A DNA stretch of 64,000 bases from Trichormus sp. M33_DOE_039 (lineage in GTDB: Bacteria; Cyanobacteriota; Cyanobacteriia; Cyanobacteriales; Nostocaceae): contig DVDT01000018.1 in NCBI GenBank assembly GCA_015296085.1, forward strand, positions 1 to 64,000, given 5' to 3'. Below the pieces are notes generated by a model that was not told the origin of the DNA, did not search any database, and worked only from the letters and a program-made list of their open reading frames with translations. This document shows, piece after piece, positions 1 through 64,000 of the stretch (positions are counted from its first letter, which is position 1; every line of letters starts with the position of its first letter). The translations under genes and the position numbers were made by a program.

Positions 1-1
1 C

Positions 2-124
2 ACTTTTACTGAAGCATTAGAGGCATTTAGAACGGCTATGTCCTATCGATTTTTCGATTGGTTAACACTTAATCGTGACCTGTTTGCTGCTTATAAAGCC
101 AGCTTAGGTTACATTTGGGCTTAA
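2..124 (+). CDS. C-terminal fragment of an unknown protein cut by the window edge
   Basis: Forty sense codons followed by TAA, open to the left edge. The peptide is rich in aromatic residues and ends in GYIWA. I do not recognise the family, and the start lies outside the window. Codon use looks like its neighbours, so it is probably the true end of a gene, but chance read-through cannot be excluded at this length. Confidence 0.4.
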   Translation, partial: TFTEALEAFRTAMSYRFFDWLTLNRDLFAAYKASLGYIWA

Positions 125-166
125 TTTTTGTCTAAGTCCCGCTAGTTAATTCAATGAAAGCTATAT

Positions 167-994
167 TTAATTTTGCTGTTCAGATACTAACTTAGTAAAT
201 TCTCTTAAAATCTTTTTGTATCTTGCCCCCGCCACCCAGAAAAAATCATTATGTGTTGCCTCTTCTACCCATAAAAATAGTTTTGGCGAATTTGCATTAG
301 CGTACAATTTTTCTGAATGCTCAAAAGGAATAACCTCATCAGCTTTACCGTGCATAATCAATACTGGACATTTCACATTTTTAATTTTTTCCAGATTAAT
401 GAATTTATCAAAAGGCAAAATTTTCAATGGCAATACTACTCGAAATGCAGAAATAAAACTGCTTTCTATAATCAAGCCTGCAACTGGTTTCCGTGCTGCT
501 AAATCTACTGCTGAACCACCACCAACTGAACGTCCAAAAACAATAATCTGTCGTGGTGTTATGTTTAAGTCTTGGGTTAAATAATTGTAAACAGTGTCAA
601 TATCTTGATAAGCGTAATTTTCTGTAGGTGTTCCTTCGCTTGTTCCGTAACCGCGATAATCATATGCCAAGACATTGAAACCTAAGTCACGCAATTGCTC
701 CAGATATTGTTTAACATCGCCTAAATCTTCTGCATTGCCATGAACATATATAATTGTGTACTTAGCTGTAGGGTTAATTAAATGAATTGCCGAAATTTTT
801 GTCTTTTCATCACTCTTCAATTTCAATATTTCTTTTGTATCTTCATAACTAGAGGGTTGTCGTAAAAAAATCATGCTATCTGCGCGGAAATAAACGTACA
901 CAGCAAAAAACAAATATATAAAAATTAAAGATTTTAGCAATCTTATCCACGTAAAATCACCGAGCAAAATTTTTTTGAGCCGCTGTTTATCCAT
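167..994 (-). CDS. alpha/beta hydrolase, membrane-anchored serine hydrolase
   Basis: 275 residues. An N-terminal hydrophobic segment (about 17-37) suggests a membrane anchor, with the catalytic domain behind it. The fold is shown by the HGNAED oxyanion strand (85-90), the nucleophile elbow GRSVG with Ser156, an acid in HGKADE (Asp219) and a late His248 in EATHND, giving a complete Ser-Asp-His triad. The layout matches the BEM46/ABHD13-like group of hydrolases, whose substrates are mostly unknown. It is transcribed leftwards, separated from metH upstream by a strong terminator hairpin, so it probably has its own promoter. The substrate cannot be inferred here. Confidence 0.85.
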   Translation of the reverse strand: MDKQRLKKILLGDFTWIRLLKSLIFIYLFFAVYVYFRADSMIFLRQPSSYEDTKEILKLKSDEKTKISAIHLINPTAKYTIIYVHGNAEDLGDVKQYLEQLRDLGFNVLAYDYRGYGTSEGTPTENYAYQDIDTVYNYLTQDLNITPRQIIVFGRSVGGGSAVDLAARKPVAGLIIESSFISAFRVVLPLKILPFDKFINLEKIKNVKCPVLIMHGKADEVIPFEHSEKLYANANSPKLFLWVEEATHNDFFWVAGARYKKILREFTKLVSEQQN

Positions 995-1030
995 AAATTC
1001 ACTATTTTATCTATACGTTGAAAAATAAAA

Positions 1031-1058
1031 GGGGGAAAGCTGTAAATAGCTTTCCCCC
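1031..1058 (-). terminator. rho-independent terminator of metH
   Basis: A perfect 11-bp stem (GGGGGAAAGCT / AGCTTTCCCCC) with a 6-nt loop lies 36 nt after the metH stop. In the metH direction it is followed by a T-rich tract (complement of 1021-1030). The other side also ends in five Ts, so it could work in both directions. Confidence 0.85.
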
Positions 1059-1093
1059 TTTTTGATGCTTGCTAACTTTGAATACTACCTAAA

Positions 1094-4000
1094 TTAAGCA
1101 GTGAAATACTTCGCGATTGGGTGATAGGTAATAATCGCCGTTGTAGACTGTTCTGGATAAAGCTGTTCACTTTCATCCATATATAAATTAATTCTGTCAG
1201 TCTGCAACAATTCCAGTTGCTTATACTGGTCTTGAATATTTGGACAAGCCGGATAGCCAAAACTATACCGTGAACCACGATAACGCTGTGCTAACACATC
1301 CCGAATGTTATCTGGTTCTTCAGCACCAAACCCTAACTCCAGGCGAATTCTGGTGTGTGTCCACTCAGCCAAGGCTTCCGCCACTTGCACCGCCAAACCG
1401 TGGAAATATAGATAATCTGTGTATTGATTATCTGCAAATAATTTTTGTGCGTACTCTGTAGCAATTTCCCCTACAGTTACCGCTTGCATTGGAAAAACAT
1501 CAATGATTCCCGATTCCTTGGATGCAAAGAAATCTGCAATACAGAGTCTTCTTAACGACTTTTGGCGGGGAAACTCAAACTTAGCTATCTCTTTTGCATT
1601 TTGGCTGTTGCTTTCATAGATATACAAACTATTCCCCTCAGACTGACAAGGAAAATACCCGTAAATCACTTGGGGATGCAACAGATTTTCATCGATAATG
1701 CGCTGTTTCCAAGTTTCTAAAATAGGATAAACTTTCTCATTCAAGAATGCTTGATACTCTTCTTTAGATTGTTCCTTCGGCTTGCGGAATTGCCACTGTC
1801 CAGCAATCAAGGCTTGTAAATCTAAATGCCAGAATATTTCCTCAATGGGAATATCACTAGGTTGTAATAGTTTCGTTCCCCAAAACGGTGGCGTGGGACG
1901 TTCTATATCTACTGCTACCGCTTCGGAACGTCTGGTGTCTGGGGAAACTGGGGATTGGGGGCTGGGGACTGGTGAGTCAGCACGGTCTTGGGGAGGCAGT
2001 CCGTCGGAGGAACTACCGTGGTTTCCCCCATGTAGCTTGCTTCCCTGGAGGGGGGCAACTGACGAATCCCGTTCGCGTAGCGTCCCGAAAGGAAGGGGGG
2101 ACTGGGAATTAGGGGGAGAGGATTTTTCCTTAGTCGTTGCTGGTTTTTCAGTATCTAATTCATCCAGGAATCCTTGTAAGTCATTCCAGTTACCAGATGC
2201 TTTGGCTGGCATTAATTTATCCATAAAATGCAAGTCAGAGAACGCATCTTTGCCGTAAACTACCTTCCCTTTGTAGGTATTTTGGCAATCTTGATGCACA
2301 AATTTTGGAGTCAAGGCCGCACCACCTAAAATTACGGGTACAGTAATACCTTTTTCGTTGAATACCTCCAAGTTTTCTTTCATGAAAGCGGTTGACTTTA
2401 CCAGTAACCCACTCATGGCTATACAATCGGCTTTATTTTGATTGTAAGCCTCGATAATGTTTTCCACTGGCTGCTTAATTCCCAGGTTAATTACCTTGTA
2501 ACCATTGTTAGACAGGATGATATCTACTAGGTTTTTACCAATGTCGTGAACATCACCTTTGACTGTGGCAATAATTACTGTTCCTTTGGCATTATTTCCC
2601 GCCTCGGATTTTTCCATGAACGGTTCAAGATAAGCTACAGCAGCTTTCATGGTTTCCGCAGACTGTAACACGAAGGGCAATTGCATTTGTCCTGAACCGA
2701 ACAACTCACCCACAACTTTCATCCCATCTAGCAGGAAGGTGTTGATAATTTCTAGGGGAGGATATTGTTCTAAAGCTTTATTCAATTGTGCTTCTAAACC
2801 GATGCGTTCACCGTCGATGATATGGCGTTTGAGGCGTTCTTCTAGCGGTAATGTTTCATCAACACCTGTGTTACGTTTGGTTTTGACACCTTCAAATAAT
2901 TTGGTCAGTTCTCCTAGGGGGTCGTAAATGCAAACATTACCTTCAAATTTACGCTCATCATAGATTAACTGGCGGCAAACTTCTTGATGATGGGCTTCTA
3001 TCTTAGAGAGTGGTAATATCTTACTAGCACTGACGATCGCTGCATCCATACCAGCTGCCATAGCTTCATGCAAGAAAGTAGAATTCAGCACAATCCGCGC
3101 GGCTGGACTCAAACCAAAAGATATATTGGACACCCCTAAAATTACATGGCATCCTGGCAATTCTTGGCAAATGCGCCGGATTGCCTCAATTGTAGCCTTA
3201 CCATTTTCTCTATCTTCTTCAATCCCTGTAGAAATAGGTAAAGCTAGAGTATCAAAGAATATTTCAGTGGCAGGGATACCATACTCCACAGCTTGGCGAT
3301 AAGCACGCTGGGCAATTTGGAATTTCTTCTCTGCTGTCCGTGCCATGCCGTCTTCGTCAATTGTGCCAATGACTACACCCGCACCATATTTCCTTGCTAA
3401 TTCTAGCACCTTTAAAAAGCGCGGTTCGCCATCTTCGTAATTGGTAGAGTTCAACAGACACTTACCCCCAGCTACCTTTAAACCCGCCTCCATTTTTTCC
3501 CATTCGGTGGAGTCAAGCATTAAAGGCAATGTGACATTATTGACAATGCGTGAAACTAACTCGTGCATATCTCGCACACCATCGCGTCCCACGTAATCGA
3601 CGTTGACATCTAGGATATGTGCGCCTTCCTTAACTTGCGCCCTAGCCATTGATACCAGTCCGTCCCAGTCTTCCGCATTTAACAAATCGCGGCACTTTTT
3701 AGAACCACTGGCGTTGAGACGTTCACCCACAATCAAGAAAGAATTATCTTGCTCGTAAGGCTGAGTAGAATAAATTGATGCAGCCGCAGGTTCAAGACTT
3801 GGGTGTCTCACTTTTGGCTTCAGTTCTTGGGCGATTTGAGCCAATTGTTGAATGTGTTCTGGACGTGTCCCACAGCAACCCCCTATCACTTGGACACCCA
3901 AATCTTCAACGAAGTGCATCAACGCCATGCGCAATTCCATTGGTGTTAAGCGGTAGTGTGCTTGACCACCAACGTTTTCCGGTAATCCCGCATTGGGAAC

Positions 4001-4756
4001 GCAAGAAACCACAAATGGCGAATGTTCAGATAAATATTTGATGTGTGGTTTCATCAAGTCTGGCCCGGTGGCACAGTTGAGACCAAGAATATCAATTGGG
4101 TAAGGTTCTAAAATAGTCAGCACTGCGCTGATTTCTGAACCAACTAGCATTGTCCCCATACTTTCCATTGTCACAGATACCATTAGAGGTATCCGTTCCC
4201 CTTTTTTGGTAAAGACTTCTTCAATCCCATTCAATGCTGCTTTGATTTGCAGTACATCTTGGCAAGTTTCAACGATGAATAAATCCACTCCGCCATCAAA
4301 TAATGCTTCGGCTTGTTCGGCGAAAGCAGTTTTTAAGGTGTCAAAGTCAATATGTCCCAAGGTTGGTAGTTTGGTGGTGGGGCCGATAGAACCCGCCACA
4401 AACCGGGGTTTCTCTGGGGTAGAGAATTCCGCCGCGACGCTTTTTGCTAGTTCAGCAGCTGTTTTGTTGAGATAGTATGTTTGGTCTGCTAGATCATATT
4501 CTGCTAATACAATCGACGTACCGCCGAAAGTATCAGTTTCGATGACATCTGCACCCACGGCGAGGAAGTCTCGGTGAACTTTGGCGACGGCTTCGGGTTT
4601 GGTGTGGACTAGGTATTCGTTACAACCTTCGTATTGCGCTCCGCCAAAGTCTTCATCTGTGAGGTTTTGGGTTTGCAGGTTAGTTCCCATTGCGCCGTCG
4701 AAGACGATTACTGGCCTCTCCGGACTACGTAAGTGTTTGAGAAAAGGATGGGTCAT
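1094..4756 (-). CDS. metH: cobalamin-dependent methionine synthase (5-methyltetrahydrofolate--homocysteine methyltransferase)
   Basis: 1220 residues. Transfers a methyl group from methyltetrahydrofolate to homocysteine through a cobalamin cofactor, making methionine in the cytoplasm. Domains in order: homocysteine-binding barrel (1 to about 320) with the zinc cysteines in LNCATGP and GGCCGTRP; pterin-binding barrel (about 340-620); cobalamin cap and binding domains, with the B12-ligating motif DVHDIGKN at about 735; and a C-terminal AdoMet activation domain (about 960-1200). Between the cobalamin and activation domains is an unusual Ser/Pro-rich stretch (about 866-956) encoded by repeat-like DNA (see separate entry). 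The ATG is preceded by an AGGA-type ribosome binding site. I saw no SAM or cobalamin riboswitch in the leader. The gene appears monocistronic. Confidence 0.97.
1925..2130. repeat. interspersed repeat and STRR heptamers inserted in frame in metH
   Basis: Plus-strand sequence here has GGGGATTGGGGGCTGGGGAC-type heptamers (about 1950-1972) and then GC-rich repeat-like sequence, including the TTCGCGTAGCGTCCCG block around 2070-2090. It resembles the window's intergenic repeats in style rather than metH coding sequence. It stays open in the metH frame and adds about 70-90 low-complexity residues to the linker before the activation domain. Confidence 0.7.
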
Positions 4757-5060
4757 ATTTTCCTGGAGGAAATGAGGAAGTTAAGTGAGTCTTGTGATAC
4801 TCGACTTCATCTATTATTTTCCACAATTGGGGGAGTTTAGTTAGAGTTTCGGTAAGGGAATGTTTTTTAAATTCAGAGGGGCGGGGATTGTGTTCGTGAT
4901 ACCAGTATTTTGACTGAGCTAGTGAAAAGTGATATATTGTTTACTTATTTATACTGAGTTTAAAAACGAGTTTTAAATCGGGAATTAATCAGTTTAATTC
5001 TGCATACAAGCAAGTCTAGGTTTTGCAACTTTTATCAAACTAAAAAATAGCCATAAAATT
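4757..5060. other. divergent intergenic region between metH and the peptidoglycan-binding gene
   Basis: About 300 bp, AT-rich towards its right half, that must hold the promoters of both divergent genes. I could not identify a convincing promoter, NtcA box, riboswitch or small ORF in it. Confidence 0.4.
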
Positions 5061-6593
5061 ATGGACACCATTGGTTATTCCTACCTTACTTCAGTGTACG
5101 AAGAGTCTGAAGATATTGAGTTTCTTCCTGTCCAAATTAATTGGGAATTTTTGCCGTGGCGGAAGTTGTCTAGTATGGCGGCAATACGGTTGTTATCTGT
5201 GACATTAAGTTTAGGTGTTTTGAGTTTAGCTGAAGAGGCTTTAGCTCTGGAAAAAGTTGGCAGTAGTGGTGCTAACGTTACTAATATTCAAAGGTGTTTG
5301 AAGCAGTTAGGCTTTTTAAATGCTCCGGTTACAGGTAAATTTGCTACCTTGACTCAAAGAGCAGTAATTGGTTTTCAAAGAGCCAATAGATTGACAGCAG
5401 ATGGTGTTGTTGGCAATGGTACACGAACAGCATTACATAGAGCTTGTCAAGGTAGAAATGCTAGTGGAGATTTGCAATTTGGTAGTAGAGGTACAGCAGT
5501 TGTTCAACTACAGAGAAACTTAAAACAGTTGGGCTACTTTAATGCTCCTAACACCGGTTATTTCGGGACAGCAACTCAACAAGCTGTCATCCGTTTTCAG
5601 CGTTCTGTGGCAATTGGGGCTGACGGTGTGGTTGGTTCGAGAACTGCCCAAGCAATTAGGAATGCGGGTAGTATGGGCGGACGATACCCAGTGCTGTCTG
5701 AAGGTAGTAGCGGACAGGATGTAATTAGGCTACAACAGCGTTTGCGGCAGTTAGGTTATTTCAATGCTAATCCTACGGGGAATTTTAAAGGCATCACTAA
5801 AAATGCAGTGATTACTTTTCAACGTCGTGCAGGGCTGGCGGCGACTGGGGTTGTGAATCGGCAAACTTGGAATGCTCTGTTAGGTTCTGCTCAAAATCCA
5901 GGTATATCTGGACTCTCGACGCAGCAAGTTAGAGATCTGCAACAACGCCTGCGGGATTTAGGATACTTTAAGACTAATCCTAATGGGACTGTAGGGCCGA
6001 TGACGCGAGAAGCAATCATGCAGTTTCAGCGAGATTATAGATTAAGTGCTGATGGTGTTGCCGATGTGCAAGTCTTACAAGCAGTACGTCAAGCTTGGAA
6101 TGCGAGATATGCTAATCAGCCCCTTCGAGATGTTCTGTTTGTGGGCGATCGCGGTGAAAATGTCAGAATAGTACAACGGCGTTTATCAGAGTTAGGCTAT
6201 TTTGATGGCAGTATAGATGGTTACTTCGATGAATATACTAGGGCATCTGTAGCTAGATTTCAGCAAGCTTATCAAATCAATCCTACAGGTAGAGTTGATT
6301 GGCAAACTTGGCAAGTACTCAATGTCAATAATAATCTTCCTGTTCCAGTACGGAATGTTTCTAATATTCCTCCCAGTCGTCCCAGCAATAATCGCTATGT
6401 AGTGATCGTACCCATTAGTAACCAGAATACTCTCAATCAAGTACGTCGCCTCATACCTGATGCCTTTGCAGAACAATCCAATTTAGGGCGTTATGTGAAT
6501 GCTGGTGCATTCAGCGATCGCTCTTTGGCAGAATTAAGGTCTAAAATGTTACGTACTAACGGTTTAGATGCGAGGATACAGTATTTTAATTAA
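5061..6593 (+). CDS. exported or membrane-anchored protein with five peptidoglycan-binding repeats and a SPOR-like C-terminus
   Basis: 510 residues. After a polar N-terminus (1-38) comes one hydrophobic segment (about 39-60), then five PG_binding_1 repeats at about 64-130, 138-200, 210-272, 280-342 and 355-418. Each has the pattern LQ-x-x-L-x-x-LGYF ... A(V)-x-x-FQ-x-x-x-x-L-x-x-x-G. The last 65 residues (VVIVP to ARIQYFN) look like a SPOR-type domain, with the typical ending of short strands. Such proteins bind cell-wall glycan strands; no catalytic hydrolase domain is present, so a structural or targeting role is more likely. It converges on sbcC. The polar extension before the signal segment is odd; a start at Met39 would give a more usual signal peptide. 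Confidence 0.85.
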   Translation: MDTIGYSYLTSVYEESEDIEFLPVQINWEFLPWRKLSSMAAIRLLSVTLSLGVLSLAEEALALEKVGSSGANVTNIQRCLKQLGFLNAPVTGKFATLTQRAVIGFQRANRLTADGVVGNGTRTALHRACQGRNASGDLQFGSRGTAVVQLQRNLKQLGYFNAPNTGYFGTATQQAVIRFQRSVAIGADGVVGSRTAQAIRNAGSMGGRYPVLSEGSSGQDVIRLQQRLRQLGYFNANPTGNFKGITKNAVITFQRRAGLAATGVVNRQTWNALLGSAQNPGISGLSTQQVRDLQQRLRDLGYFKTNPNGTVGPMTREAIMQFQRDYRLSADGVADVQVLQAVRQAWNARYANQPLRDVLFVGDRGENVRIVQRRLSELGYFDGSIDGYFDEYTRASVARFQQAYQINPTGRVDWQTWQVLNVNNNLPVPVRNVSNIPPSRPSNNRYVVIVPISNQNTLNQVRRLIPDAFAEQSNLGRYVNAGAFSDRSLAELRSKMLRTNGLDARIQYFN

Positions 6594-6595
6594 GG

Positions 6596-6704
6596 ACTGG
6601 GGATTGGGGACTGGGGGACAAGGTAGATTTTAGGCCACTGCCTAATGACGGCAGTTGCTCCTTTCGGGGAGACCCCTGCGTATCCGTCACTGCCTCCCCA
6701 ATAC
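6596..6704. repeat. STRR heptamers followed by the short form of an interspersed repeat
   Basis: GGACTGGGGATTGGGGACTGGG-type heptamers follow the stop codon at once. They are followed by a repeat (about 6644-6699) whose first 19 bases and last roughly 33 bases match the ends of the longer copy at 22688-22867. The short copy lacks the middle. It fills the gap between two convergent genes. Confidence 0.7.
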
Positions 6705-6711
6705 CCGATAA

Positions 6712-9700
6712 CTAAGTTAATAGTCTTACTTGTGACCCTTGTTGTGTCTTGTTTACCTCGATTCTAGCTTGGAAGGCTTCTTTGAGGTGGGGCATATGGG
6801 TGACGGTGAGAATACAGGCAAAATCGTTGGCGATCGCATTAATGGCCGCTATGAGGCGATCGCATCCTTCTGCATCCTGTGTACCGAAACCTTCATCAAC
6901 AATCAATAACTGTAAAGCTGCTCCGGCTCTTTGTGCTAATAATTTCGCTAAGGCTAACCGAATCGCAAAGTTAATTCTAAATGCTTCCCCTCCAGAATAA
7001 GTCTCATAGGCGCGTGTGCCTCTAGCATCGGCAATTAAAATATCTAAGGTGTCGATTAATTTGGCGTTTTTCTTCGTTGATTTACTGCTTTTTCCTGCTT
7101 TCTGGGTAATAAATTGTACGTGCAGTTGATTAGCGGTCAATCTTGATAACAGTTGATTGGTCTCTGCTTCTAGTTGTGGCAACACATTCTCAATCATCAG
7201 GGCTTGGATACCATTTTTACCAAATGCCTGGGCGAGTTCCTGATACACCCGATACTGTTGTCTACAAGTTTGTAGTTGTTGCTGTTGTTCTTCATACTGA
7301 ATCTGTAAATTTTCCAGTTGTAGAGCTAGCTGTTCTAAACGCCCCAACTGAGTAATACATTCATCTAGTTGTCGTCTGCGGGCGGCTATTTGCTGCTCTA
7401 AAGCTTGAATCTCTGCAATGGGATTTGTCGATGCGGCTAACTGCTCTTCAATGTTGGTAATTTGAGTGACCAGTTGTTGCCTTTCTTGCAATCTCGCGTT
7501 TCTGGATGCCTCCAAATCTTGTAATCTCGTTTGGAGTTGGGGATACTGCTGCTGGGCTGACAATAGTTGTTGATAGCGCAACTGCCAAGATTGAGCTTGA
7601 CGTAGGTTGGTGCGAATCTGGTTGTGTTGTTCGGAACTATAACTAATGTCGTTAATTTGCCGCTCAATCGCAGCAATTTGTTTGGCACACTCAGAATCCA
7701 CTTGCTCTTGCTGGATTCTGGTTTGCAATTGGGCAATTTGCGCTTGTAATTCTGGTTTTCGGGCTGCTAATGCGGCTCGGCGTTTGGTAGCATCTTTGAT
7801 TTGCCCTTGTTTAATTTCTGCCCACCGCCATCTTTCGACCTCACTTCGCGCCAAAGCATGGTCTTGCTCATTATAATTTAGGGTTTGCAGATATTGTTCT
7901 ACCTGCCTGAGTTCGGCTTGTTGTGTGGGAGCGTAGTCGCCAATTTGCAGCGATCGCTCTAGGTGTTGTTTTTCTGCAGCTAGTTGTTGTAAATGCTGTT
8001 CTGCATCGCTAGTAGATTGTAACTGGGCAGCTAATTGCCCTCTTTGCTCCCGTAAACTATCATAAGCATTTAGTTTCTGGAATATTTCTTTGTATTCTTG
8101 CCGCAGTAGTTGAATTTCTCGATCGGAAACTGCCATCTGTTCCCGAAATACCCACAATTGACCCTCGGTCTCTTGATACTCACCTTTAGTTTTATCGACG
8201 ACGCGATTCCAATGATGTTCATCTAAGGGACGTTCGCATAAAGGACAAATCGCATCAGGAGTGCGAAGCATTTGCAGTTTCTGCTCTAATTCCCCTAATA
8301 GTCTTTCATACTCTCGGTGCTGTGCCTGTAGTCGTTCAATAAAGTGCCTTCTTTCTTGACCTTTCTCTTGGACTCGTTGCAGATAAACTCGATCTTTCTC
8401 CATTTGCTCAATCTGCGTCGCCACTTCCATGACTGCTTGTTGCAGTTGGGGTTGGCGTTGTGATGCTCGTTGCAATTGGTTTTCTGTTACTTGTAGTTGT
8501 TCTAAACGCGCTACTAACCCAGCATGAACTCTATCTAGATGACTTTGCAAATTTTGTCGCTGCTGTAATAATGGCGCAACTTGCATTTGTAGTTCATCTA
8601 GATGGGTTAAATGACGACGTGCGGCGGTGAGTTGGGCTAATGCTGCTTCAATTTCACCAGATTTAGACAAAGTTTGCTGAATTTCTTGTTCTTGCTGTTG
8701 TAATGCTTCTAATTGTCCCTGCGCTTGTTGTAATTGCCTTTCTAAATCGTGAATTTGTTTAGTAAGTTGTTGTTGCTGTTGCTGACGCAGTGCAGTTGCA
8801 CGACTGTATTCGTCAAATTTAATGGCGAAGGCTTCTTCTTGAGATTGTAAATTTTGATAATGAGTGTAGCCGTTTTTAATCTCAGGTTCTTGGTTGATTA
8901 AAGCTGCTAACTGGGCAATTTGACTTTCTACTGCACCTTGCTCTTGATGGAGGCGATCGCAGTCTTGAGTTAAATTCTGGTATTGTTGTTTGACAAAATT
9001 GAGCTGCTGTTCCCAATTTGTACGTTGATGTTGCACAACTTGCAAACTTTGTAATTTAATATTGTCAAACGCTTGCACTTGTTGTAATTGATTAATTTCC
9101 GTCTCTAATTCTGCCCGTTGCGCTTGGGTCGTATGACGTTGTTGTAATTGAGTTTTAATGGACTCTAAAGAACGCTCTAATTCCTCAGTTCTAGCTTTAA
9201 ACTGACGAGATGATTCTTTAGCTCGTTCTTCTAATTCATCATACTGATTCAGCTTTAATAACTCCGCCAAAATCTCCTTGCGTTCACTCGGACGCTTGAG
9301 CATAAATTCATCTGCACGCCCTTGACGTAGATAAGCAGAATTAATAAAAGTATCGTAATCAAGCTTAATGTACTCTAGAATTAGCTCCTGTGTGGCTCTT
9401 ACTCCTTTACCAGTCAGAGGACGAAACCCGGAAGGCGTTTCAATTTGGAACTCCAGCACACCACTAGCACCTCTCACACGACTGCGGATGATGCGATATT
9501 TTTGTTGATTACTTTGAAAAGTAAAATCAACTCTAACTTCTTTAGCACCAGCATGAATAACATCATCTTCAGCAGCAGCGCGGCTTTCACCCCACACTGC
9601 CCAGGTAATTGCTTCTAAGAGCGATGATTTACCCGCCCCATTAGAACCACAAATACAAGCCGTATGCAAACCCCGAAAATCTAAAGTTGCATCACGGTAA

Positions 9701-9738
9701 CTCAGAAAATTTTTGAGGATAAGTTGTACTGGAATCAT
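6712..9738 (-). CDS. sbcC: DNA double-strand break repair nuclease subunit SbcC (Rad50-like ATPase)
   Basis: 1008 residues, within the normal size for SbcC. N-terminal Walker A GSNGAGKSS (31-39); long glutamine-rich coiled coils on both sides of a zinc hook CPLC near 500; then the ABC signature YSGGEAFRINFA near 915 and Walker B LLIVDEGFG near 949. With SbcD it forms the Mre11-Rad50-type complex that opens hairpins and processes DNA ends. No sbcD lies next to it in this window, so the subunits are not encoded together here. It is divergent from the exported protein at 10073. Confidence 0.95.
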   Translation of the reverse strand: MIPVQLILKNFLSYRDATLDFRGLHTACICGSNGAGKSSLLEAITWAVWGESRAAAEDDVIHAGAKEVRVDFTFQSNQQKYRIIRSRVRGASGVLEFQIETPSGFRPLTGKGVRATQELILEYIKLDYDTFINSAYLRQGRADEFMLKRPSERKEILAELLKLNQYDELEERAKESSRQFKARTEELERSLESIKTQLQQRHTTQAQRAELETEINQLQQVQAFDNIKLQSLQVVQHQRTNWEQQLNFVKQQYQNLTQDCDRLHQEQGAVESQIAQLAALINQEPEIKNGYTHYQNLQSQEEAFAIKFDEYSRATALRQQQQQQLTKQIHDLERQLQQAQGQLEALQQQEQEIQQTLSKSGEIEAALAQLTAARRHLTHLDELQMQVAPLLQQRQNLQSHLDRVHAGLVARLEQLQVTENQLQRASQRQPQLQQAVMEVATQIEQMEKDRVYLQRVQEKGQERRHFIERLQAQHREYERLLGELEQKLQMLRTPDAICPLCERPLDEHHWNRVVDKTKGEYQETEGQLWVFREQMAVSDREIQLLRQEYKEIFQKLNAYDSLREQRGQLAAQLQSTSDAEQHLQQLAAEKQHLERSLQIGDYAPTQQAELRQVEQYLQTLNYNEQDHALARSEVERWRWAEIKQGQIKDATKRRAALAARKPELQAQIAQLQTRIQQEQVDSECAKQIAAIERQINDISYSSEQHNQIRTNLRQAQSWQLRYQQLLSAQQQYPQLQTRLQDLEASRNARLQERQQLVTQITNIEEQLAASTNPIAEIQALEQQIAARRRQLDECITQLGRLEQLALQLENLQIQYEEQQQQLQTCRQQYRVYQELAQAFGKNGIQALMIENVLPQLEAETNQLLSRLTANQLHVQFITQKAGKSSKSTKKNAKLIDTLDILIADARGTRAYETYSGGEAFRINFAIRLALAKLLAQRAGAALQLLIVDEGFGTQDAEGCDRLIAAINAIANDFACILTVTHMPHLKEAFQARIEVNKTQQGSQVRLLT

Positions 9739-10072
9739 TCAGGCTATATCGCCACATTTACATATTATTAACTAGCAGTACAGATGCACTCTTTGATAGT
9801 TTATCTAGGTGTTTATCAGGTTTCTAGTCTAGGTGTCCGCAAGTTTACAAAAATTTACAATATATCGGCGTAATTTTTCTTGTTGAGAAAATAATTTTGA
9901 CTACCTACTAGATAAACAATTCTTTTTCAGAACACTAAGGCACAGATAAAAACAGGGCTAGAGGCCGGAGAATAATACAATGCGAGTCTTTCTGATGTTA
10001 AAAGTACTCAGAAACAATCTCATTAAAGGCTCGTCATTGATACATATCACCGCACTCAAACCTCAAAAGTTT

Positions 10073-10774
10073 ATGAACCACCTGAATCAATGGAAATCTG
10101 GAGCAGCCGCACTGATGGCAATCACAATTACCACAGGTGCTATTACTCCCATGATTGCCTTTGCTCCTGCTGCCAATGCTCAATACAATATTGGACAAAC
10201 TAGAAGAGTTGCTATTCCTGCTGGTGTGACTTTTCCAGTGAGATACGAAAAAGAAAAAGTTGTTGTTAGTCGGGGAGAAACTTTACCCCTAACGTTGAGA
10301 ATTGCTAACAACATTATTGATGGTAATAGAAATGTCTTGATTCCTGCTGGAACTGAAGTTGTTGGACAGATAGAACCAGTGTATTTTGATGGACAATACT
10401 CCACAGACAGAAATAATACAGAAAACATTAGAGGAGTCAGATTTGTCGCTAGGGAATTAATTTATTCTTCTGGTAAAAGACAAACTATTAATGCTAATTC
10501 TCAAACAATTACCCAAACTGAGAAAATTAGCAGAAATGACTCTAGCAGAATCTTAACAGATGCAGCTATTGGAGCTGGTGCTGCCGCTGCAATTTCCCTA
10601 ATTACAGGTAATAGAAGAATTGAATTGGGAGAGCCTATCGGGGGTGCGGCAGCTGGTGCTTTAGCTAGTGTCCTACTGCGGAGGAAAGAAACTGAAGTTT
10701 TTGTCATTAGACCAGAGCAGGATTTAAGACTTGCACTCGGTTCTAATTTGAATGTAGATGTGATCCGTTATTAA
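10073..10774 (+). CDS. exported protein sharing a C-terminal domain with the adjacent SLH protein
   Basis: 233 residues from ATG 10073. I chose this start because the encoded N-terminus (MNHLNQWKSG ... ANAQ) is a clean signal peptide closely matching that of the next gene (MFRLNRWQSS ... SFAQ). An upstream ATG at 9980 has a good GGAG site but would bury the signal peptide behind 31 residues. The mature part contains VAIPAGVTFPVRY, IPAGTEVVGQI, a glycine/alanine-rich hydrophobic stretch (IGAGAAAAIS) and an acidic ending. The same order occurs in residues 235-413 of the downstream protein, so the two are paralogous over this domain. The function is unknown; a cell-envelope location is likely. 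Confidence 0.7.
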   Translation: MNHLNQWKSGAAALMAITITTGAITPMIAFAPAANAQYNIGQTRRVAIPAGVTFPVRYEKEKVVVSRGETLPLTLRIANNIIDGNRNVLIPAGTEVVGQIEPVYFDGQYSTDRNNTENIRGVRFVARELIYSSGKRQTINANSQTITQTEKISRNDSSRILTDAAIGAGAAAAISLITGNRRIELGEPIGGAAAGALASVLLRRKETEVFVIRPEQDLRLALGSNLNVDVIRY

Positions 10775-10811
10775 TCTGCGTCCAAATTTAGTTGTGGCTA
10801 GCATGACCATT

Positions 10812-10858
10812 AAATAGCGATCGCTACTATATACCAAGTAGGCGATCGCTATTTTTTT
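10812..10858 (+). terminator. terminator built from two HIP1 octamers
   Basis: A perfect 13-bp stem (AAATAGCGATCGC / GCGATCGCTATTT) with a 17-nt loop, followed by a run of seven Ts. Each arm contains the HIP1 octamer GCGATCGC. It lies 37 nt after the stop of the 10073 gene. Confidence 0.85.
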
Positions 10859-11124
10859 CAACTAAATCATCGCAGTAAGTAAATGTGAATTTTAATAGCT
10901 AAAGATACTACTAGCACTTTAAACTCTATCTCAAAATTATCAATAAAGAAATAAGTGATTGCACTATTACTTATTACATATATTCCATGATATAGATACC
11001 GTTTTCCTTAAGAAAGATATTGAAAACAATATCTCTAATAACAGATAAAGCAAGGAAACTTTTTAATGTATAAAATGTCTAAGAAACTAACAGAAAAAAA
11101 TAATTTTGTGGAGCAATAAAGTAT
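10859..11124. other. AT-rich leader of the SLH gene
   Basis: About 265 bp of AT-rich DNA with no credible ORF. GGAG lies 11 nt before the ATG at 11125 and is the likely ribosome binding site. No operator could be identified. Confidence 0.4.
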
Positions 11125-12366
11125 ATGTTTAGATTAAATCGTTGGCAATCTAGCACAGCAGCGTTGATGGCTTTGAGCGTTACAGCCGGGGCTGTTGCAC
11201 CATTTGTTATAGCTACTCCCTCTTTTGCTCAAACTACTTTTTCTGATGTGTCATCTAATTATTGGGCAGCACGATTTATTCAAGAATTATCACAACGGGG
11301 TGTCATTGCTGGTTTTCCTGATGGTAGCTTCCGTCCAGAAGAACCAGTCACCCGCGCTCAATTTGCAGCAATGGTCAATAAAGCTTTCCAGAAAGCACCA
11401 GAACGGCAGTCAATAGGATTTGTAGACGTACCCAGCAACTATTGGGCATATAATGCGATTCAGCAAGCCTATACCATCGGTTTTCTTTCAGGATATCCCG
11501 GCAATAGTTTCAGACCCAATGAAAACATTCCCCGTCAGCAAGTTTTGGTATCACTAGCCAATGGTTTAGAGTATGCTCCTGGCGGTAACGTTGAAAGCAC
11601 TCTGCAATATTTCAATGATTCATCTAACATTGCTAACTATGCCCGTAGCCCCATCGCTGCGGCTACGGAAAAGCAAATTGTCGTTAACTACCCTAACGTC
11701 AGGTTTCTCAACCCCACCGCCACCGCTACACGCGCTCAGGTAGCAGCTTTTATCTATCAAGCACTAGTTAGTTCTAATCAAGCCTCAGCCATTAACTCAC
11801 CTTATGTTGTAGGCATTCAACCTACAACGCCCACACCTATTGCAGTCACCATCCCCCAAGGAACAGTTATCCCAGTTAAGTACGATAAAGCGGAAAAAAT
11901 TCTGGTGACAAAGGATGAAACAGCTCCTTTATCATTGACAGTGGATCAAAATGTCGTTACTCAAGATGGGAAAGTTGTTGTTCCGGCTGGTAGCCAGGTA
12001 GTTGGTCAACTTAGACCGGCTCAAGGTGGTTCTCAATTCATTGCCCAAAAACTGGTTTTAACTACAGGCCAAGAATACGAGATTAATGCGACTTCCGAAG
12101 TAATTACCAAAACTGAAACCATCAATAAAGGGACTAGCACCAATGCAATCATCAGAAATACTGTGTTAGGTGCAGGGGCCGCAGCTGCGGTATCTGCGGT
12201 GACAGGCGATCGCGCCATTGCTACAGAAGAAGTCTTAGGCGGTGCAGCTATTGGCGGATTAATCGGCTTATTTTTCGGTAGAAACAGTGTAGACTTAATC
12301 GCCATTGACCCAAACACAGATTTACAAATGACTGTCAATCAAAATCTACAAGTTTCGTTGAGGTAA
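11125..12366 (+). CDS. S-layer homology (SLH) domain exported protein
   Basis: 413 residues. Signal peptide (1-36, ending SFAQ), then three SLH repeats: FSDVSSNYWA ... GFPDGSFRP (about 38-90), FVDVPSNYWA ... GYPGNSFRP (97-148) and a more divergent YFNDSSN ... ATRAQVAAF (about 160-215). SLH domains bind secondary cell-wall polymers or peptidoglycan and anchor envelope proteins. The C-terminal part (235-413) repeats the domain of the previous gene (VTIPQGTVIPVKYDKAE, VPAGSQVVGQL, GAGAAAAVSAVTGDR). Unlike the large cyanobacterial SLH porins, it has no long beta-barrel region. The tandem arrangement suggests duplication of a core domain with later gain or loss of SLH repeats. Confidence 0.85.
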   Translation: MFRLNRWQSSTAALMALSVTAGAVAPFVIATPSFAQTTFSDVSSNYWAARFIQELSQRGVIAGFPDGSFRPEEPVTRAQFAAMVNKAFQKAPERQSIGFVDVPSNYWAYNAIQQAYTIGFLSGYPGNSFRPNENIPRQQVLVSLANGLEYAPGGNVESTLQYFNDSSNIANYARSPIAAATEKQIVVNYPNVRFLNPTATATRAQVAAFIYQALVSSNQASAINSPYVVGIQPTTPTPIAVTIPQGTVIPVKYDKAEKILVTKDETAPLSLTVDQNVVTQDGKVVVPAGSQVVGQLRPAQGGSQFIAQKLVLTTGQEYEINATSEVITKTETINKGTSTNAIIRNTVLGAGAAAAVSAVTGDRAIATEEVLGGAAIGGLIGLFFGRNSVDLIAIDPNTDLQMTVNQNLQVSLR

Positions 12367-12444
12367 TCAAGAGTCCATAGTCCATAGTTCAAGATGGCTA
12401 GTAAAGTTGATTATGAAGATAAATTCCTCAATCTACTTTATCAA

Positions 12445-13773
12445 CTATTGACTAACTGGCAACCAAATAATCACAGTTGTTCCTGGTGAATTTGGCGTGG
12501 CGATCGCAGAGTTAATTACCGGGCTGAAAACTTCGATTTCGCCTTGCATTTGCTCGATTAGTTGTTTAGCGATCGCCAGCCCCAAGCCTGTACCGGGAAT
12601 TTCTGTTTGAGCTTGTACTCCCCGGTAATGTCTTTCACCTATATGGGCTAAATCTTCTTTGGGAATACCAGGGCCAGTGTCACTAATTGCTATGCCTTGA
12701 AAATTACCTTTTTCTTGTCCTAATTCAATATGAATCTTACCCCCAGAAGGAGTATATTTGAGGGCATTATCAATGATATTGCTTAATACCTCTTGTAAGG
12801 CTCTGAAGTTAGCTTTTACTAATGGTAAATCCTGGGGAATTTCTAAGATTAATTCTAGATTTCTTTCTTGGGCGATCGCTTGAGCAGAAACTAGCAGGGG
12901 GGTTAATAATTCCGCTAAGGAACAATTGGTTTCTTTGTCTCCTGTACCTGGTAATAATAATGCTGGTGGTGAATCTTTCTGCACAGTTGCTTCTACAAAG
13001 ACTTCATTGTCTGCTAATGCCAGTAATTCTGAATCGACATTAGCCCAATCGATGACTTCATCAAATTTTTGTAGTAACTCCTTGAGGCGATCGCTTTCTC
13101 TGACAATATTTTCTCCCACATCCCGATTTGGATCACCAGGACGCAACCGCTTTAATAACAGTTTGCCAAAGGTGCGTAAGGCTGTTAGCGGGTTACGAAA
13201 CTGATGTAATAAGTTATCTAACAAATCTCGCTGTTGCTCTTGCAAAATTTGCTGTTGATGCAGCTGATGTTGAAACCAAGCTCGACGCTGATCCAAAATA
13301 CAAGCGATCGCTAATGTTTGCCCAATAGTTTGAATTTGGTTCTGCTCCTGTTCATTCCACGGGCGATCGTCTCTACCTGTCAGCAATAATCCCATCATCA
13401 CACCCTCATGAATCAGAGGAAAGACAAATTGGTGTCTACTCAACAAAAACTCTTCTGCTAATTGCCGTTGTTCAGTTTGGGGGCTTTCTGTCGTTGGTGC
13501 TGGTGTCAATAATCTTGCTTGTTGGTGCGGTATGGTCAGCGAATTTCCAACTTTTAGCTGTTTGCGCGCCGCTGCCAGGACAATCTCTTCTCCTGGCAAT
13601 ATGACTGCTGTTTCTGGGTAAACTACAACAGGAATGAGTTTGGTCTCACCAGGAGAGTCTACTAATTCTTGGGTCAAATAAACCACACTTAAAGATGCTC
13701 CCAGCCCTTGGGTCAACAATGCTATTTGCTCTCGGCATAGAGCAACAAAATCTGAACTGGCAGACATTAACAT
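12445..13773 (-). CDS. GAF-like sensor histidine kinase
   Basis: 442 residues, soluble, with no membrane segment. The N-terminal half (about 15-160) has a GAF-like layout; the phospho-acceptor H-box is HQFRNPLTALR near 191. The ATPase domain carries the N-box LSNIIDNALKYT, G1 ISDTGPGIP and G2 GTGLGLAIAKQL, so the kinase core is complete. No response regulator lies beside it, making it an orphan kinase, as is common in Nostoc. The signal sensed by the GAF-like region is unknown. The histidine is followed by Q-F rather than the more common E-L/F. Confidence 0.9.
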   Translation of the reverse strand: MLMSASSDFVALCREQIALLTQGLGASLSVVYLTQELVDSPGETKLIPVVVYPETAVILPGEEIVLAAARKQLKVGNSLTIPHQQARLLTPAPTTESPQTEQRQLAEEFLLSRHQFVFPLIHEGVMMGLLLTGRDDRPWNEQEQNQIQTIGQTLAIACILDQRRAWFQHQLHQQQILQEQQRDLLDNLLHQFRNPLTALRTFGKLLLKRLRPGDPNRDVGENIVRESDRLKELLQKFDEVIDWANVDSELLALADNEVFVEATVQKDSPPALLLPGTGDKETNCSLAELLTPLLVSAQAIAQERNLELILEIPQDLPLVKANFRALQEVLSNIIDNALKYTPSGGKIHIELGQEKGNFQGIAISDTGPGIPKEDLAHIGERHYRGVQAQTEIPGTGLGLAIAKQLIEQMQGEIEVFSPVINSAIATPNSPGTTVIIWLPVSQ

Positions 13774-14038
13774 TTTTCAGTTCTTGTTCAGGATCACGGA
13801 ATTTTAGAGAAAATAAAAGAAAGTCTTTGCTTCTCTCCACTATTTAATAAAGCTTAACTAAATCTTTTCAGTAATTGTTTTCACCAAGAGATTATTTACT
13901 TCTTTAGTCGGAATTAATCTACTGTCAATCAGAGTATTTTCGCTGTATCAAAAGTTAAAAAACTATTGATCTTTTGAACTAGAACTTATATAATGACGAC
14001 GGATTTTGTAGCTATAACTACAATCTATAGCTTGAAAG

Positions 14039-14044
14039 AGGAGG
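14039..14044 (+). promoter_or_regulatory. ribosome binding site that sets a TTG start for the DUF3155 gene
   Basis: A full AGGAGG sits 8 nt before TTG 14053. This is ideal spacing and much stronger than anything before the upstream ATG 13993. Confidence 0.75.
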
Positions 14045-14052
14045 ACAATAGG

Positions 14053-14370
14053 TTGGCAAGGAGACGTAAAAGGAAAAGTCGTCGTCGCCAGGAAGGACGG
14101 CGCATTCTAGAACACGTGCCTCAATATAGCATCGAAAGCGGCGAAGAGAAACCTGTGACAGCAGCCAGAAAATTCATTCAAGCTGAAGGGATCTTGCCAC
14201 CAGCTTTGCTACTCGTAAAGCGAAACGAACACACAACAGACCGCTACTTCTGGGCAGAGAAAGGGCTGTTTGGCGCACAATACGTAGAAGAGAATCATTT
14301 CTTGTTTCCTAGCCTGCGGATACTAGAATCTCCCGCAGGTTTGGAACAAGTTGCTGTGGCTAGTCGCTGA
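14053..14370 (+). CDS. DUF3155 family conserved cyanobacterial protein
   Basis: 105 residues from TTG 14053, giving an N-terminus that begins ARRRKRKSRRRQEGRR after the initiator. That is the usual beginning of the DUF3155 family as I know it. The extended frame back to ATG 13993 adds 20 residues without family character and lacks a good ribosome binding site. The strongly basic N-terminus suggests nucleic-acid contact, but this is inference; the family has no established function that I know of. It is a single gene with spacers on both sides. Confidence 0.8.
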   Translation: MARRRKRKSRRRQEGRRILEHVPQYSIESGEEKPVTAARKFIQAEGILPPALLLVKRNEHTTDRYFWAEKGLFGAQYVEENHFLFPSLRILESPAGLEQVAVASR

Positions 14371-14809
14371 GTCACAAATGGTTATCTTACCGTGTTGCGT
14401 GCAACTTCTGACAACCATTTAACTGGCAAAACTGCTCAGTTTATGCAAAGTTTCCATTTTTCTTAAGTTTGTAACTGATTTGCCAGTAAATTCAGACCAA
14501 AGTAAATAGACAATCAAGTAAAAACCGAAATTTTGGGTTTTTATTGCTTGTTTGTCGGTCTTACCACAACCAATGGAGTCAGGATAGAGCGAGAAGTATC
14601 CAAAAGCGAGAGTGTAAGATGTGCTTTCATCCTCTGGATTGCTTATACAGCTCTGCCAACTTATGCTGATTTTCCCTACGACACCATGCCGTAGGGAAAA
14701 TGGGCAAAATGGCAATTTTGACACAAACTAAATCCTATCCTCTATTTACTGAACACTTAGCCCATAATCAGCATATTTCCTTGATTAAGGTCATCAGAGG
14801 CATCGAACA
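14371..14809. other. intergenic region with a 12-bp inverted repeat
   Basis: About 440 bp. It contains a perfect inverted repeat at 14669-14680 / 14690-14701 (ATTTTCCCTACG / CGTAGGGAAAAT, 9-nt loop). No T-run follows, so it is not a typical terminator. A minus-strand ORF of about 100 codons overlaps this region but has no protein-like character. A small RNA is possible; I cannot assign one. Confidence 0.4.
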
Positions 14810-15340
14810 TTAATTGCAAGGCTTGAGTTGTAATGCTTTTTGTAATTCAGCCAACTCATCACGGTGAGCCGTCACAGTAATTTTACTAAAAGATTCCTGC
14901 TCCTTTGATATTGGTTCAAATGTGAGCAAAACTTTTTCTAGTCTTCCCGCTTTTTGCCAATAGAACATCCCACTTAATGGTGAAAGCAGTACAAGCCCTA
15001 AGAAAATCAGGCTTAGTTGGGGAAACAGCAAATATACAACCAACGATAGACAAACAAGACCAACCGCAGCCAACATAGTCAAAAAGACGGCTAGAAAAAT
15101 ACTAGGTTTGACAAACCCTTCAAAAGCTACGCAGTTTTTTACCTTGTCAATCTCAACTACGCGGTAAGAACGGGAGCGAAAATACGCTTGTAATTGAGGC
15201 ATGAAGACTGCTTCCTCTTGCTCAGATATCAGTTGGGCTGTTTGGGTGCGATCTTTCGTTGCAGCACGAATAAAGAAAAACAGCCCAACTGATAACAACA
15301 AGGTGAGCAGAAAAGTAGATGGCAAGATAGCAGTATCCAT
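14810..15340 (-). CDS. cofactor assembly of complex C subunit B-like membrane protein (CCB)
   Basis: 176 residues with an N-terminal membrane segment (about 6-25), a hydrophilic stretch, then a hydrophobic hairpin (about 78-125) and a soluble C-terminus. The order and the N-terminal wording (STFLLTLLLSVGLFFFIRA, then KDRTQ) match what I recall of the cyanobacterial CCB family. Its plant relatives help attach haem c(i) to cytochrome b6 of the b6f complex in thylakoids. The call rests on memory of the family, not on a catalytic motif. The nearest gene, a PadR regulator, lies about 215 nt upstream on the same strand behind a hairpin. Confidence 0.65.
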   Translation of the reverse strand: MDTAILPSTFLLTLLLSVGLFFFIRAATKDRTQTAQLISEQEEAVFMPQLQAYFRSRSYRVVEIDKVKNCVAFEGFVKPSIFLAVFLTMLAAVGLVCLSLVVYLLFPQLSLIFLGLVLLSPLSGMFYWQKAGRLEKVLLTFEPISKEQESFSKITVTAHRDELAELQKALQLKPCN

Positions 15341-15405
15341 AATTTGTTGTTACTGTTAAACGCGAAGATATATATCCATTCTTCATTATGAGACTTGATG
15401 CGTAA

Positions 15406-15429
15406 AACCCCCGGATCAATCCGGGGGTT
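15406..15429 (-). terminator. hairpin after the PadR gene
   Basis: A perfect 10-bp stem (AACCCCCGGA / TCCGGGGGTT) with a 4-nt loop. In the minus direction it ends in TTTT, so it probably terminates the PadR transcript about 130 nt after the stop and isolates it from the CCB gene. Confidence 0.65.
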
Positions 15430-15555
15430 ATGAAAAAAGTAAGGGTTGAGAACCTTGTCATTTACGACACACAAGCATCTTTAGTATTGTAAGGTAGGTA
15501 GAAAATCCGCTTATTTTCTCCTTTTCCCTGTTTCCTGTCATTTGGTGGTTGTTGG

Positions 15556-15903
15556 TTATTTCGTCCTGAGACTGATGTAATCTCGCCAAAGCCTAGCTAA
15601 ATCCTGTGCTTGTACTTCCCACTCTGGAGAAATTTGGTACATCCGTCTGGGACGGCCTCGACCTTCTAATTTCTTCCAATACCCGTTAATAGCCTGATGG
15701 TCTTCGAGAAATTTAATCGCACTGTAAAGTACGGTGTCAGAAAGCCGATAGGTGGGATATTCAGTTTCTAACTGTTGAATCAACTCAGTACCGTAGGATT
15801 CACCTTGTAGCAATACATCCAGAATGTAACAAATTGCTAGTTCTTGGCAGAGATAAGTTGGCGGAGGATTCTCAAAGAATTGATATATATCCTCAAGTTT
15901 CAT
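15556..15903 (-). CDS. PadR family transcriptional regulator
   Basis: 115 residues forming a winged helix: AICYILDVLLQGESYGTEL (helices 1-2), a recognition helix region LSDTVLYSAIKFLE, and a wing RGRPRRMYQ. This is the PadR pattern, including the Y-G-x-E/L turn. The C-terminus is short, as in the smaller PadR subgroup. PadR proteins usually repress a nearby gene in response to a small molecule; no obvious target lies next to it. It is preceded by a 690-bp gene-poor region. Confidence 0.85.
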   Translation of the reverse strand: MKLEDIYQFFENPPPTYLCQELAICYILDVLLQGESYGTELIQQLETEYPTYRLSDTVLYSAIKFLEDHQAINGYWKKLEGRGRPRRMYQISPEWEVQAQDLARLWRDYISLRTK

Positions 15904-16595
15904 AGTGAGTAAATGGCTAAAAGTATGCCTTAGGGTGGAATCTACATCTTTGTAGCCAGTATATGCTGCTACTCTAGTCAGAGTAAGTATATAGTGCTAC
16001 CTAAGCAGAATTTCCTAAGTGTAAACATGAAAATGAAAACCCATGATTTTGAATCGTGGGAAGATTACAAAAGTTTTAGGAGCGTCAAAATTAAGACGCT
16101 CCCACCCAAGCTCTAAATTAGTGCGGTGAGGAGCAATCAAGACAGTGGAATACGCCACTACCTTGGTGTTAAGTAATGCGGAGCTGGTTAGAACTGCTTA
16201 AACGTAAGATGCCATCGAAAGAATTTTACAGGTAAAATACTGTTTTGTGTGTAAATCTGTAAAAGTTAACCAATACTTTTTGTAATCATCAATATCCTAT
16301 TGCAAATCATCAAAAAGTTAGATGGCTAATGATGATATGGTGACAAGCCCAAGACCTGTAGACAGGCTTAAAAATATGCAACACTGAGATGTCTGACCTT
16401 GAGATTTTCCTATCTGATCTGGTAAGTGTTGTATGAGTATGGCTAACACCAAAATTGTCTGAAAAGTTAGAGGAGTAGGAGCGTGCGTCCAAAAATTTAA
16501 TTGACTCACACTCCTGAACTTAGGCTTTGAAGTACCGTTACCCATGTATAAGCCATAAATAAAATAAGTAAGTGCCTAGTAGGTAAGTGATCAGT
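15904..16595. other. gene-poor region with two hairpins and a possible IS200/IS605 end remnant
   Basis: About 690 bp. Two small hairpins lie close together: CCCATGAT / ATCGTGGG (16040-16060) and GGAGCGTC / GACGCTCC (16079-16102). They are followed by a plus-strand reading stretch (about 16121-16231), interrupted once by a stop. Paired subterminal hairpins beside a decayed reading frame are what a dead IS200/IS605-type element end can look like, but no transposase motif was found. From 16240 to 16595 I see nothing assignable; minus-strand ORFs there look random. Confidence 0.3.
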
Positions 16596-17174
16596 ATGTC
16601 ACAAAACTCTGACGCTCCATCGTCCTCCTCTAATCTCCGCACAATTGCCCAAACTTTTCGCCTCACAGGTTGGATTAGCTTTTGGATTCAATTAGTTTTA
16701 GGCGTAGTTTCTGGAATTATCGTGTTATTGTTTGCTGTTTTCAGTCAAAGGGCAGGCAGTCCTAGTAATAACCCTGGAACTAGTTTCGGTGTATTTTTAG
16801 CAGTTTGTGGCATCTTAATCTTAGGTGGTGGGATATATTTGGCATATCGTTACACCAGAATTGGTAGGCAACTGCTATCATCTAACGCTAGCAATCGTCC
16901 TCGGAAAGTAGAGACAGTGCAGGTTTTGCGCTTAGGGCTATGGGTAAATTTAGCAGGGACACTCGTGACATTGTTGGGAGCGCAGGCGATCGTTGGTACA
17001 CTCGTAGCAAGGTCAATATCTCCCCAAGCTATCACGACTCAGTTTTTTGACCCTACTAGAATCATTAGCGGTCTGGATATGTTAGTTGTACAAGCAAACA
17101 CTAATACGGTATCAGCTCATTTTGCTGGATTAGTGGGCTCACTCTGGCTACTCAACCGCATCAATCGCTCGTAG
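16596..17174 (+). CDS. DUF3611 family membrane protein
   Basis: 192 residues from ATG 16596; a GTG nine bases earlier is the alternative. Four hydrophobic segments at about 23-48, 65-85, 113-135 and a weaker one near 170-188. The opening LRTIAQTFRLTGWISFWIQLVLGVVS is characteristic of DUF3611, a family shared by cyanobacteria and plant plastids and so probably in thylakoid or plasma membrane. No function is established that I know of. It precedes serS by 156 bp and is probably transcribed alone. Confidence 0.75.
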   Translation: MSQNSDAPSSSSNLRTIAQTFRLTGWISFWIQLVLGVVSGIIVLLFAVFSQRAGSPSNNPGTSFGVFLAVCGILILGGGIYLAYRYTRIGRQLLSSNASNRPRKVETVQVLRLGLWVNLAGTLVTLLGAQAIVGTLVARSISPQAITTQFFDPTRIISGLDMLVVQANTNTVSAHFAGLVGSLWLLNRINRS

Positions 17175-17330
17175 TAGATATAACGAGACATACAAGTTTT
17201 CTTTTCTACTCCCCACTATCCATTCCATTGTTTAATATAATTTTTGTATTTGCTTTTCCTGTCATAGCAAGTCAAAATCAGTATATGCTGATGTGTTGGC
17301 AGGAAGTAGGCAAAAGACTGAGAAAAATCT

Positions 17331-18611
17331 GTGCTGGATATTAAGCAAATACGGGAAAATCCCCAATTAATTCAGGAACGGTTGAACAGTCGTAGTGGTA
17401 AATACGACATAGAACCGATATTACAGTTAGATCGGCAGCAACGAGACATAGAAGTTACTCGTAGCCAACTGCAAGCTCGAAGTAATGAAATTGGTAAACT
17501 CGTTGGGCAGAAGATTAAATCTGGTGTCAACCCTCAAGACCCAGAAATTCAATCTTTGCGAGATGAGGGTAATAGCGTCAAAGCTCAACTAAGTGAATTA
17601 GAACCGAAGGAAAAAGAACTCAAGGCGGAAATAGAGCAACTTATTCTCTCTATTCCCAACATACCCAGTGATTCTACACCCTTGGGTAAAACTGAAGACG
17701 ATAATGTAGAAGTCCGTCGTTGGGGTGATGAGTACATACCTCAAAACCCAAACATTTTGCCGCATTGGGAAATTGGCGAAAAGCTGGGGATTCTCAATGT
17801 AGAGAGAGCTGTAAAAGTTGCCCAAAGTCGCTTTGTGAACTTAATCGGGGCTGGTGCGGCTTTAGAAAGAGCATTGATTAACTTCATGCTGACGATGCAA
17901 ACCCAAGTAGGGTATGTAGAAGTCAGTCCACCACTTCTGGTAAATACTGATTCTTTGACAGCGACAGGTCAGTTACCCAAGTTTGCAGAAGAAAGTTTTA
18001 GATGTGCTGATGATGATTTGTGGCTAATTCCCACAGCAGAAGTACCTGTAACTAACCTATATCGGGGAGAAATTCTGGCGGCGGAAAATTTACCTATCTA
18101 CCATTGTGCTTATACGCCTTGCTTTCGTAGGGAGGCGGGTAGCTATGGGCGTGATATGCGGGGGTTAATTCGCTTGCATCAATTCAATAAAGTCGAATTG
18201 GTGAAATTTGTGCATCCCAACACTTCTTTTGAGGAGTTGGAAAAATTGGTAGGAAATGCAGAAGCGATTTTACAGGCTCTCAAGTTACCTTACCGTGTGA
18301 TTAATTTATGTAGTGGAGATTTGGGTTTCTCTTCCACTAAAACTTATGATTTAGAGGTTTGGCTACCTTCTTCTGGGAAGTATCGGGAGATTTCCAGTTG
18401 TTCCAATTTTGTGGATTTCCAGGCACGACGGGCTGATATTCGGTTTAAGGAAGCCGGGAAGAAGGGGACTCAGTTTGTCCATACCCTCAACGGTTCTGGT
18501 TTAGCTGTAGGGCGGACAATGGCTGCAATTCTAGAGAATTATCAGCAACCTGATGGCACTGTTTTGATACCAGAAGTATTGCAACCTTTCTTGGGAAGAG
18601 AAGTGTTGTAA
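17331..18611 (+). CDS. serS: seryl-tRNA synthetase
   Basis: 426 residues from a GTG start, the usual length for bacterial SerRS. Charges tRNA-Ser, and also tRNA-Sec where present, with serine. An N-terminal antiparallel coiled-coil arm (about 28-105) is followed by a class II catalytic core with [13 protein letters not shown] (serine site), motif 2 [14 protein letters not shown] near 265 and motif 3 [15 protein letters not shown] near 387. All are intact. No T-box-like leader is visible. It ends convergently with the gene at 18664. Confidence 0.97.
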
Positions 18612-18630
18612 TTAGAAATCTCGTGACTAA

Positions 18631-18658
18631 GTAGAGGCATTTTAACTTGCGCCTCTAC
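18631..18658. terminator. possible bidirectional hairpin between convergent genes
   Basis: GTAGAGGC / GCCTCTAC, 8-bp stem and 12-nt loop, in the 52-bp gap between serS and the convergent unknown gene. No long T-run on either side, so termination is only likely. Confidence 0.4.
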
Positions 18659-18663
18659 ACAAT

Positions 18664-19326
18664 TTATAAATGCTTAGTTAAACAATCTCCCCAAGGTAGA
18701 CGAGAGATATTTTGAATAATGCCAGGAAAGACCAATTCTGTAATTTGATATAAGTATCGAGTTGCGTAAAATTCACTAATGAACCCAACTGCTTTGATCT
18801 CATTCATATTTTTAGGGTAATAGCAACTAGATGCACACCAGATTTCTGTATGGCACTCTTGAATATATCCAAGAAGTGCATTCAAATATTCCTCAAAAAT
18901 AGGTTTATCAGGTATTTCTGACAGAAGTGTTTCATTTTGCCAAGGGAGAGTAGGCACAGGATCATATTCTATATTTGGGAAGACAGCTTCCATAACTTGA
19001 TGTAAATATCGAACTGCGTAAAATTCATTTTTGAAGCCGCTTACCTCTAATATGTCCACGAAATAACAACTACTTGCTAACCATGTGCAATCAAAGCACT
19101 CTCGAATATATCCCAGTAGGTGTCCCATCTCTCCTAGTAAAATTGTTTTTTCAGGACACTCTTTGATAATCAAACCTTTGTGGCGCATAGCTCCTAATTC
19201 TGCTCCTCTCCATGAATGTCCCTGCTGGTCATAGCCACAAATTCTGTCAGGGTACTCCCAAGTGGATGTAGAAACTTTATAGTTACTAAGAGAAGGACAG
19301 CTAAATGGTTGGAAATTATAGCTCAT
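18664..19326 (-). CDS. unknown protein with an internal tandem duplication
   Basis: 220 residues; family not recognised. The sequence contains two copies of a roughly 66-residue unit (about 64-129 and 144-212). Shared landmarks are LLGYI-x-EC, W-x-ASSCY(F/Y), GF-x-x-EFYA-x-RYL-x-Q, VFP-x-I and LPW. Each copy keeps a Cys-aromatic core. The N-terminus (1-60) is not duplicated. No signal peptide or membrane segment is seen. Between serS and a toxin-antitoxin array, it could belong to the accessory cluster, but its function is unknown. Confidence 0.65.
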   Translation of the reverse strand: MSYNFQPFSCPSLSNYKVSTSTWEYPDRICGYDQQGHSWRGAELGAMRHKGLIIKECPEKTILLGEMGHLLGYIRECFDCTWLASSCYFVDILEVSGFKNEFYAVRYLHQVMEAVFPNIEYDPVPTLPWQNETLLSEIPDKPIFEEYLNALLGYIQECHTEIWCASSCYYPKNMNEIKAVGFISEFYATRYLYQITELVFPGIIQNISRLPWGDCLTKHL

Positions 19327-19353
19327 GATCTTGCAGTCAATCTCAAGTGAGAA

Positions 19354-19509
19354 ATGAAGATACTAGAATTGGTTGGCGATCGCCTCAACTATAATTTAAG
19401 AAAGCACAAAGATTACTTTGATAAACAAGAAGAGATTGATCAAGAAATTGAGGAGGAATGGGAACAATTAAAAAAAAGTAGAATATGTGAGATAAATAGT
19501 AGAGCTTAA
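19354..19509 (+). CDS. small hypothetical ORF (51 codons) ahead of a toxin-antitoxin pair
   Basis: ATG 19354 to TAA 19509. It begins MKILELVGDRLNYNLRKHK and continues as a very acidic, charged helix (about 22-42). A GTGAG element precedes the ATG. The segment coding DRLNYNLRKHK is the part duplicated at 20068-20107, where the same frame soon stops. The charge pattern is like small antitoxins or their remnants, but I recognise no family. It may be an immobile relic. Confidence 0.4.
   Translation: MKILELVGDRLNYNLRKHKDYFDKQEEIDQEIEEEWEQLKKSRICEINSRA
19376..19415. repeat. 40-bp direct repeat, copy 1
   Basis: Starts with the HIP1 octamer GCGATCGC and continues CTCAACTATAATTTAAG. 38 of 40 bases are identical to copy 2 at 20068-20107. 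This copy lies inside the small ORF at 19354. Confidence 0.85.
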
Positions 19510-19524
19510 TAGTAAGGATAGCGG

Positions 19525-19764
19525 ATGATGATTCCAATTAATGAAGCTCAAAAACAGTTACAGGATTTAATTGATTCTGTGAATCAGTCACATAAACCCA
19601 TTGTTATTGTAGGAAAAAGTAGCAATGCAGTTTTGTTGTCAGAAGCGGATTGGGCATCTGTACAGGAAACCCTCCATCTTCTCTCAGTTCCAGGCATACG
19701 GGAATCAATTCAGGAAGGACTTGCAACACCGATTGAGGAGTGCGAGCAGGAGTTAAATTGGTGA
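19525..19764 (+). CDS. Phd/YefM family antitoxin
   Basis: 79 residues. The opening MIPINEAQKQLQDLIDSVN followed by PIVIVGKSSNAVLLSEADW is the Phd/YefM DNA-binding N-terminal domain. The C-terminal part (ETLHLLSVPGIRESIQEG) is the usual toxin-wrapping tail. It overlaps the following toxin by the four bases GTGA, so translation is coupled. These antitoxins normally repress their own operon, with corepression by the toxin. Confidence 0.88.
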   Translation: MMIPINEAQKQLQDLIDSVNQSHKPIVIVGKSSNAVLLSEADWASVQETLHLLSVPGIRESIQEGLATPIEECEQELNW

Positions 19765-20024
19765 ATTGGGATTTGGTTTATGCTAAACAAGCACAGAAAG
19801 ATGCCAAAAAACTAGCTGCTAGCAATTTACGAGATAAGGCGCAAGAGTTATTAGATATCATTCAAACCAACTCATTTCAGAATCTGCCACCTTACGAAAA
19901 GTTAGTAGGAGATTTGGAAGGTGCATACTCCCGACGAATAAATATTCAGCATCGGTTGGTATATGAAGTAGTTGAATCCGAAAATACGGTAAAAGTGTTA
20001 CGGATGTGGACGCATTATGAGTAG
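19761..20024 (+). CDS. Txe/YoeB family toxin (ribosome-dependent mRNA interferase)
   Basis: 87 residues from GTG 19761, chosen because AGGAG lies 8 nt upstream and the start overlaps the antitoxin stop. A GTG 21 bases earlier would add seven residues. YoeB hallmarks are intact: KLVGDLEGAYSRRIN, then QHRLVYEV, and the terminal HYE with the catalytic His-Tyr ending. YoeB toxins cut mRNA in the ribosomal A site. With the preceding Phd-like antitoxin it forms an apparently complete type II module. Confidence 0.9.
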   Translation: MNWDLVYAKQAQKDAKKLAASNLRDKAQELLDIIQTNSFQNLPPYEKLVGDLEGAYSRRINIQHRLVYEVVESENTVKVLRMWTHYE

Positions 20025-20067
20025 TGGGATACCTCAGTTGGCTTCAATTGGCTTAATCAAAATGTAA

Positions 20068-20107
20068 GCGATCGCCTCAACTATAATTTAAGGAAGCACA
20101 AAGGTTA
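20068..20107. repeat. 40-bp direct repeat, copy 2
   Basis: Near-identical to 19376-19415 (two A/G differences). It ends 17 bp before the start of the second antitoxin, so it lies in that gene's leader or promoter, whereas copy 1 lies in a small ORF. Confidence 0.85.
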
Positions 20108-20124
20108 ATAAAACCCTGATTGCC

Positions 20125-20346
20125 ATGTTAAAAAGTTACGAAGCAATTTATGAAAATGGTCAAGTAACATGGGTATCGGAACAACCCCAAGTTAATAATG
20201 CTCGTGTCATTGTTACCTTCATAGAAGAAACCTTACCATTGAAAAAACGACGCACACCCCCTGCATCTATTGCTGGCAAAGGTAAAACATTGGGCGATAT
20301 TGTCAGTCCTATTGTTAATGAAGAAGAATGGGAATGTCTGAAGTAA
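20125..20346 (+). CDS. VapB-like antitoxin of a PIN-domain toxin module
   Basis: 73 residues. Begins MLKSYEAIYENGQVTWVSEQP and ends GKTLGDIVSPIVNEEEWECLK. This form is common in cyanobacteria directly upstream of PIN toxins. The beta-strand N-terminus is typical for binding DNA as a dimer, and the acidic tail for covering the toxin. It overlaps the vapC-like frame by 13 bases. With the toxin broken (next entry) it may now be an orphan. Confidence 0.75.
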   Translation: MLKSYEAIYENGQVTWVSEQPQVNNARVIVTFIEETLPLKKRRTPPASIAGKGKTLGDIVSPIVNEEEWECLK

Positions 20347-20735
20347 TAATCCTAGACACCCACATTTGATTTTGGTTGATTAATCAAGAATTTGCAAGAT
20401 TTCCGTCCCATTGGAGAGAAGCCATTGACAATGCTGAACAAGTGGGAGTTTCGGTAATCTCGTGCTACGAAATTGCACTGGCACAACAGCGAGGAAGAAT
20501 AGAATTACCCTGTACAGCTAATCAATGGTTTCAGCAAGCATTACAGCCAACAGATATCACCTTATTTCCCTTGACTCCTGAAATTATCTGTCGTGCTGTA
20601 GATTTATCCCCAGTACACAAAGATCCCTTTGACCGTTTGATTATTGCTACAACACTGGAATATCAAGCAAAGTTAGCTAGTATTGATAGCTTGTTCTCTC
20701 AATATCCAGAACTGGATACGCATTTGATGAAATAG
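20334..20735 (+). pseudogene. vapC-like PIN-domain toxin with an in-frame TGA
   Basis: Reading from ATG 20334, which overlaps the antitoxin end, gives MSEVIILDTHI, then TGA at 20367-20369, then FWLINQEF and a normal PIN domain to 20735. The expected residue at the stop is Trp (HIWFW in such toxins), so a TGG to TGA change fits. A restart at TTG 20376 gives 119 residues but loses Asp8, the first metal-binding acid of the PIN fold. The later acids (E in SCYEIAL, D in KDPFDRLI) are intact. Either an inactivated toxin or a read-through case; inactivation is the simpler view. Had it been intact it would be a PIN ribonuclease. Confidence 0.85.
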
Positions 20736-20875
20736 TACCTAAGTGTACACGGTTGTAGACATCGCTACCTATATCCACGGTTCATCTCACCCTGAGAGGT
20801 AGTATGAGTCTGTGCGTTCATTCGCTAACTACTACAATGAAAATATATATCCAAATATTTTGACTAATTTGCTCT

Positions 20876-21973
20876 ATGTCAGTTTTAGCAGCGATCGCAG
20901 TCTTGGCTGTATTAATTTTGGTACATGAGTTTGGGCATTTTATTGCAGCCCGTTCTCAAGGTATTCATGTGAACCGCTTTTCTTTGGGGTTTGGCCCTGT
21001 GCTGTGGAAGTACCAAGGCCCTGAAACCGAGTATGCTATCCGGGCTTTTCCTTTGGGTGGCTTTGTGGGATTTCCTGATGATGACCCCGATACTGAAATT
21101 CCTCCCAATGACCCAAATTTGCTGCGTAACCGGCCTATTTTAGATCGGGCGATCGTGATTAGTGCTGGAGTCATCGCCAATTTAATTTTTGCTTATATGC
21201 TACTGGTAGCCCAAGTTAGCTTGATTGGTATTGGCCAAGCCAGTCAACCAGGGGTATTAATTCAACAGCTAGCACCGGAAGTCAGTGATGTAGCCAGCAA
21301 AGCTGGATTGCAAGCCGGAGATGTAATTCTTGCAGCCAATCAACAACAATTTGGTAAATCACTGCAAGGAATCGATACTTTACGAGACATCATTAAAAGT
21401 AATCCTAATCAGTCGGTTCAACTAGAAATTGCCCGTGGTGACAAAAAGCTCTCTGTCAATGTCATCCCTGAAGACAAGCCCAATGGGGGTAGTATCGGTG
21501 TAGGACTTGCACCTAACGGCAAAGTTGAACGTCGTACAATTAGTAATCCCATACAAGCTTTGAGCGTTGGTGCTACTGAATTTCAACGCATAGTCACCAT
21601 GACTTTTAAAGGCTTTGGACAGCTAATTACTAACTTTGGTGAAACAGCCAGTCAAGTTGCCGGCCCTGTGAAAATTGTGGAAATGGGAGCTAACATTGCC
21701 AAAAATGATACAGGGAGTTTATTGTTCTTTGGGGCTTTAATTAGTATCAACTTGGCAATCATCAATATCTTGCCTCTTCCAGCTTTAGACGGTGGACAAC
21801 TGGCATTTTTATTGATTGAAGGTTTGCGTGGTAAACCCTTACCTAATCGGATTCAAGAAGGCGTGATGCAAACTGGTTTAGTGCTACTCTTAGGACTGGG
21901 AATTTTTCTGATTGTTAAAGAAACTACCCAGTTAACTACTCAGTTGGAGTGGGTACAAAAATTGTTCCAGTGA
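20876..21973 (+). CDS. rseP: RIP metalloprotease RseP (site-2 protease, M50)
   Basis: 365 residues. Zinc-binding HEFGH at 17-21 in the first membrane segment, one PDZ domain (about 118-200, AGLQAGDVIL), and the third ligand in ALDGGQ near 303 in a later membrane segment. There are about four membrane passes in all, as usual for RseP. It cuts membrane-bound anti-sigma factors or remnant signal peptides within the membrane. The stop overlaps the next gene's GTG start by four bases (GTGA), so rseP and nth are likely co-translated. Confidence 0.93.
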   Translation: MSVLAAIAVLAVLILVHEFGHFIAARSQGIHVNRFSLGFGPVLWKYQGPETEYAIRAFPLGGFVGFPDDDPDTEIPPNDPNLLRNRPILDRAIVISAGVIANLIFAYMLLVAQVSLIGIGQASQPGVLIQQLAPEVSDVASKAGLQAGDVILAANQQQFGKSLQGIDTLRDIIKSNPNQSVQLEIARGDKKLSVNVIPEDKPNGGSIGVGLAPNGKVERRTISNPIQALSVGATEFQRIVTMTFKGFGQLITNFGETASQVAGPVKIVEMGANIAKNDTGSLLFFGALISINLAIINILPLPALDGGQLAFLLIEGLRGKPLPNRIQEGVMQTGLVLLLGLGIFLIVKETTQLTTQLEWVQKLFQ

Positions 21974-22635
21974 CTACTAAACGCAAATCCTTAACTAAAA
22001 AGCAAAAAGCTCTAGAAATCCTCTCGCGGTTGAAGCAACTGTATCCAGATGCCACTTGTTCCTTAACTTATGCAACGCCTGTACAGCTGTTGGTAGCAAC
22101 AATTCTCTCTGCCCAGTGTACAGATGAGCGGGTAAATTTGGTTACACCCCCCTTATTTAGCCGCTTTCCTGATGCTATGAGTTTGGCGAATGCGGACTTA
22201 ACTGAGTTAGAAAATTTGGTACGTTCTACCGGGTTTTATCGCAATAAGGCAAAAAATATTCAAGCAACCTGTCGGATGATTGTCAACGAGTTTGAATCAG
22301 TTGTTCCTAACACAATGGAACAATTGTTAAAGTTGCCAGGTGTAGCTAGGAAGACAGCCAATGTAGTTCTAGCTCATGCTTATGGAATTAATGCGGGGGT
22401 GACGGTAGATACTCACGTTAAACGCCTTAGTCAACGCTTGGGTTTGACCAAGTATACAGACCCCATCAACATTGAAAAAGACTTGATGAAGTTATTACCG
22501 CAGCCTGATTGGGAAAATTGGTCAATTCGGCTGATTTATCACGGTCGGGCTGTGTGTAAAGCTCGTTCTCCTGCTTGTGTGGCTTGCGAACTGGCTGACT
22601 TATGTCCTGCTGCTGTTGAAGGAGGTAGGGGGTAA
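21970..22635 (+). CDS. nth: endonuclease III (DNA glycosylase/AP lyase)
   Basis: 221 residues from GTG 21970; a GTG 21 bases earlier is also possible. The helix-hairpin-helix LPGVARKTANVVL contains the catalytic lysine, VTVDTHVKRL contains the catalytic aspartate, and the C-terminal cluster C-x6-C-x2-C-x5-C (CKARSPACVACELADLC) binds 4Fe-4S. The enzyme removes oxidised pyrimidines in base-excision repair. The last residues (VEGGRG) run into repeat-like purine-rich sequence, so the extreme C-terminus may be repeat-derived. Confidence 0.95.
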   Translation: MTTKRKSLTKKQKALEILSRLKQLYPDATCSLTYATPVQLLVATILSAQCTDERVNLVTPPLFSRFPDAMSLANADLTELENLVRSTGFYRNKAKNIQATCRMIVNEFESVVPNTMEQLLKLPGVARKTANVVLAHAYGINAGVTVDTHVKRLSQRLGLTKYTDPINIEKDLMKLLPQPDWENWSIRLIYHGRAVCKARSPACVACELADLCPAAVEGGRG

Positions 22636-22964
22636 GAGGCAGGAGGCAGGAAGTAGAAAAAAGGGAGACAAGGGAGAATTTTACCCCAATGACGGCAGTT
22701 GCTCCTGTTGGAGAGAAATCAGAGCGGATGTTTCCTGCGTAGACGCTTTAGCGGTGAAACAGTCCTGTAGGCGGGTTTCCCACCATAAAGAACTGTTGAA
22801 CCCGGAGGGCTGGCCGCAGGTATCTGAACTTCGAGGGAGACCCCTGCGTACTCGTCACTGCCTCTCCAAAGCTCCATACCTGGATAAATGAATAGAAATA
22901 GAGACGATCAGCGTTGACTAAATGTAGAATGGAAAATGCTGTCTTTACGTTTGTAAGATAATTT
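22636..22964. repeat. intergenic repeat block, long form of the 6644-6699 repeat
   Basis: After an AGGCAGGAGGCAGG stretch, the copy at 22688-22867 starts with the same 19 bases as 6644-6662 and ends with the shared GGGAGACCCCTGCGTA and GTCACTGCCTC blocks. Between the ends it has about 120 bp absent from the short copy. An ORF of about 100 codons crosses it, but its translation reflects the repeat. The rpsN promoter probably lies in 22870-22964. Confidence 0.7.
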
Positions 22965-23267
22965 ATGGCGAAGAAGAGTATGATTGAGCGCGAGAAAAAA
23001 CGCGCTAAGTTGGTGGAAAAGTTTGCTGCTAAACGGGAAGCTCTGTTAGAAGAGTTCAGAACAACTGAATCGCCTCTAGATAAACTAGAAATTCACCGCA
23101 AAATCCAACAACTACCCCGTAACAGCGCGCCTAATCGTCGCCGTAACCGTTGCTGGGTAACTGGTCGTCCCAGAGGTGTGTACCGTGATTTTGGACTATC
23201 TCGGAACGTATTACGGGAATGGGCGCATGAAGGTCTGTTACCTGGAGTAGTTAAGTCTAGCTGGTAG
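22965..23267 (+). CDS. rpsN: 30S ribosomal protein S14 (uS14), zinc-free type
   Basis: 100 residues, the longer bacterial and chloroplast form without the CxxC zinc ribbons of the short form. [10 protein letters not shown] at the start, [18 protein letters not shown] in the conserved core and a C-terminal [11 protein letters not shown]. It binds 16S rRNA in the small-subunit head. It stands alone rather than in the spc operon, as is usual in cyanobacteria. Its TAG stop is the first three bases of an STRR heptamer array. Confidence 0.97.
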
Positions 23268-23292
23268 TCATTAGTCATTAGTCAATAGTCAA
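23265..23292. repeat. STRR heptamer array overlapping the rpsN stop codon
   Basis: Four tandem heptamers, TAGTCAT twice and TAGTCAA twice. The first TAG is the rpsN stop. Confidence 0.85.
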
Positions 23293-23328
23293 GCAATGAA
23301 TTTTTGACTGTGGACTTTTGACTTTCTT

Positions 23329-23658
23329 TTATTGTCCGCAACAACGGTCGATACCCAGACTTTCTAAGAGTAGATCGCTGACGGCGTTAGCGATCGCAAA
23401 CTCTCCATAAAAGCTTTTGGAAAAATCAAACGCCTGCATCTCTGTGACAATAGCAATCACTAGAGAACCAAGGTCATTTTCCCCCTCCATTCGTTGACGC
23501 ACAAATATCTGTGCGGCTCTTTGAGCAATATTTTGATTAATGGCTTCTGGGATAAATTCTGTGTCCAGCCACCGCAATAAACGCTCTTTTAACCATTCAC
23601 CTTCGAGGTGGGGATTGTTTGAGGATGGTAGGGTGATAGGTGGTATTGGTTGTGTCAT
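23329..23658 (-). CDS. conserved hypothetical protein
   Basis: 109 residues from the ATG at 23658, chosen because the upstream extension (to 23706) reads MPPAPCQIPYTV in repeat-like DNA. A Pro-rich start (MTQPIPPITLPSS) precedes a helical protein with LKERLLRWLDTEFIPEA and ANAVSDLLLESLGIDRCCGQ. I think homologues are widespread in cyanobacteria, but I know no function. The C-terminal Cys pair is notable. Convergent with rpsN, separated only by STRR-like sequence. Confidence 0.65.
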   Translation of the reverse strand: MTQPIPPITLPSSNNPHLEGEWLKERLLRWLDTEFIPEAINQNIAQRAAQIFVRQRMEGENDLGSLVIAIVTEMQAFDFSKSFYGEFAIANAVSDLLLESLGIDRCCGQ

Positions 23659-23777
23659 CGTTATTAAACGCACAGTATAGGGAATTTGGCATGGTGCAGG
23701 GGGCATGGGGGTAAAAATTTATCTCCCAGTTCCCTGCCTCATGCCTCTTGTTTTCATATTTATTTTTAGTTTTATCT

Positions 23778-24350
23778 ATGCAATATGATCTTGCCGCTAT
23801 TATACAAGGCTATGCTCAAGGCTATTTTCTCATGGCTGATGATACCGGATTGGGATGGTACAAAAGTCGCGATCGCACTTTGATTCCATTAGATGATAGA
23901 TTCCGCTACCCCAAGTCTTTGCAGCGTGTCTTAAACCAAGAACGGTTCACTGTGGCGATTAATCGTGATTTTCCGGCGGTAGTCGCAGGTTGTGCTGACC
24001 GAGAAACTACCTGGATTTCCGAAGAATTACGAGAAATTTACCTGTTACTGCACCAAGCTGGTTTTGCCTATAGTTTTGAAACTTGGCAAGATGACAAACT
24101 CGCTGGCGGTATTTTAGGCATTGTCATTGGAGGTGCTTTCATTGGCGAATCCATGTTCTACCACATTCCTGAAGGTTCTAAAGTAGCGATGGTCAAGTTA
24201 GTCGAAAGATTACGCCAAAGGCAATTTGTGATGTTTGATGCTCAAATGATGAACCCTCACTTGGAACGGTTTGGTGCTTATCGCATCGACGACGAAGACT
24301 ATCAAACACTACTACAACAGGCGTTGTTTCGGCCTTGCTCCTTAGTTTGA
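23778..24350 (+). CDS. aat: leucyl/phenylalanyl-tRNA--protein transferase
   Basis: 190 residues from ATG 23778; a TTG 30 bases upstream is a weaker choice. Transfers Leu or Phe from tRNA to N-terminal basic residues of proteins, marking them for ClpS-ClpAP in the N-degron pathway. Family landmarks: [15 protein letters not shown]-like [42 protein letters not shown] and [16 protein letters not shown]. The length is close to the shorter cyanobacterial Aat forms. It stands alone. Confidence 0.93.
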
Positions 24351-24669
24351 GGTTCTAGGGGAAGAACTGTTGACGAATGACTATTAACTATTCAAAGAAA
24401 TTTTGTGAAGTTATTAAATTAGCCCTAGTAAATACCGCAATCAGGAGTTAAACTAAGTAGCATCTTAATTAAGCAGGTTTAAAAAATGTAACATATTTAT
24501 AATATTTTATTTTGTTCTACGTAAAACCACTGAAAAAAAGAAACTCAAAAATTTCTTATTAAAAGAAAAATAATTATCATAAAAACAACGCAAAGGACGT
24601 TGATTAGAAATTGTTTAAGAACCTTTAAAGTGATAATCTCCTGTGTGAGTGTGTGGGGTGTTTAAGTAT
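24351..24669. other. AT-rich intergenic region before glmM
   Basis: About 320 bp, strongly AT-rich in the middle (24480-24570). I see no ORF with protein character, no hairpin of note and no recognisable operator. It must contain the glmM promoter. Confidence 0.4.
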
Positions 24670-26145
24670 ATGGTTTCATCAATAACTCGAACTCAAAGTA
24701 ACATTCGAGAAATTTCTGCTTCTGAAGTCGAAAAGTTAGGTACAGGACTTGAGCAGAATCATGGGCTGAATATATTATCTTTGCCTGCAAATAATCTGTT
24801 TGGTACAGATGGGATTCGTGGAAAGGTAGGAGAACTACTGAGCGCGCCTTTGGCATTGCAAGTAGGTTTTTGGACTGGTGTGATTCTACGTCATCATGTT
24901 GGTCGAAAAGGAGTGGTGATCGTAGGACAGGATTCCCGCAATTCAAGTGATATGTTAGCAATGGCATTGAGTGCAGGGCTAACAGCCGCAGGGATAGAAG
25001 TTTGGTATTTAGGATTATGCCCTACACCTTGTGTTGCCTATCTGACTAGCATCAGTGCAGCTATCGGTGGAGTGATGATTTCTGCTAGCCATAACCCACC
25101 AGAAGATAATGGTATTAAGGTTTTTGGTGCAGATGGGACTAAGTTATCGCCAGCATTACAGAAAAAAATTGAAGACGGACTGCGTGGTAATGCCTTAGTT
25201 ACAGATGGTGGAATCGATTGTGGTCGGCATTATTCACGTCCAGAATTAGTCCAAGAATACGGCGCAGCTTTACAAACACCTTTACAGAATTCCGTTAATC
25301 TTCAGGGGATGAAGATTGTTTTAGATTTAGCTTGGGGTGCGGCTGTAGGGTTAGCACCTGCTGTATTTCAAGAAATGGGTGCAGAGGTCATTTGTTTGCA
25401 TAATCAAGCAGATGGCGATCGCATTAACGTGAATTGCGGTTCTACCCATTTAGAAATTTTGCAAGCTGCCGTCCAAGAACACAAAGCTGACTTAGGATTT
25501 GCCTTTGATGGCGATGCTGATCGCGTTTTAGCTGTCGATAATACTGGTAGATCAGTCAACGGCGATTACATTCTCTATCTCTGGGGGCAACACCTCAAAC
25601 AACAGCAACAACTACCAGATAACTTGATTGTCTCGACAGTCATGGCAAACCTGGGCTTTGAACGAGCTTGGCAACAACAAGGTGGTCAATTAATCCGCAC
25701 GGCTGTAGGTGATCAATACGTCCAAGCCGAAATGCTGAAGACGGGAGGAATGTTAGGTGGTGAACAATCCGGCCATATCCTGTGCCGTCACTATGGGATG
25801 ACTGGGGATGGCTTGTTAACAGCTTTGCATATAGCTAGCTTGGTCAAACAATCTGGGGTGTCTTTGGCGGAATTGGTAGACCAAAGCTTTGCTACCTATC
25901 CCCAATTGTTGCGGAATGTGCGAGTTACAGACCGCGATCGCCGTTTGGCTTGGCAAGATTGCGAACCTTTGCAAAAAGCGATCGCTTCTGCGGAAGCTGC
26001 AATGGGAAATAATGGCAGAATCTTAGTCCGTGCATCTGGCACAGAACCAGTAATTAGAGTCATGGTAGAAGCCGTAAGTACTGAATTAGCCAATTACTGG
26101 ACAGATGAACTAGTAGCGCAAGTGCAGAAACACTTAGTGAGCTAA
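24670..26145 (+). CDS. glmM: phosphoglucosamine mutase
   Basis: 491 residues from ATG 24670; a GTG at 24649 would add seven. Converts glucosamine-6-phosphate to glucosamine-1-phosphate for UDP-GlcNAc, peptidoglycan and lipopolysaccharide. Motifs in order: FGTDGIRG near 52, the phosphoserine loop [12 protein letters not shown] near 140, metal site DGDADR near 279, sugar loop GGEQSGH and phosphate loop [11 protein letters not shown]. About 45 extra N-terminal residues precede FGTDGIRG compared with usual GlmM. This fits cyanobacterial homologues as I recall, but could also mean a later start. Confidence 0.94.
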
Positions 26146-26150
26146 TCTAA

Positions 26151-26279
26151 TTATTTGATGAGTGAACAAATTTGTAGTAAAGACTTTAGTCCACCAAATT
26201 AAAGTTTTTACTACAAAACCACAATAACCTCAGCTAAATTTACTTTTAAAAATATTTAGAAATTAGACTCATCAAATAA
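26151..26279. repeat. nested inverted repeats, MITE-like, after glmM
   Basis: Outer perfect 13-bp inverted repeats TTATTTGATGAGT (26151-26163) and ACTCATCAAATAA (26267-26279) enclose 129 bp. Inside is an 18-bp inverted repeat with one mismatch (26171-26188 / 26200-26217, arms starting TTTGTAGTAAA). The inner hairpin starts 26 nt after the glmM stop and may help end its transcript. Confidence 0.65.
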
Positions 26280-26446
26280 ATGATTTTAGTTCATAATTTT
26301 ATATGCAAATCGGCAATATAAATTACTTCTTTAATATGCAGTAACTTTAGATGAATGTCTAAATTTGTGAAACTTACTTCAAGTAGCTGCAATCTATTAT
26401 TTAACTATTAATACTACTGTTCAGGCTGATAGGTTAAATAACTCCT

Positions 26447-28090
26447 ATGCCAACAAAGACAAAATCCTCTCGTGCCAAAAAATCAAAAAAGCCGCTCACA
26501 AAAGAAACTCCAACTCTGAGTTTAAAAGAGCGGTTAGCACAAAAACGTAAAGCAACTCAAGAGCGTAAAGAACTAATTCGCATCCTAACTACAGTCTCAT
26601 CAGTCAGCTTGCTTGTAGGACTGGTGCTGTTTTTGGTAGCAGGAGTGAAAGCGGCAGTTCCCAGCGTTTTGGGAATCATTGTCATGTCTCTTTCCTACAA
26701 ATATCCCCGCACAGCACTGATTGCATTTCTAATTTATGTACCTGCTGGTGGCACAATCACTTATTACATAGGCAACAGTCCCATTTTACAACTTGCAAAA
26801 GATGCTTTCTATTTTCCAGCTTTGATTGCAATTTGGCAAATGTGCCGCAGACAGAAAGTACCTCTCATCGTTCCCCCAGCCATCCGAACTCCACTCTTGA
26901 TTGTCTTTAGCTTATCAATATTAACTTTGCTGTTTATCAATGGTGGACAGCAATTAAACCCCCCCAGTACAGCCCTGATAGAAGAAGCAACCAGCGAAAT
27001 CCCCATAGGTATGGGAATTCTGGGTTTAAAAGTATTTTTGGGATATATACCCTTAATTGGCTGCGTTTACTATTTAATTCGTGATAAAAAAGATTTTCTA
27101 TTACTATCGCGCTTACAGATTATCTTAATTCTCGTATGTGGAGGATTAGGCATATTACAGTACCTATTACTCTTAACAGGGGTATGTGAAGGTACTAGAA
27201 ATGCAGTAGGCGCAGACTTATTTAAAGCTACATTAGATGCTCGGTGTTACTTTGGTGGGTCTCTCTTATACAGTCCAGACGAAGGAGTAATTCGTCTACC
27301 GGGAACGTTTGTCGCCCCTTGGCAGTGGGCATGGTTCTTAATTGCTAGTACATTTTTTGCCTTTGCCACTGGTTTTTCTGACCCTTCCATAATTTGGCGG
27401 TTTATGGGTCTTGGTTCTATGGCTGTAGTCTTCATCAACGCTGTTGTTTCCGGGCAAAGAATTGCTCTAGGTTTAGTACCAACCTGCTTTATCATTCTGT
27501 TAATCTTAACTGGTCAAATTGCTAACCTCAAACGCTTTATTCCTATTGGCATAGGACTTGCTGCTATCTTAGGAATCGCAATGGTCTCTTACCCTGCTGT
27601 TGTTCAAGAAAGGATTGATAGCTTTTTTGGACGTTGGGATGCTTCACCACCCCAAGAATTTATTGTTCAGCAATTTGAAGAAAACTGGAAGACTGTAGAT
27701 ACACCCATCGGTAGTGGCTTAGGAAGGGCAACTAATTCTGCTAGAAGTTTGGGTTCAACTAAGTTAGTCGAAACCTATTACCCTAAAGTGCTGTACGAAG
27801 TTGGGATTGTAGGATTATTGGGTTTTTTGGCCTTAGTTACTACCCTGACAATCACTGCCTTTAAAACTTATCGTTCTCTAAAAAACCGTAATTTCCGTAC
27901 TTACGGGGCAGCTTTATGGGTGTTTATATTGTTTATAAGTTACAACACCTACTACTATCCTTTAGATGTAGACCCTGTAGCTGTTTATTATTGGTTTTTT
28001 GCAGGGGTGCTTTTTAAATTGCCAGCACTAGATAAAGAAGAAATGAAAAATGAAGAACTTGCGCAAAAAACAGGAAAAGTTGCCACTTAA
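26447..28090 (+). CDS. HpsL-like polysaccharide polymerase/ligase membrane protein
   Basis: 547 residues. A lysine-rich cytoplasmic N-terminus (1-44) is followed by about ten or eleven membrane segments with one large loop (about 350-440). This is the layout of O-antigen ligase/Wzy-type proteins. The beginning and overall pattern match the cyanobacterial protein called HpsL (hormogonium polysaccharide biosynthesis), as I recall it. Three glycosyltransferases and an acyltransferase follow on the same strand, supporting a role in assembling a surface polysaccharide. Assignment to the exact step (polymerase or ligase) is inference. Confidence 0.7.
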   Translation: MPTKTKSSRAKKSKKPLTKETPTLSLKERLAQKRKATQERKELIRILTTVSSVSLLVGLVLFLVAGVKAAVPSVLGIIVMSLSYKYPRTALIAFLIYVPAGGTITYYIGNSPILQLAKDAFYFPALIAIWQMCRRQKVPLIVPPAIRTPLLIVFSLSILTLLFINGGQQLNPPSTALIEEATSEIPIGMGILGLKVFLGYIPLIGCVYYLIRDKKDFLLLSRLQIILILVCGGLGILQYLLLLTGVCEGTRNAVGADLFKATLDARCYFGGSLLYSPDEGVIRLPGTFVAPWQWAWFLIASTFFAFATGFSDPSIIWRFMGLGSMAVVFINAVVSGQRIALGLVPTCFIILLILTGQIANLKRFIPIGIGLAAILGIAMVSYPAVVQERIDSFFGRWDASPPQEFIVQQFEENWKTVDTPIGSGLGRATNSARSLGSTKLVETYYPKVLYEVGIVGLLGFLALVTTLTITAFKTYRSLKNRNFRTYGAALWVFILFISYNTYYYPLDVDPVAVYYWFFAGVLFKLPALDKEEMKNEELAQKTGKVAT

Positions 28091-28156
28091 TTAAGTGTTA
28101 TTTCTGTAGGAATTATTGAAAAATTTGCCTTAGAATCTAAATGAAAAATCAGATAT

Positions 28157-28194
28157 TTTTGTCCTTGCTATTTTTGAAAATAGCAAGGACAAAA
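28157..28194 (+). terminator. strong 18-bp hairpin between the HpsL-like gene and the acyltransferase
   Basis: A perfect inverted repeat, TTTTGTCCTTGCTATTTT with its complement, and a nominal 2-nt loop (four or more when folded). It lacks a long T-run, so partial termination or mRNA stabilisation is as likely as full termination. It starts 66 nt after the stop. Confidence 0.6.
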
Positions 28195-28218
28195 TCAAAC
28201 CGAAATATGTGAATAAAA

Positions 28219-29337
28219 ATGAATAATCCGGTAAAATTAACCAGATTTAAATGGATTGATCAGATAAAAGGATTAGCAATTTTAGCAATTATACTATTCC
28301 ATTTTTTCCAAAATTATCCCGATCGCCTGTCTATTGTGACAAGTCTGGATAGAATAGGAGCAAAGCTAGGATATGCTGCCGTAGATTTATTTTTTGTGAT
28401 GGCTGGATTAAATACAAGTTACGCTTTAATTTCTAAACTAGAGCCAGATAAAATAGATCAAATTCACATTAATTGGAAATCTTGGGTAAAAAAAAGATTA
28501 TCTAGAATATATCCCGCCTATATATTAGCTTTTATTATTAGCTGTTTACTTTATTACTTATTCGGCATTTTTAAAATTAAATCACTGCCAAATTTTAGTA
28601 TATCTTTTATAGGTTTAGCCGGGAAAGATTTTCAAGAAATTAATCCTGGTTTTTGGTTTTTTACAGTAATTTTAGAGGCGTATCTATTAACACCTCTAAT
28701 TTTTATACTTTGTAAAAACCAGCATCGTCAGATTTTAATATTAGGTTCTATAATAGGGACTTTATCTAAGTTAGTAACTGCTTATTTCTTTTTAAATCAA
28801 AATCACAAAATTTCCTTTTTCCTATTACAAAACAATTTTTTGGGAAGTTATATATTTCAGTTTTGCTTGGGAATTTATTGGGGCTTTATTTACGCCAAAT
28901 ATAAAGAATTTAGAAAAATAGACTTTTGGGTAGTAACACTGATTTTTCTTGTAGGGTCTGTAATTTATGCAATTCTTGGCTTTGCTAAAGTAGACATAAT
29001 ATATATGTTAGGATTTGATGCTTTATTCACACCGTTTATGTTTCTAGGTATTAAGGAAGGATTATGCCGTATAGATAGAATCAACAAGCTAGGCTCTGTG
29101 TTGGATTTTCTGTCTATACTGGGTATATATTCTTATCAAATTTATTTAATTCATCAGCCTTTATATTTCGTTATATTGCCTAAAATCAATAAATTCTTAC
29201 AAATAAATAGTTATTCCAAAATATCAGTATCTCTCATCATCAGTCTAAGTCTATTGACAGTTTATGTATTCTTATTTACAAAATTAGAAAAATATGTAAT
29301 AAAAATGGTTGGATCTTTGACGAAAAAGACAACTTAG
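28219..29337 (+). CDS. acyltransferase 3 family membrane protein (sugar O-acyltransferase)
   Basis: 372 residues with about ten hydrophobic segments. The first reads IDQIKGLAILAIILFHFFQ, with the family's conserved His in the first membrane helix, followed by AAVDLFFVMAG and RLSRIYPAY. This is the Acyltransferase 3 (OafA/NodX-like) pattern. Such enzymes add acetyl or other acyl groups to surface sugars. Base composition is clearly more AT-rich than in the glycosyltransferases around it, which suggests separate acquisition. It sits between the HpsL-like gene and the GT2 gene. Confidence 0.88.
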   Translation: MNNPVKLTRFKWIDQIKGLAILAIILFHFFQNYPDRLSIVTSLDRIGAKLGYAAVDLFFVMAGLNTSYALISKLEPDKIDQIHINWKSWVKKRLSRIYPAYILAFIISCLLYYLFGIFKIKSLPNFSISFIGLAGKDFQEINPGFWFFTVILEAYLLTPLIFILCKNQHRQILILGSIIGTLSKLVTAYFFLNQNHKISFFLLQNNFLGSYIFQFCLGIYWGFIYAKYKEFRKIDFWVVTLIFLVGSVIYAILGFAKVDIIYMLGFDALFTPFMFLGIKEGLCRIDRINKLGSVLDFLSILGIYSYQIYLIHQPLYFVILPKINKFLQINSYSKISVSLIISLSLLTVYVFLFTKLEKYVIKMVGSLTKKTT

Positions 29338-29375
29338 ACGTTAATAGCGTATTTGATTAATTTATCATTAAAAAT

Positions 29376-30386
29376 ATGAATTATCAGCCTTTAGTCACCG
29401 TCATTATCCCTACCTATGGTAGAGAAGAAGCATTGCGAGATAGCATTGCAGACGTTTTAAATCAAAATTACTCGAATTTTGAGGTTTTGGTAGTAGACCA
29501 ATCACCAAAGCACCAACCAGAAGTGCAAACGTATCTGGAAGGACTAGCCGCAACAGAGAAGATTAAATGGTTTCGTTTAAATTGGGCAAGTTTACCAGGG
29601 GCGCGAAATTATGGTGTGAGGCGGGCTGCGGGGGAAATCATTATATTTATTGATGATGATGTCAAATTAACGCCTGAATATATCTCAGCCCATGTCAAAA
29701 ATTACCTACAAAACCCAGAGATAGGGGCGGTAGCCGGACGGGTGTTTGACAGAATGAAATTAGGTGAGTCTGGGGGAGAGTTTGAGATTGAATATTTACC
29801 GCCAGAGGCAATGAACCCCGGAATTGCTTGGTATCATATCGACTTAGTACACACCATTAAGCCCCAACAAGTGTTAAGTGCGCGGGGTTGTAATATGTCT
29901 TTCCGCCGGGAAATTTTCACTAAATATGGACTCCGATTTGATGAGAGATTTCGCGGTAGTGCTGTACGTGAAGAATCTGATTTTTGTCTAAGGTTGCGTC
30001 AGACAGGGTATAAAATTTGGTATGACCCAGAAGCGTGTTTAGTCCATTTGGGGGAAGAAACAGGAGGGTGTCATGATATTAGTATGCGATCGCTCAAATA
30101 TCAAATGACCTTCTATCACAATCATTTCCTACTGGGGCTGAAAAATCTCACTGCTATCCAAGCTTTACGTCTATACGCCCGATTATTTGATTGTCACGTT
30201 TTAGGTCGTCCCCCATGTCATAAAAGTGGTTCACCGATAAAAGTTCTTACTCGTGGCGTATTCTACACCTTGGGTTTTTTCAAAGCTTTAGGGACTGTTA
30301 TTCAATCTATTTGGGATGATGGGCAAATTTACAGTCGTCTTGATCAAGAGTCAGTAGAAACGCGACTAATCGCGTCTGTACAATAG
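29376..30386 (+). CDS. family 2 glycosyltransferase (HpsE-like)
   Basis: 336 residues with a GT-A fold: VTVIIPTYGREEALRDS at the start, the nucleotide-sugar aspartates in FIDDDVKL (93-95), an acceptor-side GCNMSFRREIF and ED-like EESDFCLRLRQ. The C-terminus is amphipathic rather than membrane-spanning. By wording it resembles HpsE of the hormogonium polysaccharide locus, a naming I give from memory. It transfers an unknown sugar. It is 38 bp behind the acyltransferase; its TAG stop begins an STRR heptamer. Confidence 0.85.
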   Translation: MNYQPLVTVIIPTYGREEALRDSIADVLNQNYSNFEVLVVDQSPKHQPEVQTYLEGLAATEKIKWFRLNWASLPGARNYGVRRAAGEIIIFIDDDVKLTPEYISAHVKNYLQNPEIGAVAGRVFDRMKLGESGGEFEIEYLPPEAMNPGIAWYHIDLVHTIKPQQVLSARGCNMSFRREIFTKYGLRFDERFRGSAVREESDFCLRLRQTGYKIWYDPEACLVHLGEETGGCHDISMRSLKYQMTFYHNHFLLGLKNLTAIQALRLYARLFDCHVLGRPPCHKSGSPIKVLTRGVFYTLGFFKALGTVIQSIWDDGQIYSRLDQESVETRLIASVQ

Positions 30387-30444
30387 TCATTAGTGACAAC
30401 TAATAAGCTATTGACAACTGACAACTAACTACTACTCAACATTT

Positions 30445-31620
30445 ATGAAAATCTTAGTTGCCAGTCATACGTATATTGTAGACCTCAACTGTGAAAAACT
30501 ACGCGCACTATCTCAATTAGAACCTGGGATTGAGGTGACAGTTGTAGTTCCTAAAGTCTGGAAACCTGGCGGTGTACAAAATAAAATTATTGAAAGTCAA
30601 TACCGGGATGAAGGTACATTTAAAGTAGTTCCAGTTGCTAATTTTAGTCAAAATCATCAAGGATTACTAACCTTTGGTGCTGATTTAATATCTTTGTTGC
30701 AGCAATTTCACCCCCAAATTATTCAAGTAGAACAAGGTTCTAGGGGTTTAGCTTATACGCAAATGATTGTTTTAAATCAGTTATTAGGATTGAAGGCGAA
30801 AAATATCTTTTTTACTTGGTGGAACTTACCTTACGAATTAAACCTACCAGTTGCTTTACTGGAAAAATATAACCTCAATCATAGTCACGGTATCATTTCT
30901 GGTAATCAGGACGGGGCTGAAATTTTAAAACAACGAGGTTATCAAGGCGCAATTAAAGTAATGCCGCAATTAGGTGTAGATGAAACCTTGTTTACACCTC
31001 AAACACAACCAGAATTAGCAGCTAAATTGGGAATTACATCAAATGATTTTGTTGTAGGATTTGTGGGGAGATTTGTACCTGAAAAGGGATTACTAACACT
31101 TTTTCAGTCATTAGTGATTTTGCGAGATAAACCTTGGAAATTATTATTGCTAGGGCGAGGTATTTTAAAAGATGAATTAGTTAAATTGGCTGCCGAAAAT
31201 AATCTTCAAGATAGGGTGATTTTTGTAGAAAGTGTCCCCCATGATGAAGTCGCCAATTATATTAATTTGATGAATACCTTGGTGCTACCTTCAGAGACTA
31301 CATACGATTTTAAAACTATTACTTCTGTTGGTTGGAAAGAACAATTTGGCCATGTATTGATTGAAGCTATGGCTTGTAAAGTACCTGTAGTTGGTTCTGA
31401 TTCTGGGGAAATACCTTATGTAATTGGTGATGTGGGTTTGGTATTTCCTGAAGGTAAACCACAAGCTTTAGCTGATTGCTTACGACAACTCATCGAAAAG
31501 CCAGATTTGGCAGATAATTTAGCTGAACTTGGTTATCAAAAAGCAATGAATCAATATACAAATAAGGCTTTAGCCAAGCAACAGTTTGATTTTTATCAGG
31601 AGTTGGTTAATAGTCATTAG
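30445..31620 (+). CDS. family 4 glycosyltransferase (polysaccharide cluster)
   Basis: 391 residues, GT-B fold. N-terminal Rossmann half (1 to about 190) and C-terminal half opening GFVGRFVPEKGL near 210, with the retaining-GT4 glutamate motif in FGHVLIEAMACKVPVV and SDSGEIPYV. No signal or membrane segment is visible, so it is cytoplasmic or peripheral. In order and type it matches the Hps glycosyltransferases (HpsO/HpsP names are from memory). The last residues NSH and the stop are encoded by STRR heptamers (TAGTCAT), so the C-terminus has been altered by the repeat. Confidence 0.85.
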   Translation: MKILVASHTYIVDLNCEKLRALSQLEPGIEVTVVVPKVWKPGGVQNKIIESQYRDEGTFKVVPVANFSQNHQGLLTFGADLISLLQQFHPQIIQVEQGSRGLAYTQMIVLNQLLGLKAKNIFFTWWNLPYELNLPVALLEKYNLNHSHGIISGNQDGAEILKQRGYQGAIKVMPQLGVDETLFTPQTQPELAAKLGITSNDFVVGFVGRFVPEKGLLTLFQSLVILRDKPWKLLLLGRGILKDELVKLAAENNLQDRVIFVESVPHDEVANYINLMNTLVLPSETTYDFKTITSVGWKEQFGHVLIEAMACKVPVVGSDSGEIPYVIGDVGLVFPEGKPQALADCLRQLIEKPDLADNLAELGYQKAMNQYTNKALAKQQFDFYQELVNSH

Positions 31621-31743
31621 TCATTAGTACAGATGCGATGATACTCTTGTGAGCAGTCGATCTTCCTAGCGTCTACGTGTCTGTAAAATAGTCCTTAATC
31701 ATTAGTTATTAGCCAAATATATAATCAATAAAAATTAAATAAA

Positions 31744-32928
31744 ATGAAAATTTTACAGATTGTTCCGTCTATTTCTTTAGTTTATGGTGGCCCTAGTCAA
31801 ATGGTTTTAGGACTAGCACCTGCTTTAGCTAAAGAAGGCGTAAAAGTTACGGTACTGACTACAGATAGTAATGGTGATAATGGTCAAAAACCTCTAGATG
31901 TACCTTTAAATGTTCCCATCCCACAAGATGGTTATGAAATTATCTATTTTCGCTGTGCGCCATTTCGTCGTTATAAATTCTCTCTAGATTTACTCAAATG
32001 GCTTAAAACTCATGCTAGGGAGTTTGATTTAGCACATATTCATGCTTTATTTTCGCCTGTGAGTAGCGCGGCGGCGTTTGTATGTAGTCAAGAAAAACTG
32101 CCTTATATTTTACGTCCTTTAGGCACACTTGACCCAGCTGATTTATTGAAGAAAAAACAGTTAAAAAAGCTATATGTAGAAATTATTGAAAGACGTAATT
32201 TAGCTAAAGCTGCTGCGATTCATTTTACTAGTGTGCAAGAAGCTAAAGTTTCGGAAAAATTTGGTGCAAATACACGAGATTTAGTGATACCTTTAGGTGT
32301 GATTCCGCCTCAATCTGCTTCTGAAAATGGTAAAAACTTCATCAGTAGAAAATTAGGAATTCCAGAAAACATACCCTGGATAATATTTATGTCACGACTT
32401 GACCCCAAAAAAGGGTTAAATCTGTTAATCCCGGCGTTAGAAAACCTTTTAGAATTAGGAAATAATTTTCATTTTATTTTGTCTGGTGCAAGTCCTCAAG
32501 ACCCAGATTTTGAACAAAAAATTAAAGACCAAATCGCTATTTCACCTTTAAACTCACATACTACTATCACAGGTTTTGTTACTGGTGAATTAAAAACTAG
32601 CCTACTACAAGCGGCTGATTTATTTGTCTTACCTTCCTATTATGAAAATTTTGGGATTGCTGTTGCTGAGGCAATGGTAGCAGGAAAACCTGTGGTAATT
32701 TCTGACCAAGTGCATATTTGGGAACAGGTGCGTGATAGTGAGTCGGGTTGGGTGGGAACGACAGATGTAGAATCGTTGGTTAACTTGCTACAAGCAGCTT
32801 TACAAAATCCCCAAGAATGTCAACGTCGGGGTTTAAATGCTCAAAAGTATGCCTTAGAGAATTTTAGCTGGGATGCGATCGCTCGCCAAATGATTCAAGC
32901 TTACAAGCAATTGACTGTAAAAATTTAG
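31744..32928 (+). CDS. family 4 glycosyltransferase (polysaccharide cluster)
   Basis: 394 residues, GT-B fold. Begins MKILQIVPSISLVYGGPSQM, the glycine-rich nucleotide-sugar loop typical of GT4. Then HIHALFSPVSSAAA, LRPLGTLDPADL, IFMSRLDPKKGLN and the catalytic glutamate pair region FGIAVAEAMVAGKPVV. Last gene of the plus-strand polysaccharide cluster, 123 bp behind the preceding GT4. It ends convergently with the next minus-strand gene, overlapping by four bases at the stops. Confidence 0.88.
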   Translation: MKILQIVPSISLVYGGPSQMVLGLAPALAKEGVKVTVLTTDSNGDNGQKPLDVPLNVPIPQDGYEIIYFRCAPFRRYKFSLDLLKWLKTHAREFDLAHIHALFSPVSSAAAFVCSQEKLPYILRPLGTLDPADLLKKKQLKKLYVEIIERRNLAKAAAIHFTSVQEAKVSEKFGANTRDLVIPLGVIPPQSASENGKNFISRKLGIPENIPWIIFMSRLDPKKGLNLLIPALENLLELGNNFHFILSGASPQDPDFEQKIKDQIAISPLNSHTTITGFVTGELKTSLLQAADLFVLPSYYENFGIAVAEAMVAGKPVVISDQVHIWEQVRDSESGWVGTTDVESLVNLLQAALQNPQECQRRGLNAQKYALENFSWDAIARQMIQAYKQLTVKI

Positions 32929-33275
32929 TCATGAAATTTTTGGCGTTGTGTTTTCATCACTTTTCCTTGTGGATCAAAGTGTATCGTAAACTCAAACCAC
33001 GCAAAATCACCAAAGGGTGCTGCACCATCTTCGCCATACCTCCAAGAACTCTCATCATCTGATGAATACATCGGTGCTGGTAAAATTTTCAATACGTCAG
33101 CTTTGGTCATTCCCAGTTTGATCCTGTCAAACTTTTGCAGTGTAAAATCTGGAGGTAATTTAGTATCAATTAAAGGATTGAAGATAAACTCACTTTCTGT
33201 AAAACATTGCAGCCATATCCCACAAGGTAAAATGAATACCACAAAAAATACCGTCAATCCCTTATTTAATTGCAT
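32925..33275 (-). CDS. small exported protein with BamE/SmpA-like domain
   Basis: 116 residues. An N-terminal hydrophobic segment (about 7-25) acts as signal or anchor. The rest contains FDRIKLGMTKADVLKILPAP and SSWRYGEDG, close to the BamE/SmpA pattern (I-x-x-GMTKxDVxxxLG, then a W-x-Y strand). There is no lipobox, so unlike BamE it is not an obvious lipoprotein. It is the last gene of a five-gene minus-strand cluster, 23 bp behind the substrate-binding protein. BamE itself helps assemble outer-membrane proteins; a related role here is not shown. Confidence 0.6.
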   Translation of the reverse strand: MQLNKGLTVFFVVFILPCGIWLQCFTESEFIFNPLIDTKLPPDFTLQKFDRIKLGMTKADVLKILPAPMYSSDDESSWRYGEDGAAPFGDFAWFEFTIHFDPQGKVMKTQRQKFHD

Positions 33276-33298
33276 TGTTATAACTCACATTCAGTAAC

Positions 33299-34420
33299 TT
33301 AATTTGCCCGTTCCCATTGGCGTTGAATTTCTGTAATTGTTTTACTATCGGGGGGTGCTAGAATTTGCACACTCGGTTTGACTTCTGCACCAGGAATATT
33401 TTGACTCCACGGACTGTTCGGTACGGCCTTTAAATCAACTGCATTATTTACCGGACGGAAACCATATTGAACTAAAACGGCTTGCTGTGCTGGTTGTGTG
33501 AGGAAATCTAAAAATTTCCTAGCTGCATTTGCTGTTCCCCCATCAACATCCCGACGAACAATTATGGCTGTGGCTATAGATTCGCTAGTGGGATTTAAAT
33601 AGTAGATTTGATATGGTTGACCTTGATTAGCAGTTGACTGCTGCCAACGATACAGGGCTATACTTTCATATACTGTGGCAACATCTGCATCATTCAGACC
33701 TCTGCTAATAAACTCTTGCAGAAGAATATCTGTAGACCGGGGTGGTTGATAAACTGACTTTTTCACCAACCCAAATAATGATTGCACAGATGGGTTATTA
33801 AAACTATTCTGGTCGATGTTTGCACCTAATTTTGCTTGTGTCCACAGATTTAGCGTTACCTGGCCGCTATTAGAACGGGTGGGGTCTGTTGTGACAAAAT
33901 CAAAGCTACCCCAATCATTAGCACCACCAACTTTTCCCCAATTACTAGCTTGCATTGCTTGTTCAACTTTTTGCCATTGAAAGCGTCCATCAGGGAACAG
34001 AACTTTACCCCTTTGCGGCCAAGCAATAGCTACGAGTAAGGTTTTCGCTATGGGTGTGGGAGAATCATAGAATGGGTCTGTGCTATTGGTAGCTTTGAGG
34101 CGATCGCTCAATTCTGTTAAAATTTCTCCATTGGCAGGAATTAATACCGCAGGTTTAAAATCATTCTTCTGGTCAACATAATTGTTCACCATGTCTTGAG
34201 AACCCTGAAATTTGAGTTCTAATTTAATATTCGGGTTTTCCTGCTCAAATTTTGCTTCTAGTTTTTGCAGTGGTTCTTGTAGTTCTGTACCACTAACAAC
34301 TACCACAGTTTGCTGTAACCCAGGAATTGGGGCGTAAGTTAAACCTAATGTGGCTAGGATAATAGCAACAGAGGTAAAAACTTGATTTTTGCGGTTAAAT
34401 TTAGATTTTTTGGGTTTCAT
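33299..34420 (-). CDS. membrane-anchored extracellular solute-binding protein
   Basis: 373 residues. One N-terminal hydrophobic segment (about 15-32), then a periplasmic-binding fold: TVVVVSGTELQEPLQKLEAKF, KPAVLIPANGEIL, DPTRSNSGQVTL and SESIATAIIVRRDV. It resembles the type 2 (SBP_bac_11/phosphate-like) binding proteins. The PTRSNSG loop also occurs in the binding domain of the 35834 protein, so the two are related. No ABC permease or ATPase accompanies them, so transport is doubtful. The start is 1 bp from the stop of the upstream gene, implying coupled translation. Confidence 0.75.
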   Translation of the reverse strand: MKPKKSKFNRKNQVFTSVAIILATLGLTYAPIPGLQQTVVVVSGTELQEPLQKLEAKFEQENPNIKLELKFQGSQDMVNNYVDQKNDFKPAVLIPANGEILTELSDRLKATNSTDPFYDSPTPIAKTLLVAIAWPQRGKVLFPDGRFQWQKVEQAMQASNWGKVGGANDWGSFDFVTTDPTRSNSGQVTLNLWTQAKLGANIDQNSFNNPSVQSLFGLVKKSVYQPPRSTDILLQEFISRGLNDADVATVYESIALYRWQQSTANQGQPYQIYYLNPTSESIATAIIVRRDVDGGTANAARKFLDFLTQPAQQAVLVQYGFRPVNNAVDLKAVPNSPWSQNIPGAEVKPSVQILAPPDSKTITEIQRQWERAN

Positions 34421-34421
34421 A

Positions 34422-34976
34422 TTATTTTGTTTTGCGGGAGAAGTGACTAACGGTAACGACCATCACCATAAACATAATCAGAGTAATTAAAGAAAAAAAA
34501 GCAACCGAAAAGACAATCATAATGTTGAGTCCTACCAAGGTTGCGAGGAAATTTAAAGCACTAAAATAAGTATCTGTAACTGTGATTTCTAGGGATGATT
34601 GACCCGTATTCGTTAGTAGGGTTTCCAGACGTTCTTTATCGGCTAATGCTGTCTTTAAATTACTACCATAAAAATATAGTTTTTCTTCTTGATTATGAGT
34701 TTGGAGATTAATATAAGTCCCTTCAGGTAAATCTTCTTTAAAGACATATTCTTCTACCTCCACGCCCGTTAACCTAAATGGTGTAGGTGCATTTGACCAC
34801 AAACCATATAAATGGCTAACCTGCTGCTGACAATTAACATGATTAGGTTCAATTCGTTGACATTTTAAGTTAACTGACTTACCAAGTGTCAATATCAACA
34901 TTGGTATAACTATCAATGATTCTCCAATGATGACAGCAAAGGTAAACTTTTTGAAAAGGCTGATTTTTTTCTTCAT
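34422..34976 (-). CDS. membrane protein with a central cysteine-containing extracytoplasmic domain
   Basis: 184 residues: membrane segment about 11-31, a soluble central region (32-135) with Cys pattern LKCQRIEPNHVNCQQQ and GLWSNAP, and a C-terminal hydrophobic hairpin (about 140-178). I do not recognise a named family, though the short Cys-R-x5-V-x-C motif after a first membrane helix is familiar from small cyanobacterial membrane proteins. Placed directly before the solute-binding gene, with only one base between them. Function unknown. Confidence 0.6.
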   Translation of the reverse strand: MKKKISLFKKFTFAVIIGESLIVIPMLILTLGKSVNLKCQRIEPNHVNCQQQVSHLYGLWSNAPTPFRLTGVEVEEYVFKEDLPEGTYINLQTHNQEEKLYFYGSNLKTALADKERLETLLTNTGQSSLEITVTDTYFSALNFLATLVGLNIMIVFSVAFFSLITLIMFMVMVVTVSHFSRKTK

Positions 34977-35061
34977 GTATACAGTAGAGAACAGAAATTA
35001 TAGTCACTGGCGATATAGTTTCGTTCTTAAAATTTATCCCTTATTTACCTACACAATAAAG

Positions 35062-35787
35062 TTATTGCCGCACTACTAAATCCAGGTTTTCCGTAAGGCT
35101 ACTTAGTTCATCAGCAATTAATTGTAAACCATTAATTTGTTCAGAATCAGTTAAATCAGATGTACGTAATCTGGTTTGCAATTTTTGCAATACACCTGAA
35201 AAATCTTGTATTAAAGTAGCAATATTAATAATCCTGGCTAGACGACTATCTTCACCTTCTTGTGCTAGCTGTATATTGCGTTTGAGACTCTCTGCTAATT
35301 GATTGAGGTGTCTTTGAGCCACCCCAGAACTAGATGGTAACTTTTTTTGTACTTCTGTGATTTGCTGTTGTAAAGCCTCGATAGAAAGGAGTGAATTGGT
35401 ATGATGCAGATTAAACACTAATGCGTCTATTTTACTTGGGAGTTCGGCGGCGCGATCGCAACTGATTAAAACAGTTGTTAACAGTTCTACCTGAAAAGTA
35501 TCAGTCAATAGTCTTTGTACCTCTAAACGCATTTCATTTGCTTGATTTTTTAAAGCTAAAGCCGATGATTTAACTGCTAATGTTTCCCGTTCCAATGCTG
35601 GATTATCTAACTCTAATACCTCGCTTTCACGAGACTTGAAAAAACTAGCACTAGCAACAGTCAAACTAGTTGCCACAGGTATCATAAATAGACTTGGCAA
35701 ATTTCCCAAACGTACCCCAACAAACAGAACCAGACCCCCAACCAAAACAGCAACCGGATAATACAATGGATTAGCTAACTTCAGCAT
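35062..35787 (-). CDS. membrane-anchored coiled-coil protein
   Basis: 241 residues: two short hydrophobic segments near the N-terminus (about 8-27 and 30-50), then an almost entirely helical, leucine/glutamine-rich C-terminal region (about 65-240) with coiled-coil periodicity. No catalytic motif is visible. It lies 46 bp behind the SBP-VWA gene and 85 bp before the next membrane gene, so it is probably co-transcribed. It could be a scaffold for the binding-protein/VWA partners, but that is inference from position. Confidence 0.6.
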   Translation of the reverse strand: MLKLANPLYYPVAVLVGGLVLFVGVRLGNLPSLFMIPVATSLTVASASFFKSRESEVLELDNPALERETLAVKSSALALKNQANEMRLEVQRLLTDTFQVELLTTVLISCDRAAELPSKIDALVFNLHHTNSLLSIEALQQQITEVQKKLPSSSGVAQRHLNQLAESLKRNIQLAQEGEDSRLARIINIATLIQDFSGVLQKLQTRLRTSDLTDSEQINGLQLIADELSSLTENLDLVVRQ

Positions 35788-35833
35788 AAAAAACTCCGCG
35801 CGCCTTCTCGCTTACCTTAGTGCCACTCTGCGT

Positions 35834-37546
35834 TTAAAACTCCACCTGCAAATCAGACATTAACCGCGAGATAGTTTCCGGATCACCTTGAGAATAATAA
35901 CCCCCATTTAATTCAGCAATCTTCTTCAAAGCATCAGGATTAAACTCACCCTCTTTTCCATAACCAACTGTGAAAAAACCAATTCTTTGGTCAGTAGAAA
36001 AACCACTTTTTTGCAATTCAGTTGATAGCTGATCTAAAGAAATTTGTGAACCGGAGTCTTCCCCATCAGTTAATATTAAAACGGCATTAATCGCATCTTG
36101 ACGACGATTTTGTTGTAACCAATTGCGGGCTTGCAACGCCGCATCATACAATTTTGTCCCACCATCAGCCCGGAGTCCACTAATAAATTGCAGACCGCGA
36201 TCTCGTCCTTGGGGTGTACCATCTACTAACACTGGAGGACGAATATCGGAATCAAAATCAATCAAAGCAATTTGCTCTTTTACTCCGAGGTTCTTAATGT
36301 AATTTAATAAAGTATTTTGTACTGCTGGTAATTTATTCCCCTCCATTGAACCAGAAGAATCGACAACCACCACTACTAACGATGGTTTCTTAGAAGCTTT
36401 TTGCCAAGATTTCAACATCGCATCTACCACCTCTGGTTTTGGTGGTCTCAGTGAATCATACTTGGCTTGAGATTCCACACCAAAATCTGGAGAAAACTTT
36501 GTTCCTAAAGCTACACCGGGAGTTCCTGGCCTTAAACCTAAATCGGTGGCAATTTTTTGAGTTTCTGGCGATCGCCAATAGGTGATAAACTTCTCAGCAG
36601 CAGCTTTCTCATCCGCACTCACCCAAGGCGCATTCGGCACAATTGCGCGCATATTAGAAGTAAACGTCACTTTGGGATAAACGGCGGTATAACGCTCCTG
36701 TCCTGGTTGCAGGCCGGAATTTGCCACAATCACGCTTGACTCATAAACAGACCCCACAGAAGCCCAAAAAGGGCCATTTTTCACCATCGCTTGGGCGAGA
36801 GAATTAGTCGAAACCCCATAACGGGTAATCTTGCTTTGGATTTGCTGAATTTGCGGCTGAAACTTCTGGACATCAGCAAGAGTCAACTCTTCCGGCCGTT
36901 TACCCGATACACTGGTATATTGAGCTACTAAAGTTTGTAACCCAGAATTAGAACGAGTTGGCGCAGTGTGGACGTAGTTAACTGTTAACGCTGGCGCAGT
37001 TGGGTCAATATCTTTGTGAGTTTTCGCTGTCACCAAAGCTTGATAAGGGTCAGCAACTTTTCTCAGACCTCCAGCCACATCTGGCTGCGCCATAAACACC
37101 ATTGGCGTATTCGCTACTAGCTGTGCATCAGTGATGTCAGGAATATAATTTTGCCCTGGAAACAGTTGGTTAATACGGTAAATTAGCTGACTGTGATATA
37201 TATCTCCATCTAGAGAAATAATCGTCGGTAAGTCCACCGCATCCGCTTGCAAAGTGCCATTTTTCAGTTGAGTGGCTGAAGTAACTACCTTAGTTACTAC
37301 GTCGCCGCTACCCTGTGCTTCACAACTTACCCGAAATGCCGTCCCGTTATCTAACTTTGGTTGCGTAGCGTTAAAATTCTTTGCGGCTTGGGTGCAAAAA
37401 TCACCCAAGGCACTACCCACCAAAAGCTGAACTTTCAAACCCGTAAAATTATCATCAGAGTTGGCATTACCATTACAAGCTGTTAGTAACAGTACGCCAA
37501 AGGCTGCTGTCAAACGCGTAATTGACCAAGACCCTTTGAGAATCAT
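35834..37546 (-). CDS. lipoprotein with substrate-binding domain fused to a VWA domain
   Basis: 570 residues. Signal peptide with lipobox LLTAC (Cys24), so lipid-anchored on the outer face of the plasma membrane. A periplasmic-binding domain (about 35-370) has QGSGDVVTKVV, TAPTRSNSGLQTL and WRSPETQKIA. It is followed by a VWA domain (about 385-570) with an intact metal-binding MIDAS: DSSGS near 395, a threonine in GGTKLYD, and LTDGEDSG. The combination implies ligand sensing tied to metal-dependent protein binding. First gene of a five-gene cluster; no transporter subunits are present. Confidence 0.88.
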   Translation of the reverse strand: MILKGSWSITRLTAAFGVLLLTACNGNANSDDNFTGLKVQLLVGSALGDFCTQAAKNFNATQPKLDNGTAFRVSCEAQGSGDVVTKVVTSATQLKNGTLQADAVDLPTIISLDGDIYHSQLIYRINQLFPGQNYIPDITDAQLVANTPMVFMAQPDVAGGLRKVADPYQALVTAKTHKDIDPTAPALTVNYVHTAPTRSNSGLQTLVAQYTSVSGKRPEELTLADVQKFQPQIQQIQSKITRYGVSTNSLAQAMVKNGPFWASVGSVYESSVIVANSGLQPGQERYTAVYPKVTFTSNMRAIVPNAPWVSADEKAAAEKFITYWRSPETQKIATDLGLRPGTPGVALGTKFSPDFGVESQAKYDSLRPPKPEVVDAMLKSWQKASKKPSLVVVVVDSSGSMEGNKLPAVQNTLLNYIKNLGVKEQIALIDFDSDIRPPVLVDGTPQGRDRGLQFISGLRADGGTKLYDAALQARNWLQQNRRQDAINAVLILTDGEDSGSQISLDQLSTELQKSGFSTDQRIGFFTVGYGKEGEFNPDALKKIAELNGGYYSQGDPETISRLMSDLQVEF

Positions 37547-37946
37547 GTATTTATCCGAGAAAGTCAGTTACCTAGTAATCTCTGCAATTTCTTAACTACA
37601 AGCAAATATCTGAATATTAGCTGCTCTAATAGCGTTGATTCGTAAGTGAAATCTGTAACAACTATAACTGATTCCCAGTATAGACATACTTCTAAAATCT
37701 ACAAATCTTTGCCAGACTATTCCCGAAAAAGTGTCAAATTATTTCATTGTTAAGATAAAACAAATACATCGTATTTGTGCAATAATCAGAATCCGTCAGT
37801 GATTGTTCCCCATCTCAACTAATCCTTTTAGATGCTGAAAAGTTAAAATTTTGTTACAAAGCACTAAAAGCCGATGGGAAAACCGATGTTGTGTCATAAC
37901 GACACGATAAAATACATAAGCCTTATTTAACTACAGGGAATCTTAT
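37547..37946. other. divergent intergenic region between the SBP-VWA gene and peroxiredoxin
   Basis: 400 bp. A short inverted repeat GTGTC-ATAAC-GACAC (37891-37905) is followed at once by TAAAAT (37908-37913), a possible -10 element 33 bp before the peroxiredoxin ATG. The repeat could be an operator over the -35 region. Nothing else assignable. Confidence 0.35.
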
Positions 37947-38585
37947 ATGGCTCTCCGTCTTGGTGATACAGTACCCAACTTTACACAAGCGTCTACACAC
38001 GGCGACATAGATTTTTACACATGGGCTGGTGATAGCTGGGTAGTGCTGTTTTCCCACCCTGCTGACTATACACCAGTTTGTACAACTGAATTAGGAACAG
38101 TTGCCAAACTCAAACCAGAATTTGACAAGCGTAATGTGAAAGCGATCGCTCTCAGCGTGGATGATGTAGAATCTCACAACGGCTGGGTAGGTGACATCGA
38201 AGAAACTCAAAGCACCACTCTCAACTATCCAATTTTGGCAGACGCAGATCGTAAAGTGTCCGACCTTTACGACATGATTCACCCCAACGCTAACGCAGCT
38301 GTAACAGTGCGTTCCGTGTTTGTAATTGATCCCAACAAAAAACTGCGTCTTTCCTTCACCTACCCCCCCAGCACCGGACGTAACTTTGATGAACTGTTGC
38401 GGGTAATTGATTCACTACAACTCACCGATAACTACAGCGTAGCTACCCCTGCTGACTGGAAAGACGGTGATGATTGCGTAATTGTACCTTCTCTCAAAGA
38501 CCCAGAAGTATTGAAAGAGAAATTCCCCAAAGGCTACCAAGAAATTAAACCCTACTTGCGGATGACTCCTCAGCCTAATAAGTAA
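37947..38585 (+). CDS. 1-Cys peroxiredoxin (Prx6 type)
   Basis: 212 residues. Reduces peroxides using the peroxidatic Cys45 in ADYTPVCTTE. The second half has the long Prx6-type C-terminal domain (SFTYPPSTGRNFDELLRVIDSLQ, then PADWKDGDDCVIVP) that sets 1-Cys enzymes apart from 2-Cys ones. A second cysteine (DDCVIV) lies at the usual Prx6 position but is not the resolving Cys of 2-Cys types. AGGGAA precedes the ATG. It is followed by tandem repeats and a clear terminator, so it is a single transcription unit. Confidence 0.93.
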   Translation: MALRLGDTVPNFTQASTHGDIDFYTWAGDSWVVLFSHPADYTPVCTTELGTVAKLKPEFDKRNVKAIALSVDDVESHNGWVGDIEETQSTTLNYPILADADRKVSDLYDMIHPNANAAVTVRSVFVIDPNKKLRLSFTYPPSTGRNFDELLRVIDSLQLTDNYSVATPADWKDGDDCVIVPSLKDPEVLKEKFPKGYQEIKPYLRMTPQPNK

Positions 38586-38588
38586 TGA

Positions 38589-38655
38589 GTGCTGTTAGCG
38601 GTAGCGCGGCGTTTAGCCGGTGCTGTTAGCGGTACGCGGCGTTTAGCCAGTGCTG
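38589..38655. repeat. two tandem 30-31 bp repeats
   Basis: GTGCTGTTAGCGGTA-(G)-CGCGGCGTTTAGCC occurs at 38589-38619 and 38620-38649, followed by the first six bases of a third copy. The copies differ by one inserted G and the last base. They lie in the transcribed 3' leader of the peroxiredoxin, before its terminator. Confidence 0.85.
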
Positions 38656-38689
38656 AGTAGATGAATTTTTAAGTAGTTTCTTTTATAAG

Positions 38690-38717
38690 ACGCAAAGCTT
38701 TATCTTTGCGTTTTTTT
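38690..38717 (+). terminator. rho-independent terminator of the peroxiredoxin gene
   Basis: 8-bp stem ACGCAAAG / CTTTGCGT with a 6-nt loop, followed by seven Ts. Confidence 0.85.
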
Positions 38718-38758
38718 GTATTTACGTAAAAATGGAAAATAAAGTCAGATGTTGAACT

Positions 38759-39346
38759 ATGATGCTGTCATCTTCCTTTGTGATACAAATGCCGCCATCA
38801 ATGCAAATGACAGACGAACAATTCTTTGATTTCTGTCAAGTAAATCGAGATTTACGCATTGAAATGAATCAATTCGGAGAAATTTCAATTATGCCGCCTA
38901 CGGGTTCAGAAACAGGAAATCGTAACTTTAATGTAGCTTTACAGGTAGGAGTTTGGTCAGAAAAAGACGGTACAGGTATTTGTTTTGACTCCAGTACAGG
39001 CTTCACATTATCCACGGGTGCAAAACGCTCTCCTGATGCTTCGTGGATGAAATTAGAGCGGTGGAATGCTTTATCATCGGAACAACAACAGGTATTCGCA
39101 CCCATTTGTCCTGATTTTGTCATTGAATTGCGATCGCCTAGTGATAATCTCCAACCCCTGAAAGATAAAATGGCAGAATATATGCAAGAGCCAGGGGTAC
39201 AATTAGGTTTTTTAATTGACCGCAAACACCGCCGAGTTTATATTTATCGTCCTCATCAACCAGAGGAATGTTTAGAAAGTCCTGAGACAGTTAGCGCAGC
39301 TCCAGTTTTACCAGGATTTTCCTTGAATATGTCTAAAATTTGGTAG
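38759..39346 (+). CDS. Uma2 family endonuclease-like protein (DUF820)
   Basis: 195 residues. Matches the Uma2 layout: MTDEQFFDFCQVN (helix), an early strand GEISIMPPTGSETG, RSPDASWM with the first catalytic Asp, and PDFVIELRSPSD, where the PD-(D/E)xK second acid is present but the usual ExK appears as ELR. It ends VLPGFSLNMSKIW, typical of the family. Uma2 genes are very numerous in filamentous cyanobacteria and their biological role is not settled. The gene converges with the STAND gene, ending 8 bp from it. Confidence 0.88.
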   Translation: MMLSSSFVIQMPPSMQMTDEQFFDFCQVNRDLRIEMNQFGEISIMPPTGSETGNRNFNVALQVGVWSEKDGTGICFDSSTGFTLSTGAKRSPDASWMKLERWNALSSEQQQVFAPICPDFVIELRSPSDNLQPLKDKMAEYMQEPGVQLGFLIDRKHRRVYIYRPHQPEECLESPETVSAAPVLPGFSLNMSKIW

Positions 39347-39354
39347 CAATATTA

Positions 39355-40833
39355 TTATCCTAATCGATGAATAATTGTTGTGATATTGCTTGCAATATAA
39401 CCAATTGCTAAAGGTGATTTATTATTTAAAAGTAATAGAATTTGTTGGAGATTTTTTACGAGATTTGCCCCATGAATCTGCCAGAGTTTTTCTTGTAGTT
39501 GATGCAAAATGCGATCGCCGACAATATCATCACTACCCGGACGCAATAACCAATGGGTTCGCAGAACTTTAAAATCAGCGATATCTTGACTCTGCATCAC
39601 CTGAATTATCTCTTGAGTCCCACGTTCTACTAATTCATCGGTGACAATTTTCATCACCAGTGGTTGTAAGGTAAAAGCTGGTGCATCACTACAAATCCAT
39701 TTTTCTAAAAGCGATCGCCGCTCCAAGCTGACAATAGCATCTAAAATTGTAGCTGGGTCGAGAGAAATGAGTAAATGAGTTTGCAAGCGGCTAAAAGAGA
39801 TTGGTTGTTGCCAAATTGCTAACCAATAGAGAATATTTTGTTCTAAATCACTCAGTTGTTCAAACTGTTGTTTGAGGATAACACGCAAGCGATCGCCAAT
39901 TACTATCGTATTTTGACTCAGAAAAGCCGCAATATTCCCACCAAACACCGACTGAATCAATGGCGTAACTAGTTTGAGTGCCAAAGGATTGCCGCGATAC
40001 AGTTGAATTAGGGTTGATAATCCGATTTCTTTACCTGTGAATCCTCTGGTTTGCAATAGTTTCACAGCATCAGCTTTTATTAATCCTGTTAACGTGAGAC
40101 TGCGAACAGTTTTAGTATTCGATTCAATAATATTTGGTTGTTCTCGACTGGTGAGGATAATGCAACTTTGATGATGAGTGCGGCTTAATTGCTGGATAAA
40201 TTGATGATAGTGTTTTTCTGACTCATCCAACCCATCTAGAATCAACAAACACCGACGCTGTTGCAGATGGTGAATGAGTTTTGCGGTATCTTGGGGAATA
40301 TCATCAACCGGAGTTTGCTGAAAGGTGTGGAGGAGTCCATCTAACAGGGAAACTAGGGATGGCACAGAATGAAGAGTTTTCCAGATTAACCCATCAAATT
40401 TTAACTGAAGCAAATCAGCTAAAGCCAGAGCTAGAGCCGTTTTGCCAATGCCAGCAATCCCTGTGATGATGATTAGTTTACAGCGATCGCCTAAAATCCA
40501 TTCTTCTAACTGAGTTAATTCTTGATTACGTCCGTAAAAACTTTCAACATCAGGTGCTGCATCCCAGTCGAGGTATTGTGTAGAGGTTTCCTCGAAGTCT
40601 GCATTAGGTATTTCTGCGATACTTTGCCAATCGTTAATCCCAACAGCTTGACAGATAGCGATGAAAATTTCTTGTTGAATGCGATCGCCCTGCCAAAATC
40701 GCCGTAAAGTAGCTCTAGAAGTGTGAGCATCTTGCCACCAACGCGCCGTGCTAGTTTTCGTCCAGCCAAGACGTTTTCGCGCCTTGTCTACAATTTCCAG
40801 TCCAGTTGTTGATGCTTTGAGCGAGTTTGACAT
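39355..40833 (-). CDS. STAND/NB-ARC ATPase that seems to lack its C-terminal repeat domain
   Basis: 492 residues. N-terminal helix-turn-helix-like domain (about 8-75), then an NB-ARC NTPase with FYGRNQEL, Walker A GIAGIGKT (125-132), Walker B CLLILDGLDE near 195-204, LTSRE and GNPLALK. A winged-helix/ARC2 region (about 310-430) follows. The protein stops at LAIGYIASNITTIIHRLG. In Nostoc relatives, as I recall, a similar phrase leads into pentapeptide or WD40 repeats that act as sensor. Here a TAG ends the frame and the next gene follows in 8 bp, so the sensor appears lost. Confidence 0.82.
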   Translation of the reverse strand: MSNSLKASTTGLEIVDKARKRLGWTKTSTARWWQDAHTSRATLRRFWQGDRIQQEIFIAICQAVGINDWQSIAEIPNADFEETSTQYLDWDAAPDVESFYGRNQELTQLEEWILGDRCKLIIITGIAGIGKTALALALADLLQLKFDGLIWKTLHSVPSLVSLLDGLLHTFQQTPVDDIPQDTAKLIHHLQQRRCLLILDGLDESEKHYHQFIQQLSRTHHQSCIILTSREQPNIIESNTKTVRSLTLTGLIKADAVKLLQTRGFTGKEIGLSTLIQLYRGNPLALKLVTPLIQSVFGGNIAAFLSQNTIVIGDRLRVILKQQFEQLSDLEQNILYWLAIWQQPISFSRLQTHLLISLDPATILDAIVSLERRSLLEKWICSDAPAFTLQPLVMKIVTDELVERGTQEIIQVMQSQDIADFKVLRTHWLLRPGSDDIVGDRILHQLQEKLWQIHGANLVKNLQQILLLLNNKSPLAIGYIASNITTIIHRLG

Positions 40834-40840
40834 ATATCTG

Positions 40841-41137
40841 TTAACTGAGCAGATTGTCTTGATATTTTTCTACTAGACGCTGTTTTAAGATGGCTTGCAC
40901 TTCACTATCTGTGGGGGTAGGCTTATCTGTTTTGAGAAATCCACGCATTGTATTAATTACATTTGATCTGTCTGTACCTAAGTTTTCTTGAGGAGAAATA
41001 TCGGAAATAGCAAATTGCTTTTGTTCTAAATTATCGCTATATTCACGTTGGAGTGATTCGATAATTAGAGAGATAAGAATAAGACGATCGCTTGTTGATA
41101 ATTTATCAATCTGTTCTTTGAGTTCTTGCAAATTCAT
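40841..41137 (-). CDS. small hypothetical protein, antitoxin-like
   Basis: 98 residues, largely helical: MNLQELKEQIDKLSTSDRLIL at the start, then RSNVINTMRGFLKTDKPTPTDSEVQAIL and LVEKYQ. This type is frequent in cyanobacteria next to PIN toxins, and I regard it as antitoxin-like. Here no toxin follows; the STAND gene begins 7 bp downstream in the same direction, so the two are probably co-transcribed. The link between them is unclear. Confidence 0.6.
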   Translation of the reverse strand: MNLQELKEQIDKLSTSDRLILISLIIESLQREYSDNLEQKQFAISDISPQENLGTDRSNVINTMRGFLKTDKPTPTDSEVQAILKQRLVEKYQDNLLS

Positions 41138-41261
41138 ATAGTTAGTTTGACTAAAGTTGATAAATTAATTCTAATAAAAATACAAAAATTTGAAGTGCTA
41201 ACAGTGTTTGCTATTCATATAAATAAATCAATAAAATAGTGATGTAGAGATAAATTCAGCT

Positions 41262-41507
41262 ATGAGCATTGTTATTCCTGATGAAATTTTAGCCGCAACT
41301 CGTATGACTGATGCTGAACTTAAACAAGAAGTTGCAGTGATGCTGTTTCAGAAAGATAAACTCACCCTTGCTCAAGCCAGTCGTTTGGCAGGGATGAACC
41401 GCATTGCATTTCAGCATTTGCTTGCCAGTCGTCAAATTCCGGTTCACTATGGTGTAGATGATTTTGAACAAGACATCAAAAACTTGCAGAATATGGGCAG
41501 GTTATGA
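41262..41507 (+). CDS. UPF0175 family antitoxin
   Basis: 81 residues: IVIPDEILAATRMTDAELKQEVAVMLFQKDKLTLAQASRLAGM, the UPF0175 pattern of a short strand plus helix-turn-helix, ending with the YGVDDFEQDI motif. In cyanobacteria and archaea these genes normally precede a PIN toxin of the DUF3368 type. The stop overlaps an ATG (ATGA), as expected for such a pair, but the toxin frame that follows is destroyed. The gene itself looks intact. Confidence 0.85.
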   Translation: MSIVIPDEILAATRMTDAELKQEVAVMLFQKDKLTLAQASRLAGMNRIAFQHLLASRQIPVHYGVDDFEQDIKNLQNMGRL

Positions 41508-41587
41508 TTATTATTAGCGATATCTACCTTATCAACTTTTATATCCTGTATTACAGTATGGATGTGTTAGTTGCCCATTGTCTATAG
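41504..41587 (+). pseudogene. remnant of a PIN (DUF3368-like) toxin start
   Basis: ATG 41504, overlapping the antitoxin stop as ATGA, opens MIIISD. That is the beginning of DUF3368-type PIN toxins, including the first catalytic Asp. After six codons the similarity ends and the frame closes at TAG 41587 after 27 codons. The end of the DUF262-HNH gene (41532) lies inside this stretch, so its arrival probably deleted the toxin. I did not find the missing part elsewhere in the window. Confidence 0.6.
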
Positions 41588-43085
41588 TTGCCAAACCACC
41601 ATCTGCCTTACGTTGTATATGATCCACTGAAATTGAATTTCTATGGATAAGACCACGACAAATCTGACATTTAGGTGCGCTAGGTAATGTACTTCTTATG
41701 TAAATTTCACTTTTTTTATTGCTATCAAAGTCTTTTTCTGATGAATTAATTTGTTGATTTATCTGACGAAGATTTAAATAGTTAAAATCATTTTTAGATG
41801 TAATAGCTTGCATCGCATCATCTATTGTTTTCCCGGCTTTTAGATAATTCACCATTTCTTGGAAGAAAATCGAGAGATATTTATAACTTTTTTGTACAGA
41901 CCTATATTTAAGGTAAATCTGTTGTATCAAATAATCATTGTTAATGATAAATTCTTCAAATTTTTCTCTAACCTCTATGAAGTTATTGATTTTTCTGCGT
42001 TTATCCAATTCCATAACAAAATCAACAATAGCTAGTAAAGATACGGTTCTATGCCTTCCTTCTTTTGAATAAAAATATACAATTGGGTGCAGACCTAAAG
42101 ATGAGGGATGATTACCATTTAATCTGTATGCAATTTTTCTGACATTCTTGAGAATTTGTATTGTTGCTTCACCTGTTGTGTCATCATTAACCCCTTTATT
42201 ATTAAAATCTATGTTATTAACGATATTCACAAAATCTAAAATTAGCGGTAGAGTTTGAGGAGAATATAGTTTTCCCCCCATTGGGATATCTAAAGTTTTT
42301 ATAGTATTCTGTAACTTTGGTTCAAAAAGTATCTCATTGATTTCTTTAGCGATTGCTTGTATTTGGTTTTGAATTTCATCCGGAAAAGATGACCAATACT
42401 TATGTCCTTTGCCACTTCTAATGATTGCGCGTGCTGCAATGCTATTAGGTTTTCTTCTAGATTCTAGAAGTTTTAGCTCAGTTTTATCAATTGGGGCTGC
42501 TTGCTGATTAATTTTAAAGAATGAATTTTCTGCTTTACTGGCATCACCTTCAACCCATTGAAGCTGAATTGCTAATGCTGCTAGATTTTTGGCATATTTG
42601 ACAACTTCCGGTTTAACTTTATCAGGGTGTGTTAGTGCTAACCTAAAATCTTCGTATGAACCCACTGTCTTGTTAACTAATTTTCGTGTTTCGTCAGCAA
42701 CCTTTATTTGTTCATCAGGAATTACTCCATCATAGAAAAGTTTTGATATCTTACCATCACCATAATCATCATTTACCCAAGCAGATAAAGCACTTAATCT
42801 GTGGCTACCATCAATTACGAATAAGTAGCCCCCTGTACTTCGCCACAGAATAATAGCTGGTATTAAATCACCCTCAATGAAACTTTTTATAAGTTCACAA
42901 ACTCTTTGTTTATCCCATTCATTAGTTTCTCTTTGAAAATCTGGTTTTCGGATATTTGTAAAGAAAAATGAATCATTTTTGATATCTTCAATAGAAATTG
43001 TTTCTTTTTTCTTACCTGGATTAAGATTTTCTTCCACTTCAAAATCTTCTCGTGGAATCAAAGCATCTAGATTAACTTTAGCCAT
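41532..43085 (-). CDS. DUF262 (ParB/GmrS-like) protein with C-terminal HNH nuclease domain
   Basis: 517 residues. N-terminal DUF262 domain: PDFQRETNEWDKQRVCELIKS near 48-68 and VIDGSHRLSALSAW near 90-103, the DG-x-x-R ParB-like nucleotide-handling motif. A central helical region (about 200-430) has no recognised domain. The C-terminus is an HNH nuclease: CQIC, VDHIQRKADGG and NGQLTHPYCN. This layout is reminiscent of GmrSD-type (type IV) modification-dependent restriction enzymes and other single-gene defence proteins. More AT-rich than its neighbours, which fits recent transfer. Its defence role is inferred. Confidence 0.82.
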   Translation of the reverse strand: MAKVNLDALIPREDFEVEENLNPGKKKETISIEDIKNDSFFFTNIRKPDFQRETNEWDKQRVCELIKSFIEGDLIPAIILWRSTGGYLFVIDGSHRLSALSAWVNDDYGDGKISKLFYDGVIPDEQIKVADETRKLVNKTVGSYEDFRLALTHPDKVKPEVVKYAKNLAALAIQLQWVEGDASKAENSFFKINQQAAPIDKTELKLLESRRKPNSIAARAIIRSGKGHKYWSSFPDEIQNQIQAIAKEINEILFEPKLQNTIKTLDIPMGGKLYSPQTLPLILDFVNIVNNIDFNNKGVNDDTTGEATIQILKNVRKIAYRLNGNHPSSLGLHPIVYFYSKEGRHRTVSLLAIVDFVMELDKRRKINNFIEVREKFEEFIINNDYLIQQIYLKYRSVQKSYKYLSIFFQEMVNYLKAGKTIDDAMQAITSKNDFNYLNLRQINQQINSSEKDFDSNKKSEIYIRSTLPSAPKCQICRGLIHRNSISVDHIQRKADGGLATIDNGQLTHPYCNTGYKS

Positions 43086-43362
43086 GAGATTTTTCCATGT
43101 ATTTGTACTGTAGGGTGTTTACTTAACAAGTATAATTAAAGCCCACAGGCAGTAAGTAAGACCCATTATTATAGCCTAAGTCTTAATCGGCATCTTGGTA
43201 TGATTTAGTCTTTTAAAGACTATTTTAAGTATTTTGTCCCATGAATGCCCTTATTTCCCACTGAGTCAAGAACTGAGCATCGACTGAACACAAAACTGAG
43301 CATATTTGCCGAGTAAACGCGCCTACGCTAGAGACATAACATCAAAGCGTGAGGTAACTTAT
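43086..43362. other. intergenic region between DUF262-HNH and VIT-VWA genes
   Basis: 277 bp holding the divergent promoters. A short motif ACTGAGCAT appears twice (about 43271 and 43293). No remaining piece of the damaged toxin gene was seen. Confidence 0.35.
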
Positions 43363-45792
43363 ATGACTCAAACTATAGAACACCAAGCTGGTGGCTTATA
43401 TGTTCAAACGCCTGCACAACAGCAAATTGCGTTCCCCCTGAAGCATACTGAGGTGCAAGCCAAAATTGCGGGGAATATCTCGCGGGTGGAAGTTACCCAA
43501 AGTTTTGAAAATCCTTTCACAACTACGCTAGAAGCTATTTATATTTTTCCGTTACCGGATGAGGCGGCTGTTGATGATATGCTGATTCGGATTGGTGACA
43601 AGACTATTAAAGGTAGTATTAAAAAACGCCAAGAAGCACAGCAAATCTACGAACAAGCGAAGGAACAAGGACGCGCCGCCGGACTGTTGGAACAAGAACG
43701 GGACAACATTTTTACTCAGTCTCTCGCCAACATTCAACCAGGCGAGCAAATTGATGTGATTATTCGCTACTCTGAAAGTTTGAAATTTACTGCGGGTAAT
43801 TATGAGTTTGTTTTCCCGATGGTGGTTGCTCCGCGTTATGTTCCAGGGATACCAATTGAGGGAAATGCAGGTGGTGTAGGTTCGGCTACTGCACCGATGA
43901 CGCAAAATCAAGATACAGATATAGTTCCCGATGGTTCACGGTTGAATGCACCTATCTTACCATCGGGTACGCGATCGCCCCATGATATTAATGTCATCAT
44001 AGAAATTGATGCAGGGGTTGAGGTTAAAAATATCCAGTCTCCTTCTCACCAAATTCAGATAAGTTATGCAGAAAAGCGGGTGTTGGTGAAGTTAGCGGGT
44101 GGAGACACAATTCCGAATAAAGACTTGATTTTACGTTATCAAGTAGCAGGCGAATCTACTCAAGCGACGGTACTCAGCCAAACTGATGAACGGGGTGGAC
44201 ATTTTGCGCTATATCTAATTCCTGCACTCCAATACCGTCAGGATCAGATTGTTCCTAAAGATGTGGTGTTTCTCATTGATACTTCTGGTTCGCAGATGGG
44301 TGCGCCACTAATGCAATGTCAGGAGTTGATGCGCCGCTTTATTAATGGACTTAATCCTGATGATACTTTTAGTATTGTTGATTTCTCTGATACGACTCGG
44401 CAATTATCGCCTGTTCCTCTCGCCAATAATGCCCAAAATCGCACACGCGCTATCAATTATATTAATCGATTGACTGCTAACGGTGGCACGGAGATGTTAC
44501 GCGGAATTCGTGCTGTTTTGAATTTCCCTGTTACAGATCCCGGACGGTTGCGAAGTATTGTATTGTTGACGGATGGTTATATCGGCAATGAAAACCAAAT
44601 CCTTGCCGAAGTGCAACAACATCTGCAACCAGGAAACCGCCTTTATAGTTTTGGTGCGGGTAGTTCGGTGAATCGATTTTTACTCAATCGCATTGCAGAA
44701 TTAGGAAGGGGTATATCTCACATTATTCGCCACGATGAACCGACGGATGAGGTAGTCGATAAATTCTACCGTCAAATTAATAATCCAGTTTTGGCTAACA
44801 TTAATTTGCAATGGGAAGGTGATGGTGATGCGCCAATTATCTATCCTGCCACGCCACCAGATTTGTTTGCGGAACAGCCTTTAGTTTTATTTGGTAAAAA
44901 GCCTGATGCGCGTGGGGGAAAACTGCATATTACGGGAATTGTTGCGGGTGGTACACGCTACCAAAATACAATTAACCTGGACTTTGAGGAAACAGGAAAC
45001 CCCGCCATTGCTCAACTTTGGGGACGTTCCCGCATCAAGGAATTAATGAATCAGATGGTGAGTGGCGACACTAAGTTGGGTGTGCAAGCGGTGACAGATA
45101 CGGCTTTGACTTATCAACTGTTGTCGCAATATACAGCTTTTGTGGCGGTGAGTGATGATGTGCGAGTTGATTCGCGTCAAGGTTCAGTTTCGGTGCAAGT
45201 ACCTGTAGAAATGGCTGAAGGTATTAGTTATCAAGGTATTTTCGGTAGTGCTGTTAGTACTGCCGCTCCCGTAGCGGGAGGTGTGGCTTTTGATGCTCCT
45301 GAGTTTTTGCAACGTAAAAGAACAGTTCAACCCTCTGCACCATCACCCCAAGCGGCGATGTCTCCTCCTGCACCAGTTCCCGTAACTCCTCCACCTCCAA
45401 AAATGTCATTCTTTGAAAGAGAGTATCGTTTTGCTGATGAAAGCCTTGAAAGCCTTGAAGATGCTGATTTAATAGATCAGGAAGCTCGTTTAGAAATCAT
45501 TTCTCCTGTTCAGCATCTAGAGGTGGTGAGTGTAACAGGATTGAATGAGCAGATGATTGCGCTTCTGACTCAGTATTTACAATCTATCGAATTACCTGCG
45601 GGTTTTAGTGGTGATTTAGTGTTTGAGTTGCAGATAAGTAAGGGACGAGTGAGACAGGTGGTGTTAGATGAACAGACTTCTAATGTTAAGGAACAGAAGG
45701 TAATTGATATTATCAGGCGATCGCTTGTTTCTTGGCGCATCCCTCAATTGCTCACAACTACCGTGTCTTTAACACTGCGATTGCAGAAGTAA
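43363..45792 (+). CDS. VIT and VWA domain protein
   Basis: 809 residues from ATG 43363, chosen for the GAGG site 9 nt upstream; the longer frame from 43306 adds 19 poorly conserved residues. A VIT domain (about 5-135, with VEVTQSFENPFTTTLEAIYIFPLP) precedes a VWA domain (about 300-470) whose MIDAS is intact: DTSGSQMG near 306, GGTEML and LTDGYIG. A Pro-rich linker (about 655-690) leads to a C-terminal domain of about 110 residues. VIT-VWA proteins resemble the heavy chain of inter-alpha-trypsin inhibitors. No signal peptide, so it is probably cytoplasmic. Function unknown. Confidence 0.9.
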   Translation: MTQTIEHQAGGLYVQTPAQQQIAFPLKHTEVQAKIAGNISRVEVTQSFENPFTTTLEAIYIFPLPDEAAVDDMLIRIGDKTIKGSIKKRQEAQQIYEQAKEQGRAAGLLEQERDNIFTQSLANIQPGEQIDVIIRYSESLKFTAGNYEFVFPMVVAPRYVPGIPIEGNAGGVGSATAPMTQNQDTDIVPDGSRLNAPILPSGTRSPHDINVIIEIDAGVEVKNIQSPSHQIQISYAEKRVLVKLAGGDTIPNKDLILRYQVAGESTQATVLSQTDERGGHFALYLIPALQYRQDQIVPKDVVFLIDTSGSQMGAPLMQCQELMRRFINGLNPDDTFSIVDFSDTTRQLSPVPLANNAQNRTRAINYINRLTANGGTEMLRGIRAVLNFPVTDPGRLRSIVLLTDGYIGNENQILAEVQQHLQPGNRLYSFGAGSSVNRFLLNRIAELGRGISHIIRHDEPTDEVVDKFYRQINNPVLANINLQWEGDGDAPIIYPATPPDLFAEQPLVLFGKKPDARGGKLHITGIVAGGTRYQNTINLDFEETGNPAIAQLWGRSRIKELMNQMVSGDTKLGVQAVTDTALTYQLLSQYTAFVAVSDDVRVDSRQGSVSVQVPVEMAEGISYQGIFGSAVSTAAPVAGGVAFDAPEFLQRKRTVQPSAPSPQAAMSPPAPVPVTPPPPKMSFFEREYRFADESLESLEDADLIDQEARLEIISPVQHLEVVSVTGLNEQMIALLTQYLQSIELPAGFSGDLVFELQISKGRVRQVVLDEQTSNVKEQKVIDIIRRSLVSWRIPQLLTTTVSLTLRLQK

Positions 45793-45803
45793 TATAAAAT
45801 TAT

Positions 45804-45826
45804 ACCGGGTGCATCCCGGTTTTTTG
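45804..45826 (+). terminator. terminator of the VIT-VWA gene
   Basis: ACCGGG / CCCGGT, 6-bp stem with a 5-nt loop, followed by seven Ts, 12 nt after the stop. It also separates this gene from the convergent membrane gene. Confidence 0.75.
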
Positions 45827-45832
45827 TGGCAT

Positions 45833-46474
45833 TTATCCAATATATCCAAAGACTGCCAATAATATAAGAAAATACAATGCTAAAGATAACATTACTACAA
45901 ATCCAACTATGATTGGGACTATGACTGTAATTAGGCTATCGGGATGCGGATAAAATCGCCCAAAATAAAAGTATAAGGCTTCAAACGCATTTATACCACT
46001 CCAAATAGACAAAATACTTAGAAAACCTTGCAATAGTACGCCATTCTTTATTCCATCATCTAGGATTCTCAGACTAGCGATCGGCTTGATCATAATTCGC
46101 CACTTGATTTCTGCTTTTTGCTTAGGGCTTAATTGTAAATCTTCAATGGAAACTATATCAGCTGCCGATGCTTGAATGCGTTGGCAAGTCACGGTTTGTT
46201 TGCCGTAAGTTACCTGACATTCCCTACTAGATTGACTTTTTACTATTAATCGTAAAAAGTCAATATTCATCTCACAGTGTAATGAATCTTTTTCCTCGCA
46301 GGCTACCAAGTAACCCGGAATTACGATAGATGACTCATTTGGTTGCGCAATAACTATTTCAAACAATTTGTTTATAGCTCGATCACGAATCAGCAAGAAT
46401 GTGATCAAACACACCATGAGTAAGTTGAAAATCAGGCGATTTTCTCGACTCATACGCGTTTTTTGAGTTTTCAT
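45833..46474 (-). CDS. membrane protein of unknown function
   Basis: 213 residues: N-terminal membrane segment (about 12-30), an extracytoplasmic region with four or five cysteines (CEEKDSLHCE, RECQVTYGKQTVTCQRI), then two further hydrophobic stretches (about 144-170 and 179-210). The family is not recognised. It is the last gene of the minus-strand run that begins with the dynamin-like genes, 79 bp behind the J-domain dynamin. A role with it is possible but unproven. Confidence 0.55.
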   Translation of the reverse strand: MKTQKTRMSRENRLIFNLLMVCLITFLLIRDRAINKLFEIVIAQPNESSIVIPGYLVACEEKDSLHCEMNIDFLRLIVKSQSSRECQVTYGKQTVTCQRIQASAADIVSIEDLQLSPKQKAEIKWRIMIKPIASLRILDDGIKNGVLLQGFLSILSIWSGINAFEALYFYFGRFYPHPDSLITVIVPIIVGFVVMLSLALYFLILLAVFGYIG

Positions 46475-46553
46475 TATCTATGCACATACCTACAATTTCA
46501 TCAGTTATTCAGTATTCTTAATCTCTGTTCACTGATTTAATTATCTTAGACTT

Positions 46554-48779
46554 CTATTTATTACTAGATAAAACTGTATAAGCTTCATTAAACAAACGCA
46601 TTTTTTCTTGCGCTTGTTTTTGCATCTGTGGTTGGTTAACAAATAAATCTGGATGCCATTTTTTGACTAAAGTTTTATAAGTCTGTTTAACATCAGCAAA
46701 GGCAGCATCTTGTGGTAAACCTAAGATTTTATAAGCGCGCGCAATTTTATCTTTTTCGGCTTGGCTTTGGGGTGGTTTAGGTGCTTGCTGATTTTGAGTT
46801 TGCGTTGTTTGTTGCTTATTATTTTGATAACCAGGAGAACACATTTGCGCTTTCATTTGTGCAATTTCTTCATCTAGTTCCCAGTTACGAAATTTTGCTT
46901 CTACCTCTGCGGGATTGGGTGCTGGCTTTGCCTTTGGAGGCGGTGGTGAATAGACTTGTTGTTTTGGTGACTCAACTTTTTTCTCAGTAGTTTTAGGTGT
47001 GTTTTCCGGTTGTGGCGGACGAGTATAAATTCGTTCTTGCTGTCGATCAGATTTTTGTTGAGGTTGAGGTTGACTAACTTTTGGTGTTTCTGTATAGGGT
47101 TGATATTTATTAGGAATTTTGGCTTTCTCTAACTCAATCAGTAATTGATTAAATTCCTGTTGCAGCCGCCTTAATTCTTCACGGTTTTTAATTACTTCTT
47201 GTGGTTCTTGAGCAATTTGAAAGCAAATCACTTTTTCAGCTTGATGTTCAAATTCTGATAATATTGATAAGGCTTGGCTACTAAATTTAGATAAATAATC
47301 TTCAATTGCATTTATACAGAGTCTAGCAACTTGTTGATGATATGATTCAGTAGCTGATTTTTCTTCCAGCTTTTGAATATTTTTATTTAATACATAAGAA
47401 ATACTCCCAACCACAGCAGCACCTACAGGCCCGCCTAATAACCAACCAATCCCACCACCTACCGCGACTGCTCCCGGTTCACTTAACAGTTCATTATTAT
47501 CTGACTTAGACGGTAAAGTAATTTGTGGTTCTGGAGGGAAAGGAATTAATAAGTCTTCTGGACGTTCTTCTTTGAAAAAATCGTAAGATTGATATAACCA
47601 TTTCATGACAGCTAACTGTAACTCTGTTAGGTCTTTTTTGAGATTATTGATTTGCCAAGATTTGAAATTATTTTCTGCCAAAGCGACAGCCGCGTCAGCT
47701 TGATATTTAGCTAATAATTTCGGTAAATATAACCAATCGCTTAACTCAGATAGACTCTTATTAAAGCCTTGTTTAATGAGATTTTGAGCTTTTTGTTTAA
47801 TTTCTATTTTGGCATTTTGTTTGTCATCAAAAGTTTTAAATTCGTTAGCAATAAGGTCAATTTTATTTTTTAATGATAATTGGATTTGAGATGCGATCGC
47901 CTGCACTCTCGGCAGCCTCACATCACCCCGATTTTGTTGTAAAATACTGACGACATTTTGCAATGCTGTCTCAAAAGCTACTAAGCCGCTACTACTAGCC
48001 GCAGCCACATCACCTTTTAATCTAGCTCGTAAAGCAGGTAAAGCATCAACACGATATAAGTTACTAAAACCCGGAGGTAATTCTGCGCGGAAACTTTCTG
48101 CAACAAACCGCAGCCGATTCTGCACTTGTTTTTGTTCTTCTGGGTCAAGTAAATTAATAAAGTTAGCAACAAAAATAACTGTCTTAATATTTCTATCTAA
48201 TAACCAATCTCGTAGATTTTCCCGTTCTCCTAAAGTCATCAATTTACGTGCATCCAGTAACTGTACAACTAAATCTGCACTGAAAAGTTGCTGTCTCACT
48301 AAATTATCCTGCTCATCTCTATCATTAGTTCCTGGTAAATCAATAAACTCTACACCAGTTTCTAAAAAAGTATGAGGACAAAAAACTTCCACAGATGCTA
48401 CATCTTTTCGCATCTGTCTATCACCATCTAGAATTGCATATTGCTGTAAAACTTCTGTACCACTACGATAAATTTCCGTACCATCTCGCAACATGATGCG
48501 AGTTCTGACATCAGAACCATATTTTACATTAATTGCTGCGCCTGTAGTCGGAATTAAATCTATAGGTAATGTACGAGTTCCTAAAATAGCATTTAATAAA
48601 GTAGACTTACCATGATTAAAAGGGCCAAAAACTGCAATTCTAAAATTAGGGTTATTTAGGTAATTACCAATATCAATCACATCTTGATATAGCTGTGATG
48701 CGCGTTCCAAACCAAGTAAGCTAGACGCAGATTTCAGAGCATCCACTAAATCTTTATATTTTTTATCCTGTTGTGACAT
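46554..48779 (-). CDS. dynamin-like GTPase fused to a C-terminal J-domain
   Basis: 741 residues from ATG 48779; the frame extends to 48836, but those 19 residues look non-coding. Dynamin-type GTPase (about 40-290): G1 GPFNHGKST (52-60), G2 threonine in IPTTGA, G3 DLPGTND. The G4 position reads VANFINLLD and lacks a standard N/TKxD. A helical stalk with a Gly-rich hydrophobic segment (about 435-465, paddle-like) is followed by a Pro/Gln-rich linker (about 580-665). At the end is a J-domain with HPD in KKWHPDLF near 707. The J-domain should recruit an Hsp70. A membrane-remodelling GTPase is likely. Confidence 0.9.
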   Translation of the reverse strand: MSQQDKKYKDLVDALKSASSLLGLERASQLYQDVIDIGNYLNNPNFRIAVFGPFNHGKSTLLNAILGTRTLPIDLIPTTGAAINVKYGSDVRTRIMLRDGTEIYRSGTEVLQQYAILDGDRQMRKDVASVEVFCPHTFLETGVEFIDLPGTNDRDEQDNLVRQQLFSADLVVQLLDARKLMTLGERENLRDWLLDRNIKTVIFVANFINLLDPEEQKQVQNRLRFVAESFRAELPPGFSNLYRVDALPALRARLKGDVAAASSSGLVAFETALQNVVSILQQNRGDVRLPRVQAIASQIQLSLKNKIDLIANEFKTFDDKQNAKIEIKQKAQNLIKQGFNKSLSELSDWLYLPKLLAKYQADAAVALAENNFKSWQINNLKKDLTELQLAVMKWLYQSYDFFKEERPEDLLIPFPPEPQITLPSKSDNNELLSEPGAVAVGGGIGWLLGGPVGAAVVGSISYVLNKNIQKLEEKSATESYHQQVARLCINAIEDYLSKFSSQALSILSEFEHQAEKVICFQIAQEPQEVIKNREELRRLQQEFNQLLIELEKAKIPNKYQPYTETPKVSQPQPQQKSDRQQERIYTRPPQPENTPKTTEKKVESPKQQVYSPPPPKAKPAPNPAEVEAKFRNWELDEEIAQMKAQMCSPGYQNNKQQTTQTQNQQAPKPPQSQAEKDKIARAYKILGLPQDAAFADVKQTYKTLVKKWHPDLFVNQPQMQKQAQEKMRLFNEAYTVLSSNK

Positions 48780-48866
48780 ATTTTCATTACCTGTTCCCAG
48801 AGTTATTTTACCTTGCAACACAAAGCTTACTTTCAAACTCTGCGTTACTCTGCACTATTTTGCGTT

Positions 48867-49077
48867 TAAACTACCCCCTTTAATTGATGTCAAGAGCAGG
48901 GTAGTTTCATACAACCAGAGAAAAAATAAACCTAGCTTTCAAAGCCTCTCTCCCCGTGGGGGAGAGGTTTGGAGAGGGGTCAAAATCTCGGTTACAAAAA
49001 GAAAAATCAAAACTTATAGATTTTTCTTTTTTTGTACGAAACCACCCTGCCTTAATTGATGTCAAGAGGGGTAAAAC
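48867..49077. repeat. duplicated block around a 130-bp spacer
   Basis: TTAATTGATGTCAAGAG occurs at 48880-48896 and 49052-49068, identical over 17 bp. The flanking sequences form an inverted pair, CAGGGTAGTTTCATACAA (48897-48914) and its near-complement at 49032-49049 (16 of 18). The spacer holds a CTCTCCCC/GGGGGAGAG hairpin (about 48951-48968). It lies between the two dynamin-like genes and may be a MITE-like element. Confidence 0.65.
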
Positions 49078-49082
49078 ATTTA

Positions 49083-51170
49083 CTAATAACTATAGTAATT
49101 CAAAAGATTACTATAAGCCGCCTCAATCTTTTGTAATTGAGCTATGACATTTTCCTGCAAAGTTTTAAAACGCTTTAGTTCACCTTCCCGATTGATTTCG
49201 CGTGTTTCTTTTTGCTTGAGTAGATTATCTAACTCTGATTTGCGTGAATTAATATCATCATTAATCCGTTTGCTCACTTCTTTTTCATAGCTATCAAAGC
49301 ATTCTTTGACTGCATCATATACAGTTTGTGATTGCTCATTAGCAACTTGTGGCAAATATTTAACTAACTCTTTTTTAGCAGTTTTTACTAATTCTTTACG
49401 TGCTTGATCTGCTTGTAAGAAACCCACTCCTAAACCCAGTAAAGCGAATCCAATAGGCCCAAGCATCACACCTGTAACTGCGGTAATGATACTCCCCACA
49501 CCAATGACTGTGAAATAATTTAACAAGATATTTTTCCAATCAAATCCAACACCAGCCATTGCGACACCAGCTAAGTTTCCCCTAGAAAGGGATAATAATC
49601 CCATTGCCCATTTTGCCCAAGCAGGAGAATTATCTTCTTCTGTACTAGTATTATTGGCATTGACTTTAACTTGTTTATCGGTGAGTTTTTCTGTGATTTG
49701 TTCTGTGACCTTATGATAAGATGCACCATATTGCGCTGCACTACGGGACAGTTCTTTAAAAGCTGCATTAATATCTTTTTCAGCAGTTAAAGTCCAAGCC
49801 GCACACTTATCAGTCATGTATTGTTCAAAAGCCTTTTGTAGTGCTGCATTAAATGCTTCTCGTTTACCATTGCTCAAAAAATCCCACAGATTTAACTCTG
49901 GTTGGTAGCGTAAGAAATCACTTTCAAAAGTATTGCCTAAATTCAAAACATAACTACGGAAAGATTCTGAGATTTTCCTGGCTTGAGTATCTCTGGTATT
50001 GAAAATTTCTCTTTGAAATTGATCTCGAATATTACTGAGCTTTTTAAATTCTGGCTCTACAGAATCAATGCGTGTTTTTAATTGGGCAACATCTTGATCA
50101 AGTAATGGTATTCTGCGATCTATGGCTTCGCGCGTATGGTTAACTGCTTGTCTAGCTAGGGTTCTGACCTGTCGAAGTTCTGCGATCGCTCTTTCTCTGG
50201 TAAGAAAAGTATTCAGCGCATCCATGAATTCCTGGAAGCCAGTCCCGGCTAAATCTGCTTGGGAATCCTTTAACCGTCGCCGCAGTGCTTGAATTGATGA
50301 CAGTTCAAATACTCGCTCATCATAAATGTTTTGACCATCTACATGACAGTATTCAGCTAAATTGGCCTTGAAAACTTGCCTGAGTCTATTCTCAGCGGCT
50401 TTCAACTCTTCTAGATCATCAGGATCAATTAATGATTCTTTTACCTGATCCCAAGCATTAATTAAGAAGAAAACTGATAAACCGCGCCCTTTAATATAAT
50501 TCTCTAAATAACGACGTTCACCCAAAGTACAAGGTTGAGAAGCCCTCATCACGAACAGAATAGCATGGCAATTATTCACATATCCTAAAGATAATTCATT
50601 TCGTGCTTCTGTATCGTTTAATCCTGGACTATCAACAATTTCAATTCCTTTTTCCAGCAAGGTTAAGGGATATTCTACAACCGCATACTCCACATCAGGA
50701 AACGCTTGTTTTTTCTCTTGTTCTAACTTTTTTGCTTCGGCAGGATCAATTGTATATTTATATTTGAAGCTCTGAAAATCTAGCTGTTGTGGGCTTTTGC
50801 CATCATTAAAATGAATTGTAACTCTTTTTTCTGGGCCGTAGCGTAAAACAGTTAAAACAGCTGTACAGGGATTAACATCACTAGGAAGTAAATTTTCGCC
50901 AATTAAAGCATTGAGAAATGTGCTTTTGCCACGTTTCATATCACCTAAAACTAACAGGCGAAATACACCTTTTTTCAGGTTTTTACTAGCTATGTCAATA
51001 TCTTCTAAATCTCTTCCTAAACTTAGCTTACCAGATGAAGATTCTCCATCTAATTCCGCTTGATTAATAGTTTCAGAAAGATTTTGTAAACACATCGCCA
51101 TTTCAGAACGTACCTGAGCAACCCGTTCTAAGTCTTGAATGAATTTGTCAGATGCTACTTGACTCACCAT
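49083..51170 (-). CDS. bacterial dynamin-like protein (BDLP)
   Basis: 695 residues. Very close in length and wording to the Nostoc punctiforme BDLP whose structure is known. GTPase domain: G1 GDMKRGKST (76-84), G2 in SDVNPCTA, G3 DSPGLND, G4 region LINAWDQ. Long stalk helices (about 330-510) flank a hydrophobic paddle (about 545-615, with GLLSLSRGN and GVMLGPIGFALLGLGVGF), and an HSPLLNxx-like terminal helical bundle ends in YYSY. BDLP binds lipid and tubulates membranes in a GTP-dependent way. The upstream gene at 51189 is 18 bp away, suggesting an operon. Confidence 0.96.
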   Translation of the reverse strand: MVSQVASDKFIQDLERVAQVRSEMAMCLQNLSETINQAELDGESSSGKLSLGRDLEDIDIASKNLKKGVFRLLVLGDMKRGKSTFLNALIGENLLPSDVNPCTAVLTVLRYGPEKRVTIHFNDGKSPQQLDFQSFKYKYTIDPAEAKKLEQEKKQAFPDVEYAVVEYPLTLLEKGIEIVDSPGLNDTEARNELSLGYVNNCHAILFVMRASQPCTLGERRYLENYIKGRGLSVFFLINAWDQVKESLIDPDDLEELKAAENRLRQVFKANLAEYCHVDGQNIYDERVFELSSIQALRRRLKDSQADLAGTGFQEFMDALNTFLTRERAIAELRQVRTLARQAVNHTREAIDRRIPLLDQDVAQLKTRIDSVEPEFKKLSNIRDQFQREIFNTRDTQARKISESFRSYVLNLGNTFESDFLRYQPELNLWDFLSNGKREAFNAALQKAFEQYMTDKCAAWTLTAEKDINAAFKELSRSAAQYGASYHKVTEQITEKLTDKQVKVNANNTSTEEDNSPAWAKWAMGLLSLSRGNLAGVAMAGVGFDWKNILLNYFTVIGVGSIITAVTGVMLGPIGFALLGLGVGFLQADQARKELVKTAKKELVKYLPQVANEQSQTVYDAVKECFDSYEKEVSKRINDDINSRKSELDNLLKQKETREINREGELKRFKTLQENVIAQLQKIEAAYSNLLNYYSY

Positions 51171-51188
51171 AGTAATTAGTCCTTAAAT

Positions 51189-51515
51189 TTAAGATGATTT
51201 TTTGCGATTTTCCAAAAATAGTTTGTAAGCGACCCAACCCAGAACTGCTATGATTACAAAACCTGCTAAAACTGATGCTACTCTCACAGCCACTAAAGCT
51301 ACTACACCAAGCGTAAATAGTTTTCCTGCAAGGATTGCTTTTTTCACCCAAGGTTTAGGAGAATTTTCTGCTTGGTGTTTTACCGTCTGATGAAATGGTG
51401 CATCATTTGCAGACATTTGTTGTTCCATTTCTCGGAGTCGTAATTCTACTTCTTTCTCTCGCAGTGTTCTTTCTCGTTGCTCTAGTTCATGATTGCGATG
51501 ATCTTGAGATGTCAT
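51189..51515 (-). CDS. small coiled-coil/membrane protein upstream of BDLP
   Basis: 108 residues from ATG 51515; a GTG at 51548 would add 11. A charged helix (about 5-35, RERTLREKEVELRLREMEQQ) is followed by a basic linker and one long or two short hydrophobic segments (about 63-95), then a basic tail FLENRKKSS. Layout: membrane protein with a cytoplasmic coiled coil. It ends 18 bp before the BDLP start, so it may be a membrane partner for the dynamin. I recognise no family. Confidence 0.65.
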   Translation of the reverse strand: MTSQDHRNHELEQRERTLREKEVELRLREMEQQMSANDAPFHQTVKHQAENSPKPWVKKAILAGKLFTLGVVALVAVRVASVLAGFVIIAVLGWVAYKLFLENRKKSS

Positions 51516-51669
51516 TGATGTCCACCCCATTAAGGATGATGTTATCACGTATCCAATTAATGTATATTAACTTACGTAAATAATTGATAACCCCAGTAAA
51601 ATCACTATTTTAAGTGCAAATTGATTCTGTACTTTCACGCCACTACCAGACTGACACAAGAAAAACAGC

Positions 51670-52197
51670 TCAAATGAAACCTTGGGTTTCTAAATAGTGC
51701 AACACTTGATTAACACATTGCTCAACAGTAAATTGATCAGTTTGACAGATAATCTCTGGATTTATTGGTTCTTCGTAAGGATCAGAAATACCAGTAAAGT
51801 TTTTAATTTCTCCCTTCCTGGCTTTGGCGTAAAGTCCTTTCACATCACGGGATTCACAAATTGCCAAGGGTGCTTGAATGTAAATTTCGATGAAGTTGGT
51901 AGTTGTCTGTTTTAGTTCTTCCCGAACTTGACGATAGGGACTAATAGCAGCAACGATCGCAATTATCCCATTGCGACTGAGTAAGTTAGCAACAAAGCCA
52001 ATCCGACGCACATTTGTATCTCTATCTTGTTTGCTAAACCCCAAACCTTGCGAAAGATGCGTGCGAACAATATCACCATCTAGTAATTCTGTTGGGTAAT
52101 TTCGCTTTTGCAGTCCCTCAGCTACACCTTGAGCAATGGTTGTTTTCCCCGCACTACTTAACCCCGTGAGCCAGAGAATTGCACCTTGCTGTTTCAT
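51670..52197 (-). CDS. cysC: adenylylsulfate (APS) kinase
   Basis: 175 residues from ATG 52197, preceded by AGGTG six bases upstream; a GTG at 52206 would overlap that site. Phosphorylates adenylylsulfate to PAPS in sulfate assimilation and sulfation. Walker A GLSSAGKTT (12-20), LDGDIVRTHL, DRDTNVRRIGFVA, YIQAPLAICESRDVKGLY and the lid FTGISDPYEEP are all present. The standalone kinase form, not fused to an ATP sulfurylase. It faces away from cysK across a roughly 200-bp spacer. Confidence 0.95.
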   Translation of the reverse strand: MKQQGAILWLTGLSSAGKTTIAQGVAEGLQKRNYPTELLDGDIVRTHLSQGLGFSKQDRDTNVRRIGFVANLLSRNGIIAIVAAISPYRQVREELKQTTTNFIEIYIQAPLAICESRDVKGLYAKARKGEIKNFTGISDPYEEPINPEIICQTDQFTVEQCVNQVLHYLETQGFI

Positions 52198-52406
52198 ATT
52201 TAACACCTAAATAATTATAACTTAGAGTTGCCAAGCATTATGAGTGCGATCGCCCCTTATAAGCGTAAGTACAATCAAAACTCAGTTCCACTATCGCAAC
52301 TGCTTCAACTCAAATCCCAAAAACCTTACCCTGTTCCCTATTTTTGAGTATGATGCCACCACTATGAGCCACAATTTTTATAGGTAAGAACTCAAGTAGA
52401 ATCACA

Positions 52407-53381
52407 ATGGATATCAAAAATGGTTTCATAGGCACTGTTGGCAATACCCCACTGATTCGGTTAAACAGCTTCAGTGAAGAAACAGGGTGTGAAATCCTTG
52501 GTAAAGCCGAATTTCTTAATCCCGGTGGTTCAGTTAAAGACCGTGCTGCACTGTACATCATCAGAGATGCAGAAGAAAAGGGTTTACTTCAACCTGGTGG
52601 TACTGTTGTCGAAGGAACTGCTGGTAACACTGGTATTGGATTGGCACATATTTGCAATGCTAAAGGCTACAAATGCCTAATTATCATTCCTAACACCCAG
52701 TCCCAAGAAAAAATCGATGCACTCACAGCTTTAGGCGCAGAAGTTCGCCCTGTTCCGGCTGTACCCTATAAAGACCCAAATAACTACGTCAAGCTCTCTG
52801 GTAGAGTTGCAGCGGAGATGGATAATGCTATTTGGGCAAATCAGTTTGATAATTTAGCTAACCGCCGCGCTCACTACGAAACCACAGGGCCAGAAATTTG
52901 GACGCAAACCGATGGTAAAGTAGACGGATGGGTAGCCGCTACAGGTACGGGGGGAACATTTGCTGGCGTGTCCATGTATCTCAAAGAACAAAATCCCACA
53001 ATCAAATGTGTAGTTGCTGACCCAATGGGTAGCGGAATTTATAGCTACGTCAAAACCGGAGAAATCAAGCTAGAAGGCAATTCTATCACCGAAGGTATTG
53101 GTAACAGCCGCATTACAGCTAATATGGAAGGCGTACCAACTGATGATGCTATCCAAATAGATGACAAAGAAGCTTTACGGGTAGTTTATCAACTATTACG
53201 GAAAGATGGTTTATTAATGGGTGGTTCGACAGGTATCAATGTAGCCGCAGCGGTAGCTTTAGCCAAGCAATTAGGCCCTGGACATACCATTGTCACCATA
53301 TTATGTGATAGCGGCTCCCGGTATCAATCGCGGATATTTAACCGCGAATGGTTAGCATCTAAAGGATTGTCTGTAAATTAG
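52407..53381 (+). CDS. cysK: cysteine synthase A (O-acetylserine sulfhydrylase)
   Basis: 324 residues. Makes cysteine from O-acetylserine and sulfide with PLP. PLP lysine Lys44 in [10 protein letters not shown], substrate loop [12 protein letters not shown] (the first residues are EGTAG rather than the common EPTSG), the phosphate loop GTGGTFAGV and SGSGIYSY-like [15 protein letters not shown]. The last is typical of the CysK variants with a short extra loop. With cysE and cysC nearby it forms a sulfur-assimilation region. The TAG stop starts an STRR heptamer pair. Confidence 0.93.
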
Positions 53382-54076
53382 TCAATAGTCATTAGACTTA
53401 TCGACCAACGAGCATCAAAGCCTTATAAAGCAATGATCAAAACATAATTTTTTGATAAGTCTAAGAGGTTGTTTTAAAAGTAGTTGGCGGTGATTTTAAT
53501 TGCATGATTATCCCCCTTAATCCCCCCTTGCCCAAGGGAGACTAGAAAATTCAGTTCCCTCCCCTTACCAAGCTACGGTGTACACACAAGTCTAATAACC
53601 TAGCCCGACAACGTTTTGATCCGCCCTAACCCCCCTTAAAAAAGGGGGAATAGATTCAAAGTCCCCCTTTTTAAGGGGGATTTAGGGGGATAAAACCACA
53701 TTTTGCGCCTAGCACAAAGATGTGTGTACACCATAGCCTTAAAAAAGTGGGAACAAGAATCAAAGTCCCCCTTTTGAAGGGGAGCCACTGCGTTGGAGAG
53801 ACACTGCGTTGGGCGGGCAATGCCTGACTTGTAGCAAGTGTCGTCGGGTTTCCCGGCTTAAAGCAAGTGGCGTGAATTTAGGGGGATCAAGCCACATTTT
53901 GCACTTAGTAACAAAGATGTGTGTACACCGTAGCCTCACCAAGAGGAGGGTTAGGGAGGGGTAAAAATATTAAATACATGACTAAAGACTTTTCAAACAT
54001 CTTCTAATAGTTATTCTGACTGTGGACTATTGACCTTTGACTTTGGACTGTGGACTAAATTTTTTCAGGGTGGTAA
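53382..54076. repeat. 695-bp intergenic repeat field with a nested repeat
   Basis: STRR heptamers follow cysK. Next come poly-C/G stem sequences (CCCCCTTAAAAAAGGGGG type, about 53631-53690). One unit at about 53655-53739 runs from TCAAAGTCCCCC to GATGTGTGTACACCATAGCC. A second at about 53757-53935 has the same ends but about 95 bp of another GC-rich repeat inserted near 53782-53877. The block GTGTACACCGTAGC occurs once more in inverted form near 53573-53587. STRR-like GGACTGTGGACTA heptamers close the region (54014-54058). Confidence 0.75.
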
Positions 54077-54418
54077 ATGTTACCAATGAGCAATATTACT
54101 CAAGAATTCAACCCCTTAGCAACAAACCCAGTTTCTACTCCCAGATGTGTGAGAGTTTGCCAAAATCGCACCTGTAAAAAGCAAGGTGCGAAGGAAGTTT
54201 TAGCAGCTTTTGTGGCTTTACCTGTTCCTGATGTGGCAGTAATAGCTAGTAGTTGTTTGGGACAGTGTGGTAACGGGCCGATGGTGTTGATTGTGCCGGA
54301 AATGGTTTGGTATAACCGTGTCCAACCCCATGAAGTTCCGACATTAGTAGAAAAGCATTTAATAGGTGGTCAAAGAGTTCAACAGATGCTCTATTATCGG
54401 TTTCATCCCCAGGGATAA
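54077..54418 (+). CDS. thioredoxin-like [2Fe-2S] ferredoxin
   Basis: 113 residues; the second ATG (54086) is an equally good start behind AGGGTGG. Fe-S ligands: CVRVCQNRTC at about 26-35 and SSCLGQCGNGP at about 59-69, the thioredoxin-like ferredoxin arrangement of a first Cys pair and a later C-x3-C. A C-terminal VQPHEVPTLVEKHL helix follows. These small ferredoxins are common in cyanobacteria and in NuoE-like subunits; the redox partner is unknown. It stands between a repeat field and a DUF5331-like gene. Confidence 0.85.
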   Translation: MLPMSNITQEFNPLATNPVSTPRCVRVCQNRTCKKQGAKEVLAAFVALPVPDVAVIASSCLGQCGNGPMVLIVPEMVWYNRVQPHEVPTLVEKHLIGGQRVQQMLYYRFHPQG

Positions 54419-54615
54419 AGCAATAGGATTTACGCATGAGTTACGAAATGGGACAGGGGGTTTAGGAGTATGGAAAAAGAACAAATATCAATTATTCCTC
54501 TCTTGCACCCTTATCCCCTTACACCCCTGCCAAAGCGAAAAGTCTCTTGGCGTAAGTCCTCAGCCAATTAACAATATACAGGTCTGCACTATTTTTGACT
54601 GAAGCGAGGCATCCG

Positions 54616-55509
54616 ATGAATATTCAGGAGCTGCGTCAATCCTTAAAAATGAAGTGGCTGAATTATTATGAGCAGAATCGTCCTTGGTTAGTCAAAATGA
54701 GGGTTTGGGCTAACTATGACGGTTTACGCCGTCCTTCGTCTGGGTTTATCCTGGCGACACTGTCTGTTTTAGAGCCAGAATTTGATCAAATCATGGCTTT
54801 TGTGATGGAACTGAATAACAATCCTGATGAGATAGTTACAGCTTTAGGCCTCAACTTTAATCCTGACAAAGAATTAAGCTTAATCCATTCCGAGATGGAT
54901 TTGGCTCTCACGCAAATGGAACAAGAATATCCAGAAGAGCCAGCAGTAACATCGATGGCATTAACCGTTTATGAAGCTTCTCCTGTGTCAGCTAAGGTGG
55001 AAAATTCTCAAAAGGTGGTGGTGATGCCCACTTTGAATCAGCCGATGCAGCAGGTGGTCGGTGATTATCAACCTGCTCCACCTGAAAGAGCGATGCCTAG
55101 GGCTGGCTACGCCTACGCAACTACGGCCAAACTGAATATTCATCCCACTGTCCATAAATCATCCTCTCAGCCAGGACAGTTATTTGCTATCACCCTAGAA
55201 GTCCCGAAAAAAGACAAACCTTTAACATCCCTAGCATTAACTACCGTCAAACCCCACAATGGCAAAGTAGTTAGTTCCTTGGAAATTACTACAGAAGTTC
55301 CCGGTAAACCAAAGACATTGATTATACCAAAACAGGTATCGGAAATTTCCCAAGATAGGCAGTATGTGCATAAAAAACCACCTAGTTCTCCTCACAAAGT
55401 TAATCCTAGACCCCACACTAATGCCAGTAATCTAGCTTCGTGGGTGGATGAATTTTGTCTGGGGGCTGGGTGGAGTTCAGAAGAGGCTGTTTCTCTTCAA
55501 AAAGGTTAA
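54616..55509 (+). CDS. DUF5331-like protein with a disordered C-terminal half
   Basis: 297 residues from ATG 54616, preceded by GAGG six bases upstream. The first 100 residues (MNIQELRQSLKMKWLNYYEQNR to DKEL) form a compact helical domain that I associate with the cyanobacterial DUF5331 family. The rest is Pro/Thr/Lys-rich and probably disordered, ending with a conserved-looking LASWVDEFCLGAGWSSEEA. DNA at about 55090-55118 contains a repeat-like GGCTGGCTACGCCTACGC encoding RAGYAYA. Function unknown. Convergent with the methyltransferase, 33 bp apart. Confidence 0.7.
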   Translation: MNIQELRQSLKMKWLNYYEQNRPWLVKMRVWANYDGLRRPSSGFILATLSVLEPEFDQIMAFVMELNNNPDEIVTALGLNFNPDKELSLIHSEMDLALTQMEQEYPEEPAVTSMALTVYEASPVSAKVENSQKVVVMPTLNQPMQQVVGDYQPAPPERAMPRAGYAYATTAKLNIHPTVHKSSSQPGQLFAITLEVPKKDKPLTSLALTTVKPHNGKVVSSLEITTEVPGKPKTLIIPKQVSEISQDRQYVHKKPPSSPHKVNPRPHTNASNLASWVDEFCLGAGWSSEEAVSLQKG

Positions 55510-55542
55510 AAAACCACACTCATCAGCATTTATTTTCAGTCT

Positions 55543-56379
55543 CTATATCTTCTGGGCTATTTGCAAGGCTGAGAGAAATGAGACTGGAATGCTGGTGATG
55601 GAGTGCTTTGCTAATACTGCCCTTAATCCTGCAAATAAAGCATCTCTCTGCTGAGGCTCTAAAGCGATGTACGGTGATAAGGTACTTAAAAGTGTTAAAT
55701 AATCATCAATACTATAAGTGATTTCACAAGGAAACTCTTCAGACACTAAGCACTTAAACAGACCAGAATCAATTACAGCCTGCCCAAATCTGATGATTTG
55801 CTTGTGTTGCGTTTCTCTCTGTTCATATCTTCCTAATGCTGGAGCTTGATTCTGATAAACCTCACGGAAAGCAGCATAGACTTCATACTGAGGTTGGGGT
55901 GTCATATTCCAGAGCAGAATCAAATGACCATCTTGTTTTAAAGCATCGGCTGCTTTTGCGTACCCAATTTCTGGGGAAACCCAATGAAAAGATGTTGCTG
56001 CTAAAACTGCATGAAATTTTTCAACCTCTAGCTGCCACTCTTCAAAGGATGTGTTAGTTATTTCTACAGAAGGAAACTGTATACAATTTTGCTGTGCTAG
56101 TTGGCAAAGGTTCAGACTTGGCTCTAGACAAAGCATTGAATAACCTAACTGAGCAAAGGCAACTGTAGCATTTCCAGGGCCACACCCGATTTCTAAAATT
56201 ATCGCGTCTTGCGGTAGCTTGGCTAACTCTACAGCACGGTGAATCAGTTCTTGAGGATAGCGTGGTCTTGTTTGGTTGTAGGCATCGGCTACTTCGCTGT
56301 ACCAGTTTTTTCTCTGTTGCGAAGTGTAGATATTTGCTACTTGGCTATACCAACTTTTTCTGTGTTCTAAATTTTTCAT
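55543..56379 (-). CDS. class I SAM-dependent methyltransferase
   Basis: 278 residues. SAM-binding motif I ILEIGCGPGNATVAF near 60-74, then LEPSLNL (motif II), FHAVLAATSFHWVSPE (motif IV) and HLILLWN. The overall type is a small-molecule methyltransferase (Methyltransf_11-like); the substrate is unknown. The N-terminus is partly duplicated: RKSWYSQVANIYT (7-19) and RKNWYSEVADAYN (23-35). The second copy lies in the usual position before the SAM domain, so the first is probably an addition. Confidence 0.88.
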   Translation of the reverse strand: MKNLEHRKSWYSQVANIYTSQQRKNWYSEVADAYNQTRPRYPQELIHRAVELAKLPQDAIILEIGCGPGNATVAFAQLGYSMLCLEPSLNLCQLAQQNCIQFPSVEITNTSFEEWQLEVEKFHAVLAATSFHWVSPEIGYAKAADALKQDGHLILLWNMTPQPQYEVYAAFREVYQNQAPALGRYEQRETQHKQIIRFGQAVIDSGLFKCLVSEEFPCEITYSIDDYLTLLSTLSPYIALEPQQRDALFAGLRAVLAKHSITSIPVSFLSALQIAQKI

Positions 56380-56715
56380 GAGTTGTTTGCAAGTGAGCGT
56401 TAGACCAATTCCTAAAATCTTGGCAACATATCACACATCTATTAACTTAACTTGCTAATTCATAACTGACACAACAAGATGTGAACGCTCGTGGAAAATT
56501 GCAAGAAGATAAAGCTTGCATGAGCGTCAGCCTAACGGAGTAGGAAAGTAAGAGTTTTGAACACCTACACTTTTACACTAGCTATACTCCTGAGCCAAGC
56601 AATCTAAAAGGATTTAAGATTATTATAAATGAGGCATTCGATATCAGAATTAGTTATCCAACTACGGTCAAATCCTGTAGAGACGCGATATGTCGCGTCT
56701 CTACTCTTGCCCTCA
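56380..56715. other. intergenic region between methyltransferase and Rrf2 gene
   Basis: 336 bp. It includes the promoter region of the methyltransferase (right of 56380). Near 56677-56704 is a 12-bp perfect palindromic hairpin (separate entry). No ORF of note. Confidence 0.4.
56677..56704 (-). terminator. hairpin repeat after the Rrf2 gene
   Basis: GTAGAGACGCGA / TCGCGTCTCTAC, a perfect 12-bp stem with a 4-nt loop, 12 bp downstream of the Rrf2 stop. This hairpin type is scattered in Nostoc genomes as far as I recall. No T-run follows it, so it is more a repeat than a classical terminator. Confidence 0.5.
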
Positions 56716-57180
56716 CTAAATGTAATACATGGGACTCTGCTGATTACGTACCTCTCGTTCTTGACACAAATCTTGGAGTGTATAACGATTCAAAACCTCT
56801 GTAGAGGCGGCATTAGCTTGACCCCAAATTTCGTGAACTAAAGTTTTCTCTAAAGAAGGCGACTCGGAAATATCTTTCTCTTTGCGCTCGCCTTCTACCA
56901 AAGTAATGATTTCTAATAGGGTAATTTGCCAAGGTTCACGAACTAAAACGAAACCTCCTTTTGCACCACGTTGACTTTGTACCACACCAGCACGCCGCAG
57001 GGTGGTCAAAATTTGCTCTAAATATCTCTCAGGTATGGGTTGTTTGGCGGTAATTTCACCCACAGTCAGAACTTTCTGGCCGTGGTGAGTTGCCAGTTCT
57101 AGTAGTGCCAGCAGCGCGTATTCAACTTTGGCAGACAAATCTAAAAGAGCGTAGTTTTGGCTATTCAAGTGTGTACTCAA
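56716..57180 (-). CDS. Rrf2 family transcriptional regulator
   Basis: 154 residues. Winged helix: LSAKVEYALLALLELATHHG, VGEITAKQPIPERYLEQILTTLRRAGVVQSQRGAKGGFVL, then DVV-like ITLLEIITLVEG. The cysteine trio that binds Fe-S in IscR is absent (only one Cys, in DLCQE), so it is more like CymR, which controls cysteine metabolism. It is divergent from cysE across 299 bp, which supports a sulfur-related target, but that is inference. LSxKxxYAL is the standard family beginning. Confidence 0.87.
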   Translation of the reverse strand: MSTHLNSQNYALLDLSAKVEYALLALLELATHHGQKVLTVGEITAKQPIPERYLEQILTTLRRAGVVQSQRGAKGGFVLVREPWQITLLEIITLVEGERKEKDISESPSLEKTLVHEIWGQANAASTEVLNRYTLQDLCQEREVRNQQSPMYYI

Positions 57181-57479
57181 GATAATACGGTTAGTTGATT
57201 GATTTATCGCAATTTATGCGAATTTAATTTTTTCTTAGCGTTAGATGTGATAGCATCCGACTTATAGAGTAAAGACATAAATCTATCGACTTACCGTAGA
57301 TTATCTTACACAATTTTCCCCGATTGCTTCAACTGTTCTTATGTGAAGAGGGATGTGAGGATGTGAAGGTGTAAGGGTTGAAGGGTGTGAGGTTTGCACC
57401 TAAATCCCTAAATCTTCATATCTATATACCCCTCCCATACCCCCATACCCCCAAATCCATCCATTTACTCAAGACGATC
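57181..57479. promoter_or_regulatory. divergent control region of the Rrf2 gene and cysE
   Basis: 299 bp. An imperfect palindrome AATCTA-N11-TAGATT lies at 57280-57302, in a good place for autoregulation of the Rrf2 gene. The right part is purine-rich, then C-rich. Binding is a guess. Confidence 0.4.
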
Positions 57480-58208
57480 ATGCTACTAACTGATTTACGA
57501 ACCATCTATGAGCGTGACCCAGCAGCTCGGAATTGGCTGGAGGTATTGTTTTGCTATCCGGGGCTGCAAGCGTTATTGTTTCATCGCTTGGCACACTGGC
57601 TGTATAAACTAGATGTGCCGTTTATACCGCGTTTCGTCTCTCACATTAGTCGGTTTTTAACTGGGATTGAGATTCACCCAGGAGCAGTTATTGGCAAAGG
57701 TGTATTTATTGACCACGGTATGGGCGTGGTCATAGGTGAGACTGCGATTGTCGGTGATCATGCTTTAATTTATCAAGGTGTCACATTAGGTGGCACAGGG
57801 AAAGAAACTGGTAAACGTCACCCGACGATAGGTAGTCATGTAGTTGTAGGTGCGGGTGCGAAGGTATTGGGCAATATTACCATTGGCGATCGCGTCCGTA
57901 TTGGCGCAGGCTCAGTTGTGCTACGAGATGTTCCCAGCAACACTACAGTAGTGGGAATTCCAGGACGTGTCACCCGTGAAAATAACTCCAATACAGATGT
58001 TTTGGCTCATGGAAAGTTGCGCGACGTGGAAGCAGAAGTTATTCGGGCTTTGTTTGAGAGAGTGAAAAATTTAGAGAAACAACTAGAACAGTTAGAAACT
58101 GCGTCAACCCCTGTTCCCACTTATGTAACTCTTGAGCAAATTTACAACTCTCACCAAAGTGACTCTGATTCGATGATTGAAGAATTTTTGGATGGTGCAG
58201 GAATCTGA
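57480..58208 (+). CDS. cysE: serine O-acetyltransferase
   Basis: 242 residues from ATG 57480; longer frames begin in C-rich repeat-like DNA. Acetylates serine to O-acetylserine, the substrate of CysK. N-terminal helices (1-60, [18 protein letters not shown]), then a left-handed beta-helix of hexapeptide repeats with [42 protein letters not shown] and a C-terminal VVGIPGRV. A tail of about 50 residues follows the repeats, longer than in E. coli CysE. Feedback by cysteine is usual for the family. Confidence 0.95.
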
Positions 58209-58316
58209 TTTCAATAGCATTAGTCATTGTCTTCCTGTCCTCTCCCCTGACCCCTTGTCCCCGATCGCCTGCTATAGATATACTACGGTTAATTAATCGG
58301 CTAAGTGTAATATCCA

Positions 58317-58907
58317 GTGGTGTCACTAAAATCAAGCTTTATTAACTCAGCTAATCAAAATACCAAGCTGTTGTTTACCCGACGGTCATTTTTACCAGAG
58401 TATCAAAATAGTCTCTGGCAGATTGACACAGGTTTTGTCAGAACCTTTACATATTTGGAAAATGGTACAACCGTAGCCTTGGGGTTGTGGGGTTCTGGAG
58501 ATGTTATTGGTAGGGCTTTGTCAAAATTAGAACCTTATCAAATGGAGTGTCTGACAAAGGTTGAGGCCAGAATTTTGCCCTTAGATGAATGGTCTTATCC
58601 TACAGAAACTTTATTGGCGCACATTCAACAGGCTGAAGAGTTAGCGGTGATTCGGAGCTATAAGAAAGTAGAGACTATGCTGCTAAAGCTGTTGGCATGG
58701 TTATCTCAAAGGTTTGGCTCGGAAGTAGATAAAGGACGGTTGATAGATATGCGCCTGACTCACGAAGACTTGGCTGATATGATCGGTTCTACACGGGTGA
58801 CAGTAACTCGCATCCTGGGACAATTTGAGCAAGAGGGGTTGATTGACAGGCGATCGCTCAATAGAATTATTTTGCGAGAAGAAGATATTTGGTACTACGA
58901 GATTTAA
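58317..58907 (+). CDS. Crp/Fnr family regulator, CysR-like by context
   Basis: 196 residues from GTG 58317. N-terminal cyclic-nucleotide-type beta-roll (about 15-110), then a helix and a winged helix LTHEDLADMIGSTRVTVTRILGQFEQEGLI near 148-177, the Crp/Fnr recognition pattern. Cyclic-nucleotide contact residues are not evident, and there is no Fnr cysteine set. It follows cysE by 108 bp, and in some cyanobacteria a Crp-type protein, CysR, controls sulfur genes, so a role there is plausible. The transporter after it could also be a target. Confidence 0.85.
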   Translation: MVSLKSSFINSANQNTKLLFTRRSFLPEYQNSLWQIDTGFVRTFTYLENGTTVALGLWGSGDVIGRALSKLEPYQMECLTKVEARILPLDEWSYPTETLLAHIQQAEELAVIRSYKKVETMLLKLLAWLSQRFGSEVDKGRLIDMRLTHEDLADMIGSTRVTVTRILGQFEQEGLIDRRSLNRIILREEDIWYYEI

Positions 58908-58913
58908 TTATTG

Positions 58914-58940
58914 GGGACTGGGGACTGGGCAATGGGGAAA
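58914..58940. repeat. STRR heptamers after the Crp-type gene
   Basis: GGGGACTGGGGACTGGGC follows the stop by about 7 bp. The same heptamer type occurs at 6596, 60320 and 60486. Confidence 0.7.
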
Positions 58941-59026
58941 GAACTAATAACTAATGAGTACTGACTAATGAATAAATAGTTGACTGTTTTTTAGTCAAGA
59001 AAAATGATTTAATAAAATTCTTGTAA

Positions 59027-59052
59027 ATGTCTACATTTTGATATGTAGACAT
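59027..59052. promoter_or_regulatory. 10-bp perfect inverted repeat upstream of the binding-protein gene
   Basis: ATGTCTACAT-N6-ATGTAGACAT, 49 bp before the ATG at 59102. Symmetry and position fit a dimeric regulator site; it is not a Crp (TGTGA-N6-TCACA) or NtcA (GTA-N8-TAC) consensus. A weak hairpin is the alternative reading. Confidence 0.5.
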
Positions 59053-59101
59053 ATATTGTTGCGTTTTACAACTTTTTTAATAACTACATAACTATTTACC
59101 A

Positions 59102-60319
59102 ATGCAAAAACGTTTATCTCAGCAAACTGTCTTATTATCTGCCTGTGCGCTACTAATAACAGCTTGTGGAAGCAATACTACAAATAGTTCTCCAAATAAT
59201 ACCCCCAATACCACAAATACATCTAATACAATTTCCATAGGTATTGCTGCTGCTCAAACTAGTAATGTGGCATTGCTAGGACAAGAGCAAGTAGCTGGAG
59301 CTAAAATTGCGGAAAAGTATTTTAATGATCAAGGTGGTATCAATGGTACACCCATTAAATTAGTCTTTCAAGATACGGCTGGAGATGAAGCAGGCGCAAT
59401 TAATGCTTTTCAAAGTTTAATTAATAAAGATAAAGTTGTTGGGATTGTTGGCCCTACCCTGTCGCAGCAAGCCTTTAGTGCTGATCCAGTAGCCGAACGT
59501 GCTAAAGTACCAGTCTTAGGCCCATCAAATACCGCCAAAGGTATACCAGAAATCGGTGATTATGTAGCGCGTGTCTCTGTACCGGTTTCTGTCGTTGCCC
59601 CTAACGCCGTAAAAGCTGCACTCAAGCAAAACCCTAATATTAAAAGGGTCGCTGTTTTCTTTGCTCAAAATGACGCATTTAGCAAATCAGAAACAGAAAT
59701 TTTCCAGAAAACTGTTAAAGACCAAGGTTTAGAGTTAGTCACAGTCCAAAAGTTTCAAACTACTGATACTGACTTTCAAAGTCAAGCGACAAATGCCATT
59801 AATTTAAAACCAGATTTAGTGATTATTTCGGGGTTAGCCGCAGATGGTGGTAACTTAGTCAGACAACTCAGAGAACTGGGCTATAAAGGCTTAATTATTG
59901 GTGGTAATGGATTAAATACCTCGAATTTATTCCCTGTTTGTAAAGCTTTGTGTGAAGGTGTATTGATAGCTCAAGCTTACAGTCCAGAACATCCTGGTGA
60001 AATTAACGCTGCTTTTCGGAAAGCTTATGTAGATCAATTTAAGAAAGAACCTCCCCAATTTAGCGCGCAAGCTTTTACAGCAGTACAAGTGTATGTAGAT
60101 GCACTCAAAGCTTTAGATAATAAAAGTAAAGTCAGTCAACTACAATTGCCTCAATTGCGAACAGAATTGAACAAGCAAATATTGGCAGGCCAGTACAAAA
60201 CTCCATTAGGAGAAATTAGTTTTACCCCTGTAGGTGAAGTTGTACAAAAAGACTTTTATGTTGCTCAAATTAAAATGGAAAAGGACGGTAGCCAAGGTAA
60301 GTTTGCATTTTTGAAATAG
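59102..60319 (+). CDS. branched-chain amino acid-type ABC transporter substrate-binding lipoprotein
   Basis: 405 residues. Lipobox LITAC (Cys22) marks a lipoprotein. A Ser/Thr/Asn linker (about 24-42) leads to a type 1 periplasmic-binding domain: ISIGIAAAQTSNVALLGQEQVAGA, FQDTAGDEAGAINAFQ, VGIVGPTLSQQA and VFFAQNDAFSKSE, as in LivK/NatB proteins. It is the binding component of the transporter encoded downstream, for hydrophobic or neutral amino acids in relatives; the actual ligand is unknown. Its permease gene starts 217 bp later behind repeats. Confidence 0.9.
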   Translation: MQKRLSQQTVLLSACALLITACGSNTTNSSPNNTPNTTNTSNTISIGIAAAQTSNVALLGQEQVAGAKIAEKYFNDQGGINGTPIKLVFQDTAGDEAGAINAFQSLINKDKVVGIVGPTLSQQAFSADPVAERAKVPVLGPSNTAKGIPEIGDYVARVSVPVSVVAPNAVKAALKQNPNIKRVAVFFAQNDAFSKSETEIFQKTVKDQGLELVTVQKFQTTDTDFQSQATNAINLKPDLVIISGLAADGGNLVRQLRELGYKGLIIGGNGLNTSNLFPVCKALCEGVLIAQAYSPEHPGEINAAFRKAYVDQFKKEPPQFSAQAFTAVQVYVDALKALDNKSKVSQLQLPQLRTELNKQILAGQYKTPLGEISFTPVGEVVQKDFYVAQIKMEKDGSQGKFAFLK

Positions 60320-60536
60320 GGATTGGGGACTGGGGGTTGGTAAAATATAAAGGATAAAAAAGGGAATTATTTAATAGTTTCAAACTTACCTTTACTTTCA
60401 AAATTCCTCTCTGATGTCCCCTAGCTATTAAATTTTAGATTTGGAATTGTCAATTTTATATTACATCATTAAATCTAAAATCTGAAATCCCCAATCCCCA
60501 ATCCCCAGTCCCCAATCCCCAATCCCTCATAATTAC
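60320..60536. repeat. STRR arrays in opposite orientation between binding-protein and permease genes
   Basis: GGGATTGGGGACTGGGGG starts at the stop codon (60319-60341). Six heptamers, AATCCCC with one AGTCCCC, run at 60486-60527 and end 9 bp before the permease ATG. The two arrays are complementary over about 20 bp, so the transcript can form a long stem around about 145 bp of AT-rich sequence. The second array would sit on the ribosome-binding region. Confidence 0.75.
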
Positions 60537-61487
60537 ATGGATGTGAGTTTATTTTTTCAACAACTGTTAAACGGTTTATCTATTGGTAGCGTTTATGCAA
60601 TTTTTGCCTTGGGTTATACGTTGGTTTATTCCATTTTAGGGATTATCAACTTAGCTCATGGAGCAATTTTTACGCTGGGTGCATATTTTACGTATGCACT
60701 CATGGGGGGTAATTTTGGATTCAATGGCTTGTTTGCCAACTTGATTCTACCTATACAATTACCATTTGCCATTGCTTTAATTCTTGGTAGTAGTTTGGCT
60801 GGTTTGATTGGGGTAGGGATGGAACGTATTGCTTTTAAACCTTTGCGAAGTAAAGGTTCTGACCCCTTGTTGACAGTAGTTTCCAGCTTAGGGGTAGCAG
60901 TGGTAATTGTGAATTTAATTCAATATTTAGTAGGTGCAGAAAGTTATACATTTCCTGCTAACACTTTTGGCAATTTACCAGCAGCAATTAATTTTGGGAG
61001 TGCAGACAAACCAATTCCCATTCGTAGCGTACAGGTGATTATCTTTGGTGTGTCGATGGTAATTGTGGCTATTCTCACCTACTTTATTAATCGTACTAAA
61101 TACGGCAAAGCAATGCAGGCGATCGCAGAAGATCCGATTACTGCTAGTTTATTGGGTATCAATAGCGATCGCTTTATCGTCTTCACATTTTTCCTCAGCA
61201 GTTTTCTGGCGGGTTTAGCAGGAACTTTGGTAGCCTCTAGCGTCAGTATTGCAGGCCCTTATTTTGGTATTGCCTTTGGTTTACGGGGTTTAGCGGTAAT
61301 TGTTCTGGGTGGTTTAGGAAGTATTCCCGGTGCGGTGTTGGGGGGTTTACTCATCGGCGTAGTCGAAGCACTTGTCCCACCTGAATTTTCTGGCTATAAA
61401 GACGCTGTAGCTTTTGGCATTTTATTTGTCATGCTATTAGTTAGGCCCCAAGGTTTACTAGGTCGTCGGTTCATCCAGAAAGTGTAA
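60537..61487 (+). CDS. branched-chain amino acid-type ABC transporter permease (LivH-like)
   Basis: 316 residues with eight membrane segments. LLNGLSIGSVYAIFALGYTLVYSILGIINLAHG is the LivH N-terminal pattern, and the coupling loop has AIAEDPITASLLGIN, which contacts the ATPase. GLRGLAVIVLGGLGSIPGAVLGGLLIGVVEA is the family's C-terminal signature. Works with the LivM-like permease at 62167 and the ATPase at 63138 in the plasma membrane. A Uma2 gene separates it from LivM. Confidence 0.93.
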   Translation: MDVSLFFQQLLNGLSIGSVYAIFALGYTLVYSILGIINLAHGAIFTLGAYFTYALMGGNFGFNGLFANLILPIQLPFAIALILGSSLAGLIGVGMERIAFKPLRSKGSDPLLTVVSSLGVAVVIVNLIQYLVGAESYTFPANTFGNLPAAINFGSADKPIPIRSVQVIIFGVSMVIVAILTYFINRTKYGKAMQAIAEDPITASLLGINSDRFIVFTFFLSSFLAGLAGTLVASSVSIAGPYFGIAFGLRGLAVIVLGGLGSIPGAVLGGLLIGVVEALVPPEFSGYKDAVAFGILFVMLLVRPQGLLGRRFIQKV

Positions 61488-61540
61488 AACTGTAAATAGT
61501 CAGGTTGATCACTGATAACTGTCCACTGAGGTATAAAACT

Positions 61541-62143
61541 ATGACAACATTTACAAAACCGAAATTAACCTTTGAGCAGTTTCTTGATCAATGTCCAGAG
61601 GAAGGTTTTTATGAACTTGTGGATGGGGAAATAGTAGAAGTGCGTTCAACTAGAAATCATGATGATGTCGCTGATTTTATTATGTTTGGCTTCTATGATG
61701 AAATTAGGCGATTGAATTTAAATTTTGTAGTAAATAAAACAGCAGTTTTTAGAACTGTAACTGCTAATGGTATAGAACAAGCACGCAAGCCTGATGTTAG
61801 CGTTATAGATAGAGATTTATGGCGTGCAGATCGTTCGGCTTATGCTGCACTTAATCAACCTATTCAGTTAGCTGTAGAAGTGACATCAACTAATTGGGAA
61901 GATGACTATATTGATAAATTGGATGAATATCAAAGATTAGGTATTCCTGAATATTGGATTGTGGATTATTTGGCAATTGGTGACAGGAAATATTTAGGAC
62001 AACCTAAAGAAGCAACAGTATTTGTATTTTTATTAAATCCTGATGGTGAATATGAACGTACATCTTTTAAAGGTGCTGATTTAATCATCTCTAGAACTTT
62101 TCCAGAATTAAAGCTGACAGCAGAACAAGTTTTAACAGCTTAG
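61541..62143 (+). CDS. Uma2 family endonuclease-like protein inside the transporter operon
   Basis: 200 residues from ATG 61541, behind GAGG. Layout: LTFEQFLDQCPEEGFYELVDGEIVEV at the start, ARKPDVSVI with the first catalytic Asp, QLAVEVTSTNWEDDY with E-x-T in place of ExK, then YQRLGIPEYWIVDY. All are typical of Uma2 (PD-(D/E)xK fold). The gene lies 53 bp after LivH and 23 bp before LivM, on the same strand, so it is probably co-transcribed. It has no known link with transport and looks like an insertion. Confidence 0.9.
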   Translation: MTTFTKPKLTFEQFLDQCPEEGFYELVDGEIVEVRSTRNHDDVADFIMFGFYDEIRRLNLNFVVNKTAVFRTVTANGIEQARKPDVSVIDRDLWRADRSAYAALNQPIQLAVEVTSTNWEDDYIDKLDEYQRLGIPEYWIVDYLAIGDRKYLGQPKEATVFVFLLNPDGEYERTSFKGADLIISRTFPELKLTAEQVLTA

Positions 62144-62166
62144 AATTTTATTAAGCAATTTAAGCA

Positions 62167-63108
62167 ATGGCTGAATTTTTCTCGACTTATGGCTCACTCA
62201 TTGTTTCAATGGTGTTAGGAGCTTTACTCGGACTCTCGCTTTACCTACCCTTGATGGCTGGACAATTATCTTTAGCTAGTCCGGGATTTTATGCTTTAGG
62301 TGGTTATATTGCGGCGATTTTATCAACCACAGTATTTAAGAATAATAGTGATTTATTCCCCATTCACTTGTTGTTATTGGAGATGTTAATCGCTGGGGTA
62401 GTTTCTGGTTTATTGGGTATAGCCATAGGAATTCCAGCTTTAAGATTACGGGGAATATATCTAGCGATCGCGACAATTGCATTTGTAGAAGTTTTGCGCG
62501 TTCTTTCCCTAAACTGGGAAATTACAGGCGGTGCTGTAGGGATTTTTGCTATCCCTCAACCCTTCCAAACCCAAATAGAATATTTATGGGTAGCTTTACC
62601 ATTACTATTAATTAGTATGGTCTTATTTTATCGCTTAGAACGGGTACGGATTGGTAGAGCATTTACTGCAATTAGAGAAGATGAACTAGCTGCTGGTGCA
62701 ATGGGAATTAACCCAACTTACTATAAAGTTTTAGCTTTTACATTAGGGGCAATTTTAGCTGGGATTGTCGGTGCAGTTAGCGCGCATTTTCTCAACACTT
62801 GGAATGCACGTCAAGGCACATTTGATGCAAGTATTATTTATTTAACTTTTGTGTTAATTGGTGGTTCAAGAACTTTCTTAGGTTCAGTTGTAGGTGGTAT
62901 GGTATTTACAGCTTTACCAGAAGTTTTACGCGGGTTAGCTGATACGGGTGGTTTTCCTGTGTGGCTAGCGCAATTTCTTCGAGATGGGAGATTAATTATT
63001 TTTGGGTTATTGATAGTCATAGGTACAATTTTCTTTCCTCAAGGTTTGATCACTCCTGAAATTTTTAGAGTTGGTAAAGCGAAAAATAGAGAAAGAAGGG
63101 AACAGTAA
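62167..63108 (+). CDS. branched-chain amino acid-type ABC transporter permease (LivM-like)
   Basis: 313 residues with eight to ten membrane segments. SLYLPLMAGQLSLASPGFYALGGYIAA and GIPALRLRGIYLAIATIAFVEVLRV are LivM hallmarks. The coupling loop reads AIREDELAAGAMGINPTYYK, and GGSRTFLGSVVGGMVFTALPE closes the conserved region. Partner of the LivH-like permease. It follows the Uma2 gene by 23 bp and is 29 bp before the ATPase. Confidence 0.93.
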   Translation: MAEFFSTYGSLIVSMVLGALLGLSLYLPLMAGQLSLASPGFYALGGYIAAILSTTVFKNNSDLFPIHLLLLEMLIAGVVSGLLGIAIGIPALRLRGIYLAIATIAFVEVLRVLSLNWEITGGAVGIFAIPQPFQTQIEYLWVALPLLLISMVLFYRLERVRIGRAFTAIREDELAAGAMGINPTYYKVLAFTLGAILAGIVGAVSAHFLNTWNARQGTFDASIIYLTFVLIGGSRTFLGSVVGGMVFTALPEVLRGLADTGGFPVWLAQFLRDGRLIIFGLLIVIGTIFFPQGLITPEIFRVGKAKNRERREQ

Positions 63109-63137
63109 ATCAAAAGTCAAAATTAAACAAGTCAAAA

Positions 63138-63929
63138 ATGTCTCAAACTATCGCCACAGACAAACAGCAAGCGATTTTAACAGCCAATTCACTCACTCGC
63201 CGTTTTGGTGGTTTAGTGGCGGTGAATAATGTATCTTTTACAGTTAATCAACATGAGATTTTTGGGTTAATTGGCCCTAACGGCGCAGGTAAAACAACTT
63301 TATTCAATTTAATTACAGCGTTGATTCCACTTTCTAGTGGCGAATTAATTTACAAAGGTCAAGAAATTTCACAACTGCGTTCCCATCAAATTGCTAGTTT
63401 AGGTATTGCCCGGACTTTTCAAAATATCCGCTTATTCGGGGAACTATCAGCATTAGAAAATGTCATTATTGCTCGACATTTACACACTAATAGTAGTATA
63501 GTTACAGGCGTTTTAGGATTACCACCAGCACCACAAGAAGAGAGTAAAAATAGACAGAAAGCATTAGAATTATTAGAGATGGTGGGATTAAGCGATCGCG
63601 CCGCAGAAAAGTCCCGAAATTTTGCCTATGGTGATCAGCGTCGCTTAGAAATTGCTCGTGCATTAGCTTTAGAACCGCAAATATTACTACTAGATGAACC
63701 GGCGGCGGGAATGAATCCTAGCGAAAAAGCACAACTCAGTGATTTTATTCGGAATATTCGCGATCGCTTCAATTTAACTATCATTATTATTGAGCATCAC
63801 GTCCCCTTAGTTATGGGATTATGCGACCGCATCGCTGTATTAGATTTTGGACAATTGATAGCCTTGGGTGAACCATCTGTAATTAGAAATGATCCAGCCG
63901 TAATTGAAGCTTATTTAGGTAATGAATGA
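63138..63929 (+). CDS. branched-chain amino acid-type ABC transporter ATP-binding protein (LivG-like)
   Basis: 263 residues. Walker A GPNGAGKTT near 47-55, the LivG-type sequence ARTFQNIRLFGELSALENV, a signature that reads FAYGDQRRLEIARAL (YGDQ instead of LSGGQ, normal in this family), Walker B ILLLDEPAAGMNP and the switch His in IIIEHHVPLV. It energises import with the two permeases. A LivF-like second ATPase would be expected after it, but the window ends 71 bp later and none has begun. Confidence 0.95.
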   Translation: MSQTIATDKQQAILTANSLTRRFGGLVAVNNVSFTVNQHEIFGLIGPNGAGKTTLFNLITALIPLSSGELIYKGQEISQLRSHQIASLGIARTFQNIRLFGELSALENVIIARHLHTNSSIVTGVLGLPPAPQEESKNRQKALELLEMVGLSDRAAEKSRNFAYGDQRRLEIARALALEPQILLLDEPAAGMNPSEKAQLSDFIRNIRDRFNLTIIIIEHHVPLVMGLCDRIAVLDFGQLIALGEPSVIRNDPAVIEAYLGNE

Positions 63930-63944
63930 GCAACTGGATAAACT

Positions 63945-63977
63945 AGATACCCGACTTTTTTGAGAAGTTAGGTATCT
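63945..63977 (+). terminator. imperfect hairpin after the LivG-like gene
   Basis: AGATACC with GGTATCT, extended by GACTT/AAGTT around a T-rich loop. It may be a dispersed Nostoc hairpin repeat or a terminator. If it terminates, the operon ends without a LivF gene here. Confidence 0.45.
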
Positions 63978-64000
63978 GACGTTCATGATTTGCATTTACT

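Follow-up and report, generated by a model that had tools for sequence, protein, structure and literature searches.

The bacterial dynamin-like protein BDLP1 provided a founding structure of bacterial dynamin research. Two J-protein systems that act on membrane-associated assemblies also bear on the locus described here. In one of these, the J-domain of auxilin/GAK recruits Hsc70, an Hsp70, to a membrane-coat assembly; in the other, found in the chloroplast, the J-protein is CDJ2, which to our knowledge is not a dynamin. The chloroplast HSP70 (HSP70B), together with CDJ2 and CGE1, assembles and disassembles the Vipp1 polymer (PMC6882379). In Synechocystis, Vipp1 binds DnaK2 and DnaK3 (PMC4297356), and the accessible part of the literature on this interaction names no cyanobacterial J-protein for directing DnaK to Vipp1. 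Vipp1 without helices alpha5 and alpha6 forms neither rings nor filaments (PMC8281802).

The tandem arrangement of the N. punctiforme BDLP1 pair has been described (Jilly 2018; PMC5827413), and one sentence in Liu et al. (2018; PMC6104087) mentions a C-terminal DnaJ-like domain in the neighbour of BDLP1. Campylobacter DLP1/DLP2 and Streptomyces DynA/DynB are adjacent heterotypic dynamin pairs as well, and the accessible text of that paper describes no J-domain for either (PMC6104087).

The cyanobacterial locus analysed here carries the same pair as N. punctiforme, where BDLP1 is 'Tandem B' and its neighbour B2IZD2 is 'Tandem A'. We term the neighbour DLP2, or DLP2-J where it has a J tail. DLP2-J differs from auxilin/GAK in that its J-domain is fused to a dynamin-superfamily GTPase and its candidate docking element resembles a PspA-family helix. 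New here are a cassette that includes a small membrane protein, TM119, the lineage restriction and apparent single gain of the J tail, and an alpha5-like helix in the linker. Neither these features nor the J-less orthologues are mentioned in the accessible parts of the published accounts of the N. punctiforme pair.

The three-gene cassette

The window is a stretch of 64,000 nucleotides from Trichormus sp. M33_DOE_039 (contig DVDT01000018.1). A minus-strand run in it holds two distinct dynamin-like genes, as an earlier note on this DNA had read them; both have a Dynamin_N domain, and a small membrane gene precedes them:

51189–51515, minus strand: TM119, small membrane protein that opens the cassette (108 aa, start at ATG 51515)
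49083–51170, minus strand: BDLP1 orthologue, dynamin-like GTPase of 695 aa (PF00350, 9e-34; bacterial dynamin helical domain PF21808, 3e-181)
46554–48779, minus strand: DLP2-J, 741 aa from ATG 48779 (listed frame 46554–48836, from TTG 48836)

Together they form a three-gene membrane-remodelling cassette in the order TM119–BDLP1–DLP2. Over its residues 1–695 the middle gene product aligns with 2j68, the BDLP chain from N. punctiforme (phmmer, E = 0), and on this match it is identified as the orthologue of the solved BDLP1. Matches to orthologues mostly set in around residue 20 of the listed DLP2-J frame, and the ATG at that residue (48779) is therefore the likely start.

TM119 matches the Pfam family DUF3040 (PF11239, 1.9e-7). 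It has a charged N-terminal helix followed by a single long hydrophobic helix, and a fold model places helices at residues 3–36 and 55–107 (pLDDT 75.6). In 31 of the 33 named relatives, a tblastn match to TM119 lies upstream of the BDLP1 gene, and TM119 is also present at nine of 12 J-less BDLP1 loci. The gap between TM119 and BDLP1, 18 bp in the window, was traced in 22 loci and measures 5–22 bp in 21 of them and 277 bp in one. TM119 probably anchors or scaffolds the dynamin pair. On the other side of the pair, a membrane gene at 45833–46474 was considered as part of the cassette and rejected, as it has a match in none of the 33 named relatives. Thus, of the small membrane genes that the earlier note placed on each side, the upstream one stands and the downstream one does not. 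The TM119 alignment (A5) comprises 21 of the 31 matches and the window, the frame being untraced in nine of the 31; alignment A1 has rows for 30 of the 33 named loci and the window, and alignment A3 leaves out the G116 copy.

A survey of how often pair and fusion co-occur had also been suggested. A full-length DLP2-J, defined as an open frame of at least 702 aa, occurs in 71 of the 145 family genomes sampled, and all 71 also match BDLP1. The two genes are less than 1 kb apart in 69 of these genomes, 2.3 kb apart in one, and split over two contigs in one. Co-retention and synteny show that BDLP1 and DLP2 are a conserved heterotypic pair, in keeping with the earlier note; a pair found apart in most genomes was not seen. 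Physical contact between the two proteins may well occur.

The GTPase region of DLP2

Four features of the GTPase part are relevant:

48600–48626, minus strand: G1/P-loop of DLP2, GPFNHGKST; GKST is kept in the J-carrying and J-less orthologues listed
48330–48341, minus strand: G3 of DLP2, DLPG, read from the sequence
48153–48164, minus strand: degenerate G4 of DLP2, NFIN in place of N/TKxD, read from the sequence
47388–47474, minus strand: hydrophobic glycine-rich segment of DLP2, a putative membrane-inserting paddle; short helix in the model

With respect to the dynamin superfamily, PF00350 scores over the cut-off in both genes (8.4e-26 in DLP2-J), GxxxxGKS/T and DxPG are present, and the N/TKxD form of G4 is absent from DLP2. 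The BDLP1 orthologue has NAWD at G4 and so does the solved BDLP1 (2j68), which is therefore also deviant. Because G4 deviates in the solved protein too, the dynamin assignment rests on domain and fold. The AlphaFold model of DLP2-J has the helix order of a dynamin (BDLP-like) at a low mean pLDDT of 64.9, and its best Foldseek matches are BDLP (2j68/2j69) and IniA, with TM-scores of just 0.2–0.26. In the hydrophobic segment, a 20-residue stretch at 459 has a pairwise identity of 0.96 among J-carrying and 0.74 among J-less sequences.

The degenerate G4 had been noticed in the J-dynamin before; NF[LIM]N is found at this position in both the J-carrying and the J-less DLP2 orthologues listed. To judge from these orthologues, the degenerate G4 is older than the J tail. 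A link between the two was considered and rejected, since the J-less orthologues have the same motif.

The J-domain and its distribution

The J-domain lies at the C-terminus of DLP2-J:

46563–46745, minus strand: J-domain of DLP2-J (PF00226), with HPD at 46647–46655

The match to DnaJ (PF00226) has an E-value of 2.1e-12 and scores 47 bits, the cut-off being 27.8, which bears out the HPD-bearing C-terminal J-domain proposed earlier. DnaJ models match DLP2-J over the J-domain alone, and the protein fits class C J-domain proteins, having HPD and lacking the Gly/Phe and zinc-finger parts. HPD is present in 60 of 61 distinct DLP2-J sequences, and one has HHD. The dN/dS of the J-domain is 0.14; the domain is under purifying selection.

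An alignment and tree were made with 92 distinct sequences of 105 open frames, 61 with the J-domain and 31 without. The J-less rows include three distant paralogues (L080–L082); L079, which is broken in two frames, was omitted, and L078 is absent from the filtered frames. The 61 J-carrying sequences form one clade in the DLP2 tree. In the other sampled families the relatives of DLP2 have no J tail, and a DnaJ domain is absent from six J-less DLP2 frames scanned with Pfam and from L144. The J tail apparently represents a single, late gain in the Nostocales lineage (nitrogen-fixing filamentous cyanobacteria), added to a pre-existing pair.

J-less DLP2 is a same-strand neighbour of BDLP1 in ten loci from three other families (L136–L143, L152 and L153), with BDLP1–DLP2 gaps of ∼1.5 and ∼2 kb in L152 and L153. 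In G196 and the fragmented G467, BDLP1 and the J-less DLP2 are on different contigs. Because the pair exists without a J-domain in other families, Hsp70 recruitment via the tail is not a general requirement of the pair. The tail is also found apart from the GTPase: in G277, a TM119–J fusion keeps the tail and has no GTPase. The dN/dS between this tail and that of G099 is 0.20, a value that cannot date the deletion, and therefore no claim is made of separate selection on the tail.

The linker helix

A short helix precedes the J-domain:

46842–46913, minus strand: alpha5-like helix PAEVEAKFRNWELDEEIAQMKAQM in the disordered DLP2-J linker, identified by its pattern and by matches to TIGR04376 and Vipp1 alpha5

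The helix pattern is found in all 61 distinct J tails and in none of the 31 J-less sequences. Five of its positions (F, W, E, E and K) are invariant, the F and W lying in FxxWE, and its dN/dS is 0.21, versus 0.35–0.39 in the flanking linkers. Linkers match the family TIGR04376 in 24 of 24 sampled (best E 1.1e-4); the linker alignment (A2) holds 24 of 59 distinct linkers. Apart from DLP2-J itself, the best genome match of the helix is a TIGR04376 gene in 12 of 12 genomes (E 4.6e-7 to 0.05), and this identity was confirmed in all 11 that were scanned. Profile–profile comparison aligns the linker with the TIGR04376 C-terminus at E 4e-10 and with Vipp1 residues 191–220 (alpha5) at E 3e-6, both being single-comparison E-values; the match to Vipp1 is the weaker and needs a 4-residue gap. 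The real scores for TIGR04376 and Vipp1 are 46.6 and 31.4, versus maxima of 13.2 and 13.4 from 150 shuffles each. When 72 windows along DLP2-J were compared, the three best per family overlapped the motif, one by its last residues alone.

Matches of comparable size also arise by chance: one linker against an ABC-transporter model (E 0.05) and the J-less DLP2 L053 against the helix profile (E 0.04). Searched against the PDB, the helix profile gave chance-level matches, with no Vipp1 among those listed and an unrelated NAD synthetase chain at E 0.008. Confidence in the DLP2-J model is low over the helix (pLDDT 38–45). The resemblance, which extends over ∼25 residues, may reflect common descent or convergence, either being compatible with the comparisons. 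PF04012, the alpha1–alpha2 hairpin core, is absent among DLP2-J Pfam matches up to E 0.1. On its domain content, DLP2-J is not a member of the PspA/Vipp1 family, and the alpha5-like helix alone is what its linker has in common with Vipp1/IM30, PspA and TIGR04376.

TIGR04376 resembles Vipp1 over its full length (hhalign, 1–191 to 1–219; Prob 96.7, single-comparison E 5e-10), a likeness that includes coiled-coil background. With phmmer it matches Vipp1/PspA structures at E 7e-5, with coiled-coil tektins nearby at E 3e-4, and its match to PF04012 (E 0.0036) is under the cut-off. TIGR04376 is present also in genomes without DLP2-J, as expected of a docking target, which is no proof; in G000 its gene and the cassette are on different contigs.

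Possible functions of the J tail

We propose, tentatively and with somewhat less than even confidence, that the tail recruits Hsp70 to assemblies that remodel membranes, with PspA-family (ESCRT-III-like) polymers as the probable docking site, a role beyond uncoating dynamin alone. The tail module consists of a flexible linker with the Vipp1/PspA/TIGR04376 alpha5-like helix, followed by the J-domain. The helix would dock on PspA-family subunits, with TIGR04376 as first choice and Vipp1/IM30 as second, and would replace the subunits' own alpha5 on the hairpin of a neighbour. The J-domain would bring DnaK to the docked polymer and stimulate it, and Hsp70 would loosen or recycle the polymer; the dynamin pair would act on the same membrane. 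Perhaps the tail serves as an adaptor that joins dynamin, ESCRT-III and Hsp70, its alpha5 mimic inserting into, capping or marking PspA-family polymers and its J-domain handing them to DnaK, a possibility to which we give rather low confidence. These findings suggest a link between three membrane-maintenance systems, namely dynamin, Vipp1/PspA-type proteins and Hsp70. The BDLP1 cassette with its membrane protein and partner, the lineage-specific tail and the candidate docking helix offer concrete partners for bench tests. If the docking proposal is true, it would point to the J-proteins that can guide DnaK to polymers of the Vipp1 type in cyanobacteria, and if the tail is an adaptor, a bacterium would have its dynamin, ESCRT-III-like and Hsp70 machines coupled within a single polypeptide.

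The earlier note had envisaged an auxilin-like uncoating. On this view, DLP2-J would sit inside a BDLP1/DLP2 coat, the J-domain would bring DnaK to disassemble the coat, and the helix would serve just to position the J-domain. Part of this reading stands, as the pair is conserved, the J-domain is complete and under purifying selection, the genome has four full-length Hsp70 genes, and the J-domain is covalently joined, by a linker that is flexible in the model, to a dynamin co-retained with BDLP1. There is precedent in auxilin (PMC4436892), and a cyanobacterial dynamin clade with a downstream DnaK gene is in print (PMC5827413). However, the linker helix points to a PspA/IM30 target rather than, or besides, a dynamin coat. 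Uncoating leaves unexplained both this helix and the IM30-like helix beside the J-domain of a WD40 protein that has no visible dynamin part. In addition, other cyanobacterial families keep the pair with no J-domain attached, and coat recycling there would thus be independent of the J-domain. We regard uncoating as somewhat unlikely. Nor is the idea new: the J-domain beside BDLP1 and the suggestion of DnaK binding are already in print (PMC6104087).

A generic role is unlikely, namely that of a quality-control J-domain that keeps an aggregation-prone GTPase soluble, with a helix whose likeness is that of a convergent coiled-coil. Cyanobacteria do put J-domains on TPR, WD40 and pentapeptide proteins, and J-TPR, J-TPR-WD40 and J-pentapeptide proteins (repeats read by eye) have J-domains among the closest others found; the tail of the G277 fusion, which has no GTPase, also fits. 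Against this are the invariant positions of the helix and its match to one family in all 24 members, scores far above those of shuffles, a dN/dS lower than that of the flanking linkers, and J-less orthologues that manage without the tail.

The published proposal that the J-like tail mainly dimerises DLP2 with BDLP1, in the manner of the extra N-terminal assembly domain that C. jejuni DLP1 requires for oligomerisation (Liu et al., 2018; PMC6104087), would suit the separate contigs in G196 and G467 but is highly improbable and was rejected as the main role of the tail, since the J-less orthologues of the ten loci keep the pair and a mere clamp needs no HPD, which nearly all distinct sequences retain.

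Hsp70 genes and other J-proteins

Among eight genomes, no Hsp70 specific to pair-bearing genomes was seen: there are four full-length Hsp70 genes in G000 and likewise four in the J-less G446. An Hsp70-like gene ∼3.3 kb from the distant J-less pair L149 is on the opposite strand and was set aside as evidence. If the tail acts as an adaptor, DLP2-J and the WD40-J protein would be cyanobacterial counterparts of chloroplast CDJ2. The WD40-J protein, in which no dynamin part is seen, joins an IM30 alpha4–alpha5-like segment to a J-domain.

A three-gene dynamin cassette

Three consecutive genes of the window form the cassette:

51515-51189, minus strand: TM119, small membrane gene, first
51170-49083, minus strand: BDLP1, bacterial dynamin, second
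48779-46554, minus strand: DLP2-J, dynamin-like GTPase with a C-terminal tail (linker, helix and J-domain), third

The crystallised N. punctiforme BDLP (2j68) aligns with BDLP1 over residues 1-695, and by sequence BDLP1 is its orthologue. DLP2-J carries an N-terminal Dynamin_N and a C-terminal DnaJ domain, both above Pfam cut-offs. The earlier note's description of two different dynamins in one strand run, one with a C-terminal J-domain, is thus borne out. The sequence ctcttgacatcaatta is found twice between BDLP1 and DLP2-J, at about 48880-48900 and 49045-49070 (by eye).

One sentence of Liu 2018 (PMC6104087) already places a J-domain beside BDLP1 and raises the DnaK idea. Passages of Jilly 2018 (PMC5827413) describe the tandem dynamin arrangement and another dynamin clade with a downstream DnaK gene; 'DnaJ' is absent from the text of that paper. 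In literature mostly outside subscription journals, and without bioRxiv preprints, no paper on TIGR04376, a family that looks Vipp1/PspA-like, was found, and none joining PspA, cyanobacteria and TIGR04375; the two papers with both 'bacterial dynamin-like' and 'J-domain' had the latter in reference lists only.

Pairing of BDLP1 and DLP2

Among 145 genomes of the window's family (f1), full-length DLP2-J, defined as a frame of at least 702 aa with a match extending to residue 756 or further, is present in 71, and BDLP1 was matched in all 71 (E up to 1e-60). The BDLP1 match is partial in two of these (G025, G026) and has two internal stops in a third (G060). Spacing has a median of 147 bp over 70 same-contig pairs and is under 1 kb in 69; the exceptions are one pair 2.3 kb apart and one on two contigs. 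The survey of co-occurrence that the earlier note proposed therefore finds the two genes together, and the BDLP1-DLP2 pair is one unit. BDLP1 sequence occurs without full-length DLP2-J in three of the 145 genomes, where DLP2 is broken (G068), BDLP1 truncated (G027) or fragments are left (G008). Neither gene was found at these thresholds in 71 others, some with remnants. Ten genera contain both pair-carrying and pair-less genomes (listings compared by reading), so the two genes must have been lost or gained together more than once. At nine fetched loci the cassette is interrupted by a partial deletion, a frame break or the end of a contig.

In a sample of 386 genomes from the phylum, at the cut-offs used, DLP2 was matched in 34, BDLP1 in 34 and both in 32. 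A TM119 match lies upstream of BDLP1 at 31/33 named loci and at 9 of 12 J-less BDLP1 loci. BDLP paralogues also exist with no DLP2 match nearby (contig 102 of the window's own genome; G116). At L139 and L142, two tandem BDLP genes precede DLP2, giving a three-dynamin run after TM119. At L148 (G108 C1:8200000-8214000), a BDLP paralogue whose N-terminus is extended by roughly 270 aa neighbours a DO-GTPase gene and a DLP2 that is short and J-less; the cluster seems to be of another kind. L149 (G018 C1:8905000-8921000) is a distant J-less dynamin pair, one member starting zinc-ribbon-like, with an Hsp70-like gene ~3.3 kb away on the opposite strand; this pair could be part of the 'chaperone clade' already in print.

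Origin of the J tail, and deletions that leave it

Outside f1, DLP2 frames (families f4, f5, f6 and f10) measure 517-590 aa, and the HPD motif of J-domains is absent from all 31 distinct ones. On Pfam scanning, six J-less DLP2 frames and a copy from f22 (L144) had Dynamin_N and no DnaJ. In a quick tree of 92 distinct DLP2 sequences, built with the tail excluded and with long branches for the J-less rows, the 61 J-carrying sequences form a single clade (SH-aLRT 99), with one trait change. Since three outgroup paralogues lack a J-domain, gain is simpler than loss, and the tail looks like a single acquisition. All 33 named tail-carrying loci are from Nostocales (NCBI order); they were searched by exact peptide patterns from the window's protein, which favours close relatives. 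The G4 motif NF[LIM]N is common to the listed J-carrying and J-less rows. Close relatives of the J-domain in eight genomes include J-TPR, J-TPR-WD40 and J-pentapeptide proteins (repeats by eye). In one DLP2-J (L042, G054), HHD replaces HPD.

The AlphaFold model of DLP2-J, built from 31 sequences, is of limited worth because mean pLDDT is 64.9. It displays the dynamin helix order, an unstructured stretch (residues about 553-672 of 741) containing one low-confidence helix (623-646), and a terminal J-domain. BDLP and IniA are its top Foldseek matches, with low TM-scores.

Genome G277 lacks any match to BDLP1, and its DLP2 has been stripped of the GTPase part; the TM119 reading frame runs on through the linker helix and the J-domain, a natural fusion:

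G277 C153, 3888-4691, minus strand: TM119-tail fusion (L164), open 268-aa frame

In G091, also without BDLP1, helix and J-domain survive in a 263-aa frame. What these two undated cases show is that the tail is able to stand alone; they do not show that it has to.

A Vipp1-like helix in the linker

The linker is poorly conserved apart from one helix: over 142 pairs from 61 sequences, dN/dS is 0.35-0.39 for the linker, 0.21 for its helix, 0.14 for the J-domain and 0.06 for the GTPase domain. The pattern FxxWE....[IM]..[MI]K is found in 61/61 J forms and 0/31 J-less forms, the best J-less DLP2 scoring E 0.04 against the helix profile.

In an NCBIfam scan TIGR04376 was matched by all 24 DLP2-J linkers sampled, an example aligning with its final 22 positions; ecotin, the sole other family, was matched by three. 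TIGR04376 was also the top helix-profile match apart from DLP2-J in 12/12 genomes, its identity confirmed in 11 of 11 scanned. A wider search (291 genomes, E up to 0.01) gave matches in 85: 14 DLP2-J, the G277 fusion and 88 further places. Of these places, 83 are frames of TIGR04376 size (185-257 aa), identity having been read only for G155 and for genomes of the 12-genome set; three are a WD40-J protein and two lie in G297 and G198. Against the resemblance, the helix profile also matched an unrelated PDB chain at E 0.008, and single weak matches therefore mean little; support for the resemblance lies in repeated matches to one family.

In profile comparisons, TIGR04376 aligns with Vipp1 from end to end of TIGR04376, and the DLP2 helix aligns onto Vipp1 residues 191-220. 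In passages of PMC8281802, the axis of alpha5 in N. punctiforme Vipp1 runs from residue 194 to 219, and Vipp1 without alpha5/6 forms no rings and no filaments. The best of 150 column shuffles scored 13.2 against TIGR04376 (real 46.6) and 13.4 against Vipp1 (real 31.4). Among 72 windows along DLP2-J, that with the motif scores highest (45.3 and 31.3, respectively), followed by overlapping windows. No named function is attached to the cyanobacterial family TIGR04376 (loci L166, L185-L197, L215 and others), which looks like a full-length PspA/Vipp1 paralogue.

In the likeliest mechanism, the helix would dock on PspA-family subunits and the J-domain would recruit DnaK to them. Because TIGR04376, like the DLP2-J helix, has W at the position where Vipp1 has L, it would be the predicted first target of the tail. 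The literature offers precedents for such a mechanism: chloroplast HSP70/CDJ2/CGE1 assembles and disassembles Vipp1 (PMC6882379), and Synechocystis Vipp1 is bound by DnaK2 and DnaK3 (PMC4297356). IM30/Vipp1, Hsp70 and dynamin-like proteins are listed side by side as thylakoid formation factors in a portion of PMC7281324.

A second J-protein with an IM30-like helix

The WD40-J protein is encoded at three loci:

G103 C1:4503000-: L212
G080 C1:1306300-: L213
G114 C1:3354800-: L214

It is about 590-608 aa long, begins with a hydrophobic stretch rich in glycine and ends in an HPD-containing J-domain; it also has WD40 repeats and a segment resembling alpha4-alpha5 of IM30. The J-domain is above the Pfam cut-off in all three copies (E 1e-11 to 8e-15). 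The segment matches IM30 with Prob 96.9, E 2e-10 and 44% identity across 52 columns in profile comparison. On Pfam, the G103 segment matches PF04012 positions 152-216 under the cut-off (E 0.001), and the G114 segment has no match. Thus, counting DLP2-J, two proteins that are otherwise unrelated each have an IM30 alpha5-like helix next to a J-domain.
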